From positions 1,538,485 through 1,602,484 of the forward strand of contig NC_134027.1 in NCBI RefSeq assembly GCF_964204645.1: a DNA stretch of 64,000 bases, in the 5' to 3' direction. The DNA is from Tubulanus polymorphus (lineage: Eukaryota > Nemertea > Palaeonemertea > Tubulaniformes > Tubulanidae). The position numbers were made by a program, and so were the translations under genes. Positions 1 to 64,000 of the stretch are shown here, piece after piece. Position 1 is the first letter of the stretch. Each line of letters begins with the position of its first letter. The notes beneath the pieces are model-generated. The model saw only the letters and a program-made list of their open reading frames with translations, was not told the origin of the DNA and made no database searches.

Positions 1-71
1 ACTATGATATTGATACATAAAGGATTTCTATAACTCGGATTCTATCCCGTTGCCAGCAGCAGACAGCATCT

Positions 72-3000
72 TCATCTCTGCCAGGAATTCATTCGCAACA
101 TATTCTGAAGCTGCAGAAACAAAACGTAAGATTTACCACTTCATTGTTTTACACTGAACAGTTCTGCATCTTTCAGAATGTCAAACTTCAACTTACCACA
201 GTTCCAGCACTCGATAATACATCTGATAGTGAACTACAACCACCTCTCATCTGAAACATTCACATATAAAAACACCCTGAATTTGTTGTGCCTGAAGCTA
301 TGACAGAGATTTCAAAACCTCAATTAAATCTTTCATGTATTTTCGAAACAGGAATTACACAGGGAATATACAGTAGACACCTGACATAATCTCTTCACAC
401 AAACACCAGATTATGAATCGAATAAATTCTAACTCTAATTATCACCTCACTCATACAAAAATCATTGTTTATCAATTGATTAGAGTCAACTGTACATTAA
501 ATTCCTTGCTTTTCCATATCTCCAGATTGAACTTGATTGAATCAACTGTGTTTTTACCTGTTGAATACACTTGCCAGCTTTCTGCACTTCATTCAGTCTA
601 CGATCTAAAAACATCCACGTATCTTTATGACCCTCAGACGTATCTTGAGTCATGTATATTTCACTAGTTTTATACACGTATGCCAACATAGCTCTCTTCG
701 TGTACCAGTTCATCTGAAAATATAAAGTTATATCCTGATCGTTTCATAAACTTCATTAAGTCAAAATACGTGACTCGAGCCGAGCCTACAGAATCCACAT
801 CCGATGACGCATTTCAAAGGGTTTCACTTACATCATGTGAATTATCACCCGCATAATACCAAATATCATCGACTAACCGGGTCAGATTCCTGAGGGCAGT
901 CGGTGAATTCTGTGGTAACGCTTGTAATCCCATAGCCTGAAATAGTTCAACATTAATTATAAAACCTGAAGTTATTTTCAATCATGAAAGAGTTTAGAAT
1001 TTATTGCCTTTATTCTACCTGAGGCCACGTGTTGATGTATGGTATAATCATTTGTAGTCGAGTTTCCAAAGCATCTTTGATAAATACTGGAACTGGTCTC
1101 TTACTGGAAAACAACATCAATCAACTTCTATTTAGTCACCCAACTGTGGAACGGAGTCCAGAGTCAAGTTTAACCCTCTCAACTGTGGAACTAGCCATGC
1201 AACTGTGGAACTGGGTCCAGATTCCCATTAAACTCACACACCTGTGGAACTGGATCCAGAGTCGCATTAAACCCAAACAACTGTGGAACTGGATCCAGAA
1301 TCAAATTAAACCCACACAACTGTGGAACTTGGTCCAGGAGTCAAAAAACCCCACACAACTGGAACTGGATCCAGAGCCAAATTAAACGCCAGTTTCCTAG
1401 CAATTGAAAGTGTAAAATTCTTACTCAGTTTTGCCAGCTTTGATCTGTTGTGTTTCTACGCTGAGAACGTCTGCTAAACGTTTGTTACAATCAGTATAGA
1501 AATAATGAACCAACTCGATTCCACCTCGAGGAAACAGACCTTGCGTTACAGCCGGTAAACCTAAATCAACCGCACCTGAAAAAAACCCGTATATCGTGAG
1601 ATAAATGCGGAACTCAAGCAAAATCAACTGATTGAAATGAATAATTTTACTTTACCTGCTCCGATAGCGTTTGAAGTCCATCCATGTTCATGCACATGAT
1701 TCACAGCAGCTTCCAGGATCTTTCCCTTCAGTTCTTCTTCGGTATAACCTTCATCCGACGAACTAGAAACAAAAGATAATTTCTTCCAATCATTCATTCA
1801 TTGAGAATGACTGGAGCAGGTGATATCAATCTTAATGAAGTCACAGTACAGTAGACTGCTTCCCCCAAGTCACATGCTTTGGATAACCATGTCTAGCACA
1901 ATTTATAACAATTTCCAAACCAACTCATCTTGATAATGACCCATCCCTCCTCGGACTACACCTTACACGATTCTTGTCCGTGACTTGTGGTTTACCTGTC
2001 AGATTCACTGTCTGATGAAGAGGTACCTCCTGCTGTACTGCTACAATTCCTCAAAACTAGAATCCTCGCCAATCCTGAAGTAAAAAATTTAATCAGCATT
2101 GATCGGAAAATTATGCGTTAAGTCCACCGAGTCAGCAAGAATTTCAATTTCCGAGAAATTTTGACATAGAAGCAGAACCGGTGATCGATGAAGAACTCAG
2201 TCTTCTGAAAGGTTGGGGTTAAAGATATCCCAATAACCGTGACGACCTCCTTAACCTGACCCTCTCAGCTCTGCAAATTGACATCAAGGGTTTTTACTTA
2301 TTTCAATATAAACTACTAATAAACATGATGTTTGGAGTGAAGTAGATTTATTTAACCGATACAAGAAACCAGATTTTAACAATACAATAGAGTCGTTTTA
2401 CTCAATACAAGCTCAAAGAGCAGCTCTGCAGTAGTGAACTGTCACCTCAATTCCTGGGGCGGAGTTTAAACATACAGTCCGTGTATCACATGATCGAATA
2501 TGTGAATATGTTAATTCTAATGGTAACAATGATAATGAAGAGACTATTATTACAATCATTGAGAGTTCAATTTCTTCAAAAAAGTGTAAAACTATCCATA
2601 ATAACATCATAAACAGGTATTTATTATTAATCAATGCTGCTACAGTAGACTGTGCTCACCGCGAAGCTGCTTGCCTCGGGTTATCACATACCCCGGACTG
2701 TGCTTACCATGGAGCCGGTTGCCTCGGGTTATCACATACCCCGGACTGTGCTTACCGTGGAGCCGGTTGCTGAATCATACAATGTAATATTAAAATCAGC
2801 GCAAAGTCTACTGTATATTGCATAGTATTGAGAAATATAACATTCATTACAGGAAACTTTACTTGTTTCATTCGAGAAGATAAGTTCAGAAAAGAGCTTA
2901 AGCGTTCGGCCTCAAACCCTTTGATATATAGTAACTTGGCCCACACAAGATCGCTTCTAAAAATCTAACATTCAATCTTGATTTATCTGCATACATCGAA

Positions 3001-3382
3001 CAAGAAGAGCAGTAATTATACGGGTAGTTAGTTCGTTAAGAGATCTGCGTTTCTTATTAATTAACAACACGTTTTAATACTTGAGTTGAAAATAGGAATA
3101 AATGCAAAGAATAAAGTGTTAATCAACTAAGCCTCCTCACGCCTCACAGGGTTTCAAACCTGATGGCGTCGTGAGACTTGATGTCGAATAACGACAAACT
3201 AAACTAAATGAGGCCCTACACGCTGCATCAGTTAACCCACTAGACAGCGTGCATATCTATAATTCATTTTCAACTAACTTTCATCCAGATTTTAAGCCGC
3301 CCACACAAAAGATTAGACAAATCACATAAATCTTGATAAACTCACGATTGATGTTTAGGTTTATAGTTTGATTTTCATTCAT
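72..3382 (-). CDS. COQ9: Ubiquinone biosynthesis protein COQ9, nine exons
   Basis: COQ9 is a mitochondrial lipid-binding TetR-like protein that presents the coenzyme Q precursor to COQ7. Exons (low..high): 3346..3382, 1996..2074, 1656..1762, 1425..1575, 1019..1103, 832..936, 558..713, 197..250, 72..110. They total 813 nt, and every junction is GT-AG and phase-consistent (about 270 aa; human COQ9 is 318 aa). Family hallmarks seen are HGWTSNAI, VHYFYTDCNKRL, DALETRLQMIIPYINTWP, VDDIWYYAGDNSHD and NWYTKRAMLAYVYKTSE. The short last two exons align with the human C terminus (SSLSDVLSSAGTV, then LQNMLRMN). Exon 1 is the least certain part: it was chosen because its ATG, a GTGAGT donor and phase 1 fit, and it joins an Arg/Leu-rich segment (RLARILVLRN) that suits a mitochondrial presequence. 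GLMN lies upstream on the same strand. Confidence 0.9.
1135..1387. repeat. 39-bp minisatellite in a COQ9 intron
   Basis: About five to six imperfect units of roughly 39 bp are built on the core AACTGTGGAACTGGATCCAG. The array sits inside the COQ9 intron 1104-1424. A closely related core forms a second array at 37.7-38.3 kb. The plus-strand open frame through it (1029-1385) is a by-product of the repeat. Confidence 0.85.
2655..2770. repeat. Short tandem repeat, about 48 bp, 2.4 copies
   Basis: The block TGCCTCGGGTTATCACATAC followed by CCCGGACTGTGCTTACC is repeated just over twice. It lies in the first COQ9 intron (2075-3345). I see no other feature in that 1.27-kb intron. Confidence 0.75.
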
Positions 3383-4042
3383 TATCCGTGGAATTTCCTC
3401 GATTGCCACAGTCAAACGTAGAGAGCAGAATCAGGAGGATTCAAAATTCCCAGCACCCGAAAAAAAATATCACTTAAAATGCTACAGTTTTTATCTGTAT
3501 AGATGTGACCAAAAAAAAGTAGTAAAACTAGAAAATAATAGGAAAAAGTTCCCATGAGTGACTTCAACATTTGACAACAAAATTAGACTTTAAAATCATA
3601 GCACGTTTTTATAATGCATAAAATTGTGTGGTGAGGTCTGAAGAGGCTATAATGCATAATGGTCTATACTAAAATAGCTAAAACCAAATGAACTGAGACT
3701 GGTTTTAGATCTATAACCTCATGACTGCTGAACTCAACCCAAAGAAGCGCCAGTTCTATGCTCAGCAACTGACTCTTCATCCTCCCTACCTCGGAATCAG
3801 ATTTGAATCCCTGTAGCAGAAGGATGAAGGCTGAACTCTATAAATTCAACAACCAATCGTACAACTTTATCTGTACTTCAATTTCAAAATCGAATTCCCT
3901 GTTTCGCTCCAAGTAGGTGTGCCTGGTGGATTCTAAAGGGACACCAAATCAAAACAAATCAGACTAAATCTTCCAACCAATTAAGTTACAGGGTTAATCC
4001 CTATTTTCAGATCAAAAACATTTGAGTTTTTAGATTGTAAAA
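3383..4042. other. COQ9-GLMN intergenic region
   Basis: This is the 660 bp between the GLMN stop codon and the inferred COQ9 start, both genes reading on the minus strand. It must hold the GLMN 3'UTR and the COQ9 promoter. It is AT-rich and I see no exon, repeat array or clear TATA box. Confidence 0.6.
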
Positions 4043-6136
4043 CTATGAATTGTTTGATGTTTGTTGTTTGTGTGAATCAATGATTTCCTGAACTCGAACT
4101 ACGACGCTTTGCATCATATCAAACGTATGCAGCGCCGTCGTGACGATATTCATTTGTTGGTCTTTCGGTAATCGGGGTAAGGGTAAACCTCCGACCGTAA
4201 CGCTCGTTAAATCGGAATCTTTATTTCCGCTCGAGTCGGTCAGGAGCGACGACGCTTCCCCTTTTAAACCGCGCAGTTCGAGCTCGTAATGAGCGCGGGA
4301 CATTTCAATCCCCGTCAACAACGGTTCCATGTAACTCGACGTTAAATTCGCGACGTAATTCCAGATGGCGGTGGCGTTAACGTTTGGGTCGTCGCGCAGC
4401 ACGAGGTATCGTAGCAGATTCAACGCGGCCATGATCGCGTCGGAGTGCTCCAACAGATCGGTCGTCGCTCCGTCCGCGAGCGTGAAGATATTTGAGTAGA
4501 ACCGCGGTAACTTGTCAGCGGAGAAACTGTCGTCGCTGTCGTCACGTCGTAAACTAGAATCGATTTCTTGTTTTAACAGTTGAATAACGAACCCGGTGAA
4601 CCCGGCGTGGTGACTGATGTTTAATAGGTAATAGATGAACGAGTTTTTACCGCGCGAGTCAAATTTCGACAGTTGTTTCGGGAATAATCGTAAAGCCGTC
4701 TGTCGAACGTCTCTCGCTGAGCAGCGAATAACGCACTGCGCGAGCAGACGCACGCACTGAGTGAAATCGTCGTTATCGAGCCAGTCATACGATACAGAAC
4801 CGGGCGCGATCTCCGCGATCAACTGATCCACGATACGAACCCCCTTCGCGACGACGAACGGCTCCGAACGCTGCAACAGCGCCACCGCATACGGTAAACT
4901 ATCGAGGAAGACGAACTCCGCTCGCAGAACGCTCGGATAATTCAACGACGCGTGCATTCGTTCACCGTGGATCAAATAAACGAAACACGCGACACCTAGT
5001 TCAAGGTCGTTCTCTTCGTTACGATATCCACCGGCGTCGTCTGCCGCAGTCACGAGTTCAGACATCCACGTGATAGCGCGATGTAAATCAGCGCACATCG
5101 ACGTGACGTATTTAATCAATAATTCAGACATGACGCGCACGAGTGATTTCGTTCCGTTCTCGTCCACGGTCAAATCTAGAAATACGAGGGGGTGATTGAG
5201 TAATTTCAACAGGTACCGAACGACCAGTTTCCTCTGATCGGGGATCCCCGGTTTCTCGTTACCGCCCGAGTCAGGGATTCCCTGTTTATTGTTACCACCC
5301 GTGACGGGGATTCCCTGTTTACTGTTACCGCTCGCGACGGGGATTCCCGGTTTAGCTTCGTTTACGAACGGTTTCAAAAACGTCAACAGAGCCGATATCA
5401 CGTCGCCGATTCGTAGGATTTTTGGATCGCTATCGAGGATCTTTTTCTCGTTGGTTTCTAAATTCGCCGATACGTCTTTCGACGGTAGTTCGAGGCAGAG
5501 AATGTGAGCGTACAGAGTCTCGAGGGTCATCTCCAGCGAATATTGACGCTTCGTCGGCAGACGTAACAAAACCGTTTGAATCGCGTGCAGCAGTGTTTTA
5601 AATTTAACGTCATCTTTAAAACTGTCGGCTTGTTCGAGCAGCCCGAGTAGTAACTCTTTAGCGTTTCCCGTCCTCGCCAGGTGGACGAGCGCTTGTTCGC
5701 AGAAATCAACGAGCTTCGGTCGTTTTCGATTGTTGCGTTCGGTTAAACACGAACACAACACCGGAACTAAATCCCATCCGATCGATTCCAGGTGCGTTTT
5801 ATTTTCATCGGCGTAAAATGTGGCGTTCAAACGACAGATTTCTCGTTTAGAGATCATCTGCTGGAGGTCGGCGATGAAAATATTTTGACGTTCCTCGCGG
5901 GTCGGATCGGAGCTATGCTCGGAGCATTCCTGTTTCTGATCACCGCACTCCGAGGAAGCTTCCCGTGGCAGATTAGCACACTCGGACGCTTCCCGTGTCG
6001 CAACAAAGGCACGCTCGGTGCATTCCTGTTTCTGATTGGCGCGCTCGGAGGAAGCTTCCCGCATTGTATCGATACACTCAGAGTCGCCCTTCTCAGTGGC
6101 GACAACTAGATCAATATTACAACTAGATTCAGCCAT
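4043..6136 (-). CDS. GLMN: Glomulin (FAP68), single coding exon
   Basis: Glomulin is a HEAT-like all-helical protein that binds the RING domain of RBX1 and blocks E2 access to cullin-RING ligases. The 697-aa frame is uninterrupted. Family blocks seen are ELLLGLLEQ (about residues 161-169), LLNISHHAGFTGFVIQLLKQ, ATDLLEHSDAIMAALNLLRY, and near the C terminus MEPLLTGIEMSRAHYELELR and ALHTFDMMQSVV. It is about 100 aa longer than human GLMN (594 aa) because of two low-complexity insertions: an N-terminal REASSE/QKQEC repeat region (about residues 25-80) and a KQGIP repeat (about 262-301). Codons are more GC/CpG-rich than in neighbouring exons. The start at 6136 has a good context (gaaATGG) and follows a clean acceptor at 6160. 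The CDS lacks introns, unlike the many-exon vertebrate gene. Confidence 0.95.
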   Translation of the reverse strand: MAESSCNIDLVVATEKGDSECIDTMREASSERANQKQECTERAFVATREASECANLPREASSECGDQKQECSEHSSDPTREERQNIFIADLQQMISKREICRLNATFYADENKTHLESIGWDLVPVLCSCLTERNNRKRPKLVDFCEQALVHLARTGNAKELLLGLLEQADSFKDDVKFKTLLHAIQTVLLRLPTKRQYSLEMTLETLYAHILCLELPSKDVSANLETNEKKILDSDPKILRIGDVISALLTFLKPFVNEAKPGIPVASGNSKQGIPVTGGNNKQGIPDSGGNEKPGIPDQRKLVVRYLLKLLNHPLVFLDLTVDENGTKSLVRVMSELLIKYVTSMCADLHRAITWMSELVTAADDAGGYRNEENDLELGVACFVYLIHGERMHASLNYPSVLRAEFVFLDSLPYAVALLQRSEPFVVAKGVRIVDQLIAEIAPGSVSYDWLDNDDFTQCVRLLAQCVIRCSARDVRQTALRLFPKQLSKFDSRGKNSFIYYLLNISHHAGFTGFVIQLLKQEIDSSLRRDDSDDSFSADKLPRFYSNIFTLADGATTDLLEHSDAIMAALNLLRYLVLRDDPNVNATAIWNYVANLTSSYMEPLLTGIEMSRAHYELELRGLKGEASSLLTDSSGNKDSDLTSVTVGGLPLPRLPKDQQMNIVTTALHTFDMMQSVVVRVQEIIDSHKQQTSNNS
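5237..5356. repeat. 33-bp in-frame tandem repeat inside GLMN
   Basis: Four units encode variants of K(P/Q)GIP(V/D)xxGN on the minus strand, giving an 11-residue period. The length is a multiple of three, so the reading frame is kept. The insertion falls between two HEAT-like blocks of glomulin. Confidence 0.9.
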
Positions 6137-6159
6137 TTCGAGTTTGGAATAATTTACAG

Positions 6160-6535
6160 TCTGTAAACGATAAAAACATCAATAACAAACTCTTCAGTTC
6201 AGCGCAACGCTAAAAAACAAGACACCCCCTCCTTTTCTAAAACAAAAACCTTGCGAAAAAAATCTTCTTAAGAAAACAATGTAATGGTACAATGTTTTTA
6301 AATGGATTAGTGAAGGACTGATTTTAACCGGTATTGAACTCGATACCTCTAAAATTTCCATTAAAAGTATATCACAATAATGCAAGCAGATTGAATTGAA
6401 CTTGATTGAGAAGTTTCTTCAATTTTTTGGTTCTCTCTGAATTTTCAACCAGATGAAAAACTTGATGTGATTCAAAATAACGGTATAAATCGAAGATCGA
6501 ATACTTGACCTACTATAAAAAATCCAATACTCACC
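6160..6535 (-). other. GLMN: Probable 5'UTR intron of GLMN
   Basis: On the minus strand an acceptor (TCGTTTACAG) ends 24 nt upstream of the GLMN ATG. A consensus donor (TTTCG|GTGAGT) lies with its exon ending at 6535. Together they predict a noncoding first exon above 6535 and an intron at about 6161-6534. The 5' end of that exon cannot be placed; it probably lies between 6.7 and 6.9 kb. Confidence 0.6.
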
Positions 6536-6539
6536 GAAA

Positions 6540-7259
6540 CTCGGCAATTCTAGACTTGAACGGCAGATACAGCGCAACATTTCCAAATTGGTCTCGCAAA
6601 ATCAAGTGCCCCAATGCGCCATCTATCGACAAACCGATGCGTACAAAATATTGATTCTCCCCGCTGGTGGCAGCACAATACGGTAATAAGTATGGTTTTG
6701 CCATATTTATTGCGGGCCGGTCGGCCAGCTGTTTGTGCACAAAAATTATCATTGTCTAGAATTATAGAAATAAACGAACATTTCGCTTCACTCGTTTTGA
6801 CAAGGGTTTTCTGTTCCTTCACAGAAAACTCTATTGATATTTTCCTCAACTGTAGTACATATCGATGAAGACCGAGTCACTTAATTGAATCCAATCCGTC
6901 GCGAGAACTGGGCTCTGGCATTAAAAGCACCACAGCGAAATTAATGAGATTAAACTTAACAAAACGAACGAAGGAATTAATGAACATGAATGCCATTTTA
7001 TTCTTAAGACAACAATATCCCTAAATGACAGTTAGACAAGACCATCACTTTACTAGCCATAGTTTAGTGATGGGTAATTTACAACTTTACTGAAATACAT
7101 ATCGCGAAAAAACGAATATCACAATTGTGGCAGTGCCAACTAAAAAGTTACTGTTTGAACAATCAAATAAATTTGAAAACGACTGATCTTCATCTGGTTT
7201 CTACCCCTAGACCAGTCTGGTATGGTTGAACCTGCCAGGAGATACCTCCCACCAGCATA
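6540..7259. other. GLMN upstream region
   Basis: This is non-coding sequence upstream of GLMN, probably holding its first noncoding exon and promoter. Short open frames occur on both strands at 6531-6868 but resemble no family I know. Confidence 0.4.
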
Positions 7260-7499
7260 GGGAGCGTTCACAAATTACGTACCTCAAAATCTCCCGTTTT
7301 TCTGACCCCCCTCCCCCCTTGTACCACCTTTGTACCAAATTCATTGACCCCCTCTTTAGGTACGTACCTTCGCACCCATGACCACATAAGTAAGTACCTT
7401 TTTCGCTGACCCCCCTCCCCCCTTGTACCACTTAGTACCAAAATTCAGTAATCCCCCGCCCCCCCCCCAAATGAAGGTACGTAATTTATGAACGCTCCC
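7260..7499. mobile_element. Short inverted-repeat transposon (MITE), 240 bp
   Basis: The left end GGGAGCGTTCACAAATTACG and the right end (reverse complement GGGAGCGTTCATAAATTACG) are near-perfect inverted repeats of about 25 bp. The flanks read ATA on both sides, a possible 3-bp target duplication. The interior has C-rich tracts next to TTGTACCAC and no coding capacity. GGG-type ends with 3-bp duplications suggest a PIF/Harbinger-like origin; that assignment is inference. Confidence 0.8.
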
Positions 7500-8029
7500 A
7501 TAGCTCTCGGGTCATGGAGGCACACAAGCTATACTTCACCACGTCAAGGTGTCAGTCCATAGTAGAAGACCATACATAAAGGTAGAACCTTAAAAAAATG
7601 TTCAACCTTTTGCGTATATCTACTTTATGAATGGTCACTTATTTAGCCTTCATCATTCAATAAATATTCACTTACAGTAAGTAAATCGGTTGGCGCTATT
7701 TCAATGAAGGCTCGATCTTTCATCAGTTATTTAAAGCATTCTATCATATCAGTTTAGCGTGTTTAATTCAGTTTGGTTTATCGTTATTTGTTTGTTTTGT
7801 TTATTGTGAACTGATAGGGCTGATAGAATGCTAAAAACAACAACAGAAAAGATCTCGTGTTGGCATACTTGGAGGAGATTGATCTAAGGAATGAATTATT
7901 AGACTCACTTACTAAATACCTTATTAATTTAATTTCCACATATTATATGAAAAATTCATAAATACATGTATTAAGAAATATTTAAAAAAAATCAGGGCCT
8001 CTTTAAAAAAAGCGTTAAAGTCACCGCTG

Positions 8030-8226
8030 CTCCAGAATCATTGTTTATAGAATACACTATTATCACTGCTGCTCCTGAATAACTGTTTATAGAATCCACT
8101 ATTATCACTGCTGCTCCTGAATAACTGTTTATAGAATCCACTATTATCACTGCTGCTCCTGAATAACTGTTTATAGAATCCACTATTATCACTGCTGCTC
8201 CAGAATCATTGTTTATAAAATCCGCT
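8030..8226. repeat. 42-bp tandem repeat, about 4.7 copies
   Basis: The unit starts ATTATCACTGCTGCTCCTGA. Middle copies are identical and the outer two carry a shared variant (CCAGAATCATTG). No gene overlaps it. Confidence 0.9.
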
Positions 8227-9120
8227 ATTGTCTCCCTAATCGATGTAGGAATCCATCATTTGTAGAAGAAATCCATGGTTGGGTCATAAATCGCTACTGG
8301 CTCCTCGATAAAGTTTAGCTGAAATGAGTAGAAAAAGACGATTCTTTCAAGCATTAATTAAGTCACCATCTTTTCACCACATTTGGAAAGATAATCCTTT
8401 AATTAATGATAGAATTTTTTTTAAAACAACTTCATTCACTATGAAAATCCCGAATAAATGTTATAATTTACTTAGCATACAGACTTATTCAACCCTATTT
8501 AAGAGTAGTGATGGCAATAAGATGCCAGATATAAGATCAGCAATGTGGACTAGTACATTTTTATTGTCAACTGAACAATTATATGGCACCTGAAAAGAAC
8601 AACTTCAGACTTCACAGATATTGAATTCATTTTAATTGTAGATATCTAAACAATCGCTTGATAAGTATTTGTCCCAGCTATATTCTAATACTATACTACA
8701 GTTATATTTGTGTAAGCTTTAAAGCCAAAACTTGATCCTAAAAAAGTTTAAAATAAACGAATTAATACCTTAAAGCATTAATCATAATAATTTCCATGTA
8801 AATCAACTAGCTCGGTTTGTTGGTTTTCAAGTTAGACGGTTCTGTGTGTAGTTCTAATCGGTCGATTTTGGATGACTAGTTGATCTCTGGGGTCTTTCTT
8901 ATGAGATTTAGCTGAAATGAATAAAAGAAGATATCCTGTAATCACAAAATAGATCATTTAGCATTAATCATAATAATTTCCATGTAAATCAGCATACCTT
9001 TCAAGATTATTGGATCTACTATCGATGACTAGTATCTTCTAAGTTCTTGGCTGATGAGTTTAATTCAAGTTGGTCTGTTCTGTGGGTTAAATTCTTATTA
9101 AATCTAATTAATGCAAAGTG
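8227..9120. other. Non-genic region left of the RRM locus
   Basis: A 29-bp block (ATTAATCATAATAATTTCCA and following) occurs twice, at about 8775 and 8964, and a TTTAGCTGAAATGA motif recurs. An 89-aa ATG frame at 8324-8593 shows no recognisable family or splice context. I see no gene. Confidence 0.4.
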
Positions 9121-9126
9121 AAAATT

Positions 9127-9149
9127 GAGAGAGAGAGAGAGAGAGAGAA
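9127..9149. repeat. (GA)n microsatellite
   Basis: A simple GA run at the left edge of the first promoter-like block. A shorter GA run marks the same place in the second copy (about 14142-14156). Confidence 0.85.
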
Positions 9150-9720
9150 TGCAAAATTGTAATAGATGGGTACATATTAATTATGTATAAAAATGGATAT
9201 TTCACACAAACAATAAAATTCCGTGACTCCCTCAAGATGCAGGACGGTTGGCAGTTCTGAAAGGTTGAGGGATGCAAAATCATTCAAAGAGAAACATCTC
9301 TTTTTTGCGGCCTCATGTCCTTCATGTGATGATAAATAGGATGAAAACCTAAATAGAGCACGGCCACGAGCTCCGATGAGAGCAAAAGGGATTTTTAGGT
9401 TATTGTGACGTGTGTAGGTACGTCAACACTACATAAATGGGTTGGAGGAATGTGGTGACGCATAAACACGTCACAATCAGTGAATTCCAAGCCATGTCTG
9501 GTCAAGGGTCTGCAAACGTTACTAAAGAGTAAAACAATATAAAAGGACACCGGGAGACATCAAAAGACTGGAAAGAGAACAGCCGGGGAGCGAGAACACA
9601 TAGAAATAATAAAAGCATATTATTCACTGGAGAAGATTCTTCTGTTCATTTTCTATCACCAGATAATTTATACATTATAACCGAGGTATGCGTATATTCC
9701 GTAGAAACCTTGTTATATCG
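9150..9720 (+). promoter_or_regulatory. Promoter-like block copy 1 (CRE-type motifs, TATA, 5'UTR exon)
   Basis: Four TGACG-type half sites lie within about 70 bp (9406, 9419, 9456, 9467), then TATAAAAGG at about 9538 and an A/G-rich leader. The leader appears to end in a splice donor (CCGAG|GTATGC) near 9685. Near-identical copies occur at about 14.14-14.72 kb and 17.87-18.24 kb. I read it as a promoter plus noncoding first exon for the RRM exon family. An LTR-like element, with TATA plus a downstream AATAAAA, is the alternative. Confidence 0.5.
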
Positions 9721-9832
9721 AATATCTAATACAACAGGCAATTAAAGGGGGGGTGCTACAGCATTACTAAGAGACATTCACAACTCCTAAACTGCAGTAA
9801 CTCATCCTGAGTTCTAAATATTGTTATTGTAG

Positions 9833-11263
9833 ATCAAAATGCTTTGGATTCATTGTAGCTGCTGTTGATACAGCAGAAATGATAATCAAGGAAAACCCAC
9901 ACCATATAGATGGTGTTGTTGTGGATTTTGAAATGGCGAAAGAGGTAAGCTATCATACTGTGTTATTCAATCTCTGGTAATGCAATCCAAGGTATGTTCC
10001 ATAGATATAAAAAAAACAATATAGCGGTATTTTGTCAGGTAATTAAAGGGGTGCTTCAGCATTACTAAGAGACATTCACAACTCCTAAACTGCAGTAACT
10101 CATCCTGAGTTCTAAATATTGTTATTGTAGATCAAAATGCTTTGGATTCATTGTAGCTGCTGCGGATATAGCAGAACAAATAATCCAGCAGAACCCACAC
10201 CATATAGATGGTGTGGGTGTGATTTTTCGAAATCGCGAAAGAGGTAAGCCATCATGCTGTGTTATTCAAACTCTGGTAATGCAATGCAAGGTATGCTCCA
10301 TAAAGAATATTTCCATTTATTATATATGTTAGGGCCCCGAGTAAGATATAGATAAACAATATAGCGGTATTTTGTCAGGTAATTAAAGGGGTGCTTCAGC
10401 ATTACTAAGAGACATTCACAACTCCTAAACTGCAGTAACTCATCCTGAGTTCTAAATATTGTTATTGTAGATCAAAATGCTTTGGATTCATTGTAGCTGC
10501 TGCGGATATAGCAGAACAAATAATCCAGCAGAACCCACACCATATAGATGGTGTGGGTGTGATTTTTCGAAATCGCGAAAGAGGTAAGCCATCATGCTGT
10601 GTTATTCAAACTCTGGTAATGCAATGCAAGGTATGCTCCATAAAGAATATTTCCATTTATTATATATGTTAGGGCCCCGAGTAAGATATAGATAAACAAT
10701 ATAGCGGTATTTTGTCAGGTAATTAAAGGGGTGCTTCAGCATTACTAAGAGACATTCACAACTCCTAAACTGCAGTAACTCATCCTGAGTTCTAAATATT
10801 GTTATTGTAGATCAAAATGCTACGGATTTATCGATGTGCCACAAGATGTAGGAGAACAAATAATGAAGAACAACCCACACCATATAGATGGTGTGGGTGT
10901 GATTTTTGAAATCACGAAAGAGGTAAGCTATCATGCTGTGTTATTCAATCTCTGGTAATGCAATCCAAGGTATGTTCTATAAAGAATATATACCTTGAAA
11001 TATTGGGGGCCCCGAGTAAGATACAAAAAAACAATATAGCGGTATTTTGTCAGGTAATTAAAGGGGTGCTTCAGCATTACTAAGAGACATTCACAACTCC
11101 TAAACTGCAGTAACTCATCCTGAGTTCTAAATATATATATACATACTATTATCAATGTAGGTCAAAATGCTACGGATTCGTAGTAGCCCCAACAAATGAA
11201 GCTGAAAAGATTTTAAATGAAAACCCACATCTTATAGATGGTGTGGGTGCTAATTTTTGCTAG
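9833..11263 (+). CDS. R2 block A: five tandem exons encoding the second half of an RRM
   Basis: Exons at 9833-9944, 10131-10243, 10471-10583, 10811-10922 and 11161-11263. Each follows a near-identical intron end (TTGTTATTGTAG), starts with one base completing a codon, and encodes S-K-C-(F/Y)-G-F followed by a helix and NPHHIDGV, matching RRM RNP1, helix 2 and strand 4. Copies 1 and 4 end in phase 0 at GAG|GTAAGC. Copies 2 and 3 are one base longer and end in phase 1 (IFRNRER). Copy 5 has no donor and stops in frame (TAG, 11261-11263). RNP1 is degenerate, with Cys for Gly at position 2 and no final aromatic. Units recur every 300-350 bp. The exons are supported by splice sites and homology; their use in a transcript is not. 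Confidence 0.65.
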
Positions 11264-11318
11264 GAACGGGACGACGTTCAGCTGTGTTTTATTCATAATT
11301 TTCTCCTTCATTCCACAG

Positions 11319-13657
11319 ATGAAGTTATATGCAAAAAAACAACAGGGAAAAGTTTAAAAAAATATTTCAATAACCATGAAATAAAAAAGCTTATGTGGTA
11401 AAAGATAAAAAAAACCAGTAAGTTTATGATGTTTTTATTTCAAATGTGTTTAATGTTCATAATGAAGGAATAGAGGCGTCATCAGGAATTTAAGGTTGTA
11501 AGGTGTATATGTTTATCTAAGGGATGACGTTCAGCTGTGTTTTATTCATAATTTTCTCCTTCATTCCACAGATGGAACGTAATCCTAATGTCAAATTAAT
11601 TGCAAAGAAAATTGCCAAAAAAACTACAGGCAGTACGTTGAAAAAATATTTTAATAACAAAAAAATTTAAAAAGCGTATATAATAAAAGATAGAAAAAAC
11701 CAGTAAGTTCATGATCTTTTTATTTAAAATGTGTTTAATTTTCCTAATAAAGGAATAAAGGCTCCATCAGGAATTTAAGGTTGTAAGGTGTATATGTTTA
11801 TCTAAGGGATGACGTTCAGCTGTGTTTTATTCATAATTTTCACCTTCATTCCACAGATGGAACGTAATGTCAAATTAATTGCAAAGAAACTTGCAAAAAA
11901 AACTACAGGCAGTACGTTGAAAAAATATTTTAATAACAAAAAAATTAAAAAAGCGTATATAATAAAAGATAGAAAAAACCAGTAAGTTTATGATCTTTTT
12001 ATTTAAAATGTGTTTAATTTTCCTAATAAAGGAATAAAGGCTCCATCAGGAATTTAAGGTTGTAAGGTGTATATGTTTATCTAAGGGATGACGTTCAGCT
12101 GTGTTTTATTCATAATTTTCTCCTTCATTCCACAGATGGAACGTAATCCTAATGTCAAATTAATTGCAAAGAAAATTGCCAAAAAAACTACAGGCAGTAC
12201 GTTGAAAAAATATTTTAATAACAAAAAAATTTAAAAAGCGTATATAATAAAAGATAGAAAAAACCAGTAAGTTTATGATCTTTTTATTTAAAATGTGTTT
12301 AATTTTCCTAATAAAGGAATAAAGGCTCCATCAGGAATTTAAGGTTGTAAGGTGTATATGTTTATCTAAGGGATGACGTTCAGCTGTGTTTTATTCATAA
12401 TTTTCACCTTCATTCCACAGATGGAACGTAATCCTAATGTCAAATTAATTGCAAAGAAAATTGCCAAAAAAACTACAGGCAGTACGTTGAAAAAATATTT
12501 TAATAACAAAAAAATTAAAAAAGCGTATGTAATAAAAGATAGAAAAAACCAGTAAGTTTATGATCTTTTTATTTAAATGTTTTTAATTTTCCTAATAAAG
12601 GAATAAAGGCTCCATCAGGAATTTAAGGTTGTAAGGTGTATATGTTTATCTAAGGGATGACGATTAATTATGTATTTATCTACTATTATCTATCGTTAAA
12701 AACAAAAGCTTTTTTTACATTTGATCTTTAAGGAATTGAATTTTATTGTAAATCCCTGAATTCTCTTACAGATACCAATGAAGCAAAGGCTAAGAAGTGC
12801 AACCAGATGGAGAAATGTAAGTTTTGAATTTTCTCCTTCATTCCACAGATGGAACATAAAGGAATAAAGGCTCCATCAGAATTTAAGGTTGTAAGGTGTA
12901 TATGTTTATCTAAGGGATGACGTTCAGCTGTGTTTTATTCATAATTTTCTCCTTCATTCCACAGATGGAACGTAATCCTAATGTAAAATTAATTGGAAAG
13001 AAAATTGCCAAAAAAACTACTGGCAGTTCCTTGAAAAAATATTTTAAAAACAAAAAAATTAAAAAAGCGTATGTAATAAAAGATAGAAAAAACCAGTAAG
13101 TTTATGATCTTTTTATTTAAATGTTTTTAATTTTCCTAATAAAGGAATAAAGGCGTCATCAGGAATTTAAGGTTGTAAGGTGTATATGTTTATCTAAGGG
13201 ATGACGTTTAGCTGTGTTTTATTCATAATTTTCTCCTTCATTCCACAGATGGAACGTAATCCTAATGTAAAATTAATTGGAAAGAAAATTGCCAAAAAAA
13301 CTACTGGCAGTTCCTTGAAAAAATATTTTAAAAACAAAAAAATTAAAAAAGCGTATGTAATAAAAGATAGAAAAAACCAGTAAGTTTATGATCTTTTTAT
13401 TTAAATGTTTTTAATTTTCCTAATAAAGGAATAAAGGCTCCATCAGGAATTTAAGGTTGTAAGGTGTATATGTTTATCTAAGGGATGACGTTCAGCTGTG
13501 TTTTATTCATAATTTTCACCTTCATTCCACAGATGGAACGTAATATCAAATTAATTGCAAAGAACCTTGCAAAAAAAACTACAGGCAGTACGTTGAAAAA
13601 ATATTTTAATAACAAAAAAATTAAAAAAGCGTATATAATAAAAGATAGAAAAAACCA
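11319..13657 (+). CDS. R1 block: eight tandem exons encoding the first half of an RRM
   Basis: Exons at 11319-11417 (degenerate), 11572-11702, 11857-11981, 12136-12266, 12421-12551, 12965-13095, 13249-13379 and 13533-13657. Each follows TTCATTCCACAG, opens with ATGGAACGT and ends ...AACCA|GTAAGT in phase 2. That is exactly the phase R2 exons need (CA+A gives Gln, then Ser-Lys). The product begins MERNPNVKLIAKKIAKK and runs through TLKKYF to KKAYVIKDRKNQ, the layout of RRM strand 1 (RNP2), helix 1 and strands 2-3; the RNP2 aromatic is missing. Copies 11572 and 12136 carry an in-frame TAA. Copies 11857 and 13533 lack six bases in frame. Copies 12965 and 13249 are identical. If used first, the ATG could be the start codon. 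Confidence 0.65.
12772..12816 (+). CDS. Short basic tail/linker exon, copy A
   Basis: A 45-nt exon lies between TTCTCTTACAG and GTAAGT. Read in phase 0 it is Arg-rich (IPMKQRLRSATRWRN). Read after a phase-1 R2 exon it is Lys-rich. A truncated R1-type acceptor follows directly at about 12849, showing recombination inside the array. Confidence 0.45.
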
Positions 13658-13878
13658 GTAAGTTTATGATCTTTTTATTTCAAATGTGTTTAATTTTCCT
13701 AATAAAGGAATAGAGGCGTCATCAGGAATTTAAGGTTGTAAGGTGTATATGTTTATCTAAGGGATGACGATTAATTATGTATTTATCTACTATTATCTAT
13801 CGTTAAAAACAAAAGCTATTTTTACATTTGATCTTTAAGGAATTGAATTTTATTGTAAATCCCTGAATTCTCTTACAG

Positions 13879-13938
13879 ATCCCGGACAGAACGCCACTAA
13901 AAGAAAGGCTAAGAAGTGCTACAAGGAGACGGAGAAAT
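13879..13938 (+). CDS. Short basic tail/linker exon, copy B
   Basis: A 60-nt homologue of copy A with the same flanking introns. Phase 0 gives PDRTPLKERLRSATRRRRN; phase 1 gives a Lys/Cys-rich peptide. A third copy lies on the minus strand at 19498-19554. Which frame is used depends on which R2 exon precedes it. Confidence 0.45.
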
Positions 13939-14139
13939 GTAAGTTTTGAATTTTCTCCTTCATTCCACAGATGGATGGAACATACTGTTTACAATTCAAA
14001 CTGAAATATTTTGACCTTTTATTTGTGGTATATTTCACTAAATTTTAAGTATTAGTGAACTTTTTATTTGAAATATCATAATCTATTGAAAATATTTCGA
14101 GCAATAACTAGACATGCGTAAAGAATACCCCTTGGCCAG

Positions 14140-14720
14140 TGAGAGAGAGAGAGACAGAATGCAAAATTGTAATAGCTGGGTACATATTAATAAAGTATAA
14201 AAATGGATATTTCGCACAAAAATAAAATTCCGTGACTCTCTCAAGATGCAGGACGGTTGGCAGTTCTGAAAGGTTGAGGGATGCAAAATCATTCAAAGAG
14301 AAACATCTCTTTTTTGCATGGCCACGAGCTCCGATGAGTGCAAAAGGGATTTTTAGGCTACTGTGACGTGTGTAGGTACGTCAACACTACATAAATGGGT
14401 TGGAGGAATGTGGTGACGCATAAACACGTCACAATCAGTGAATTCCAAGCCATGTCTGGTCAAGGGTCTGCAAACGTTAGTAAAGAGTAAAACAATATAA
14501 AAGGACACCGGGAGACATCAAAAGACTGGAAAGAGAACAGCCGGGGAGCGAGAACACATAGAAATAATAAAAGCATATTATTCACTGGAGAAGATTCTTC
14601 TAGCGTTCATTTTCTTCTATCACCAGATAATTTATACATTATAACCGAAATACGGTATGCGTATTGCGAATATAACGTAGAAACCTTGTTATATCCGAAT
14701 ATCTAATACGACAGGCAATT
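14140..14720 (+). promoter_or_regulatory. Promoter-like block copy 2
   Basis: This repeats the 9.15-9.72 kb block, including TGACGTG at about 14363, TACGTCA, and TATAAAAGG at about 14497. Its leader ends near a TACG|GTATGC donor. It separates the R1 block from R2 block B. Confidence 0.5.
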
Positions 14721-14806
14721 AAAGGGGTGCTTCAGCATTACTAAGAGACATTCACAACTCCTAAACTGCAGTAACTCATCCTGAGTTCTAAATATTGTTA
14801 TTGTAG

Positions 14807-16481
14807 ATCAAAATGCTTTGGATTCATTGTAGCTGCTGCGGATATAGCAGAACAAATAATCAAGCAGAACCCACACCATATAGATGGTGTGGGTGTGATT
14901 TTTCGAAATCGCGAAAGAGGTAAGCCATCATGCTGTGTTATTCAAACTCTGGTAATGCAATGCAAGGTATGCTCCATAAAGAATATTTCCATTTATTATA
15001 AATGTTAGGGCCCCGAGTAAGATATAGATAAACAATATAGCGGTATTTTGTCAGGTAATTAAAGGGGTGCTTCAGCATTACTAAGAGACATTCACAACTC
15101 CTAAACTGCAGTAACTCATCCCGAGTTCTAAATATTGTTATTGTAGATCAAACTGCTATGGATTCATAAATGCTCCTGTTGATGTAGCAGAACAGATAAT
15201 CAAGGAAAACCCACACCATATAGATGGTGTGGGTGTGATTTTTGAAATCACAAAAGAGGTAAGCCATCATGCTGTGTTATTGCAATCCAAGGTATGCTCC
15301 AGAAATATACCGTTATTATAAATGTAGGGGATTCATGATCTGCCCCTTTCTGATGTAGATTTCATACCTATTTATATTTGTAAAAATTGTACTAGGCAAA
15401 TTCTCAAACCAACCCCCGGGTCCTGCTCCTGATGACGCCTATGTGGAAATAAAAACTGACATCACTTTAGTATTTTATACAACTTAACTTCTTATTTCTA
15501 CAATACACACTAGCACGCTACATATAATTCCATGTATTCTAACCGAGTATGCCAATGTGGCATTTTCTTTATAACAACAGATCCTCCTTTATTCGGTAAC
15601 CAAAAACCTGTATGTCTCCTGGAGAAAATACTACACACTTTGAGGTTAATCCTTTTAATCAAAAGTTTACTAAACCTACAACGTTTCACCTTTTTCCTAA
15701 CAGCCATCATCTGGTGTATGGGATTCATTTCAATCACATCCGTGAATTTGATATCAATAAATACTCAATACGTTCTAATACGATATTAATATTGTTATTG
15801 TAGGTCAAAATGCTACGGATTTATCGATGTGCCAAAAGATGTAGGAGCAGAAATAATGAAGAACAACCCACACCATATAGATGGTGTGGTGATTTTTCGA
15901 AATCGCGAAAGAGGTAAGCTATCATGCTGTGTTATTGCAATCCAAGGTATGCTCCAGAAATATACCGTTATTATAAATGTAAGGGCCCCTAGTAAGATAT
16001 AAACAAGAAAATTAATTCAAAAAAAATTATTTGACGCCTGCAAAAAAAATGTAGAATTTCTGGGATAAGCTTATGTGGAATTGCAAATTTGAAATCGAAA
16101 ATTTAAGAAATTTGGGGAATTATGAGATTTGGCGATTGGGTAGATGATACAGTTCTTCGACGTGGTTTAATTGTTTTTATTGAAAATTCTCAATAATTGA
16201 TTACGAACTTGCGACCGACTTCATTTACTTATGCCTCTAAGCGGGTCTGCAACTTCATTGCCTCCATGGGCCCTAAGGCAATTAAAGGGGTGCTTCAGCA
16301 TTACTAAGAGACATTCACAACTCCTAAACTGCAGTAACTCATCCCGAGTTCTAAATATTGTTATTGTAGATCAAAATGCTTTGGATTCGTAATCGCTGCT
16401 GTTGATACAGCAGAAATGATAATCAAGGAAAACCCACACCATATAGATGGTGTTGTTGTGGATTTTGAAATGGCGAAAGAG
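14807..16481 (+). CDS. R2 block B: four intact second-half RRM exons
   Basis: Exons at 14807-14919 (phase-1 end), 15147-15258 (SNCYGFINAPVDVAEQ, phase 0), 15804-15913 (SKCYGFIDVPKDVGAE, phase 1) and 16370-16481 (SKCFGFVIAAVDTAEM, phase 0). All are open and end at GAG|GTAAGC. A fifth copy at 16665 (SKYFGFIVEAHDVAVF) runs into unrelated repeat DNA after about 45 nt and is truncated. This block lies downstream of the R1 block, so R1 to R2 splicing in the correct order is possible here. Confidence 0.65.
15350..15800. repeat. Unknown repeat, left copy of an inverted pair
   Basis: This segment, between the second and third exons of R2 block B, reappears in inverted orientation at about 20941-21400. 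Each copy carries a matching 75-aa frame (minus 15510-15737; plus 21001-21234) with few differences. I do not recognise the peptide. The pair suggests an inverted segmental duplication or two insertions of one element. Confidence 0.7.
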
Positions 16482-16699
16482 GTAAGCTATCATGCTGTGT
16501 TATTCAATCTCTGGTAATGCAATCCAAGGTATGTTCCAGATATAAAAAAACAATATAGCGGTATTTTGTCAGGTAATTAAAGGGGTGCTTCAGCATTACT
16601 AAGAGACATTCACAACTCCTAAACTGCAGTAACTCATCCTGAGTTCTAAATATTGTTATTGTAGATCAAAATACTTTGGTTTCATTGTTGAGGCACACG

Positions 16700-17400
16700 A
16701 TGTGGCTGTATTTAGTAGGGGCAAGGGGAAATTTTGGAAAAGTGGCTTTTTGCAAATATCATTATATCCTCCTCACCAAAGAATATAAAGGTTAGTTTTT
16801 CACAAAGAGCAATATTCACAAAGAGGCATTAGTATTTTTTCCAATGGCAAAGTATTTTTTCAACAATTTTTGTGGTTTTTTGCATGGACTATGATGCCAT
16901 TTGCATTTAATTTTTTCTAATGTTCCTTTTCAATGTTCCTTTTTGATTGAGTGCCAGGACATGCCTAAGAGACTACTGATAGAACGACACGTAAAGCAAG
17001 ATCGCGGATCCAGTAAAAGTTTGAATGCTTCACCAAATTATTCTATTTGAAGTAACTATCAAAATTTTGAGATGCCAATTACCAAAGGCGCCATCTTTGA
17101 ACATAAACAAACGGTATCTGGGTAACGAAAAACAACCGCCACATTTTGATTGAGTGCCAAAGAAAACTGTAAAGCAAGATCGCAGATAATTTTGACTGCT
17201 AAAATATTAAGGTTTGTTCTTCACAAAGAGGCATAAGGAATCAACCCCAATGGCAAAGCATTTTCAACAATTTTTGTTGTTTTTTGGCGTGCGAGACTGT
17301 GGACTATGAATTTTGATGCCATTTGCATTCTAATGTTCCTTTTTCAACACGCCTAGCCTGGATTTTTACAGGATCGACACACTTCGCCAGAAAACGACAT
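16700..17400. repeat. Repeated flank sequence right of R2 block B
   Basis: Blocks such as TTCACAAAGAGGCA, CAACAATTTTTGT and GTAAAGCAAGATCGC occur twice here (about 16795-17010 and 17130-17340). They recur in reverse at about 19980 and 22440-22560. They resemble sequence that flanks the Ala-rich exon of the minus-strand unit, without its coding part. Confidence 0.6.
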
Positions 17401-17869
17401 TCGTTCCTGCATGAAAAACTAAGCTAAAAATCAATCACAGACTCCAGTTTCACAGAGCAGTTTCACAAAGTCCCTTTAATTACAATTAAATCACTAAATC
17501 ATCATCATATTTGAATTGTCATTATTAATCTTAGGCCATAAGTTGGTAATAAAGCGTTAACTTTATCATAATTAAGTCAATGACAAGATTTAATTCTCTC
17601 ATGCTGACTCAAATTGCTGACATCCCCAGGGCAGTAATAACTGATCAATTTCCATTGTTTAAAATTTCAAGCATTATTTACCATTGAGAGAAGGGTCAAT
17701 TTTTTGTTCCCTATTTGTGCTAACTAGCATTCCTCATTTATTTAGTGTGTCTGATCTGCTACTGCTTGAAATGAATCATATCGTGTGATGGAAAATTACT
17801 ATAAACATCAAGAAAAAACTAGTTGTTGCAATTATTCTAATAAATAGAAGTAATGAAAATAAACACGTC

Positions 17870-18240
17870 TGCATGTGACGTATGTGTCCACGTAGGAAAA
17901 CCTAAATATAGCACAACCACGAGCTCCGCTGAGTGCAGAATGTATTTTTAGGTTATTGTGATGCGTGTAAGTACATCAACACTCCATACATGGGTTGGAG
18001 GAATGTTGTGACGCATAAATACCTCACAATCCGTGAATTCTAAGCTATGTGTGGTCAAGGGTCTGCACGAGCTACTAAAGAGTAAAACAATATAAAAGGA
18101 CACCGGGAGACATCAAAAGACTGGAAAGAGAACAGCCGGGGAGCGAGAACACATAGAAATAATAAAAGCATATTATTCACTGGAGAAGATTCTTCTAGCG
18201 TTCATTTTCTATGACCAGATAATTTAAACTACGGTATATG
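17870..18240 (+). promoter_or_regulatory. Promoter-like block copy 3 (diverged)
   Basis: The TATA region (TATAAAAGGA at 18091) and leader are nearly identical to copies 1 and 2, but several of the upstream TGACG-type motifs are mutated. No R2 exon follows within 1 kb, so it is probably an orphan copy. Confidence 0.45.
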
Positions 18241-19497
18241 TATATACCGTAGATATCCAAATGTCATCTAAAACCAAGGGATATTCATGCGTGTGTGTAT
18301 AAAAAGACTTCAATGCTACTAAGCGTTCAATAGAATATCACAGAAACGCCATTAGAACGGGAAGTTGATTCAATCACATAAAAATACTAATTAAGTGCTA
18401 TGAATTAAAAATATAAAAGTAAATGAAAATACATTCCCCAAATCCAAGACAAGAATCATGACCAAAATATAAATTACCTTCCCTACAAACTGCATGTAGT
18501 TCTGACTTATTTTTTTAATATAACTTCAAAAACAATGATGTTTTTAAGAAACAAGAGTTCAAGTTATAATTGTTCGTTTGCCCTTTTTGCTAACAGAAGT
18601 ACACACGATCATTTCGACTTTGCACATGGAGTGGACTAGATCGGTGTTGTGGAGTCCAGAACTCTCGCTATTCGCGATCTGATTTTAAACAAGTAAAATC
18701 GTTACCATATACTACTTGTATTCACCCGGTTGGTTTTTATTTTCATCATAAAAAGAAGGTATTAACTCTAGGCCTGGTCGGCAGCATTTTATTTTAACGA
18801 TTTTTACAGTTAATTTATCTGACCCGGCCGGGGAATTTGAAACAAGGTATCATTTTTTGGCCTAACAGCAAGCGCAAAGAAGCAATATTGAGAAAATTTA
18901 CAACCGCAAGCGGCCGATTTCTAAAACAGATGAGAATTCCGCGTGGATCCGTGGATTTTGGTACCGAAAAATAGAATTTTCCAAATAGTCTAAAAATGAT
19001 GTAAAAGATTGCTTCAAGTGCTCAGAAAACGCTTTAAATTTCGTTGGGGGAGCGCCAGAAAAAGCCATCAGCTTGTTCGCATGTTTAATAATGTTTAGTT
19101 CGAGTGTATAATTTTAAAAAATCCGCGGATTTTATAGGTCGGTGTTCTCATCCCTGATCTAACTTGTTTGATATTTTTGGCGTAGCACGCCAAGGCCACC
19201 CGTGTGCACCTAATTCTGCGGCCAGGATTTAGCCAGATTTGAATTCAATGTGCATGCATGAGATACTTGATTAATTGACCACTTGACCTACACTATTGAC
19301 AGGTGCAGTGCATGATGCTGCGTCGTTTGTTGCTGGGTAATTAAATTGCTGCGGCGTAGTTGTTGCGGCCGCTAGTGTGCGGCGGTCTTTAGTTATACTA
19401 CACAGGCTGCGAAAACATTAATCATTGAAATCGTCCTGCACTGATGTGGGCGCAGTATATCGGGGGTTGACTGTAATTTGTAAATTTCAAAACTTAC
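18241..19497. other. Non-genic spacer between plus and minus RRM arrays
   Basis: I see no exon, tandem array or inverted-repeat element here. It sits near the centre of the inverted arrangement of RRM exons. Confidence 0.4.
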
Positions 19498-19992
19498 GTT
19501 CAGTCTCCTTGTAGCACTTCTTAGCCTTTCTTTTAGTGGCGTTCTGTCTGGGATCTGTAAGAAAATTCAGGGATTTACAATAAAATTCAATTCCTTAAAG
19601 ATCAAGTGTAAAAATAGCTTTTGTTTTTAACGAGAGATAATGGTAGATAAATACATAATTAATCGATTTTGAAATTTATGCTGTAATGAGTGATGGATTA
19701 TTGAAATATTAACGATTGAAAAGGAATTTTCACAATATGCAATGAGCTCGTGTAGACGCTACTTAATGCGAACACAGGTTTTCGTCGAACCCGGGTTTCA
19801 ATGTACATGAGCTAGAGTAGACGTGGTATTACAGATCAATTGACAACACGTTTGGGAAGAATAAAAGGTTAAAAATTAGAGCAATTCAATTAAAGGAAAG
19901 GAATAAGGTAGGAAGAAGAGATGAGGCAGTGATCAGAGGGAAATGTGGGTGAAATGTTGAAGGGTTTTAATGCCTCTTTGTGAAAAACTAAC

Positions 19993-20091
19993 CTTTAAAT
20001 TTTCAGCAGCAAAATTATCCACGATCTTGCCAACCACAGGTGCTGCTGCTGCTACCAGTGCTGCTGGTTGCGCCGCTGCGGCTGGTGTTTT
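19993..20091 (-). CDS. Ala-rich exon of the minus-strand RRM unit
   Basis: A 99-nt exon lies between TGTGAACAG and GTTAGT. It is open for 33 codons in phase 0, with a run of Ala, Pro and Val and then KIVDNFAAENLK. Ala- or Gly-rich tails are common after hnRNP-type RRMs. No intact plus-strand copy was found. Confidence 0.5.
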
Positions 20092-20940
20092 CTGTTCACA
20101 AAAAAATTAATCAAAAATTTTACTTAGGAAAAAATAAATGTTAATCGGGAACAGGCTTTCTCGAAACTTGAAGAGTGAGTGATTTCGGGTCCAAGTACAA
20201 TTCACATGAGTATGAGTATTAGTGCATCTTTCAAGTGAGTGATTTGGCTCACGTTAGCTCTTCATTGACAAGCTGACCAGTCAGTCAATGAAGTCAACAT
20301 TGACCAGTGTACAGGTCAAACTACAACTGATGATAACTACTTTAATTCAAACCACAAGAAAACTAGATTTTGCAGCCAAAAAATTCAGACAAAATACCGC
20401 TATATTGTTTATCTATATCTTACTCGGGCCCCCAATAATAACAGTATATATTCTTTATGGAGCATACCTTGGATTGCATTACCAGAGATTGAATAACACA
20501 GAATGATGGCTTACCTCTTATGCTAATTCGAATGTTACATGCACCCCATCTATATGGTGTGGGTTGTTCCTCATTATTTGTTCTGCTATATCCGCAGCAG
20601 CCATTGAAAATCCAAAGTATTTTGATCTACAATTACAATATTTAGAACTCAGGATGAGTTACTGCAGTTTAGGAGTTGTGAATGTCTCTTAGTAATGCTG
20701 AAGCACCCCTTTAATTACCTGACAAAATACCGCTTTATTGTTTTTTTATATCTTACTAGGGGCCCTTACATTTATAATAACGGTATATTTCTGGAGCATA
20801 CCTTGGATTGCAGTAACACAGCATGATAGCTTACCTCTTTCGCGATTTCGAAAAATCACCACACCATCTATATGGTGTGGGTTGTTCCTCATTATTCTTT
20901 CTGCTACATCCGCAGCAGCTACAATCCGTAGCATTTTGAT

Positions 20941-21400
20941 CTACAATAACAATATTAATATCGTATTAGAACGTATTGAGTATTTCTTGATATTAAATTC
21001 ATGGATGTGATTGAAATGAATCCCATACACCAGATGATGGCTGTTAGGAAAAAGGTGAAACGTTGTAGGTTTAGTAAACTTTTGATTAAAAGGTTTAACC
21101 TCAAAGTGTGTAGTATTTTCTCCAGGAGACATACAGGGTTTTGGTTACCGAATAAAGGAGGATCTGTTGTTATAAAGAAAATGCCACATTGGCATACTCG
21201 GTTAGAATACATGGAATTATATGTAGCATGCTAGTGTGTATTGTAGAAATAAGAAGTTAAGTTGTATTAAATACTAAAGTGATGTCAGTTTTTATTTCCA
21301 CATAGGCGTCATCAGGAGCAGGACCCGGGGGTTGGTTTGAGAATTTGCCTAGTACAATTTTTCATATATTCACAAATAGGATGAAACCTACATCAGAAAG
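20941..21400. repeat. Unknown repeat, right copy of an inverted pair
   Basis: Reverse-complement partner of the 15350-15800 segment, including the 75-aa frame at 21001-21234 ending MPHWHTRLEYMELYVAC. Confidence 0.7.
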
Positions 21401-22189
21401 GGGCAGATCATGAATCTTGGATAAAGGCATGAAAAGTGCAGAAATTATCGCTGGTTTGATCAGAAAAAGCCGTCACTCAAACGCCATAAATATTTATTAG
21501 GACCGAGTCTCTTAGATATGGGGGCAAGGGTAGTAATTTGTCAGTTATTACCATGGACTCAGGTTGAGGATTTACCCCTTGGGCCACTTGACCCAGTCTA
21601 TAAAATGGGCACAGGTCTTATCCATGTGCAAATTACCCTTTTTGGCAAGGTTTGGTCCCACCTGTGGAAATCAACCTGAAATAAACCACATTAGCAGGGT
21701 CTTTTACAATCCAGGGTCATAGCTAGCATTTGAATTTCAGGGGGGGGGGGCAGAGAAACCCGAAAAATGGCAGTTCTATAGGATATAATAATATTTGCAA
21801 AAAGCCACTTTTCTAAAATTTCCCCTAGCCCCTACTAATTACAGCCCGGCAATCCACTCATTTTTTGTACAGTCAACCCCTGATAAACTGCTATCAGGTG
21901 TGATACAAGTGTTCGTAACATCTTACAACCTAAAATTCCTGATGACGCCTTTATTCCTTTATTAGGAAAATTAAACACATTTTAAATAAAAAGATCATAA
22001 ACTTACTGGTTTTTTCTATCTTTTATTACATACGCTTTTTTAATTTTTTTGTTATTAAAATATTTTTTCAGCGTACTGCCTGTAGTTTTTTTTGGCAATT
22101 TTCTTTGCAATTAATTTTACATTAGGATTACGTTCCATCTGTGGAATGAAGGAAAAAATTATGAATAAAACACAGCTGAACGTCATCCC

Positions 22190-22390
22190 GGTGCGATTCA
22201 AGAATAGGGGACTATAGTAATATATGTAGTGATAGTTATCAATTAAGTAATAATATTAGTAATTGATAATGATGATATATAATGATAGTAATGTACATAG
22301 TAATTAATGATAATTAGGGAACTAAACCTAACCCTAACCCTAATCCTAACCCTAATCCTAACCACTAGTCCCCTATTCTTGAATCATACC
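22190..22390. mobile_element. MITE with telomere-like core, 201 bp
   Basis: Its ends are inverted repeats: GATTCAAGAATAGGGGACTA at 22195 and the reverse complement at 22364-22385, extendable to GGTnnGATTC. The interior contains about six (C)CCTAAC/CCTAATCC-type telomere-like units at 22325-22362. It sits immediately upstream of the minus-strand R1 exon. Confidence 0.75.
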
Positions 22391-24015
22391 CTCATTTTTG
22401 GAGTCGTTAGGCCTATATCACCAGTGCCCCGTTCGGCCAATAATGTCATCTTGCTTTACGTCGGCCTGCAAATGGCGGCCTCGTGCAAAAAACAACAAAA
22501 ATTGTTGAAAATGCAATGGGGTTGTTTCCTCACCTCTTTGCGAAAAAAAGAACCTTTATATTCTTTGGTGAAGCAGTGTACCTGGCTGCGCTCATGACTT
22601 CTGCAGTGTTAGCCTATCAGTTCACTCTGGCTTGGCACTCCTCAATCAGAATGTGGCGGGTACTAAGTCGTACATTGGTCTGGTCAATATCGCATGGCTC
22701 ACAGCACCTTTACAAGTTTCGTTTCGGCTGACTAATTGAGCCAATAAGAGGCCGGCATTCGCCTAATAATAAGAAATGCCTCCTAATCCAAAGATTGTTC
22801 GAATAATAACACTGCACGCACAGACCCACTATTCAAAAATCTTGAAATCCTCACAATTAATGATGCCCTCATCCTCACTTTTTATTGAAAACACCATCAA
22901 ATCGTCACGGCCCCACATCTGATTACTCCACCGCAGAAAATGTGTCTCCTTTAGTCAACATCAGAAAAAAAACCATTCCTTTAGACCACGAGTTATATTC
23001 TTTCTTTTCAAAACAATACTGCCAACCCAGCATCGATCTTAAATTCACTCTCAAAATATTCTTTCAAACACTGCGACTACCTTTTTCCAATGACATCCTA
23101 CAAACAAGCGAACATACTCAGACCCTATCTCGAATGCAGGAAAAATTGGCCAGGAAAAAAATGGCCAAGGAATGAACAAATTGCCAAGGTACCGGTATTT
23201 GCCTCGGAAAAAAAGGCCAAGGAAGCCTTGGCCATTTTTCCGTTCACTCCCTATCTCACCTCCGCCTACAATGATTCCATCAATGTAATTAAACCCTAAT
23301 GGCTCATTTTCCTGAACTTGCACTAGTTTATATCTTATTAGTTAGTTACCTAATCGTAGGTGGTAAGCTTTTTATAATCGGATGAGCTTAAACGTATGTG
23401 GTTTGTGAAAATATCCGATCGTGACACTAAACCACAGTCAGGTTACTGACTAATATCTTATACTCATATCTAGACTCTCCTGAAATTTACGAAAATTATC
23501 AACTCTCATTTCCTTTCCCTTTGTTTCTTCATTTTCCTTTCGTTTTTTTTCTGGGTGTTTGCGACGACAGCGGCCTATAAGGCTTTGCTAGGCCCACTAA
23601 GAAAGCTACCTCTGTTTATATTGGAGGGACTAGAAAGAAACGTTCACGTTGACTTTCTTTCTGGTCTTAAGTAACTTGTTTCAACAATTTATTCGGTGGC
23701 CGCCTTCCATCATGCGAGGTAATATAACGAGAATCCCTCAATAATGAAGAAGAATAGCTCAGTCGGCCGATTCTTCTCAGAGTCCGGTTTCGACTGGATG
23801 CAGATGCAACGCGTTGTTATTGAATCTTTCACACGTCATTAGACACAATGAGCCTTTCTCCCTCGTGGCGAAGCTTTAAACATTACACATGCTTCAAAAT
23901 AAAAAAATACTTTTATTTCGGAATTATTTGATGATTTACGGACATTGCGAAATGTAGTCTAATATTAATTATTAACCTAATTAGCCGTTGTATTGTAGGG
24001 AACCGTAACAACGAA
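22391..24015. other. Intergenic region between RRM locus and FCSK
   Basis: 22440-22640 holds reversed copies of the 17-kb flank repeat. At 23212-23234 there is a small palindrome (GGCCAAGG AAG CCTTGGCC). Open frames of up to 96 codons here lack splice context and family resemblance. Confidence 0.4.
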
Positions 24016-24180
24016 GGGCCACCTTCGGTTTTCTGAGTTAGTCGACTATAGTCGAACTAAACGAAACCGAATGTCTGTTAGTCGGAACTATACTCCGGAA
24101 ATAGTTCGAAAATCGAGCGCATTCGGTTATTAGTTCCGACCACTAGTCGACTAGATAGATACGAAAACCGAATTTGGCCC
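24016..24180. mobile_element. MITE-like inverted-repeat element, 165 bp
   Basis: The left end GGGCCACCTTCGGTTTTC mirrors the right end (reverse complement GGGCCAAATTCGGTTTTC), and AGTCGACTA palindromes lie inside. It lies 135 bp upstream of the FCSK start codon. No clear target duplication was seen. Confidence 0.7.
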
Positions 24181-24315
24181 TGCGAAATGCAGAATAATCA
24201 TTCCGGGAATCGAACCTAAATATGCGGAAGTTATTGTCAATCAAAATTAAGTTTATTGAATCTAAAAAACCAAAAGTAAGCTTTTGGCTTAGGCCTATAT
24301 CTGTTGAAATCTATA

Positions 24316-27300
24316 ATGAAGTGGACAGCGATTGTGGTTACATGTGCAGATGAGACAATTGAAGAAACTGTTAGAACAGGTGTGTTTAGTTGAAAAATGT
24401 CGAGGTTGCATTTTTTTACACCGGTACTGTTGTTGTCAAATGCATTGATGTCAACACACAAACATGTTCAAATATGGTGCCACTGGATAGTATATTGTTT
24501 ATTTAGCAATGATATGATAAAAAAGAGTAAAATTGAAAAAAACTGATAATCTTAATATTTAGCAATTCGGTAAGCCCTAGGCCTAGTTCATCGATGGATT
24601 CGGTGAAGTTCTCTCTGCTGAGCCATTGATCCGCAGTTAGCGGTTTTTCTGTGTGACTCACAGCAATATTATGCTCGATACCAATTCTATTTACAGAGTT
24701 AATTCTGCGTCAATCGAAAGGTTTAATAGATAATGACACACTGTTGATAACAGCTCAAGATCCTCAGACTAACGTTGGCAGTGGAGGAGCAACTGTAAAC
24801 GCGCTATTGATTGTATCTGAACATCTCTGCGCTCGAAAAGGTTTCACCGTACGTAAATACAATATCACGTCGGTATAATTCATACCTCAATTTATCGGCA
24901 TAGTTTTAATTATTTTTTTATTTATATTTTAGGTTGTCAATCCTGATGTTCTTCAAGATTCCTCAATACTGATTTTTCATGTTGTAAGTAAAGGTGTGCC
25001 ATAAATAGCATGTCTGGAAATGTAAGACATACAATCATTTTTCACCTTTTGCATTCTACAGATTTTTCTGTCCATCATCTTCTAGAATTTACAATTCTAG
25101 CTAATGTCAGTTTTATGATACTCTATCAAAAATCATTCTGTGTATAACTACGACTCCTTGATTCCATGAAAACTCCTTCTAAACCAAACAATGTTTTTCA
25201 AGGTCCTTGAAAATCCTTGAATTTGGGCAAAATGCCCAAAAGTCCTTGAAAACTAGTTTAATTTTGAGAAATTGGCAATTAGAAAATGTTCAGGTTTTAG
25301 GCCTAGTTATTATACACACAGATTCAACCGATATTAAGTTTACCGAGAGATAAACAGTACCGATTTAGGAGGAGCCTACTGTATTAGGGATATGAAAGTG
25401 ATGCATAAACTCCTCGAAATTTGAAATTTAACTCCTTTAAATCTGGAATGACTGATCTGTAGGAACCCTGTATATGCTTAGTCGTCCAGACCTGGCATAG
25501 GTAGCAACATATAAGTACCGTAATTTCCTTTCGTTAATAATCAACATCGAAGAATCATAAAAAATCATACTTAAAATTGTTTCTTGTAAGGGACGCATGT
25601 TTCCTTTTGGAAATGGAAATCGAGCCTTTCTGAATCTACCAGCTACAGTAACCGCTCAATACGACCATATTGTAACTAACATCGATGCCTTGTTGCATAC
25701 GATAACAACAAAGGTTTGTGAATCGTTGAAAATGATTGAAACGATAAACTCATTTTTCTGTCGAATGATTTTATTTTACTTTATCATCTTCTCTCTCTAT
25801 TTAGATAGCAGTAGAAGCGCCCCCTGGTGTTTGGGTCAGTAGTACGGACATGTTTTTGGCAGTAAATTACACGGATGATGGTAAAACCTGCTTCCATACT
25901 TTCTATTAGTAACGTTTTGAGTGAACTGTGAAAAACCTGACACTTCTCACTACGATGTCTACAGCTGAATATCGTGTTTTATTTCAGACAAATCATTGAT
26001 ACCTTGGAGTGAAGGCATTCAAGTGTGCGCTATATCGGTTCCTGGTGATGCAGAATATGCTAAACAACATGGCGTTTACAAAATCAATCAACAGGTTAGA
26101 GTGATGTAAAAAAATTGATATCTTAAAATTCAGAAGAAAATCTGTCCTGATTGTGATCAGTAGCGGCTTATGTGATTGTGAAAAATTATCTGAAAAATGT
26201 TTGAAATCCTGGTATTTTGTCGTGAGTAAAAAATTGTATTGATGCAAAAACTGTGAAAATTTCATCGATTTGACCCCTGTTAGTTTTAATCCTGCATTCT
26301 ACAATGAATTCTATTTGTATCGTCAGTAGTTTGTGTAATAATTCTATCGGTTCGTTGTAGGGTAATTTAACCGGTATAGTTTACCGAGGTTCAGAAGAGA
26401 AAATACGAACATGTGAACTGCACGGTGGAAATGTTCCTATGGTAAACATTGACATGAAATAAACCTATAAGGTTCCCATCAGGTGTAAAGGGTTACACCT
26501 TATAAGCATAGATTGAATAAAATCAATAAATTGAATAGATAATAGGGACAATAAAGATCAAACATAACAAATATAGGAAATGTTTTCTGACTGTCTTTTT
26601 TTATAACTGAATTTATTATAGGTTTGTGGAGTTGTTTATTTCAGTCCATTGATTGCGGAAACACTATTGAAATTTCACACACAAAGTCAGTTATACGCTT
26701 GTACATACGTAGGTGTTGACAGCGGAGTGAAACCAATTGAGGTAAACTATAAATAATAATGAGTTTTATAAAGTGTTTACATGCAGACAGCCTGTAAATA
26801 TGCTTCCGTAAGATTGGTATTATCACACCCAGCCTATCAATCATCTCTTCCTGGGAAGAAGTAACATCCGAGCAACTCTGCTTAGTGCTCAAGAGTTATC
26901 TAGCAGGCTAGGTACCCATTTACTCCTGGGTGGAGAGAGGAAATGAGGATAAGTGTCTTGCCCCGGGAGACAGGTAATGTACAGCGTTGAAATAAATCTA
27001 CAACCTGGTTTCCCAGCGAGCGCTCTAATCACACTGCTCCACTGAACCTACGACCTGGCTTCCCACAGTCTCTAACTACTCATCCACACTGCTCCACTGA
27101 ACCTACGACCTGGCTTCCCACAGTCTCTAACCACTCATCCACACTGCTCCACTGAATTAAATAACTTGAATATCATTATTCCACCTCAAATAGCAATTGA
27201 TTTGTTCGGTTTTTAGTTGTCGTTGTTTTTTGACTTTCTGCTGGCGATGTGTGAAGGAATATCACAGCAGGAATTTGTAGATGGAAACTGTTTGTATCGT

Positions 27301-30300
27301 AGACAGAGTATATACTCATTAGCTGGAGGAGATACAGATACAATGAGACAGGCTCGAACTTTACTGTGGAATGAATTACACGATATTTCTGTTAAAGTTG
27401 GTAAGTTACGTGCATCAAATACAGGCTGCCAAGTGGCTTTACATTTCCTACATCTCCCTGCAAAAAACATTGCTGTTGAATACTGCGTGATTATTCAATA
27501 TGTTTTTGTTATTATAAGTTGTAATTCCGGGACAATACGATTACATTTCTTCATCTCCGGCGGAATTTCATCATCAATTACTCAACAATCCGATAAAAAG
27601 TTCATCGGACCCATGTTTCCAATGGCAACCGATTATACATTCGTATATCGAGGTAAGACGACGCAGTGTGAAATTTAAGAGCGATCGATTTGAAAACTTG
27701 TTCGTTTTTTCGTGTTTTTAAGGACGGCGTGAGTATGGCTGAAGATAACAGTATCGTAATAAACTCTGTGATTGATTCTAGTTGTCAGATCGGTTCTAAT
27801 ACAGCAGTATTAAACTGTCAGTTAACAGGCTGCGACGTTACTATCGGTAAACAGTGTCTTGTATCTGGAATACAATCTGAACAACTTCAGGTACTAATCA
27901 TAATCATATAGCTTCAGCGTTAGGTCACCAAACAAACAAACAACTATATTCATCCTTCAAATGTCTATAAACAGTCAACCAAGATATACTGCGCCCACAT
28001 CGCTGCAGAAGAATTTTGGCGGTATATAGAGTATGGCGGTATATCGGGGGTGTTTTACTATGTATTTGTATAGAGATGTACATCGAGAAAACCTGGCAGT
28101 AGGTGGGGGTGGCGGTTAATGGGAGGGCGGTATATCGGGGGTGTTTTACTATGTATTTGTATAGAGATGTACATCGAGAAAACCTGGCAGTAGGTGGGGG
28201 TGGCGGTTAATGGGAGGGCGGTATATCGGGGGTGTTTTACTATGTATTTGTATAGAGATGTACATCGAGAAAACCTGGCAGTAGGTGGGGGTGGCGGTTA
28301 ATGGGAGGGCGGTATATCGGGGGTGTTTTACTATGTATTTGTATAGAGATGTACATCGAGAAAACCTGGCAGTAGGTGGGGGTGGCGGTTAATGGGAGGG
28401 CGGTATATCGGGGGTGTTTTACTATGTATTTGTATAGAGATGTACATCGAGAAAACCTGGCAGTAGGTGGGGGTGGCGGTTAATGGGAGGGCGGTATATC
28501 GGGGGTGTTTTACTATGTATTTGTATAGAGATGTACATCGAGAAAACCTGGCAGTAGGTGGGGGTGGCGGTTAATGAGAGGGCAGAATATCGGGCTTGAC
28601 TACACATGAAATCGCAAATATAGTGTTCGATGTCTTAAGCGAATTGGTTATAACTGTTTGCTAATAATTATTTTACTGAAGACGAGAAAAGAGAAATGTT
28701 TGTTAATTTCTGCCCAACTCTGATGTTTGCGTATTTGTAGAATTTGGAATCATTAGATGTTGTAGATGCGACAGTTTTACAATCGCATACAGTGAAATTA
28801 CCGATGTTTACAGGAGGTGTCACCAGTATTATTACAGCGATAGGATTGATGGATAGCTTAAAGGTTTGTTGGAGAAACATCTGTCAAGCTATTGAAGTAA
28901 AATATACATCAGTTAATTTACTTATCATAAATTGAACAATCATTTCTATATTTAGGGTAATGTGTTAGATGGAACCTATTGTAACCGTCCATGGACAGAA
29001 CTATTTACGAGAACAGGAATAACTGTTGGTGATCTCTGGGATATCGATTTAGTAAGTTCAACAGTAAATAGACCATATCTATGATCAATCCATCTCGTCG
29101 ATAAATCAATGTTTTTTGTTGTTTTTTTATCGCAGCCACAAGAATTAAAGAGATTAGAAAATGCGCGGTTATTCCCTGTGTCGCATATGCATCATTCAGT
29201 AGGACTATCAGAGATATTGTGGTTACAAGGCGTTTCTAGAAACAGTGCAGATATGTTACACAGGTCTGTCATGTTTATTATTCAGATATCATCGCGTCAA
29301 ATTCAACTCAGGTTTTAAGTTCGTCTTATTTGAAATATTGCAGGTGGAGATCATCGTGGAGGCTTTCTTTCAATGACATTTGGAGTTCACTGAGTTTGAG
29401 TAAGGATTTTGAAATGTGTCAGAATCTTGGATTCCTCGTCAGTAAGAACCTCATGCGTGATACACTGTTGGGAGGCAAAGACTTGAGATTATTGCAGCTT
29501 TATAGAACCGCTTGTCTTCACGGATTCCACAGAGAAATTCTTCTTGAATTAGATGAGAGTAGGCATTGATTCTCTACTATAACTGATAAACTTATATTAA
29601 TCTCAATATTTCAGAGTTAATGTGCAAAATGAACAGTTGATGATTTAACAATTCATTCGCCGGACAGTTTTGACTTCACTTCATCGTCACAGTAACCAAA
29701 ATGTTGTCGTTTTTATTTCTCTGATGATGAAGTTTCGTTAAAACTTTGAAACTGTCGATTTTGCTCATTATAACGTATATTGTTTATACTGATAAATGAT
29801 TGGTTTATTTTGTCAGTTGGTATCGAGTGTAATTCACCTGGTATTGCCGCCCGAACATTTGCTAATATAGCGGAGGTTTTAGCGTGTATGGCTGATGGTA
29901 AAGGTGGTCTGAGAAGTGGACCCGCTGGCAATCATAGATGGTCAAAAGCTTTCCAAATATTAGAGGTAAGAATGACCCGCTTTTACTCCGTGTTGTAATG
30001 ATAACATTAAAATCCCACATCAGGAAAGATGAGTTCGAAATATTTCCATGATTTATTAAATATATTGAACTAGTCTATGATAATCGGCTAGTAATATTCT
30101 CGTGAAGTTGACTATTAGGATACAATTTTCCTGTTTCATCACGTAGAAAGGTGATATAATACTGGGCGTGAAAGCTATGGCTGAAGAGAGACAGAACTGG
30201 TTGAAACAGCCGAGTTTATTAGTGAGAGCAGCGCGACATTACGAGGGAGCAGCTCAAATACTGGTCAGACATGCTACAGCTACTGCTAGAAAGGTACATT

Positions 30301-33300
30301 AGTACACAATGCACAAAATATAAATCAGAGTGGCCACTGACCTAGAAAACCTGGAAAACTCAGGAAATTCGGAAAATGGTATTGACTATGCGTTTCTTTA
30401 TCAGTGTGATTCAATAAAAAATGAATGAATTGTGACATTTTGAATGGGGATTTGTAAATGGATGGAAAATGGCTACCCTGTAATTTGATCAACAAAACTT
30501 TTCAAATTGCTCATCAATTTCAGTTTATAAACGTATCTAAGAGCAGCACGCCTTTCCCTAAAGATAAATGGTTAGTTGTTGAATGTTGTGCTAGAGTTGA
30601 TATCGCTGGAGGCTGGTCTGATACTCCTCCTATAACCTACGAACACGGTGGTGCCGTTATCAATGCTGCTATATCAATCGATCAAAAGGTATCTAATTGA
30701 ATTCGATATAGAAATTCTGATAGATAGCTCTCGTTATAATTGATTGAGATCTGTGCGTTGTTTATTTCTAGAGGCCGATTGGAGCTAAAATAAGGAAGAT
30801 TATGGAGTAAGTAATGCATGTTATTACAATACTTTAAGATACGCATTTAAGATTTACCTTTCTAAATGCAAAGATACGCTCGCGCTCTTAAGACTTATCG
30901 ATACCATTTTAAAAAGAAAGCATTTACCGGGGTACCCTAAATCTTGTCACCAATTGCTCTCCGCATTTGTAGTCTATTTCATTCTATATTATCATATTAT
31001 ATCTTAATTTCATGTCTTCTGTAAAGCATATTCGAGGCTTTTAGGAATAAGGCGCTGTATATAAGTTTCATGCAATGGTGATAATGTATTTAGGGGGGGG
31101 GTAATATTGATTGTTGGTGTGTTGAATACTGTATTGTTTTGTTTTTATCACAGACCAGTGATTCGTCTGATACTAGGAGCTGATTCTGATTCTACAACGA
31201 AAATCACCATTTCAAACTTATCTGAATTTGCGGATTATTGTCAACCACATGCTGCAGGTACGGTATCAATCAAAATGCTGCAGGTACGGTATCGATCAAA
31301 ATGCTGCAGGTACGGTATCAATCAAAATGCTGCAGGTACGGTATCAATCAAAATGCTGCAGGTACAGTATCGATCAAAAACAAATAATACATTCCTATCC
31401 AGGAAAGGCTTGAAAATAAACAACTTTGCAATGATCTCCCAGATCTTGCTAGATTTGTTTAAATGTGTATACAGTCAGCCAAACTCTATAAACAGTTCTT
31501 GATGATTGCGTTAACTTGCAGGTGCTCTTCTGAAGGCAGCATTCTTGTGTACGGAGGCAATATCATACCCGTCTAGTATGAGTTTACACGATCAGTTAAT
31601 CAGTAACTATAACGGTGGATTTGAGTTACAGACCTGGTCTCATTTACCGCACGGTTCAGGTGATTATTATTACTGTTGATATCGAGAGAATGTATCAGTT
31701 CCACGAGAGTTAACGTGTTTCTCTTTTTATATTCAGGATTGGGAACGAGTAGTATTTTAGCTGGTGTTGTTATGATGGTTATTTGGGCGGCGACTGGACA
31801 TGAATTAGATGATACAGCTCTTGTACATAGTGTCAGTACTTGTGTAATACATATGTATCCTTAGTCTGTAGTTCCTCGTGCCACTCGTCCCCAACAAGAA
31901 CAAGACACCAAAAATTCAAATTTTTCCCTGATTTTCAAGCAGTCAGAATTCCTTTATTTTTTCCATGCAGGAACAAATAAATCCAGGATTCCTTGATCTG
32001 TAAGAATCGTGTGTATTTAATTGGCAGGTATTACATTTAGAGCAAATGTTAACAACTGGAGGTGGTTGGCAAGATCAGGTCGGTGGACTTTACGGTGGTA
32101 TCAAAGTTGGATATTCTGAAGCTAAATTGCCATTGTTTGTTGATGTGAAATATCCCAGTATATCAACAACGACTATTGAAGCGTTCAGCAACAGACTGTT
32201 AGCCATTTACACCGGCAAAACCAGACTGGCTAAAAACCTACTGCAGGTAAATGAATGAATTCAACTAGAATATTACTGAATAACACAATGAGAATGGAAA
32301 ATACAGTGTGAAATGTTTCCTCAAGCTAATAATCTATTCTAAATTTCTCTTTTATGATAATACTAACGTTCTTAAGATGAATATTAGAATAAAGTGGAAA
32401 TCAATCATTAGCTCATTTCAGATTCATTCTTATAGAGAGATTTAATATCATTGTAACGCATTGCATCAGTGGTTATTTTATAATGTCAGTTGCCTGCTGG
32501 TCTGTACCTGTTAAACCTTCTATATTCAGGATGTTGTGAGGAGTTGGTATTCCCGAAGTCCCGATATCGTAAACACAGAAAACCAACTCGTACAAACCGC
32601 CTGGGATTGTGCTAAAGCATTTGAAGATGGTTAGACTTTTTCATTCACTTCAGCTCTTCAGACATCACATTACTTAGAATAGCTTCTGGCAATCAAATCA
32701 ACAGCCAGTAACCTTCAAGTCATCTAGTCAATTGATTTTAGATTCAACCGAGAACCAGAACTTGAACTTGCTGGTCATAGAGCTTGTTAATATTGTACCC
32801 CATATCTAAGCAATAAGTTACTTTGCAATTTACATTTTTGGTCCATCCTTAGTTGTTTTGAAATCTCTTATTTCAACACACCTTTTAACTACAAGTCTTT
32901 TATGCCCATCATTTGTTATATATCATTTCTAAATTGATGCAAGTATCAGTTCTTAAATCGTAAGCCAAAGAGGGAAGTATATAGAATTACGGCGATGTAT
33001 AATTGTTGTTATCATTTGCAGGCGATATTGAAAGAATTGGTGCTTGTATGAACATGTATTGGGAACAGAAGAAACAAATGGCGACCGGTTGTGAACCAGC
33101 GACTGTAAGAACTATGATGAATGCTCTTCGTCCTTACACATACGGCATGTCTCTAGCCGGTGCTGGAGGTGGTGGATTTCTGTATGTACTTACTAAAGAG
33201 CCGAACAGTGCTGATAAAATCAGAGCTATATTAACAGATTTACCGGTGAGTTTATGAGCTGAGAAAACTGGATAAACAAACAGTGTAGGAACGCGATAGT

Positions 33301-33401
33301 AACCTACGTATGAATTATTGTTACAGGAGATGAAGAAAGTGACAGTTCATGAAACAGCAGTTTGTTTGGACGCGTTCACAATTAACTACGTCAACCTGTA
33401 A
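24316..33401 (+). CDS. FCSK: L-fucose kinase, complete 26-exon gene
   Basis: Phosphorylates L-fucose to fucose-1-phosphate in the cytosolic GDP-fucose salvage pathway. Exons: 24316-24379, 24697-24848, 24933-24983, 25591-25713, 25805-25880, 25988-26094, 26361-26441, 26622-26741, 27217-27400, 27519-27652, 27723-27890, 28741-28863, 28956-29051, 29136-29263, 29344-29558, 29817-29965, 30147-30293, 30524-30688, 30772-30806, 31154-31257, 31522-31659, 31737-31831, 32028-32246, 32530-32629, 33022-33245, 33327-33401. The sum is 3273 nt (1090 aa; human 1084), all GT-AG with matching phases. The N-terminal pyrophosphorylase-like domain has VGSGGAT (about 48-54). The C-terminal GHMP kinase domain has [25 protein letters not shown] (about 849-859) and [17 protein letters not shown] (about 1036). 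No break was seen. Confidence 0.97.
26860..27160. repeat. SINE-like interspersed repeat with tandem tail
   Basis: This lies in FCSK intron 8. It contains GGTACCCATTTACTCCTGGG then GAGAGAGGAAATGAGGATAA and a CTACGACCTGG block, a pattern I associate with dispersed invertebrate repeats. The last part, about 55 bp with CCACACTGCTCCACTGAA, is repeated about 2.5 times. The family name is unknown to me. Confidence 0.5.
28040..28585. repeat. 91-bp minisatellite, six copies, FCSK intron 11
   Basis: Units starting TATATCGGGGGTGTTTTACT recur at 28040, 28131, 28222, 28313, 28404 and 28495 and are almost identical. They lie between exons ending 27890 and starting 28741. Confidence 0.95.
31251..31380. repeat. 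26-bp repeat that duplicates a splice donor
   Basis: Five units (31251, 31277, 31303, 31329, 31355) each contain GCTGCAG|GTACGG. The first unit is the real FCSK exon-20 end, with the exon ending at 31257. The reading frame of exon 20 stays open through all the units. Confidence 0.9.
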
Positions 33402-33725
33402 TAATTGAGAACAAGGGACAAGTTGATAAAATCAACACATTTACATGAATACAAACTGGACTCTCTGATATGTAGTATTTTACACTGAAAATAAGAGTAA
33501 TGATTCTGATTTAGATTTTTTTAGGATCAGCAGTCGAGCGGAAACTAGTCTCGATTACCGGGTAGTATAGTCGTGTCAGGTGTTACTACTGCTCATAGAG
33601 GTTTAATGGATTTCATATCATTTTGATCAATGTTAGGATTGTTATGCAGCAACGAATCATGTCAAATCTATTTTTCACTTAATCATTGTATAATTTATAA
33701 GTGTATTTATTGATACACGTACTTA

Positions 33726-33731
33726 AATAAA
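33726..33731 (+). terminator. Probable FCSK polyadenylation signal
   Basis: AATAAA lies 325 nt after the FCSK stop codon in AT-rich sequence. It is the most plausible poly(A) signal before the convergent gene that ends at 34352. Confidence 0.55.
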
Positions 33732-34351
33732 GATATATATCTATATAAAATACGTGTACAGTGATATTGTTTTTGTTTGGATTCGACCGTAAACTATGGG
33801 TCAGGCAGGCTAATAGATGTTTATCAGGATTCAGAGCCACTAAGACAGTCAAGAAGCAGAATCATAGACTATGAGGAAATGAGACTCTTCAATGAATTAA
33901 ACACGATTCTAGTATGTTTCAGTACAGAAAGTCATTTAATTAGACACTTACTTAACATCCTACATCCTTTCATTACTTCATAGGAATGCTTTGTAAATTA
34001 TTGATAGATCACAGATCGGAAGAATAGTTGGCACAACAAAAATAAATAAACCAGCTTTTACAACTACGTTACAAGAAAACTATTAGTTGCATTATATCAC
34101 AGACTACTCTATATTATAAAACTTATTAAAATTAAAATCAATTTATCAAAATAAAAAGAATCTTTGGCATAATTTCAGAAATGATGTTTAACCACAAAAG
34201 AAAGATTAACTATTTTGGCACTTCATAACAGGAAGTCAAAAAATTATCTCTCGTAGAAAGTGCTGACCTTTCATATTGTAGATTTTCGCGCTACAGCTGG
34301 TGCACAGGAGTCAGACCTCAAACAGGTTAGTATCTGCAGGTGCAACATGTC
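33732..34351. other. Tail-to-tail intergenic region
   Basis: Lies between the FCSK 3' end and the stop of the convergent 290-aa gene. A 68-codon plus frame at 33777-33983 has no supporting splice context. No gene seen. Confidence 0.45.
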
Positions 34352-36138
34352 TCAGGTAAAGTGGAATTGAGACTTGTGTTTACGAGGTGTTAACCATCGA
34401 TGTTGTAACTGAGGAAAACGATCATTAATCAACTGTTCTTCAAGCGGTGACGGAATAATCTTATGAGTCGATTTCGGTTGAGTCACCAACACATAATGAC
34501 TGGAAAAAAGATCACAATTTAAACCATCGAAAAAATCGACAAATTTCACAGGTAGACAACTACAAATAACGTATAGATACTGACCTACATTTACTGGGTA
34601 TTGATCTACTCGAGACAGGCCGGAATGCGTGCGAACTCGGATGTCGTGGATCCATCATTTTTGCGTCGATGTGAGATTCATATGATTTCAGATGCCGCAC
34701 GTTATAATAATGAGGATCTTGATTTAAACGATATCTAAAAATACGACATCGATACGAATAACTACGGTTTGTAATAGTAGGCGATCAATAGGATGTCGTA
34801 TGTGAAGATCAGTCTCGTACCTGAACGGCATTTCGGCGCCTAAATCCTGTTTTTCCTTTTCTTTCTGTTCAATAAATGCAGATTTTGGTTGAATCGGTGG
34901 ACGGTTTGTAACCCCCGGTAACGGAGTAGACGGTAAAGGACCGGCGGGTGCGGTCATCGCTCGGTCCCGTCCAAAAAACGATGATTCAGATCTCGTCAAA
35001 TAACCGGCTTAATTAGAAAATGTCATCGTCATTAATGAGCTCCGTAGGAACTACTTGATTTTAGGTGATGTGCTACTTACAAGAGATAGGTGATTGTGCA
35101 TCGCAGTCATGGTGACCGAGTAACGCTTTACGTCTCTGTTTACGCTGAATCTCCAAAAGATGGCGCTTCTCAGCTGCACTTTGTATGCGCAGTTCTTTCT
35201 GCATTTTCAGTAGCATATGCCTGTTATATAATAGAGATTAAAACAAAATAATAATAAGATAAAGAATAAAGAAAGGTTTTAACATTTTTAACTTTCTCTA
35301 GAGACCATCCCCAAGTTTGATAAATGAATTTCATTCTCAGATTTGTATCTAGTTGGTTTTAATCCGATTAGTTGTGTGTGAATGAACAATTTCAATTCTA
35401 AGCTCTAAAGAGAAGTAGCCGTACCTTTCAATCATTCTATCAGCCCAGTTATTATCAAAATGAGTTCCATCATTCCTCAATAGTTTGTCCAAAGGCCATC
35501 TGAAATAAAGGAAAATATTATAAATACCTGTAATCTATATACATGTAGTAGGTTTGATGATGAAAAGACAGAGAAATACAAATATATAGTTTAAAACCTA
35601 TCATTCAAACACACCTAGGGCCATTGCAGTCATGTGTCAAATTGAAAAACAGTCTTAGAACATCACTTTGAATGGATCTACAGCCAATCTAACCACTTAA
35701 GACCAGTCTAAGTTCATTTTGGTTCTATGTAAAACCAATCTAACAATTAACTTAAGGCCAGTGTAAGCTCATTTTGGTTCTATAGCCAATCTAATGAGAT
35801 AAGACCAGTTTAAGCACATTTTGGTTCTATAGTTAATCAAAGTCTTATGATATGAGATTGCTTTTGGAAGAAATGTCCCTGCTCTAACCCGGTGAAACCT
35901 AACATTTATATCTATTACATGTATATCCTACCGATGAGACAATTCATTGAAATATTTGAACTCACATCTTCGGAAGTTTGTTAGTATTTTTAGAGAATTC
36001 ACAGTTATCCTCATTGTTATAATCCATGATGCGTAACCGTGGTTTTTCGAGCGATTTACGATATTGGTCCGTTATCCAAACCTCCAACATGAATTTCTTA
36101 CAACTACCGTTATTATCAAATCCATCCATTGTTACCAT
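34352..36138 (-). CDS. Uncharacterised 290-aa protein, six exons
   Basis: Exons (low..high): 35966..36138, 35425..35499, 35081..35220, 34821..35007, 34585..34734, 34352..34499. They total 873 nt, with every junction GT-AG and in phase, which strongly supports a real gene. The product starts MVTMDGFDNNG. It has an Asn/Trp-containing block (DGTHFDNNWADRMIER), then a charged helix likely to be coiled coil (MQKELRIQSAAEKRHLLEIQ), then a Pro-rich segment (TAPAGPLPSTPLPGVTNRPP) and a basic C terminus ending HKSQFHFT. There is no signal peptide, membrane segment or known enzymatic motif. Composition and size resemble small ciliary/axonemal proteins, but that is a guess. The start at 36138 is the first ATG; a second ATG follows three codons later. 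Confidence 0.8.
35630..35850. repeat. Degenerate tandem repeat in an intron
   Basis: Three imperfect units of about 60-65 bp share TAAGACCAGT and CATTTTGGTTCTAT. They lie between the first two exons of the 290-aa gene. Confidence 0.65.
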
Positions 36139-37649
36139 AGTTACTCGCCGATAATACGTAGATTATTATAAAGAGATTACGATACACGTGATTTCAATTA
36201 AAAAATCCGTAGCCACGAATCACGCTGAATCGCGGTGAATGAATCGTTGTTCGTGATAAACAACGATTCAATAACACATTATAGCGTGAAACACCTCATC
36301 AATCTCATCCCATGAATCGACACAAAATGAACACTTTTATTTCCAACGATATGAATTGAAATCCATTAATAGCTGTAGAGGAGCCAAGACTGTTACTACT
36401 TCATTAGAAACACAAGCTTTTGCTACGAGTCCACAGTAGCTTCATCGGTACTCATTCATTTTATGAACTTCACATTTATTGAATAAATTGAAATCTGATA
36501 ATACCAATTTCTATAAGCTGAATATTATTAACAGTCTATGTCTAGCAATAACTAAGCGTTAACCACATGACCGGCCACCGGATAAAATGCTAATAAACTG
36601 GACACTATGAGTGCGAGGGCAGGCGTGACGCTTAGAGACAATAACCATAAGCAGAACGCTTCATGTTTTAATGACAGTTAACAACTTCAAACAAATAATC
36701 ATAACAAACGCGCACACAACCTAGGGAATATTTATATACCGACAATTAAAGCATTTATTTCGGCTATAGACAGATTCCTGCCGAGCAGAATAGAGTTTAC
36801 CTACGCAAATACAAATTTGTCTAGACTGAAAGAAAGTCCAGGGGTCTAACTAAATAACATTATTAGAATCATTTCAGAGAGAACAAAGTGTTTAATCGAC
36901 CCAGGACTGATTGGCTATACAGCGAGGTGTTCCCACTGACCAGAGATTAAATCTCTCCTGATGATATTTTACAATCTACATTTTGCAGCTAGAATTATAA
37001 TGAGTCATAATGAACGGATTAGTGTCCAGTATTGATTCTGATAAATAGTCTCTCACTGCGAGTCTGATATCAAATTTTCTTGCTGTGCTTGTGTTAATTG
37101 TACTTTACACATGTTTAAACTGAAACAGTACTGCCAGTAACACTCATACTTGGTCAGTTATCTAGAAAACTTAATATAAAAATCCAACAGAATTCTGACT
37201 ACGTTATTCTTGAAGACGACCATTGGGATTTAGTTAAAACGTAGAATAAACTACTTGCTCGGAAATTTTTGGAATTTATTTTTCATTCTAAGTGTGGGAG
37301 TTAAAAAAATTATCCCTACAACACAAACTGAGATTTCATTATAGATTTTCCAGTAAAGTTCATTCTTACTTCAGGAATGAATAAGTTTTCTATGCATGAA
37401 ATGTCTATGTTTGTATTATACGACCTGAAGTGTTCATAATAGATAAACATGATCAGTCAAGCTTTAAGACCTTTTCACCTTTCAGAGCTGGCTTCACACC
37501 CGCTACTAATAATTGACAACTATGAACTGCATAGTAAACGATTATGTTTCTGACCCAAGATTAATTTGAAGAAATACAGAACAAATTATCTTAGCTAACG
37601 ACTACTGGTAGACCCTCTATACACACTGAGATATCTAAAACTTATTACA
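36139..37649. other. Intergenic region, same-strand neighbours
   Basis: Contains the 3' flank of the WD-repeat gene and the promoter side of the 290-aa gene. A member of the fold-back repeat family (GAAGACGACCATTGGGATTT, about 37210) lies here. No exon seen. Confidence 0.45.
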
Positions 37650-40600
37650 TTACCCTGAATTCCTAAACTTTGTCACCAGTTCGTCAAACATCGTTTTTAG
37701 ATCCTGAAAAATAGACGATACATGTTGTATTCAGAACTGGGTCAAGTAACTGTGGAACTGGGTCTAGTAACTGTGGAAGTGGGTCCAGTAACTGTGAATC
37801 AGGGTTCAGTAACTGTGGATCAGGGTTCAGTAACTGTGGAACTGGGTCCAGTAACTGTGGATCAGGGTTCAGTAACTGTGGAACTGGGTCCAGTAACTGT
37901 GGATCAGGGTTCAGTAACTGTGGAACTGGGTCCAGTAACTGTGGATCAGGGTTCAGTTACTGTGGAACTGGGTCCAGTAACTGTGGATCAGGGTTCAGTA
38001 ACTGTGAATCAGGGTTCAGTAACTGTGGAACTGGGTCCAGTAACTGTGGATCAGGGTTCAGTAACTGTGATCAGGGTTCAGTAACTGTGGAACTGGGTCC
38101 AGTTACTGTGGATCAGGGTTCAGTAACTGTGGAACTGGGTCCAGTAACTGTGGATCAGGGTTCAGTTACTGTGGAACTGGGTCCAGTAACTGTGGATCAG
38201 GGTTCAGTAACTGTGAATCAGGGTTCAGTAACTGTGGAACTGGGTCCAGTAACTGTGAATCAGGGTTCAGTAACTGTGGAACTGGGTCCAGTAACTGTGG
38301 AACTTGTTGGATAGAAATTTTATCTTACCTTCTGTGAGTCTGATACTGAAGCTGGCGCTGTGTGTGGACGGAAACCACTTTTGGCCGACACTGAAAAATC
38401 ACATACGATAATTTAGGAAAATACAGAAAAATCAAATGAAACGTTATTCGATGTAAATTGTAACTAACGAGTAAATCTCGGTCGTCGTCTCGTTTCATCA
38501 GATGTAAACGGACGTTCAGCCAATAACTGAGCAGCTAAAACATCATCATCATCATCATTCTTCTCCTCATCGTCTGTGAAATTACCACCATCGTCATAAT
38601 CATCGATATCCACCTCTATATCCATACTTAAACCGCCGTTGTCACGGTTACTCGAATACGACCTCGACCTCGTCGGCAGACGGAATGATAATCGATCGGT
38701 TTTTTTCGGATGTCGAGTCGTTGAGACACGCGTTAGATGTCCGAGCGCTGGTTGCTCCGGCGACGGTGACAATGACTCTTGTTCAGTCGATGTATCGATC
38801 GTTTCTTTCGATTGTGTGACAACATCTGATTAGAAAAATATCAAATTTATAGTTAAATATATTTGAATGCATCGGTTATAAACTGACAAAACTTTAGTTT
38901 CAAAGAAAACCAACTCAGGCTGAACAGGGACGGATCCAGGCTGGAAGAATGGAGTTTTTGAAAATTTAGGTACATCTTCATGGAATTTCAGTGCATAATA
39001 GACAAAGATCAGTACAGAGGATATGAAGTCGATTTTCATAGGGCACGTGGTCAGAAAAAGGAGAGCGTGAACCCTCAAATCCCTTCTGAATCCGCCACTG
39101 CTGAACAAAACTCTATATCTAGAGAAAACCTACTCAGGCTCAGAGTAAAACCACAGTCATGAAAATACATGGTGAATATCGTGTATTCATTATTATTATC
39201 AGGAGCCAGTTGCACAGTTGACAGAGCTGAATATAGCTCCAAAGTTTATCTTACCCTTTACAGAATTGGTTTCAATTAAACATTAAATATTACTCAAAAT
39301 AGACTCAAATCTAGACTAAGAACTTTGGTGGAACCAGCTCAAAAATATACGTGTATTCATCAATAAATAGATGGTGATACAATCGAACACTGTGAAAACC
39401 TGTCAATCAATCTCAGCGTAGATCATAATGAATAACTGTACTTTACAACTATTATATTTCAAAAGTTTGTTTATCTCGCAGTTTCAAGATTTATCTAAAT
39501 CCCAATATTGTAACTGTTGAAGAAGATAAGATTTAGATAAATCTTAAAATTGTCAGATAAATAAACTAAACTAAATATCATCAATTGTGCAATTATTCAT
39601 TATCTCAGAACCCGTTTTTACAGTTGAGCATTGTGTAAAAGGCTTAGACTGAGAATTTCTCGAGGTGCTCAAAATACAAGTGAAATCACAGCACGAGGAC
39701 ATGCATTGAACTTCAGGCAGCAAGTGAAAATTTGAAAACATTCTACCATCATCTGATAATCCAGAATCATTATCCTCAGTAGTTAACCAGTTCCCACATC
39801 CTGTTACACCATACAAAATCAATCAATACAAAATACGCCAGTAATCAATCAACTTTTCATTTTGAAAACAAACATCGAGGAGGTAAGTACCTTGAGCAAG
39901 TTGAGGAGCAATATTGAGATCAGTTTTCTCAGTTTTGACTGCATCAGTTTCATCTAATAAAACATCACCGGAAACCTTTTCTGTAACTATTACTTGCGGC
40001 GTATCATCAAAAGTAACAGTACTAGATTGACCCTGAAGAGAGATAGAGCATCAGACGTGAATACAAATAAATAAATCATGAAATAGGGATGATGGCCCCT
40101 TTTACTTATATGATTGATTATCGGTAGATTTGATTAGATCTGGTATCCCTTACAAACCCACTACACTTGCCAGGAACTAAACTAGGGGTTTCGATTTTGA
40201 AAGATTGTGTGCGTTAATTTTTGTCTGCAGCCTGATTTAATATAAATCTACAGATAACATAAGATATAGGCTGATATTCACTTCACTCACTGATGCAAGT
40301 TGAACGGATGAATTCCTCTTCTTGTCAAAGAACATCATTTGCGTGCGTCCACCATTAGGTGTCTTGTTATTATTTGTAGGTTTAGCGGGTACAGGTTCTG
40401 ATTTGACGCCAGCGCTTGCCGCAGCTCCAACGCGACGTGGTTTAATATCTACAGCAGGTTTACGCGCTGTCGTTGCTGTTCTTTTTTCTGTATAATTGAA
40501 TCATAAATCGTATTGACTATCATTTCAGATTTGGCCATAGATATCTCTAATACCGGTAGATGGTTTTAAGATAGAGCATTAAACATGAGAAGAAAGAAAA

Positions 40601-43600
40601 CATGAACTACCGTACTGAGGTTAACATTATTACAAGGAGGGATAAATACCAGTTGTTACTAGAACCAAAGAATGAACATTCCATCACACATGTACACAGC
40701 GACGATAGGGATCATCACAAAGTTAGTTAAAGGTTACCTTTCAGATCGGGCGCCTCGGATAATGAACTGCTATCTTCTTCTTTTAATGAAGCAGGTAAAG
40801 CTGGAATATTTGTTATAGAAGCTCGAACTCTTCCTTTTCTCGCCTGTAGAAAAATATCGAGATATCAGATCGAAGTTTCATGATACACATTTCAATGTAC
40901 AATAATTGATCGATATATATTACCATGGATACCGGTGCCCGACCGTACATCTCACCCCATCGAGCTCCTTTTTTTTGTTCCTCCGTCATTTTTGGAACGG
41001 GAGGTTTCGATCTTTGTTTCTCTGCTTTTTTCGGTAATTTTCGATCGCTGGTTTGCATCTTTTTCCGTACTTCCCGTTTGACTGTTTTGTCGGGCAGTTT
41101 CTCGCCCTAAAACCGTTAAAAATGCAACGTTATTTTCGTAGACAAATAAATTTGTAGATTATTCTCTAGTTCATTCAGAGCTCAGACAATATCCTAGATT
41201 TCTCAACTTCTCATCAGAGCAACTGTAGACAGATATTCCACCTCTACTGGTACTTACTGGTGGTACGAATGAAACCATGATATCAGTGCGTACGGGAGAC
41301 ATAGGTGGCGCCTCTTGTTGCTTTTTCTTCGCTTCTTCTGCCATCAAAGCCTTCGCATCGACAGTAAATGATTTCAGTTTCGATAATCGGTCATCAGTTA
41401 CCGTGGATACCGGAGATGACACTTTCTTCAGTTTATTGTCAATAACTACAACAAAATGAAATTAGACACTGATTTAAAGATATCCAATTACGATACAATT
41501 TAGATTGTCTGAAGTCTTGAAGATTCAGTAAATTGAATTGGAAATACAAATTTTGGGACTCAAAAATAGAGACAACTTAAGTAATTGTGATGACATACAG
41601 GGGCCAGTTGCTCAAAAGTCGATTAAAGAAAACCGGCAGATAGATGCCATAGTAACAATGCAATTTCAATTATCACTATGTCAACTATCCACTGGTTTAC
41701 TCTAACCAACTTTTGAGCAACTGGCTCCCGGTTTAGTAAATCGAACAAGAAAACATGTAGAAATGTAAAAACGGCTGGAGTATTGTGAAGAGTTTGACAG
41801 TATGAAAACTCCAAGTAACGAATAGAATGAAACAAAAAGTGCAACACGAAAGTTAGAATTACCATCTAGAGAGGATGGCTTTAGTGCAGCAGTTGTAATT
41901 GAGCGTGCTATCTTAATAGCTGAACTATTCGGCATAGCAAAACTGGGAATTGTGAGGAATGTACTGGGTACAACGTGTTGACTGGATGGAATATTTGTAG
42001 CGCTCGGTAAACGGAAATACGGCGAAGACGAAGCCGGTTTTATATGATCGGTGCTTAGACAAGGATCGACGTTGAAAACAGATGAAGTGCTGATGTTAGA
42101 CGAGAAACTAGCGATAGATGAGAATTGAGAAACTACAAAGAAAGAAGATTAGAATTAGTGAGAGACACAGAGTGTTTAGTGCGAGGTCAACAAGCTGGAA
42201 ACTGTTATCAATAATATTCCATTGAAATATGACAGAAAAATGTTAAAAGTAATCAATAATCAATGACAAGACCCACAGTAACATCTTTCACATTTTTGAA
42301 CAAATAAATCAAATCATTATTTCATGGGACAAAATAGTATCTTAACGCTTAAAATCGGGAACAGTTGACAGCTGTATGGCAGCAGACCCGATGATTCAGC
42401 TCACCTCGGCCTTCTTTATCACGAATAATCTGGACATCGGCTTCCAACTGACTGCGTTGCCTAGGTGACTTACTCTCATCTTTATCCTCATCAACCTCCG
42501 TCTCTTCATCCTAAACGCAAGAACATGCAACTATCGATCATTATAACGCAGCAATTGATATTTCTTATTTCCCACAAGTTTGAGTTTTTGTTGATAGCGC
42601 ATTGAGCTGTTTCATCAGGTAAATGAGTCAACATGGAGAAACAACAGTAGTTACAGGGAGAGTGATTCTTATTCAAGAACACAGAGTGATCAGGCTTATT
42701 ACAAATGAATTATGAATTATTGGTTTGAACAGATTACCTCAGATAAATGTTCAACTTCACTGGTAACACTCGGTGTTGGTGGCACTGATGTAGTGGGAGT
42801 CGGACCCGGTGATATTCCAAACACCGGATATTCCATCCTGGACTCTTCTTCTTGTTTCACCATATTCGACACATCAGACACACTGATCGGCTGCACACGC
42901 TTCTTCTTCCCTGTAATAAACAATAAATACTACATTGTATATTCATAGTTCGTTAATGTAGCAGGAATTTATAGAAATTAAAACTTGATTATACCAGGGA
43001 GGTGGGAGTGAACTCCCACCTCCCTGCTTTAACCTAAATTTACAGATATTAAAGGTAGGAGTGGGTCGAACTTGCAACTAACAAGTTACACATGTTCTAT
43101 CTACGTTCTGCAACGCAACATAACCATCTCTTCCAGTCACAACTGATATATGCTGTTCATGCGACTGACAGACTATCATTGATGATCGACCTGAGCGCCT
43201 ATTTGCGATCAGTTGCGAGCAGTTTGCAAGTCGACCTACGCCAACCTTTACATATATCATGGTCTGCGAAAATGGGTTTTACGTAATACAAATAAATAAT
43301 GTGCGATTAATTGTTATACAGGAAAATAAAATACATGTTATATTATTACATTACTGTGATATTACGGGATTCATTAATCAATAAAATAAAATCAACACCA
43401 AGGAAACATCAACGCAACACACAGATCGACCGTACACATATTGCCGAATCTAGTTCCACGGCGTCCAGGATTACGTCGCACTTCAAGTTTTGCTTTCATT
43501 TCTGTAAATTTTTATCGAGCAAAATACAAAATATCATCAGTTTAAACTACCGTACCAGGGCTGCCAACCTCGGTAAAGTGCTATCAGTAACGAATTGAAT

Positions 43601-46600
43601 TTTCATCAATAACATTTCATTGAAATATGAAAGAAAATGTTCAAATTAATCAGTGATCAACAGTAAGACCCTCAGTAACATCTTTCATATTTCAGTTCAA
43701 ATTAATCAGTGATCAACAGTAAGAGCCTCAGTAACATCTTTCATATTTCAGTTCAAATGAATCAGTAATCAACAGTAAGACCCTCAGTAACATCTTTCAT
43801 ATTTCAGTTCAAATTAATCAGTGATCAACAGTAAGACACTCAGTAACATCTTTCATATTTCAGTTCAAATTAATCAGTAATCAACAGTAAGACCCTCAGT
43901 AACATCTTTCATATTTCTCTTCAAATTAATCAGTAATCAACAGTAAGACCCTCAGTAACATCTTTCATATTTCTATTCAAATTAATCAGTGATCAACAGT
44001 AAGACACTCAGTAACATCTTTCATATTTCTGTTCAAATTAATCAGTGATCAACAGTAAGACCCTCAGTAACATCTTTCATATTTCAGTTCAAATTAATCA
44101 GTAATCAACAGTAAGACCCTCAGTAACATCTTTCATATTTCGGTATACATCAAACCAGTCTTGTTACGAAAAAATAACAAAGACTGAAAATCAGGAACAG
44201 TTGGAAACTCTGAACTACAGGATGTACTGTAGACATAGAGAGACTCAATAGTGAAACCAAATCTCAGTTTGAGAATGAAACTATTAGGTAACAATAAGTT
44301 GAAATCTAACGAGCTACAGAGATTGGGGGCGGGGGAAAGGGAGGGTTTCTACAGATTTTATACCATGTTTTCGTAACTTCTTTTTTTCTACGGGAAAATT
44401 TGATTTTTCATTTGTATTCACTGAAAATTAAATGTACATGAATCAAATTTAAAGGTTTGAGATTTGGCCATTTGTCTGCTACTAAAGTACACCATTCACA
44501 CGTAGTAGAAGCTCATGGCACATTACCTTCTAATTTCTCTGTAAGCTTCATCTGTTCTTTAAGATCCCCGGATAAAATATCAGAACTCAGAGTCAGATCA
44601 ATTCCTGACATTTTAGGAGTTTCACGAGGTGATAAGTAGATTTCGGTCGGCGCCATTGATAACTCAGACTCCGTTTCTGACTCCTGCGAAAAAAATAATC
44701 AAAATCTTAAATAAATATTTTCAAGCATAACCCAGTCTGAACGCTTTGTTCCGAGTCACAGAACCTTCTTTCAATTAGATCATATGATATGCAGTTATTT
44801 GGCGCATGTTTGCCCGGCAAATTGGCACCGGTCCTGTGGCCAGAATAAATACTTAACCCCCATCCGTGATAAAAGTGACTCATCTGTTTCTGGAGAGCAC
44901 CTTCGATAATAGTTCCACTATCTATTCCTATTCTAATCTATAAATTTGTTACAAAAGACACAAACTTACGACATCTTCCTCATTGTCGGATTGTTTGAAA
45001 GCAGTTCGACCTTCGATAAAATCCTGAGAAAATTCCATATTAAACGGGATCAAGTAACTATCGATATCAACCGCATCCGGATTCTCAGATACTCCTTCAA
45101 ACACTACAGCCGGGTCTTCATAGATTTCAGATTCTACAAACACAAATAAAATGCGTATATAATGTTTCCGAGATGTTTCCTCGAGCTGATATTTCAGTCG
45201 ATACTTTATCCTAATAGCCATCTTACAGGAATAATAATGTCATAACAAAACTATCAGATATAGGCCTATATACAGTCCAGAAAAAAGGGACTGATTGAGC
45301 AATAAGATGGATACAAACAAAGGGTACAGTATCAAAGTCATCCAAAACATTTTTAACCATAGATTGAATTTTTGAAAGAGATATTCATGGATAGTAAAGT
45401 AAGAATCCAGTAGGCCTACCAGTTTCAAACTGTTCTTCGCATTCATCTTCTTCAACTATCAATGATGGACAAGCTGAAATTATTTCAAACAAACTTTTCA
45501 GTTCGACATGCAATAAAAACATCGGAGTGACGGCTGAATAACTGAAAAAACTCGCTGCTGCTGCTGATGCTGCTGCTGCTGAAGATGTCAATTGAAGTAA
45601 ATTAAATCAGAGACACAAATTGGGACCCAAAAATAGAGATGACTTATCTGATGACAACGTAAGCAAGTTTGACTGCAGTACAAATACTTCATCTTTTAGC
45701 ATTGGTTAAGACAACTCATAAAACCAATTGAATATTTCGACGTACTTTTTGAGCATTCAATAATGAAAATATGGTTCTTCATTCCGATTAGAATATCTCC
45801 GCGATTGTTGAAGAAACAAATCGAAGTCAGTGTGGCATCCATTGTTATCTCTGTTAACAGCGTTTTATCCGACAACCAAATCTTGATCGCTCCGTCACAA
45901 CTGAATTCAACAAACAAGATATAACTATGATTATTAGCTCGGGGTTCGAGTATCTCTGATTACATATTCATTGTAGATATCAATCACTTAGACTATCATT
46001 ACCAGTATTATCATTATTATCATTATCATTTTCGATCAATTTCATAGAAAGTTGATGAGGAATTTTACCTAGCAGAACAAAATATTCCTCTTTCAGCGCA
46101 GGCATCCACGGATAGAATCGGAGCTCTGTGATCTGCTTTCAGACTATCAGGTGAAATCTGTTCAACATTAGGAGCAGCAACTAAAATATCAAATTAATCA
46201 CGATTGGTAGAACACTATATCCGTGTTGACGCGATGATGAGAGAATCCCACAATGATAATACAAAGTCCGAAAATGAAACTTCGAGATAGTAGTTTATTT
46301 CAACGTTTCGACTATATCCTAATAGTCATTATTCCTGAAGATGACTATTAGGATATAGTCGAAACGTTGAAATAAACTACTATCTCGAAGTTTCATTTTC
46401 GGACTTTTTATTATCATTGTGGCATTCTCTCCTCATCAAATTAATCATTAGACATTTGAGCGATATATCAGCACAATTTCACGTGGATATCATAATGAGT
46501 CGTAAAGAATCCATCTTAACAAGGTATCAACTTTATAAATGTACCGTGAAGGTTAACTGATTTAATTTAAAATTACGGGTGCATACTAGCTTGGCTTCAT

Positions 46601-49600
46601 CAGGTAAATCAGAAACAAGAGTATTTTCAGAGAGATTGACACTAGAGAGAGTTATATTACAGATATCAGTGTGGATAGCATGGCAAACTATGGGAATGGA
46701 TGCTTTACCTTTAGGTCTAATGGGCCCGGGATCTTCTGTTGGAACTAACTGATGATGTATAACTCCTCCACTTTTGTGGCCGGTCAAAAAATTCATACCC
46801 TAACAATGAAATGCATCGAGTTTTAGGATGAACAATATTTCAAGACGATTGGAATAAGTGGACAAACTAAAAACTGACCAATCTACAGAATGAAACGACA
46901 TCTTGAGCGCAATAAACATCATGTTGTAATTGAAGTTGAGGTAATGACCAAATCTGTATCATAGTCACTGATTTCATATTACAAGCAGTTATCAAACAGT
47001 CATGCTTTACATCATGTTCTATTTGTAAAATCTGAAAAAAAATGGAAATAAATCTCATGTGAGAAAAATTCCGATTCAAATTAGATTCATGTTTTGCATA
47101 GATATTCATTTTTTTTTACTTACAGCATCTTTATTCGCTCTGAATTCTAAATATTTCATTCCTTTCACAACTGGATCCATGAACAATATACGACCATCCT
47201 GAATACGAAATGAAAACTCCGTAAGAATTGTTTGAATTCCTATCAACGTTTTTTGCAGTACTAGAAATAGTTACCTCCAATCCTAACAGTAGAAATGATC
47301 TTTTAAGAGGCGTAACGGGTCCTTCGTCGGTGAACACTACAGCAGCCGATTCTAACTGACATAAACTACAACAATCGCTGATCACTTCATTACCGTAACC
47401 ATTCTCAGTAGCTCGGTGTACGGCTAAATTAGAGTTCACCATCGAACTCATCGCTCTACAAATATCACAGATATATCAGTATATTAACAACCACTTCGAC
47501 GACAGGGTGAGAAATGAAATAGCTTTTGGAACGGATTGCAGCAATAGCTTGGCTGCTAACCTCTAAAAAGTGCTATCAGTAACATATTGAATTTTTTTCA
47601 TTAAAATCTCATCGAAATATGAACGATAATGTTCAAATTAATCAGTAATCAATAGCAAGACACTCAGTAAGATCTTCTTTCACATTTCTGTATGCAATGA
47701 ACAAATCAAATCAGTATTTCTTGTTATAAGATAGTGACAAATACTGAAAATCAGGAACAGATTGAAGCAATTGTCTCTAACCTGACAGGAGGTCTTGTTA
47801 CAGCGTCAGTATTTTCACTATCATCGGCTTGTGTTTGTTTTGTGCGTGGTTCTTGTAGTTCGTGTACATTCCAGACAGCGATACGACATGCCGGATCAGT
47901 TCGAGTTGTATACAACCAGATATCGTGATGATTTACGAGTAAATATACGACGTTAAACCTACGACTGTAACAGAACGCTAGCACTGACTGTAGAGGAGAT
48001 ATAGGAGGAGGTGGAAGAACAGTTGATAGATTCTTATGAGAATTCCTCGCGAATAAACGCACACTGAAAAACAAAGGAGATAAATAACAATTTTGGCCGG
48101 TCTAGAAGTACATGTACTCATAATAGAAGACCAATAATAATGAAGATTTAATAACAGAATCTGTTACTCCGACATTTCAGACTGAATGTTTCTACCCATC
48201 TACAATACATGAAAATTTAAGTAACAATATAAAATAACATTTATTTCAAATGAATCTCTGAAGATGAGTAAAAGAATTCTCTCCAAAATATCACAGATTT
48301 TAATTGTTAAAGCATCAATAATGTGGGTCTAAGAAAAGAAGGAGACAATGTGGTTAACTCAAATCAAACAGTCCATACAGACATAATATATAAAGATATA
48401 AGTACCTGCTGTCATTACCGAGTGCTAGAACTCTTATTGATTTATCTTCAACACCTCGTTGTAAAGTTAAAGATGATACCGGATTTCGAGCCAATGCCCA
48501 GAAATGGTAAGTATTATTTAACGACCAAACGGATATAGTTCGGGACGTTCCTATATATAACAGTTTATCATCGGTTAAACCCATCCATCGAACCCCTTCT
48601 GAAGACACTACAATACTGAAAAATATATCATAATGATAACAATAATAGAAATTATAATATACTTTCTCATTAAAACACGTGGAGAATAAATATCAAGGTT
48701 AAAATTTACAAATGACTAAGAACAGATCAGTTTCAGCAATAAATTTTCTAACAGACAGATATTAAGGACACATGCATCAAAACCTTGATGAAAATTTGAA
48801 TGGTTCAAAACAATTTTTCCTGGGTTTGACATGTTTTCAAGTTCTTGTTAAAACACTCAACTAATGGACTTATTTGTTCTACAAATGAAACTAAGTTAAT
48901 TTGAGTTTTCTATCATACCTATAAACAATATCCATCGTATCAAGAGACCAAACTCTAATGCTGCCATCTAGCGATGAAGTCAGAAACAAAGATGAAGTTT
49001 CCGGATGTAAAACTAGATTAGTGACAGCTCGAGAATGACCTCGAAATGTGTGAATATGTCCTCCATTTATACTCCATACTTTTACTAGAAATATAAACAG
49101 ATTTACCATAAATAATTTACCATATTTACCATAACAGAATAAATTAGAGACATGGTTCTGACAGTTCACTTTGTCTAATGAATTTGAAGTAAATATCTGT
49201 GTTACTTTAAGACTAAAAAGATTTAATTTGGGGGGGGGGGGCAATTTCCGGGGGCAATTGTCCTGATACCCATTTACATTTTACATGGGAGATTTTTCCA
49301 AATGTAAATGCAAATTATCATTTTGAAATTCTCAAGTTTATCCCGATCTCCCAGCGCTGTGGGGACGATGCAGAGTGTTTATTTACCGTCAGCATCAGCG
49401 GATGACGTCACTAATAATCGAGCGTAATGAGAATAAGCACAGCCTGTGATTGACATCTGATGAGCACTGAAATATACACAACTCCTCATAACACAAATAC
49501 ATGAAGTCTTCATCAATTTTACTCTTTGTTAAATGTTTAAGTGCCACAATTGTAAATTATTCTTGCCATCCTTCATCAGTCTGAAATCATATGTGCCTGT

Positions 49601-51257
49601 CAAAGGAGTGGTAGCAACCACCCGAAATATTTTTATATTTTAGTCAATTTACAATTGTGGTACTTTTCTGTCATATTACTACATCACAGATATTGTAATT
49701 TCAGGTGATTCATGACTCAGTATGTAAAGCGTACCCAGAGATTTTGAGTAGTTGATTTCCATCGAGGTCATAAGCATAGAGATCAGTATCGGAACAACAG
49801 TAGAGATGTTGAAGAACGTGATCGAGTTCCACTTTCTTTACCCAACTACCGCCAACATCTTTCAGCGAATATCTAAACATAGTAACAATGAAAATTTATG
49901 GAAACTTTACATTTTATTTTTTAGGCTTTGTTCATGTTAGAATATGAATTATCTGTACTCAACACGTTACTTAAAGGTTAAGTTTAGGACAAGTTTTCAA
50001 ATTTTCAATGAAAAAATTAACGAAAGTGGGAGATATAAAGAGTTTTCTCATTATCCGTACTCACTTCAGTGACAATATATAGTTTGCCATTGGTTTTATT
50101 TCCTTCCAGGTTCGGTCAGCGGCTTGATGAAACCTCCAAACCTATCGAACAAATATCCACAATAACATCCACTATTTGGGTATGAAATCATAGTTAAATC
50201 GAAGCAAAATTTCGTACCTTTGTTCCACCAACTCCGCCGGTTATAAGTTCATCTTTGATCGGATTAAAAACCATGAATAAAACTGACTGTAAATTAGCGC
50301 TAACGCAACACGTTTCATCGAAATCTTTATTCAACACCTGCAGAAGAAAAAAGATCATCATTGGGAATGAAAATTCTCGATCAATCGAGTTTCAGAAGAA
50401 ATTTCAAATTACCTTCAATGAAAAATCTTTCCCCAAGCCGAAATAAACGTTGTATTTCCGTGCGTAGATCAGGGTCGTAATCAATCGATATTCATATTTT
50501 GGATAATTCAAAGCTCTTGAAACTGCAATAAATAATGAAACAATATTAGGAGAAAGTTGTACAGTAGAGGCACTGCGTTAACCCACTGTTAAATCGATAA
50601 ACTTGAAGATTTTATCAAAGATTAGGTAAAGCATTTTTTCTAGTAAAAAGGATGAATAATTTAAATAAAAGGAGCTTTTTTCTACTAAAATCAAGTTAAC
50701 CTACAAGTCTTCATGTTTACTAAGTTCACTTAATTATAGTATGAAAGTCAATAGACTTCATCTACAACATAAAGCCAACCTGGATTTTCAACTGCATCTT
50801 TCTTCCATATCGTTATTCCTTTTCCATCTAATATAACAAACTGTCTCATCCGACCATTAAAACAAACTGAAAATTATAAGTCGTTTAAGAGGTTTTTCTA
50901 CATTTGAATAAACAAGCAAGTTCTAATGAACATACCATCCATGATATTGGTTTGTTTTTTACTGTGTTCGTAAGCCGCTCTGGCCTGAAATCCGTACGGA
51001 ACTGTCGTATAATCCTCAGAGATTCTAGCACCGCTTTCACTAGTGACGCTGCTCACTTCACTAATCAATGAATGAACTGATGACGAATGCGACAAATTTC
51101 TATCAATTTCATCACGAATTTCATTAAATATTTTATCATCTGTGATGACGTTTTCATCATCGGCATCTCCTGAACCGGTATCCAGATACATAGCCGACGA
51201 ATTGGCATCCAGATCTATAGACTTATCATGTTTCTTATCTGCTGAGAGTATTTGCAT
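37650..51257 (-). CDS. Large WD-repeat protein, WDR97/WDR87-like, 31 exons
   Basis: Exons (low..high): 50936..51257, 50780..50866, 50413..50522, 50218..50337, 50065..50141, 49735..49872, 49387..49466, 48919..49084, 48406..48615, 47782..48063, 47275..47455, 47124..47198, 46879..47031, 46577..46799, 46069..46180, 45746..45900, 45420..45578, 44970..45133, 44527..44683, 42738..42910, 42405..42510, 41863..42132, 41258..41445, 40924..41106, 40738..40843, 40291..40487, 39891..40032, 39747..39800, 38469..38825, 38329..38390, 37650..37703. The sum is 4863 nt (1620 aa), all in phase. The N-terminal half has WD repeats (LDGSIRVWSL; CDGAIKIWLS; SRTISVWSLNNTY). The C-terminal half is charged, Ser/Pro-rich and probably disordered (DDYDDGGNFTDDEEKNDDDD). 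WDR97/WDR87-type proteins are testis/cilium associated; I am confident of the WD class, less of the orthologue. Exon 17 opens with a poly-Ala tract. Confidence 0.85.
37735..38311. repeat. 21/42-bp minisatellite in last intron of WD gene
   Basis: About 27 alternating 21-bp half-units, GTAACTGTGGAACTGGGTCC and GTAACTGTGGATCAGGGTTC. The array lies in the intron 37704-38328. The open plus-strand frames through it (VTVELGPVTVDQG repeats) arise because 21 is divisible by three and are not genes. Confidence 0.95.
39201..39342. mobile_element. Diverged MITE copy (GGAGCCAGTTGC family)
   Basis: The left end GGAGCCAGTTGCACAGTTGA and the weak right end GGTGGAACCAGCTC resemble the better copy at 41601-41729. 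It sits in an intron of the WD gene. Confidence 0.45.
41601..41729. mobile_element. MITE, 129 bp, GGGGCCAGTTGC ends
   Basis: The left GGGGCCAGTTGCTCAAAAGT pairs with the right end (reverse complement GGGAGCCAGTTGCTCAAAAG). It is non-coding and lies within a WD-gene intron (41446-41862). Confidence 0.8.
42995..43026. repeat. Perfect palindrome, 15-bp arms, 2-nt loop
   Basis: CAGGGAGGTGGGAGT is followed by GA and its exact reverse complement. It lies in a WD-gene intron. It could be a fold-back insertion footprint. Confidence 0.85.
43630..44145. repeat. 56-bp minisatellite, about nine copies
   Basis: Units of CAGTTCAAATTAATCAGTGA followed by TCAACAGTAAGACCCTCAGT recur every 56 bp in a WD-gene intron (42911-44526). 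Single related copies occur at about 42.22-42.31 kb and 47.60-47.72 kb. Confidence 0.9.
46233..46437. repeat. Large near-perfect inverted repeat, about 95-bp arms
   Basis: The left arm 46233-46329 and right arm 46341-46437 are near-exact reverse complements around an 11-nt spacer (TATTCCTGAAG). It lies in a WD-gene intron (46181-46576). Transcribed RNA would form a long hairpin. Confidence 0.9.
49539..49665. mobile_element. MITE, 127 bp, AAGTGCCACAATTGTAAATT ends
   Basis: The left AAGTGCCACAATTGTAAATT is matched at the right by the reverse complement AAGTACCACAATTGTAAATT. It is non-coding, inside the WD-gene intron 49467-49734. Confidence 0.8.
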
Positions 51258-52659
51258 TTTGTTTGTCCGTCAGTCTCAGTGTCATTCAAAATCATGCACT
51301 AAAATTAATGAAACAAAGAGAAAGTTGTTAAAGAGTTTTTGTGTAATGAGTGACCACATTCTCCCATTTACAAAATGCCAGAGTTATCCCTCAAAATTCC
51401 CTGTTGAATCAGCCACAGGTGAATGGAGAAATTTATTCATTTCATATGAGAAAATTTAAAATTCATTAAGGAAACATGCGGTTAATAGCATTACACCCAA
51501 CCCAAAATCCTGGGTTTCCCAGCCTTTAATTTTAGCATTTATCTCTTTTTATGAGTGAGTAAGGCTAGATGAAATGATGCTGAAAGGAAGGTTTATGGGG
51601 AGTAGACCTTGTGAACCAAATGTGGCAATTTTACTCAGTGTCAGTAAAATTGGACTGACTAAAAAATAAAAAAAGGTCAACACTGTTTTAGAATGATTGA
51701 ATTTTAGTCGCAAGAATTCCAAAATAATTTGACTTTTCATTTACAAAGTCGTTTAAAATGGACTGTCTGAATTCATGTATAATCTGGATTTTGCTCATCT
51801 CTAATGCCCTTTGTTACCAAATCTACAATGCATGCAATTTGTTTGTTTGTTACGTAGTTTTTTGTATCAGAAAAGGCGCTTGCTGTCACTGATGTTGGAG
51901 GGTACCCCAAGCCCAAATGTTTATCATCATTCATTGGGTCACAAGGGGCTGATGAGGGCTATGATGGTTCACAGACAGGACAGAGGCTTATCACATTTGA
52001 TACTGTTGGTCAATATCTCCATGCATAACAATAATGAACAAATATCCTATATGTAATGGGCCAAAATTCAAGGTCAAGGGTAGTAAAAGTTGTTTATTAA
52101 ATTGTATTATATTTATATTGTATGGAGTGGACAAAAAACAACAATTAATGTGCCGCGCTCGGCTGTGTGGTAGGTTACAATGCTGGTTGGGTTATTGAAA
52201 GGATGTCATGTGCGAACAGTTGAGTTATACATATGGAAATTTGGCTCTTCATCATTACCATAAATATTCAGCTTTTATGAAGGAATTAGCATGACACATG
52301 CGTCCACCGCCGCCATGTTGTTTACAATCACTATGGAACTGATTTATTCGATTGCCAGGGCAGGTGTTTTAAAATGCGACTCCTCCGAGAGAGAGTATAC
52401 AAACTACGATAAATATACTGAACACAATCAGGACACACAAAAATACATCAGATAGAATATCCTATTCACTGTCAACGATGTTTCGACTGACTGTTACATA
52501 TTTGCGGAGCCCTCCTTAATTTCGGAGCCAACCCCGCGTTCTCCGAGAACCCGGAAGTAATTGACTGCTCTAAATATAAAACTCAACAGAGCGAGTAGAA
52601 ATGTGTGTCAGTGTTTATTGCAGTGTTACTGGTGGTAGATTCGGGGTGAGGTTTCAGTG
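51258..52659. promoter_or_regulatory. Divergent upstream region of WD gene and oxygenase
   Basis: The two genes start in opposite directions, 1.4 kb apart. An ETS-type CCGGAAGT occurs at about 52551, roughly 110 nt before the oxygenase ATG, and GCCGCCATGTTG at about 52310 resembles a YY1 site. Upstream of the WD gene ATG there is a short overlapping upstream ATG frame. No exon seen. Confidence 0.45.
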
Positions 52660-55600
52660 ATGGATCCCGGTAGAAATACGTCATCTCAATATGAAAGTCC
52701 TCGGGAGGCTTTTGAAAAAGTTTACCGTAAAGCCATCGAGCTCGGATTAAAACCTGAACATTTCGAAAACTTGGATTCCGTTCAATTCATCAAAACTCGA
52801 AAAAGTAACAAAACTTTTTGGATAGTTGTTTCGATTGTGATTGCGATATTGTTGTCATGTACGGTAGCGTTTAAAGATTGGCCCGTCACCAGTCGAAGTG
52901 TCGTCGATTTCTATTTCGAATATATCAAGAAATATGACAACGGTATCGAGCGCGAAAAGTGTATTTTTCCGGTTCCTGATTTTGCTGTGGATGTTTTCCG
53001 ACCGGTGAAAGATTGCAGCGTTTGCGAGGGTATGTCCGAGGTCGATCGCGTTTCGAACATCACCCCCGAGGAATTCGAGAAGAAGTACGCGTATTCCAAG
53101 CGACCGGTCGTCATCACCGATGGCGCTAAAAACTGGACGGCCCCGAAAATATTTAGCTTCGAATATTTCAAAAAGCTTTACAAGGATCAACCGACCGCGT
53201 TGGCGGAACACGCCGAAAAAAGTGGATGTCAGTTTTTTCCGTATAAAACCGAGTTTGAAGTTTTGGAAGATGTGTTTGATATGGGAGAGGCTCGTGCTCT
53301 GATGACCGATGGCTCTAAGCCGTGGTATATCGGCTGGTAAGCATTGTTTCATAATTCAGGCAGTGGATCTAGGATTGGCAGGCTGGGTCTGAAAAAACGG
53401 GATTCTCATAGTTAGGGAAATCTGGGAATTCCGGATTTAGTTTTCATTGTTGGAAAATTCTGACTCTTTTTCAAGGAATTTGAAAATCAGGGAATTTGAA
53501 TTTTTGATATCTTGTTATTCTTGCCGGTGATAAGTGACAAAACCTCTTGATTGGAAACAGGCCCGCTGAGGATATTTTATGATTTGATCAGCGAATTTTT
53601 AGTCGAAGGTCAAGAAAATATCAGGGAATTTTGCACCCTAGGCCTATATGGATTCCCTGATCTGTAAGAATCCTGAAAAAAAAGAAAGCCATCATGGCTC
53701 CGGGAATTAGTCTAGTATCTAGCTGCTGGGATAGCTCGTAAGATAATCTGGCATTCAGACTACCTGAGCTAGTTTTAGAAAATTAGAAATGTATCTGAAA
53801 AGACCCAAAGTTGGGTAGTGAAATGTGACGAGAGTCCTTAAGATGAAAGTCTCTCTTTAGATTTCGTTGATATTCGGCTATGTTTGTATGCTATGGTATT
53901 AGAATGTAGGTTTAGTAATAGACAGCACGGTGCATGTAGACAGCATGGTCTACGTGTCTGAAAACCCTTCACAGGTCAAACATGAATAAACCGGTTTCTT
54001 CAAATAGATCACCGGTAAATGTAAGATTGATATTTGAATAATGATCCTTGTGTGAAACAGAAATGGGATAATTTTTCGAGGGACAGATTTAGGTATTTAG
54101 GGGGATACCTAATGTAAAACAGTTGTATGATTTATTCCTGGTACTGCTGCTGCTGCTGCTGCTGCAACACTTTTGCATGTTTACTGCAACTGATTTTTCA
54201 TCTGCTGTTTTTATGATTTAAGCTAAAATTAGTGTATTTTTGCATCTACAGATGATAATACTATCTACCGTGATAATACTATTAGGCCTACACGGTGTGC
54301 GGTGTGATAAACTTATATATAGGTTGAATTGATCACTAAGAATGAGGTAAATAGACGGATATGCTGCAAAACAATCACTCCTAATACAACAACAACTTAT
54401 GGAAAAACCGGTTGCAACTTTTGGATCCGGGAGATTTCTAATCATTCTCTGAAATAGTCATAACTAATAGGCTACTCGTTTCAATAGATATCGATTCAAA
54501 TTTACTTTACTTTAGCTTTTGCCCACGGGTCAAATTTCGGGTTTGACTTGATGTTTGAATATGACTGGATCATTGGTCCCGTATGCGACGTGGCACTTGC
54601 TGAAAATCTGTTTGTTTAATGACCTTTTACAATTATCATCCTATTCTATATTTCAATGTGATATTTCACATCCTCTTCCTGGTCACAGCGCATCCATTTA
54701 AAATCATTAATTCAGATGCATTATTATAGGGGGGACACTATAAAATGTCTTCCGGGGAGACTTTGGCAGGAAAAACGGCATTTTACTGTTAAAAAGGTTG
54801 TATCTGTGTAGAATGATGCGTTAAGCCGGAATCTTAGAAAGAATGGGTTTCTGGGAAATGATATTTCAATCCATTTTTATGTAATTCAGTGACATTAGAG
54901 AATAAAGAAAAATTGCCATTTTGGAAAAATTGCTGTGACAGCATTTATTGGATTCCTGGGTGAATCTACCACTGATCTTTAATTCAATTAACTGGTTTAA
55001 GGTGGAGCTGCACCTGTGTATATTAGTTTTATTTATGTCAATAGATACAATTTATACAGATGCCTAGATTCAGATTTGCCAATTTCAATTCATCTAATAA
55101 ACCAAGGCGTAAGTAAATATTAACTGATTATCGTATGTTTTTATAGGAGCAATTGTGATTCGAAGATATCAGCTGAACTCAGACAACACTACGATCGGCC
55201 ATATTTTCTACCAAAACTCTCAGAATCGAGTAAAACCGACTGGATTTTTATGGGAAGTCCCGGATATGGAGCTCATATGCACGTAAGTCTTGTAAATACA
55301 GATCAGGGAAAATCTTTTTTGGTGTCTTGTTGTTGTTGCTGGTGACGAGTGGCGCAAGGAATTTCTTCATAAGAACTGATGATATCTTATTATTTTGGCT
55401 GATCTGTAAAATCGTGTTAATGCGGAGCAGCCATCTGTGTCATTTCTACAGCCACCCTGCCCTGGTGAAAATTCTGCTGCTCTTGTACATGAGTTGATGT
55501 CAGTGTCCTATTAATGCAAGAAACAACTATTGCTTATACATTAGTGAATTTAAGTGAGAGGGAACGTCTTAGAAGAACACTCAACAATTTTATCTAAAAA

Positions 55601-57602
55601 ATGTATTTTAATTGTATAGGTTGATAATGTAAATTTGCCGTCGTGGCAGGCTCAGATTACTGGTACAAAGAAATGGATTCTAGAACCGCCTCGAGAATGT
55701 CACTATACTTGTCCATCTCGAGTAGAAGTTGTAATACATCCGGGTGAAATTAGTAAGTACATGACATACGACTCAGCATTTCTCTTCATTATCATTCAAA
55801 TATGTAACTCAGTAGAATGTAAATAATTCATTCAGAAAAGGGCGACTCTTAATATTTCACAATCTTGAACAAAGCTGAAAACACCCCCTGGATTTACACC
55901 TACTTCTCTACATATAACTCATGAATTTTTTGCTGTTTCATTAATTGATTCCTCGGATTACGTATTTCATATTACCGCTTTTCTTTTGAAATATCAAAAC
56001 TAAATTGACCTTGTATGAAAGGGTAGTGATTCAATCTCGGTCGGCTTCCAATTTACGACAGATTCGAAGTAAAATTAACGTCGCGAAACAAATGATTTAT
56101 TGATGATTAAATCGTCAAATGTGATCTATTAGAATTCAGTTGTAATAATGTGAATTAAGTTGTCGTTATTTGAGAAACTCATTCAATCATGGATTGATTT
56201 GAGTGAAAGATATTTTCCGGATGACAGGTTTAATATTCACGCTCAGTCAAACTCAATCATACGCAACACGATTAGCTGGTTTTATCGGTTTTTATCGGTT
56301 TATATCGGTAATCATGCCTGATTGATTTTCACGGTAATCTTGTTTATAAGTAATCAGTAACTGTGGATAATTCACTGCGTAGGACGATGCATTGAACTGA
56401 CTATCCATCCTCGCATTGTCATGTTTTCTATATTTCTTGTTTTCACAAGGAGCTCGATTAAGGGTAAAATCTGACTATCTTACAGAAATGTCTATGGCAA
56501 ATGAATTAGAAAAAGACTTCTGTTAGTGGCCTTTTGACTTGAAAAATACCTTTTAATATTCCAGAAGATGACTATCAGGATAAAGTCTAAACGTTGAAAT
56601 AAATTACGTACTAGCTCAAGGAAACTTTTAAACTCCATTTTCCATTCTTATAAGTACCCATATTCCAAATCAAAATAAGCCTTTTTAAAGAAGTTTTCAG
56701 AATTCGTTTTCCATGAATGTCGTGCCTTTTTTTAACATCATTGCCTCGATCTGCCCTCATGGTCTGATCGTGTAGAACTGCAGAGGACGTAGAACTTAAT
56801 CTAGTTATCGTGACACTCCCAGGAGAGGCTTATGACGCCGGATTACCGCAGTGAGCCAGAAAATTCATCAATTCCACTATTTATTGTGAATAGATTTCGT
56901 TAGATGTATTTGTATTGGGTTGATGAATATGACTATCAGTAGCTTACAGGATTCATTCAACCAATCACACGCTTTCGTCGAAACCAACAAGCTGCACGTA
57001 TTTATTTATTTTGAACCCCTCGAGGAGGTGAACACTGCATAGAATTATTTCACGTTTTCCCTTGCTTTGAACAATTATCAGGTTGACTTTTCTGCTTAAT
57101 AAAATAACATTAGGGTTTATCCTAAAGTTGTTAACATTAGGTGACCTATCATGTGTTTAGATGAAGTTTCATTTAATGTTAGGCAATGAATCACACTTCA
57201 GTTAAAAATATAAAACATGTATTCAACCATGAAAATAAAAAACATATATTCAACAAGAGTAATAAGACATTTGACATTTTATAATAATGCTAGCTACGTA
57301 TGAAACAGATATAATGGTTCATAATAATAGTTTTCACTTAAGAGTTTTTTAATGATGTAGGTTTCAATTGGATTAATATAAACCTATTGAGTGTTTATGG
57401 TTGTTAATGCTATTAACTCAGTATGAGGAGACATATGTCAATAAATTCCATTAATTACGCGGTCGCAGCTGAAGTGAATGAAGTATTTAAAGTTTTCTAT
57501 TTGTTTTTTGTTGTAGTTGTTCTGGATACCGACACGTGGTATCACGCGACACTCGTTCTCGGAAACGAGATAAGCATCGTTATTGGTTCAGAGTATGATT
57601 AA
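52660..57602 (+). CDS. Single-pass membrane cupin-8/JmjC-type 2OG-Fe(II) oxygenase
   Basis: Exons 52660-53336, 55147-55282, 55620-55752 and 57517-57602 total 1032 nt (343 aa), in phase. A basic stretch (KTRKSNK) precedes a hydrophobic segment at about residues 52-71, suggesting a type II protein with the catalytic domain in the lumen or outside. The cupin core follows: PEEFEKKYAYSKRPVVITDG, TDWIFMGSPGYGAHMH, an HVD metal triad start (His271, Asp273), TGTKKW, and the distal His325 in DTWYHATLVLG. The His and Asp of the triad are split by an intron. Domain layout resembles human JMJD8 (luminal), but JMJD8 lacks the HxD, so this protein looks better equipped for catalysis. The substrate is unknown. 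The ATG at 52660 is the first in frame; GTG precedes it. Confidence 0.85.
53360..53700. repeat. Member of a dispersed intronic repeat family
   Basis: Contains GAATTTTTGATATCTTGTTA, TTGCCGGTGA and CCCTGATCTGTAAGAATCCTG. These match in reverse or direct order sequences at about 31.89-32.01 kb, 55.30-55.42 kb and the array at 63.29-63.79 kb. Confidence 0.65.
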
Positions 57603-58568
57603 ACGGTGGCAGCACTAGAGCGAGACAAGAGGCAACGGTAACCGAAATCTCAAAATTGAAGAAACGATCTGAAGACGATTTATCGCATAGACAGCAGCTG
57701 CGAATATTTCTACTTATCTCAGAATAATGAATAGATTATTAAATAATCTTTGTTTATAGAATTTATTCAATCAGCGTTTAATATAGATTTGTTTCCTTTA
57801 TTCTGTATTTATATATATATATATATATATATTTCTATTCAAGTGTGTGATTATTAATAACAAGTCGTGATGAAGCTTTTGCTTTTGTGAATAATATTTA
57901 ATATTAGTCCTGCGTCTATAAGGTGTATAAGTTTTTACTGGTTGTAGTTAGTGAATAAGTCTGTAGCAGTTTGTCAAGCTGCCAATAGCGAGTTTGTTTT
58001 AACTAGGGCTGTGTTTTAGCGAGTTTGTTTAACCAAGTTCAAATACTATTAAAATTATGCAAATATCCGAGTGGGTTTTCATGAATATTGTCAAGGGACC
58101 CTTGAATTAGTGCGTACAATTGTTTTTAGGGGGAGAGATAGGTGAACACATTGTGTACGTAAGTACAAGATTATATAAGAGCCTGAAGTACCCTTCTGAA
58201 AGACAGGGTACATATCAGTGATCAGAAAGTGGAACGACGTTACTATTTGAATGCTCCCCAACCCATAAAATGTGCTCTCAATTTAATATTCAAGTCATGA
58301 AATCCTTTACCAAACTTTTTACGGAAAATAAATTAAGATTAAACATATGAGAAAGTGGTTAATTTCTTTCGATGATTTTTTTTTCGGAGGAAGGACGACA
58401 ATCGTAAATATCGAGGATTCAACAAAAGCAGCCAGCCGATCAGAATGCAGCTCAAGCAACAATATCTTGTGGAGAAAAAGCACATTTTATTCTCTTTCAG
58501 TTATAACTTATTTTTCACTACATTCTTAGAAGAGCAAGCACATAGAGGAATAATCTTGTCATAAATAA
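57603..58568. other. Tail-to-tail region of oxygenase and AARS1
   Basis: Holds both 3'UTRs. A (TA)n run lies at about 57811-57832. TTTATT at 58486-58491 is AATAAA on the minus strand, about 80 nt past the AARS1 stop, and is a likely AARS1 poly(A) signal. Confidence 0.5.
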
Positions 58569-61500
58569 TCAATTCCCGAGTTTTAATTTGGCAAAATCCC
58601 ACGACAGTTGAATAGCTTCTCCTAACGTATCGGTATTCGTACCGGTAGCTTGCGCCGACATTTCTTTACCACCACCTTTTCCACCAATCAGAGTGCAGAT
58701 ATTCTGTACCCATTCATTGGCTTTCAGTCCTGTTGTTTTTGCTACATCCTGAAACACAACGAATAGTTTATCAAAACTCCGACAGATGGCAGCACAGACA
58801 AGTCTTGAATCTATTGTATGACACTAGTATCAGAATTATCATTGAACAAGTCTCTTTAAAAACTTTATAATTGCCACTTTGAAAACATCAATCTTGTAAA
58901 TGATTCTCAGAACTGTCAGTTGAAAGACTTTTCTTAATAGATCAGTGAGTTGTGGAGTTATCAGTAATACTAGCAACCTAACGTCTTACCCTCAACCCTA
59001 ATCCTTAAGAGAAAATAGCAAAAGGTGACCTCTTTATTTCAGCTTACCCCTCTAACCCTAATCCCTTAAAAACACTAATGCTACACAGAAGAAAGGTGAC
59101 AGCATGAATTTACCTTATGAACAGCACTCATACATAGAATCTTTCCTTCATCTCGGTCGACTGAGAAAAACATAGTAGCAGTTTTAGGTGAAGAGGTAGT
59201 GAATTGTTTCATCGCGGTATTCAATGCTTTCGCGTTTGATCCGGCTTTGAATTCATGAATCACGATCGGTTCGTTCGCTTTAGATTCCGTCATTTTCTTC
59301 GCTTCTTCTAAAACCTTAAAAATCACAAACCATTCATTCATTCATAGATTCTAATGATCGAACATTTTCTACTCTCGAGAAATAGAATACATCTATTCAA
59401 CTCGGAACTGACCTCTGCAGTAATCGCGGCCTTTTTAGCTTTATCAAGATCGTCTAATTTCTTCTTGAGACCTTTCAGTTTGTTTCTCATTTCATCCTTT
59501 CTCCAAGATGGCACGCTCGACTGAGATACTTCCTAAATATTTCAATGAAAACGTTCATAAACAACAGAACTAAAACCACTGAATACATCCAACACTTTAT
59601 AATGAAAAGTAAAGTCTGAAAAATTTCCTTGAGCTGTAGGAGTTTAACTAACAGTTTCACCATTATTCTAATAGTAGTCATCTTCAGGAATGCTGATGAT
59701 CAATATCGTACAACAATTGATATCAAAACAGTATTCCTGAAGCAATGTTGAAATAAAGTTTTCAGCACAAGGATCCTTTCAGACTCTATATTTTATTCTT
59801 AGAGTGGGTTTTCCCATTATCAGAGGTTTTCTTCTGTGTTTATCTGATATACATACATCAGAAAGTTCCGCAATATGTTTGTTGAGCTGTTTCTGAGTAA
59901 ACTGTTGAGTTTTTATTCCCGTTTCAATTTTGGTCTCCAGTTGAAGGTATTCTTTGTCTAACAGATCTGCTTTGTGTAACGCCTAAAACAGTAAAAAATA
60001 ATAGTTGAAACATCGCATGAAAATCAAGAGAATTTTGATTCAAGATTTTAAAGAAATATTTACCTTTTCAGCTTCCTGACCGGTTACTGCTACAATTCTC
60101 CTCACACCTTTAGATATTGCTTCCTCCGATACTATCACAAAGTTACCTAAATGTCCAGCTCTTTTCAAATGTCTTTAGAAATAAAATCAAAACATCTCAA
60201 TTTTGAAAAATAAAAGACTTACACAACTACAGTTAGACAAACTTGCTTGAGTCATCTCATTACTCCTTACTCCTTAAGTCGTGACTATTCCAGAGTTCAA
60301 ATTAAGATTCAGTTTTACCAATTCAATTTACTGAGTGTAAGTCATCAATTGGTTAAGTCATCTGTATGACTGTAGCGACTGATGCAGGATAAACTTACGT
60401 TCCTCCACAGAACTCGATAGATGTCGTATGACCGAGCGGTCCCGTAGGATCACTAGTCAACTGATCTACTGGAATTCCTATAGATACAACTCGTACTGGA
60501 TCCGGATACGTCTGTTAAAATAATCAGAACACATTCAAGCTGTAGTTTATTTCATGTTTCAACTGTATACTAATAGTAATCTTCAGTATTCCAGCAGGTG
60601 CTTATAAGGATATAGTTGAAAACCAGAATAACCTTCTAGATCAAGGGAACATTTTGGAGCATATTTTGCATTCTGAGTGCGAGATTTATATCATCTCTTT
60701 GAATGATAGTATAAAATGTTTGAATCGATATTTCATTTTTCTAATCTGCTGTAATCATGAATGAACAACTGACCTCGTCAAATACAGCTCTCAATCCTTG
60801 AATAGCCTTCGCGTCTGCTAGTGGCGTATTCTTGTCAAAAACTTCTTCATTTTTTGTCGCCATCGTATTCGTTATAGTTTCCGTTTCTTTGATCTGTTTC
60901 GTCGTCATGGCGCCCTAGCAAAAAAAAAAAAAAAACATTTAGCCTCACGAAACCTGAATAAACGAAGGTTTCAATTGCTGAACATACCTTAGCGGTAAAA
61001 TCAAATCGAAGTTTATCAGGAGCGACTAAAGAACCTCTCTGATCGGCTTCACCCAGAACGGATCTCAAAGCGTAGTTTAACATATGCGTTCCTGTATGAT
61101 TATTCATTACACTTCTTCTTCTCGACTGAAATAGAGACATTGAACTGATATTCTCACGCGATGAAACCGTCGAAAATAATTGAACCCTCAACGAACCTGA
61201 TCAATGAATAGTTTCACTTTATCACCGACTTTCAGCTGACCTTCAATATTACCAATATGTAGCACATAACCTCCTCTTACTTGAACATTTTTCACAGTAA
61301 ATTCCACCGCCTGAAATCAATTAAAGAAGTTTTATCTACTTCACAGTCTACACTTTTACATGTTTTCTATGAAATCAATTAAAGAAGTTTAATTTACATC
61401 AAAGTCTTCACTTTTACATGAATCGTTGTTGGTTTCTAGTGACCGTATAATTCAAGTGAATCACACCTGTCAATGGTCTCTAGAGAGAGTCCGAAATGTT

Positions 61501-63981
61501 GTGTGTCTTCTGATTTTAATTTTTGACAAATAAATTGGGTTTTTAATCTTTTTGAAATATCTAACATGGCCTTTTAATTCTCCACTTTTTTTTCTGAATC
61601 ACACAGGTTCATACCTCATCGCCCACTTTCACTATGAATCCTTCGTCGTAAATCTGTCCACCTTGTTCCACGTAGAAACACGTTTTATCCAACAATACAC
61701 CGCATTCTGTTCCCGTGGTTACACTATCTACGAACTGTTTATTGTGGCGTAACATTTTTACCTCACTTTCGCACGATTCAAACACTGCAAGTACACAATA
61801 ACACAATAATAGATCCATCTCACAATAAAACATTCTGACAAACAAAACTTTATCTCATCCCTGATTACATACCATAGTTGCCAGCTTCATCAGCCGTATA
61901 ACTGTATTTAGCAAGATCGTCAGTAGCTGGCAGACCTTTATTCTGTAGATCACTGATCGCGTGTACGTCTAAATTAATCTTATCGTCAACACCGCCACCT
62001 GTAGCCTGTGACCTTAACTACAATAACAAATGATACGATATCACATTTTAGTTACAGTTACCTCAGAGAGTATGATGGTGAATCCGCTTACTGTACCTGA
62101 GTTTATCATTGAGAGAAACTCACAATATCGATATAAACAACTGTTTTTAGTTAGAGTTTATTTGAAACTTTGTACCTGAGCTTCTTTTTTCGCTTCCTCG
62201 TAAGATTGCATATCGATTGTTAACCCTTTCTCTTCTACCATCAACTGCGTTAAATCAACGGGGAATCCGTAAGTATCGTACAGTCTCCACGCTACATCAC
62301 CTGCAATAGAATATAATAACAATAATCTCTTACTCATCATTCACACGGCTGGAAATATATCAAATTCAAATTCAAGATTCTACTTACCGGGTAATGTAGC
62401 TGTATCCCCTAATTTACCGATGGTACGTTCCAACAAACGATGACCTCGCGTCAATGTCTTCAGAAATTGTGCTTCCTCTTCATTGATTATCACTTTAATC
62501 TGAAACAACCACAAACAACAATCATCTCGCGTAAATACATCCTATTTACCGCAGGCTGACCACTTTACACAAATCTCCTGAGTTTTCCTTGACTTTTCGA
62601 TGGGATCAAACACGATCAATAATAACAATGGGATCATTCATTTATTACGTATGCATAAAATTTGAATTTTTCGACCCCCCTCCCCCCCTGTACGCAAAAT
62701 CGGCCATTTTTTCGTATACATTAAGCATTACAGTACACAATTGCACTGACCCCTCCCCCTTCCCTAATGCGTACGTAATAAATGAATGACCCCAATGTGA
62801 TTCTTAAGCTATATTTACCTCATCTGGATCTTTTGTTACTTCCGGGAATGCATCACCCTGAAAAATGATTCATATACGTTTATCTAGATGACTTGTTTAA
62901 TTTTTGTATTGAAAAATTGCGATAAAAAATTGAAAATGAACGAATTTTTGGTCGATTAAATCCAAAAATTAAGACCAAAGTTAATTTGTCATTAACTAAT
63001 TTCGATAAAGTATATCTGATATCTAAAACAGCATGATCTGAATGAATAGCTGATGTGCAAGTTATTTCACAATAATAATTGTTACTTACAAGAGTTTGAA
63101 TAACAACATCGACAAGTGAAGCGAATACACCAGGTTTCGCTCCAAGTTTCTCAGTTCCGTATCGTACTGCACGCCTTAAAATTCTCCTCAATACATATCT
63201 ACAATATAAACACATCATCAAAAAATAATTAATGGTATATATGCATGGTTCATTCCCTGACGCTCTCCCGACCCTTGCCAGAAAATTCTGATTAAATCAT
63301 AAGAATCCTCATTGAGGGCTGTTTCTTCTCAAGAGGTTCCTTGTGTCACCGGCAAGAACAAGATACCAAAAATTCAAATTCCATGATTAAATTATAAGAT
63401 TTCCTCATTGAGGGCTGTTTCTTCTCAAGAGGTTCCTTGTGTCACCAGCAAGAACAAGATACCAAAAATTCGATTTCCATGATTAAATTATAAGATTTCC
63501 TCATTGAGGGCTGTTTCTTCTCAAGAGGTTCCTTGTGTCACCAGCAAGAACAAGACACCAAAAATTCAAATTCCATGATTAAATTATAAGATCTCCTCAT
63601 TGAGGGCTGTTTCTTATTAAGAGGTTCCTTGCGTTACTTGTCACCAGCAAGAACAACAAGACACCAAAAATTCAAATTCCATGATTAAATTATAAGATCT
63701 CCTCATTGAGGGTTGTTTCTTATTAAGAGGTTCCTTGCGTTACTTGTCACCAGCAAGAACAACAAGACACCAAAAATTCAAATTTTCTGACTTTTCTCTG
63801 CTCCGTGAGACCCTGTATATGGTAAGATCTATTTTTTCATACCCTCTGCCCGAATTATCAGGGCGACCTCCGTCAGCCAGCGCTATCACTATAGTTCTCA
63901 CATGATCAGCTAGAACTCTGTAAGCCATATCTACACCGTCGGTATCATCGGTACCAACTTTACCGGTGTAATCACGACATC
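58569..63981 (-). CDS. AARS1: Cytosolic alanyl-tRNA synthetase, 3' part (16 exons)
   Basis: Charges tRNA-Ala. Exons (low..high): 63843..63981, 63090..63198, 62819..62857, 62388..62499, 62176..62300, 61873..62017, 61615..61784, 61197..61310, 60988..61125, 60774..60914, 60399..60511, 60064..60172, 59857..59982, 59413..59532, 59114..59314, 58569..58748. They give 693 codons plus stop, all in phase (human AARS1 968 aa). The N-terminal catalytic part lies beyond the window. Seen: [20 protein letters not shown] and [36 protein letters not shown]; the editing-site zinc ligands [18 protein letters not shown] and FCGGTHL; then the C-Ala domain with [15 protein letters not shown] near the end. No defects seen. 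Confidence 0.97.
62631..62793. mobile_element. MITE, 163 bp, related to the 7.26-kb element
   Basis: The left GGGATCATTCATTTATTACG pairs with the right end (reverse complement GGGGTCATTCATTTATTACG). The flanks carry AAT on both sides, a possible 3-bp target duplication. C-rich tracts next to CTGTACGC match the layout of the 7260-7499 element. It lies in an AARS1 intron. Confidence 0.8.
63290..63790. repeat. 96-106-bp tandem repeat in an AARS1 intron
   Basis: Units beginning GATTAAATTATAAGATTTCC recur at 63290, 63385, 63481, 63577 and 63683. Each contains CTCATTGAGGGCTGTTTCTT and ACACCAAAAATTCAAATT. The last units gained about 10 bp (GTTACTTGTC). Single relatives occur in introns of FCSK and the oxygenase gene. 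Confidence 0.9.
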
Positions 63982-64000
63982 CTGTAAACTATATATCAAA

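Follow-up and report, generated by a model that had tools for sequence, protein, structure and literature searches.

Two clusters of duplicated RRM half-exons of hnRNP A/B type in Tubulanus polymorphus

Tandem arrays of two kinds of exon, R1 (RRM strand 1 to strand 3, with a start codon) and R2 (RNP1 to strand 4), occur in a 64,000-nucleotide stretch of Tubulanus polymorphus DNA (NC_134027.1, positions 1,538,485 to 1,602,484 of the forward strand; hereafter the window), and a diverged second cluster, likewise with arrays of R1 and of R2 and with a third, conserved exon (R3), lies 25.5 Mb away on the same chromosome. The window cluster falls within C3:1.547-1.562 Mb and the second cluster within C3:27.097-27.115 Mb. 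The reading that we favour, tentatively and at a little under an even chance, is that RRM1 exons of an hnRNP A/B gene were duplicated into two clusters, that one R1, one R2 and R3 are spliced together in the second of these, and that the window holds a decayed sister.

The plus strand of the window carries 8 R1 and 10 R2 exons in splice-compatible phases, as the initial annotation had reported; two R3 exons and an inverted minus-strand set, absent from that description, are listed here with them (window positions).

9833..9944, plus: R2 exon, block A; open, exit phase 0
10131..10243, plus: R2 exon, block A; open, exit phase 1
10471..10583, plus: R2 exon, block A; open, exit phase 1
10811..10922, plus: R2 exon, block A; open, exit phase 0
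11161..11272, plus: R2 copy, block A; broken by a stop, donor not found, end set at the default 112 nt
11319..11417, plus: R1 copy; degenerate (99 nt, stops), AG and GT present
11572..11702, plus: R1 copy; single in-frame TAA
11857..11981, plus: R1 exon; open, phase-2 donor
12136..12266, plus: R1 copy; single in-frame TAA
12421..12551, plus: R1 exon; open
12772..12816, plus: R3 exon within the R1 block; phase 0 to 0, IPMKQRLRSATRWRN
12965..13095, plus: R1 exon; open
13249..13379, plus: R1 exon; open, peptide identical to that of 12965
13533..13657, plus: R1 exon; open
13879..13938, plus: R3 exon; phase 0 to 0, IPDRTPLKERLRSATRRRRN
14299..14660, plus: TATA-bearing dispersed repeat ahead of block B; also at 9341-9640 and 17894-18193
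14712..14806, plus: conserved element of about 90 nt that immediately precedes R2; one of its 10 occurrences in the window
14807..14919, plus: R2 exon, block B; open, exit phase 1
15147..15258, plus: R2 exon, block B; open, exit phase 0
15804..15913, plus: R2 exon, block B; open, exit phase 1, without the usual upstream element
16370..16481, plus: R2 exon, block B; open, exit phase 0
16665..16790, plus: R2 copy, block B; alike in its first part only, then a stop
19498..19554, minus: open R3 exon; follows the inverted R1 and R2 copies
19993..20091, minus: R4 candidate; open, alanine-rich, flanked by AG and GT, splice sites judged by eye
20515..20626, minus: inverted R2 copy; one stop
20835..20940, minus: inverted R2 copy; broken
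22007..22138, minus: inverted R1 copy; frameshifted

Block A lies upstream of every R1, so its R2 exons could not follow an R1 in cis. On the plus strand, R3 is found upstream of block B, the R2 block that comes after R1; no R3 follows block B there, and the complete order R1-R2-R3 is absent. In the inverted set (19.5-22.1 kb, minus strand), R1 and both R2 are broken, and the R4 candidate is its own sole genome match among the matches listed.

Splice sites on the plus strand are largely preserved, with AG and GT at all 8 R1, AG at all 10 R2, and a GT donor at 9 of the latter. Phase-2 donors, ascribed earlier to every R1, are found by length in 7 of 8, the exception being 11319; five of the eight R1 are open and three broken. 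Open R1 exit in phase 2 and R2 enter in phase 2, so that any open R1 is joinable in frame to any open downstream R2, as had been proposed. Block B has four open R2 among five, of which 15147 and 16370 exit in phase 0 and 14807 and 15804 in phase 1. The suggested repertoire of about 20 variants is borne out as a count of open exons (five R1, four R2) and junctions (5 x 4 = 20), and it shrinks as a count of products: 12965 and 13249 share one peptide, so the five open R1 amount to four proteins, and the 20 junctions yield 16 distinct peptides, 8 of which leave in phase 0. Counting both strands of the window, 4 of 9 R1 and 4 of 12 R2 are broken, and another 4 R2 leave in phase 1. Across both clusters, 15 of 29 R2 are 112 nt long and a phase-2 length is found in 17 of the 22 scored R1; the exons are tandem, homologous, similar in length, alike in phase, and out of frame if two are joined, as in mutually exclusive clusters.

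R1 and R2 correspond to the exon pair encoding RRM1 in an hnRNP A/B gene on contig C6, intron phases included. This putative parent has an ATG-first exon, a phase-2 donor before RNP1, an TTATTGTAG acceptor, and a phase-0 exit, and the match comprises a single copy of each RRM1 exon together with a second RRM. A single comparison of a window peptide with the parental RRM1 gave 34% identity over 82 aligned columns (E 2e-9). In the other RRM loci scored for this intron (L009-L011, with L012 left out), the frame runs continuously through RNP1 and the intron is absent from all three. A nine-row profile retrieved hnRNP A2/B1 in the PDB (1.7e-8); Pfam RRM_1 was matched by all nine joined peptides at E up to 1 (best 4.2e-5), and member 1 alone scored E 0.014 and 15.7 bits, below the cut-off of 20.7. 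Aromatic residues characterize the RRM motifs RNP1 and RNP2. The RNP1 aromatic pair is retained in most R2 (SKCFGFI, SMKYGFI) and lost in, for example, SLKHGLV, and the RNP2 aromatic residue is present in R1 of the second cluster (LYFRGL; parent, LFIGGL) and absent from window R1 (LIAKKI), which may make for weaker RNA binding by the latter. A two-RRM query gave no match in either cluster at E 1e-5 (gene ends not located). These matches support the assignment of R1 and R2 as the two halves of one RRM, and the exon boundaries and phases shared with the C6 gene point to descent from an hnRNP A/B RRM1.

Open exons in the order R1-R2-R3 are found only in the second cluster, which retains 7 open R1 (one of them with GG as acceptor) and 11 open phase-0 R2; 6 of its 14 R1 are broken and one more, without the acceptor-ATG, was left unscored, and 6 of its 17 R2 are without a usable phase-0 exit. 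R3 and intron elements are common to both clusters in a six-frame comparison, among the matches listed. Judged from the sequence, combinatorial exon use is plausible in the second cluster and less likely in the window cluster.

All 22 listed genome matches of the 90-nt element upstream of R2 fall in the two clusters, and its 18-nt core is matched 10 times in the window and never in 100 shuffles, which places the arrays beyond chance. Duplexes between R1-downstream and R2-upstream introns were no better than shuffles in six pairs (p 0.36 to 0.99). When the R2 element was scanned against four stretches, three lay within the range of 400 single-window shuffles, and the minus strand of the second cluster reached -34.1 against a lowest single-window shuffle of -29.2; with whole-region shuffles of three of the four stretches, at a coarser step, the best duplex was equalled in 38 of 60, 18 of 20, and 17 of 20. 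The minus-strand excess was thus not upheld, and selector/docking pairing was dropped as support. As a separate observation, in 14 of 19 copies of R2 the NPHHIDG stretch forms a better fold than its synonymous recodings do (p < 0.05); the copies are not independent, and the register of the hairpin stem differs between the clusters (by eye). In 8-24 kb, Rfam gave a single match, to mir-957, whose 22.7 bits fall short of the cut-off of 66; it was judged a chance hit.

For the Dscam-like design proposed earlier, the outcome is divided: the RRM halves, compatible phases and hnRNP A/B intron positions are supported and the selection statistics disfavour pure decay, and the window lacks the order R1-R2-R3. 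Dscam-like use within the window is disfavoured by the differing exit phase of two of the four open block B R2, the three broken R1, the upstream position of block A, and the lack of docking pairing in the searches above; such a mechanism would better fit the second cluster.

The comparison of synonymous and non-synonymous change that the initial annotation had called for gave a codon-model omega below 1 in all seven sets of open copies, the tests having taken in only copies picked for openness. Omega ranged from 0.10 to 0.40 for open R1 and R2 of both clusters; in the second cluster it was 0.10 and 0.25 with strong likelihood support (2 x delta lnL against omega 1 of 22.4 for R1 and 37.2 for R2), and support in the window was marginal (5.8 for R1, 4.7 for R2). 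R3 gave an omega of 0.012 (2 x delta lnL 56.6; five copies on a nearly saturated tree), and three comparisons of its 12-codon core found 9, 5 and 10 synonymous against 2, 2 and 2 non-synonymous codons. Purifying selection on the open copies, clear in the second cluster and marginal in the window, disfavours pure decay. The joint neutral probability of the window copies being open by chance is 0.31 and 0.21. Exons differ more than the 90 nt preceding them in all 8 disjoint pairs (hand-picked among copies with unlike exons) and, within clusters, in 8 of 10 window and 12 of 21 second-cluster pairs of open R1 (the other 9 of the 21 showing no such excess) and in 5 of 6 and 47 of 55 pairs of open R2, respectively; for window R1 the contrast is small (upstream bins 1.0-3.8%, exon bins 1.0-7.3%). 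Exons more diverged than the upstream 90 nt in most pairs are unlike the prediction of neutral decay.

Under the favoured reading, R1 and R2 would be duplicates of the two exons encoding RRM1 of an hnRNP A/B gene, a partial copy of which may have acquired the short basic third exon R3; the RRM exons would then have multiplied in tandem, giving two clusters on one chromosome. In the second cluster, a transcript would most likely join one R1 to one R2 and then to R3: given phases of 0 to 2, 2 to 0, and 0 to 0, respectively, R1-R1 and R2-R2 joins fall out of frame, which leaves one of each per productive message. The product would be a small single-RRM protein with interchangeable halves, and we infer that the arrays are transcribed and used alternatively and that the product binds RNA; the window cluster would be a sister locus, rearranged and partly decayed, several copies of which are still marked by selection. 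A bolder version, which we consider rather unlikely, holds that combinatorial splicing of the two half-domain arrays lets one locus produce a range of single RRMs that differ in their RNA-binding surfaces, selection separating the exons while the splice regions stay alike.

A serious possibility, if well short of an even chance, is birth-and-death tandem duplication by unequal crossing-over, wherein each cluster uses, or once used, a single R1 and a single R2, the rest are decaying passengers, and the selection signal reflects ancestry, not present use. Broken copies across both clusters (10 of 22 scored R1, 9 of 29 R2), the marginal selection tests in the window, where openness is also compatible with neutrality, and the fast array turnover indicated by neighbouring R2 units identical across 300 nt (10036-10335 and 10376-10675) would all follow from such a process; the excess of exon over adjoining upstream intron divergence in most pairs would not, nor would the number of open exons in the second cluster and the omega values there. 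Decaying tandem duplication, raised at the outset as the alternative, is disfavoured in its pure form by the selection statistics, marginally in the window and clearly in the second cluster, and it retains the partly broken state of the window cluster in its favour.

The clusters might instead be a tandem family of small separate genes, in which each R1 or R2 block has its own promoter and diversity comes from promoter choice, not exon choice. We regard this as improbable: methionine occurs within the first three codons of just 6 of 29 R2 copies, all in the second cluster, and the TATA-bearing repeat that precedes both window R2 blocks is dispersed in the genome (40 matches scored out of 95 candidates) and so need not be a promoter here. 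The repeat was dropped as the gene's own promoter on that ground, and reading frames at other copies (two regions, L005 and L006) revealed no clear host gene. Also in keeping with separate genes are the leader-like repeated units ahead of the R1 array and the long R2 array of the second cluster (by eye) and the incomplete gene sets that both clusters carry on each strand. That both clusters are silent, non-functional relics patterned by intron gene conversion and old exon divergence would suit the numerous broken copies, and is very hard to credit given the open arrays of the second cluster and the mostly synonymous change in the R3 core, with its low omega (again from five copies on a nearly saturated tree).

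Should the arrays be in use, interchangeable halves would make up a single RNA-binding fold, and nature would have provided an experiment on how strands 1-3 and RNP1-strand 4 divide RRM specificity between them. The origin of the arrays is open to direct test, given single RRM1 exons in the parent gene and exons that differ more than the introns beside them. Whether or not the window cluster is decaying, the two clusters together illustrate that tandem duplication can strike both exons of one domain.

Among the matches listed, the open-access literature yielded no arrays of RRM half-exons at the level of titles and abstract openings. Among related systems are the hnRNP A/B genes, human hnRNP A1 and A2/B1 included; the one on C6 has the same RRM1 exon pair, intron positions and phases, and differs in its single RRM1 exons and RRM2, whereas the clusters have arrays, R3 instead, and no RRM2 found at E 1e-5. 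Dscam variable exons encode immunoglobulin domains. Drosophila Dscam likewise has several homologous exon arrays per locus with combinatorial potential, although its arrays are larger (48, 33 and 12 exons) and docking/selector pairing is reported for them, whereas pairing was searched for here and not found (PMC6071210). The shortened Dscam genes of Chelicerata have tandem 5-prime coding cassettes of two or four exons, each of which, as here, may supply a variable N-terminal part; those cassettes are preceded by promoters, whereas in the present clusters a splice acceptor stands directly before the ATG of R1 (PMC4835542). Mutually exclusive exon clusters outside Dscam are found in the muscle myosin heavy chain genes of many invertebrates, lophotrochozoans included, in a motor protein rather than an RNA-binding domain (PMC3912159). 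In U2AF1, the tandem homologous exons Ab and 3 encode part of an RRM-like UHM and are mutually exclusive, stop codons arising if both are included or both skipped (PMC5224494); U2AF1 has two copies of one exon, whereas the present arrays, in two clusters, multiply the full exon pair of an RRM, with putative mutually exclusive use. The arraying of both exons of one RRM is a variation on these known tandem-exon systems.

The exon arrays of the window, in which R1 codes for RRM strands 1 to 3, R2 codes for RNP1 to strand 4 and R3 is a short third exon, are arranged as follows:

9.8-16.8 kb, plus strand: five R2 (block A), eight R1 enclosing one R3, another R3, five R2 (block B)
22.1-19.5 kb, minus strand: inverted set R1, R2, R2, R4, R3, with R1 and both R2 broken and R4 an alanine-rich open stretch

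On the plus strand, five of the eight R1 and eight of the ten R2 retain an uninterrupted reading frame (open copies), these R2 being split evenly between phase-0 and phase-1 exits (four each). Open R1 copies start AG/ATG and finish CA/GTAAGT (slash, exon boundary), and open R2 copies start AG/ATC and finish at GTAAGC, so that the final CA of R1 and the first A of R2 form a glutamine codon across the joint. The exons, phases and arrays described for the window in the initial annotation are correct; the finding is richer than was stated there, with a parent gene, R3 and a second, diverged cluster of the same exons (cluster 2, 25.5 Mb away on the same chromosome) now added.

A genome search with the two-RRM region of hnRNP A1 retrieved a gene on contig C6 whose RRM1 is encoded by two exons, the first starting AG/ATGGAA and leaving in phase 2 at AA/GTACGT, the second (121 nt) starting TTATTGTAG/ATC just ahead of RNP1 and leaving CGAGAG/GTGAGC in phase 0. 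On sequence grounds, we interpret R1 and R2 as duplicates of the exon pair that encodes RRM1 in an hnRNP A/B gene, because their boundaries and phases are those of the C6 exons, the joined window peptide aligns with this presumed parent over residues 1-79 of 81 (34% identity) and a cluster-2 peptide over residues 20-69 of 73, three further RRM loci scored in the genome lack the RNP1 intron, their frame being continuous through RNP1 (L009-L011; L012 unscored), and a profile of nine joined peptides, compared with structures, matched hnRNP A2/B1 at 1.7e-8. Nothing resembling R3 was noticed in the C6 gene as read.

When the whole assembly was searched with R1, R2 and the element that precedes R2, all the matches listed (at least 28, at least 23, at least 34 and at least 22) were confined to the window and C3:27.0975-27.1144 Mb, C3 being the window's contig. 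An R3-region query gave at least 36 genome matches, three in the window and one in cluster 2; the remaining 32 of 36 cover the flanking intron alone, which is repeated in the genome. Cluster 2 holds 14 R1 copies (seven open, one of these with a GG acceptor; one of the 14, without acceptor-ATG, was left unscored), 17 R2 (11 of them open and leaving in phase 0) and three R3 (two open). Its plus strand has four open R1, two open R2 and an R3 in that order, and nine more R2 lie beyond this R3, six of them open and leaving in phase 0. The minus strand has R1 copies ahead of one open R2 and an R3, as well as another set in which broken R1 stands ahead of four R2 (two open). The R1-R2-R3 order is thus present there with open exons. 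In the stretch that separates R3 from the long R2 array, at L001:7200-8340 of the cluster-2 region (C3:27107200-27108340), repeated leader-like units are visible by eye, several with GTAAGTTCAATTTAATC at the end, which are possible promoters or first exons.

The comparison of synonymous and non-synonymous change proposed in the initial annotation was run with codon models on open, distinct copies (five of six for R3), a restriction that pulls omega somewhat downward. Omega was 0.10 for R1 of cluster 2 (5 sequences; 2 x delta lnL versus omega 1, 22.4), 0.16 for R1 of the window (4; 5.8), 0.25 for R2 of cluster 2 (9; 37.2) and 0.40 for R2 of the window (4; 4.7); the R3 value, 0.012 (5; 56.6), is rough because the R3 tree is nearly saturated. 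In a random-substitution simulation, with copies taken as independent and picked because open, the probability that all open copies remain open was 0.31 (R1) and 0.21 (R2) in the window and 0.03 and 0.0002 in cluster 2. Judged by the omega tests and this simulation, the evidence for selection is strong for the cluster-2 copies and marginal for those of the window; low omega reflects the copies' history, not present-day use.

Plain neutral decay predicts equal rates in exon and intron. Per 30-nt bin, R2 copies of the window (7 of 12) diverge by 0 to 1.6% in the 90 nt upstream versus 5.6 to 20.8% in the exon, and those of cluster 2 (8 of 17) by 3 to 6% versus 6 to 22%. R1 copies of cluster 2 (7 of 14) diverge by 0 to 1% across the 60 nt next to the exon, by 13% in the 30 nt upstream of these and by 4 to 13% in the exon, and the window R1 copies compared (7 of 9) show a small contrast (1 to 4% upstream, 1 to 7% exon). 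Exon divergence exceeded that of the upstream intron in 8/8 disjoint pairs hand-picked from copies whose exons are unlike (Fisher p 0.02 to 6e-9), and third positions too did so in 7/7 hand-picked pairs scored. The same excess was seen in within-cluster pairs of open copies (R1, 8/10 in the window and 12/21 in cluster 2; R2, 5/6 and 47/55) and in between-cluster pairs (35/35 and 44/44), the exceptions being mostly pairs with near-identical exons or including cluster 2's first R1, which has a divergent upstream sequence. Two readings of this contrast remain: the upstream element may be strongly constrained, or conversion may homogenise the introns while selection keeps the exon differences.

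Other features were recorded in and around the arrays. In R2 exons (e.g., 15147-15258; in cluster 2, C3:27110505-27110616), the NPHHIDG-coding stretch folds into a hairpin of at most 11 bp, whose stability exceeds that of synonymous recodings (p below 0.05) in 14 of 19 copies and whose stem register differs between the clusters. Inspection by eye shows a TATAAAAGG box and GTGACG/CGTCAC motifs in inverted orientation in a repeat at 14299-14660, 9341-9640 and 17894-18193. This repeat recurs at dispersed genomic sites (40 matches scored among 95 candidates), many matches spanning query positions 22-206 only. The window also contains an open frame of 711 residues matching the YAP/Alf4/glomulin family (4043-6178, minus strand; PF08568, 4.7e-44), a short run of telomere-like CTAACC repeats distant from the contig end (22322-22363), and tandem repeats of a 91-bp unit (28035-28594; 6.2 copies at 99%) and a 21-bp unit (37734-38303; 27 copies, inside a plus-strand open frame of 199 codons).

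Joining each open R1 of the window to the open R2 downstream gives 20 junctions and 16 distinct peptides, with a phase-0 exit in eight. The exon phases put R1-R1 or R2-R2 joining out of frame, and since both plus-strand R3 (phase 0 to 0) lie upstream of block B, an R1-R2-R3 message is impossible in cis on the plus strand with the exons found. The Dscam-like design suggested in the initial annotation is a poor fit to the window and unproven; intron searches of the R1/R2 clusters found no docking/selector-type complementarity.

Conversion of introns with selected exon differences would liken the arrays to the gibbon L/M opsins, for which PMC3213168 describes introns homogenised by conversion and exon differences held by selection; in known mutually exclusive clusters, introns are similar to one another, with a small effect (PMC6071210). 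If the array is used, we infer that frame logic, together with degradation of mis-spliced messages, could restrict use to one copy of each exon, on the model of U2AF1 exons Ab and 3, which code for a portion of the UHM, an RRM-like fold, and whose one-copy use is enforced in this way according to PMC5224494.
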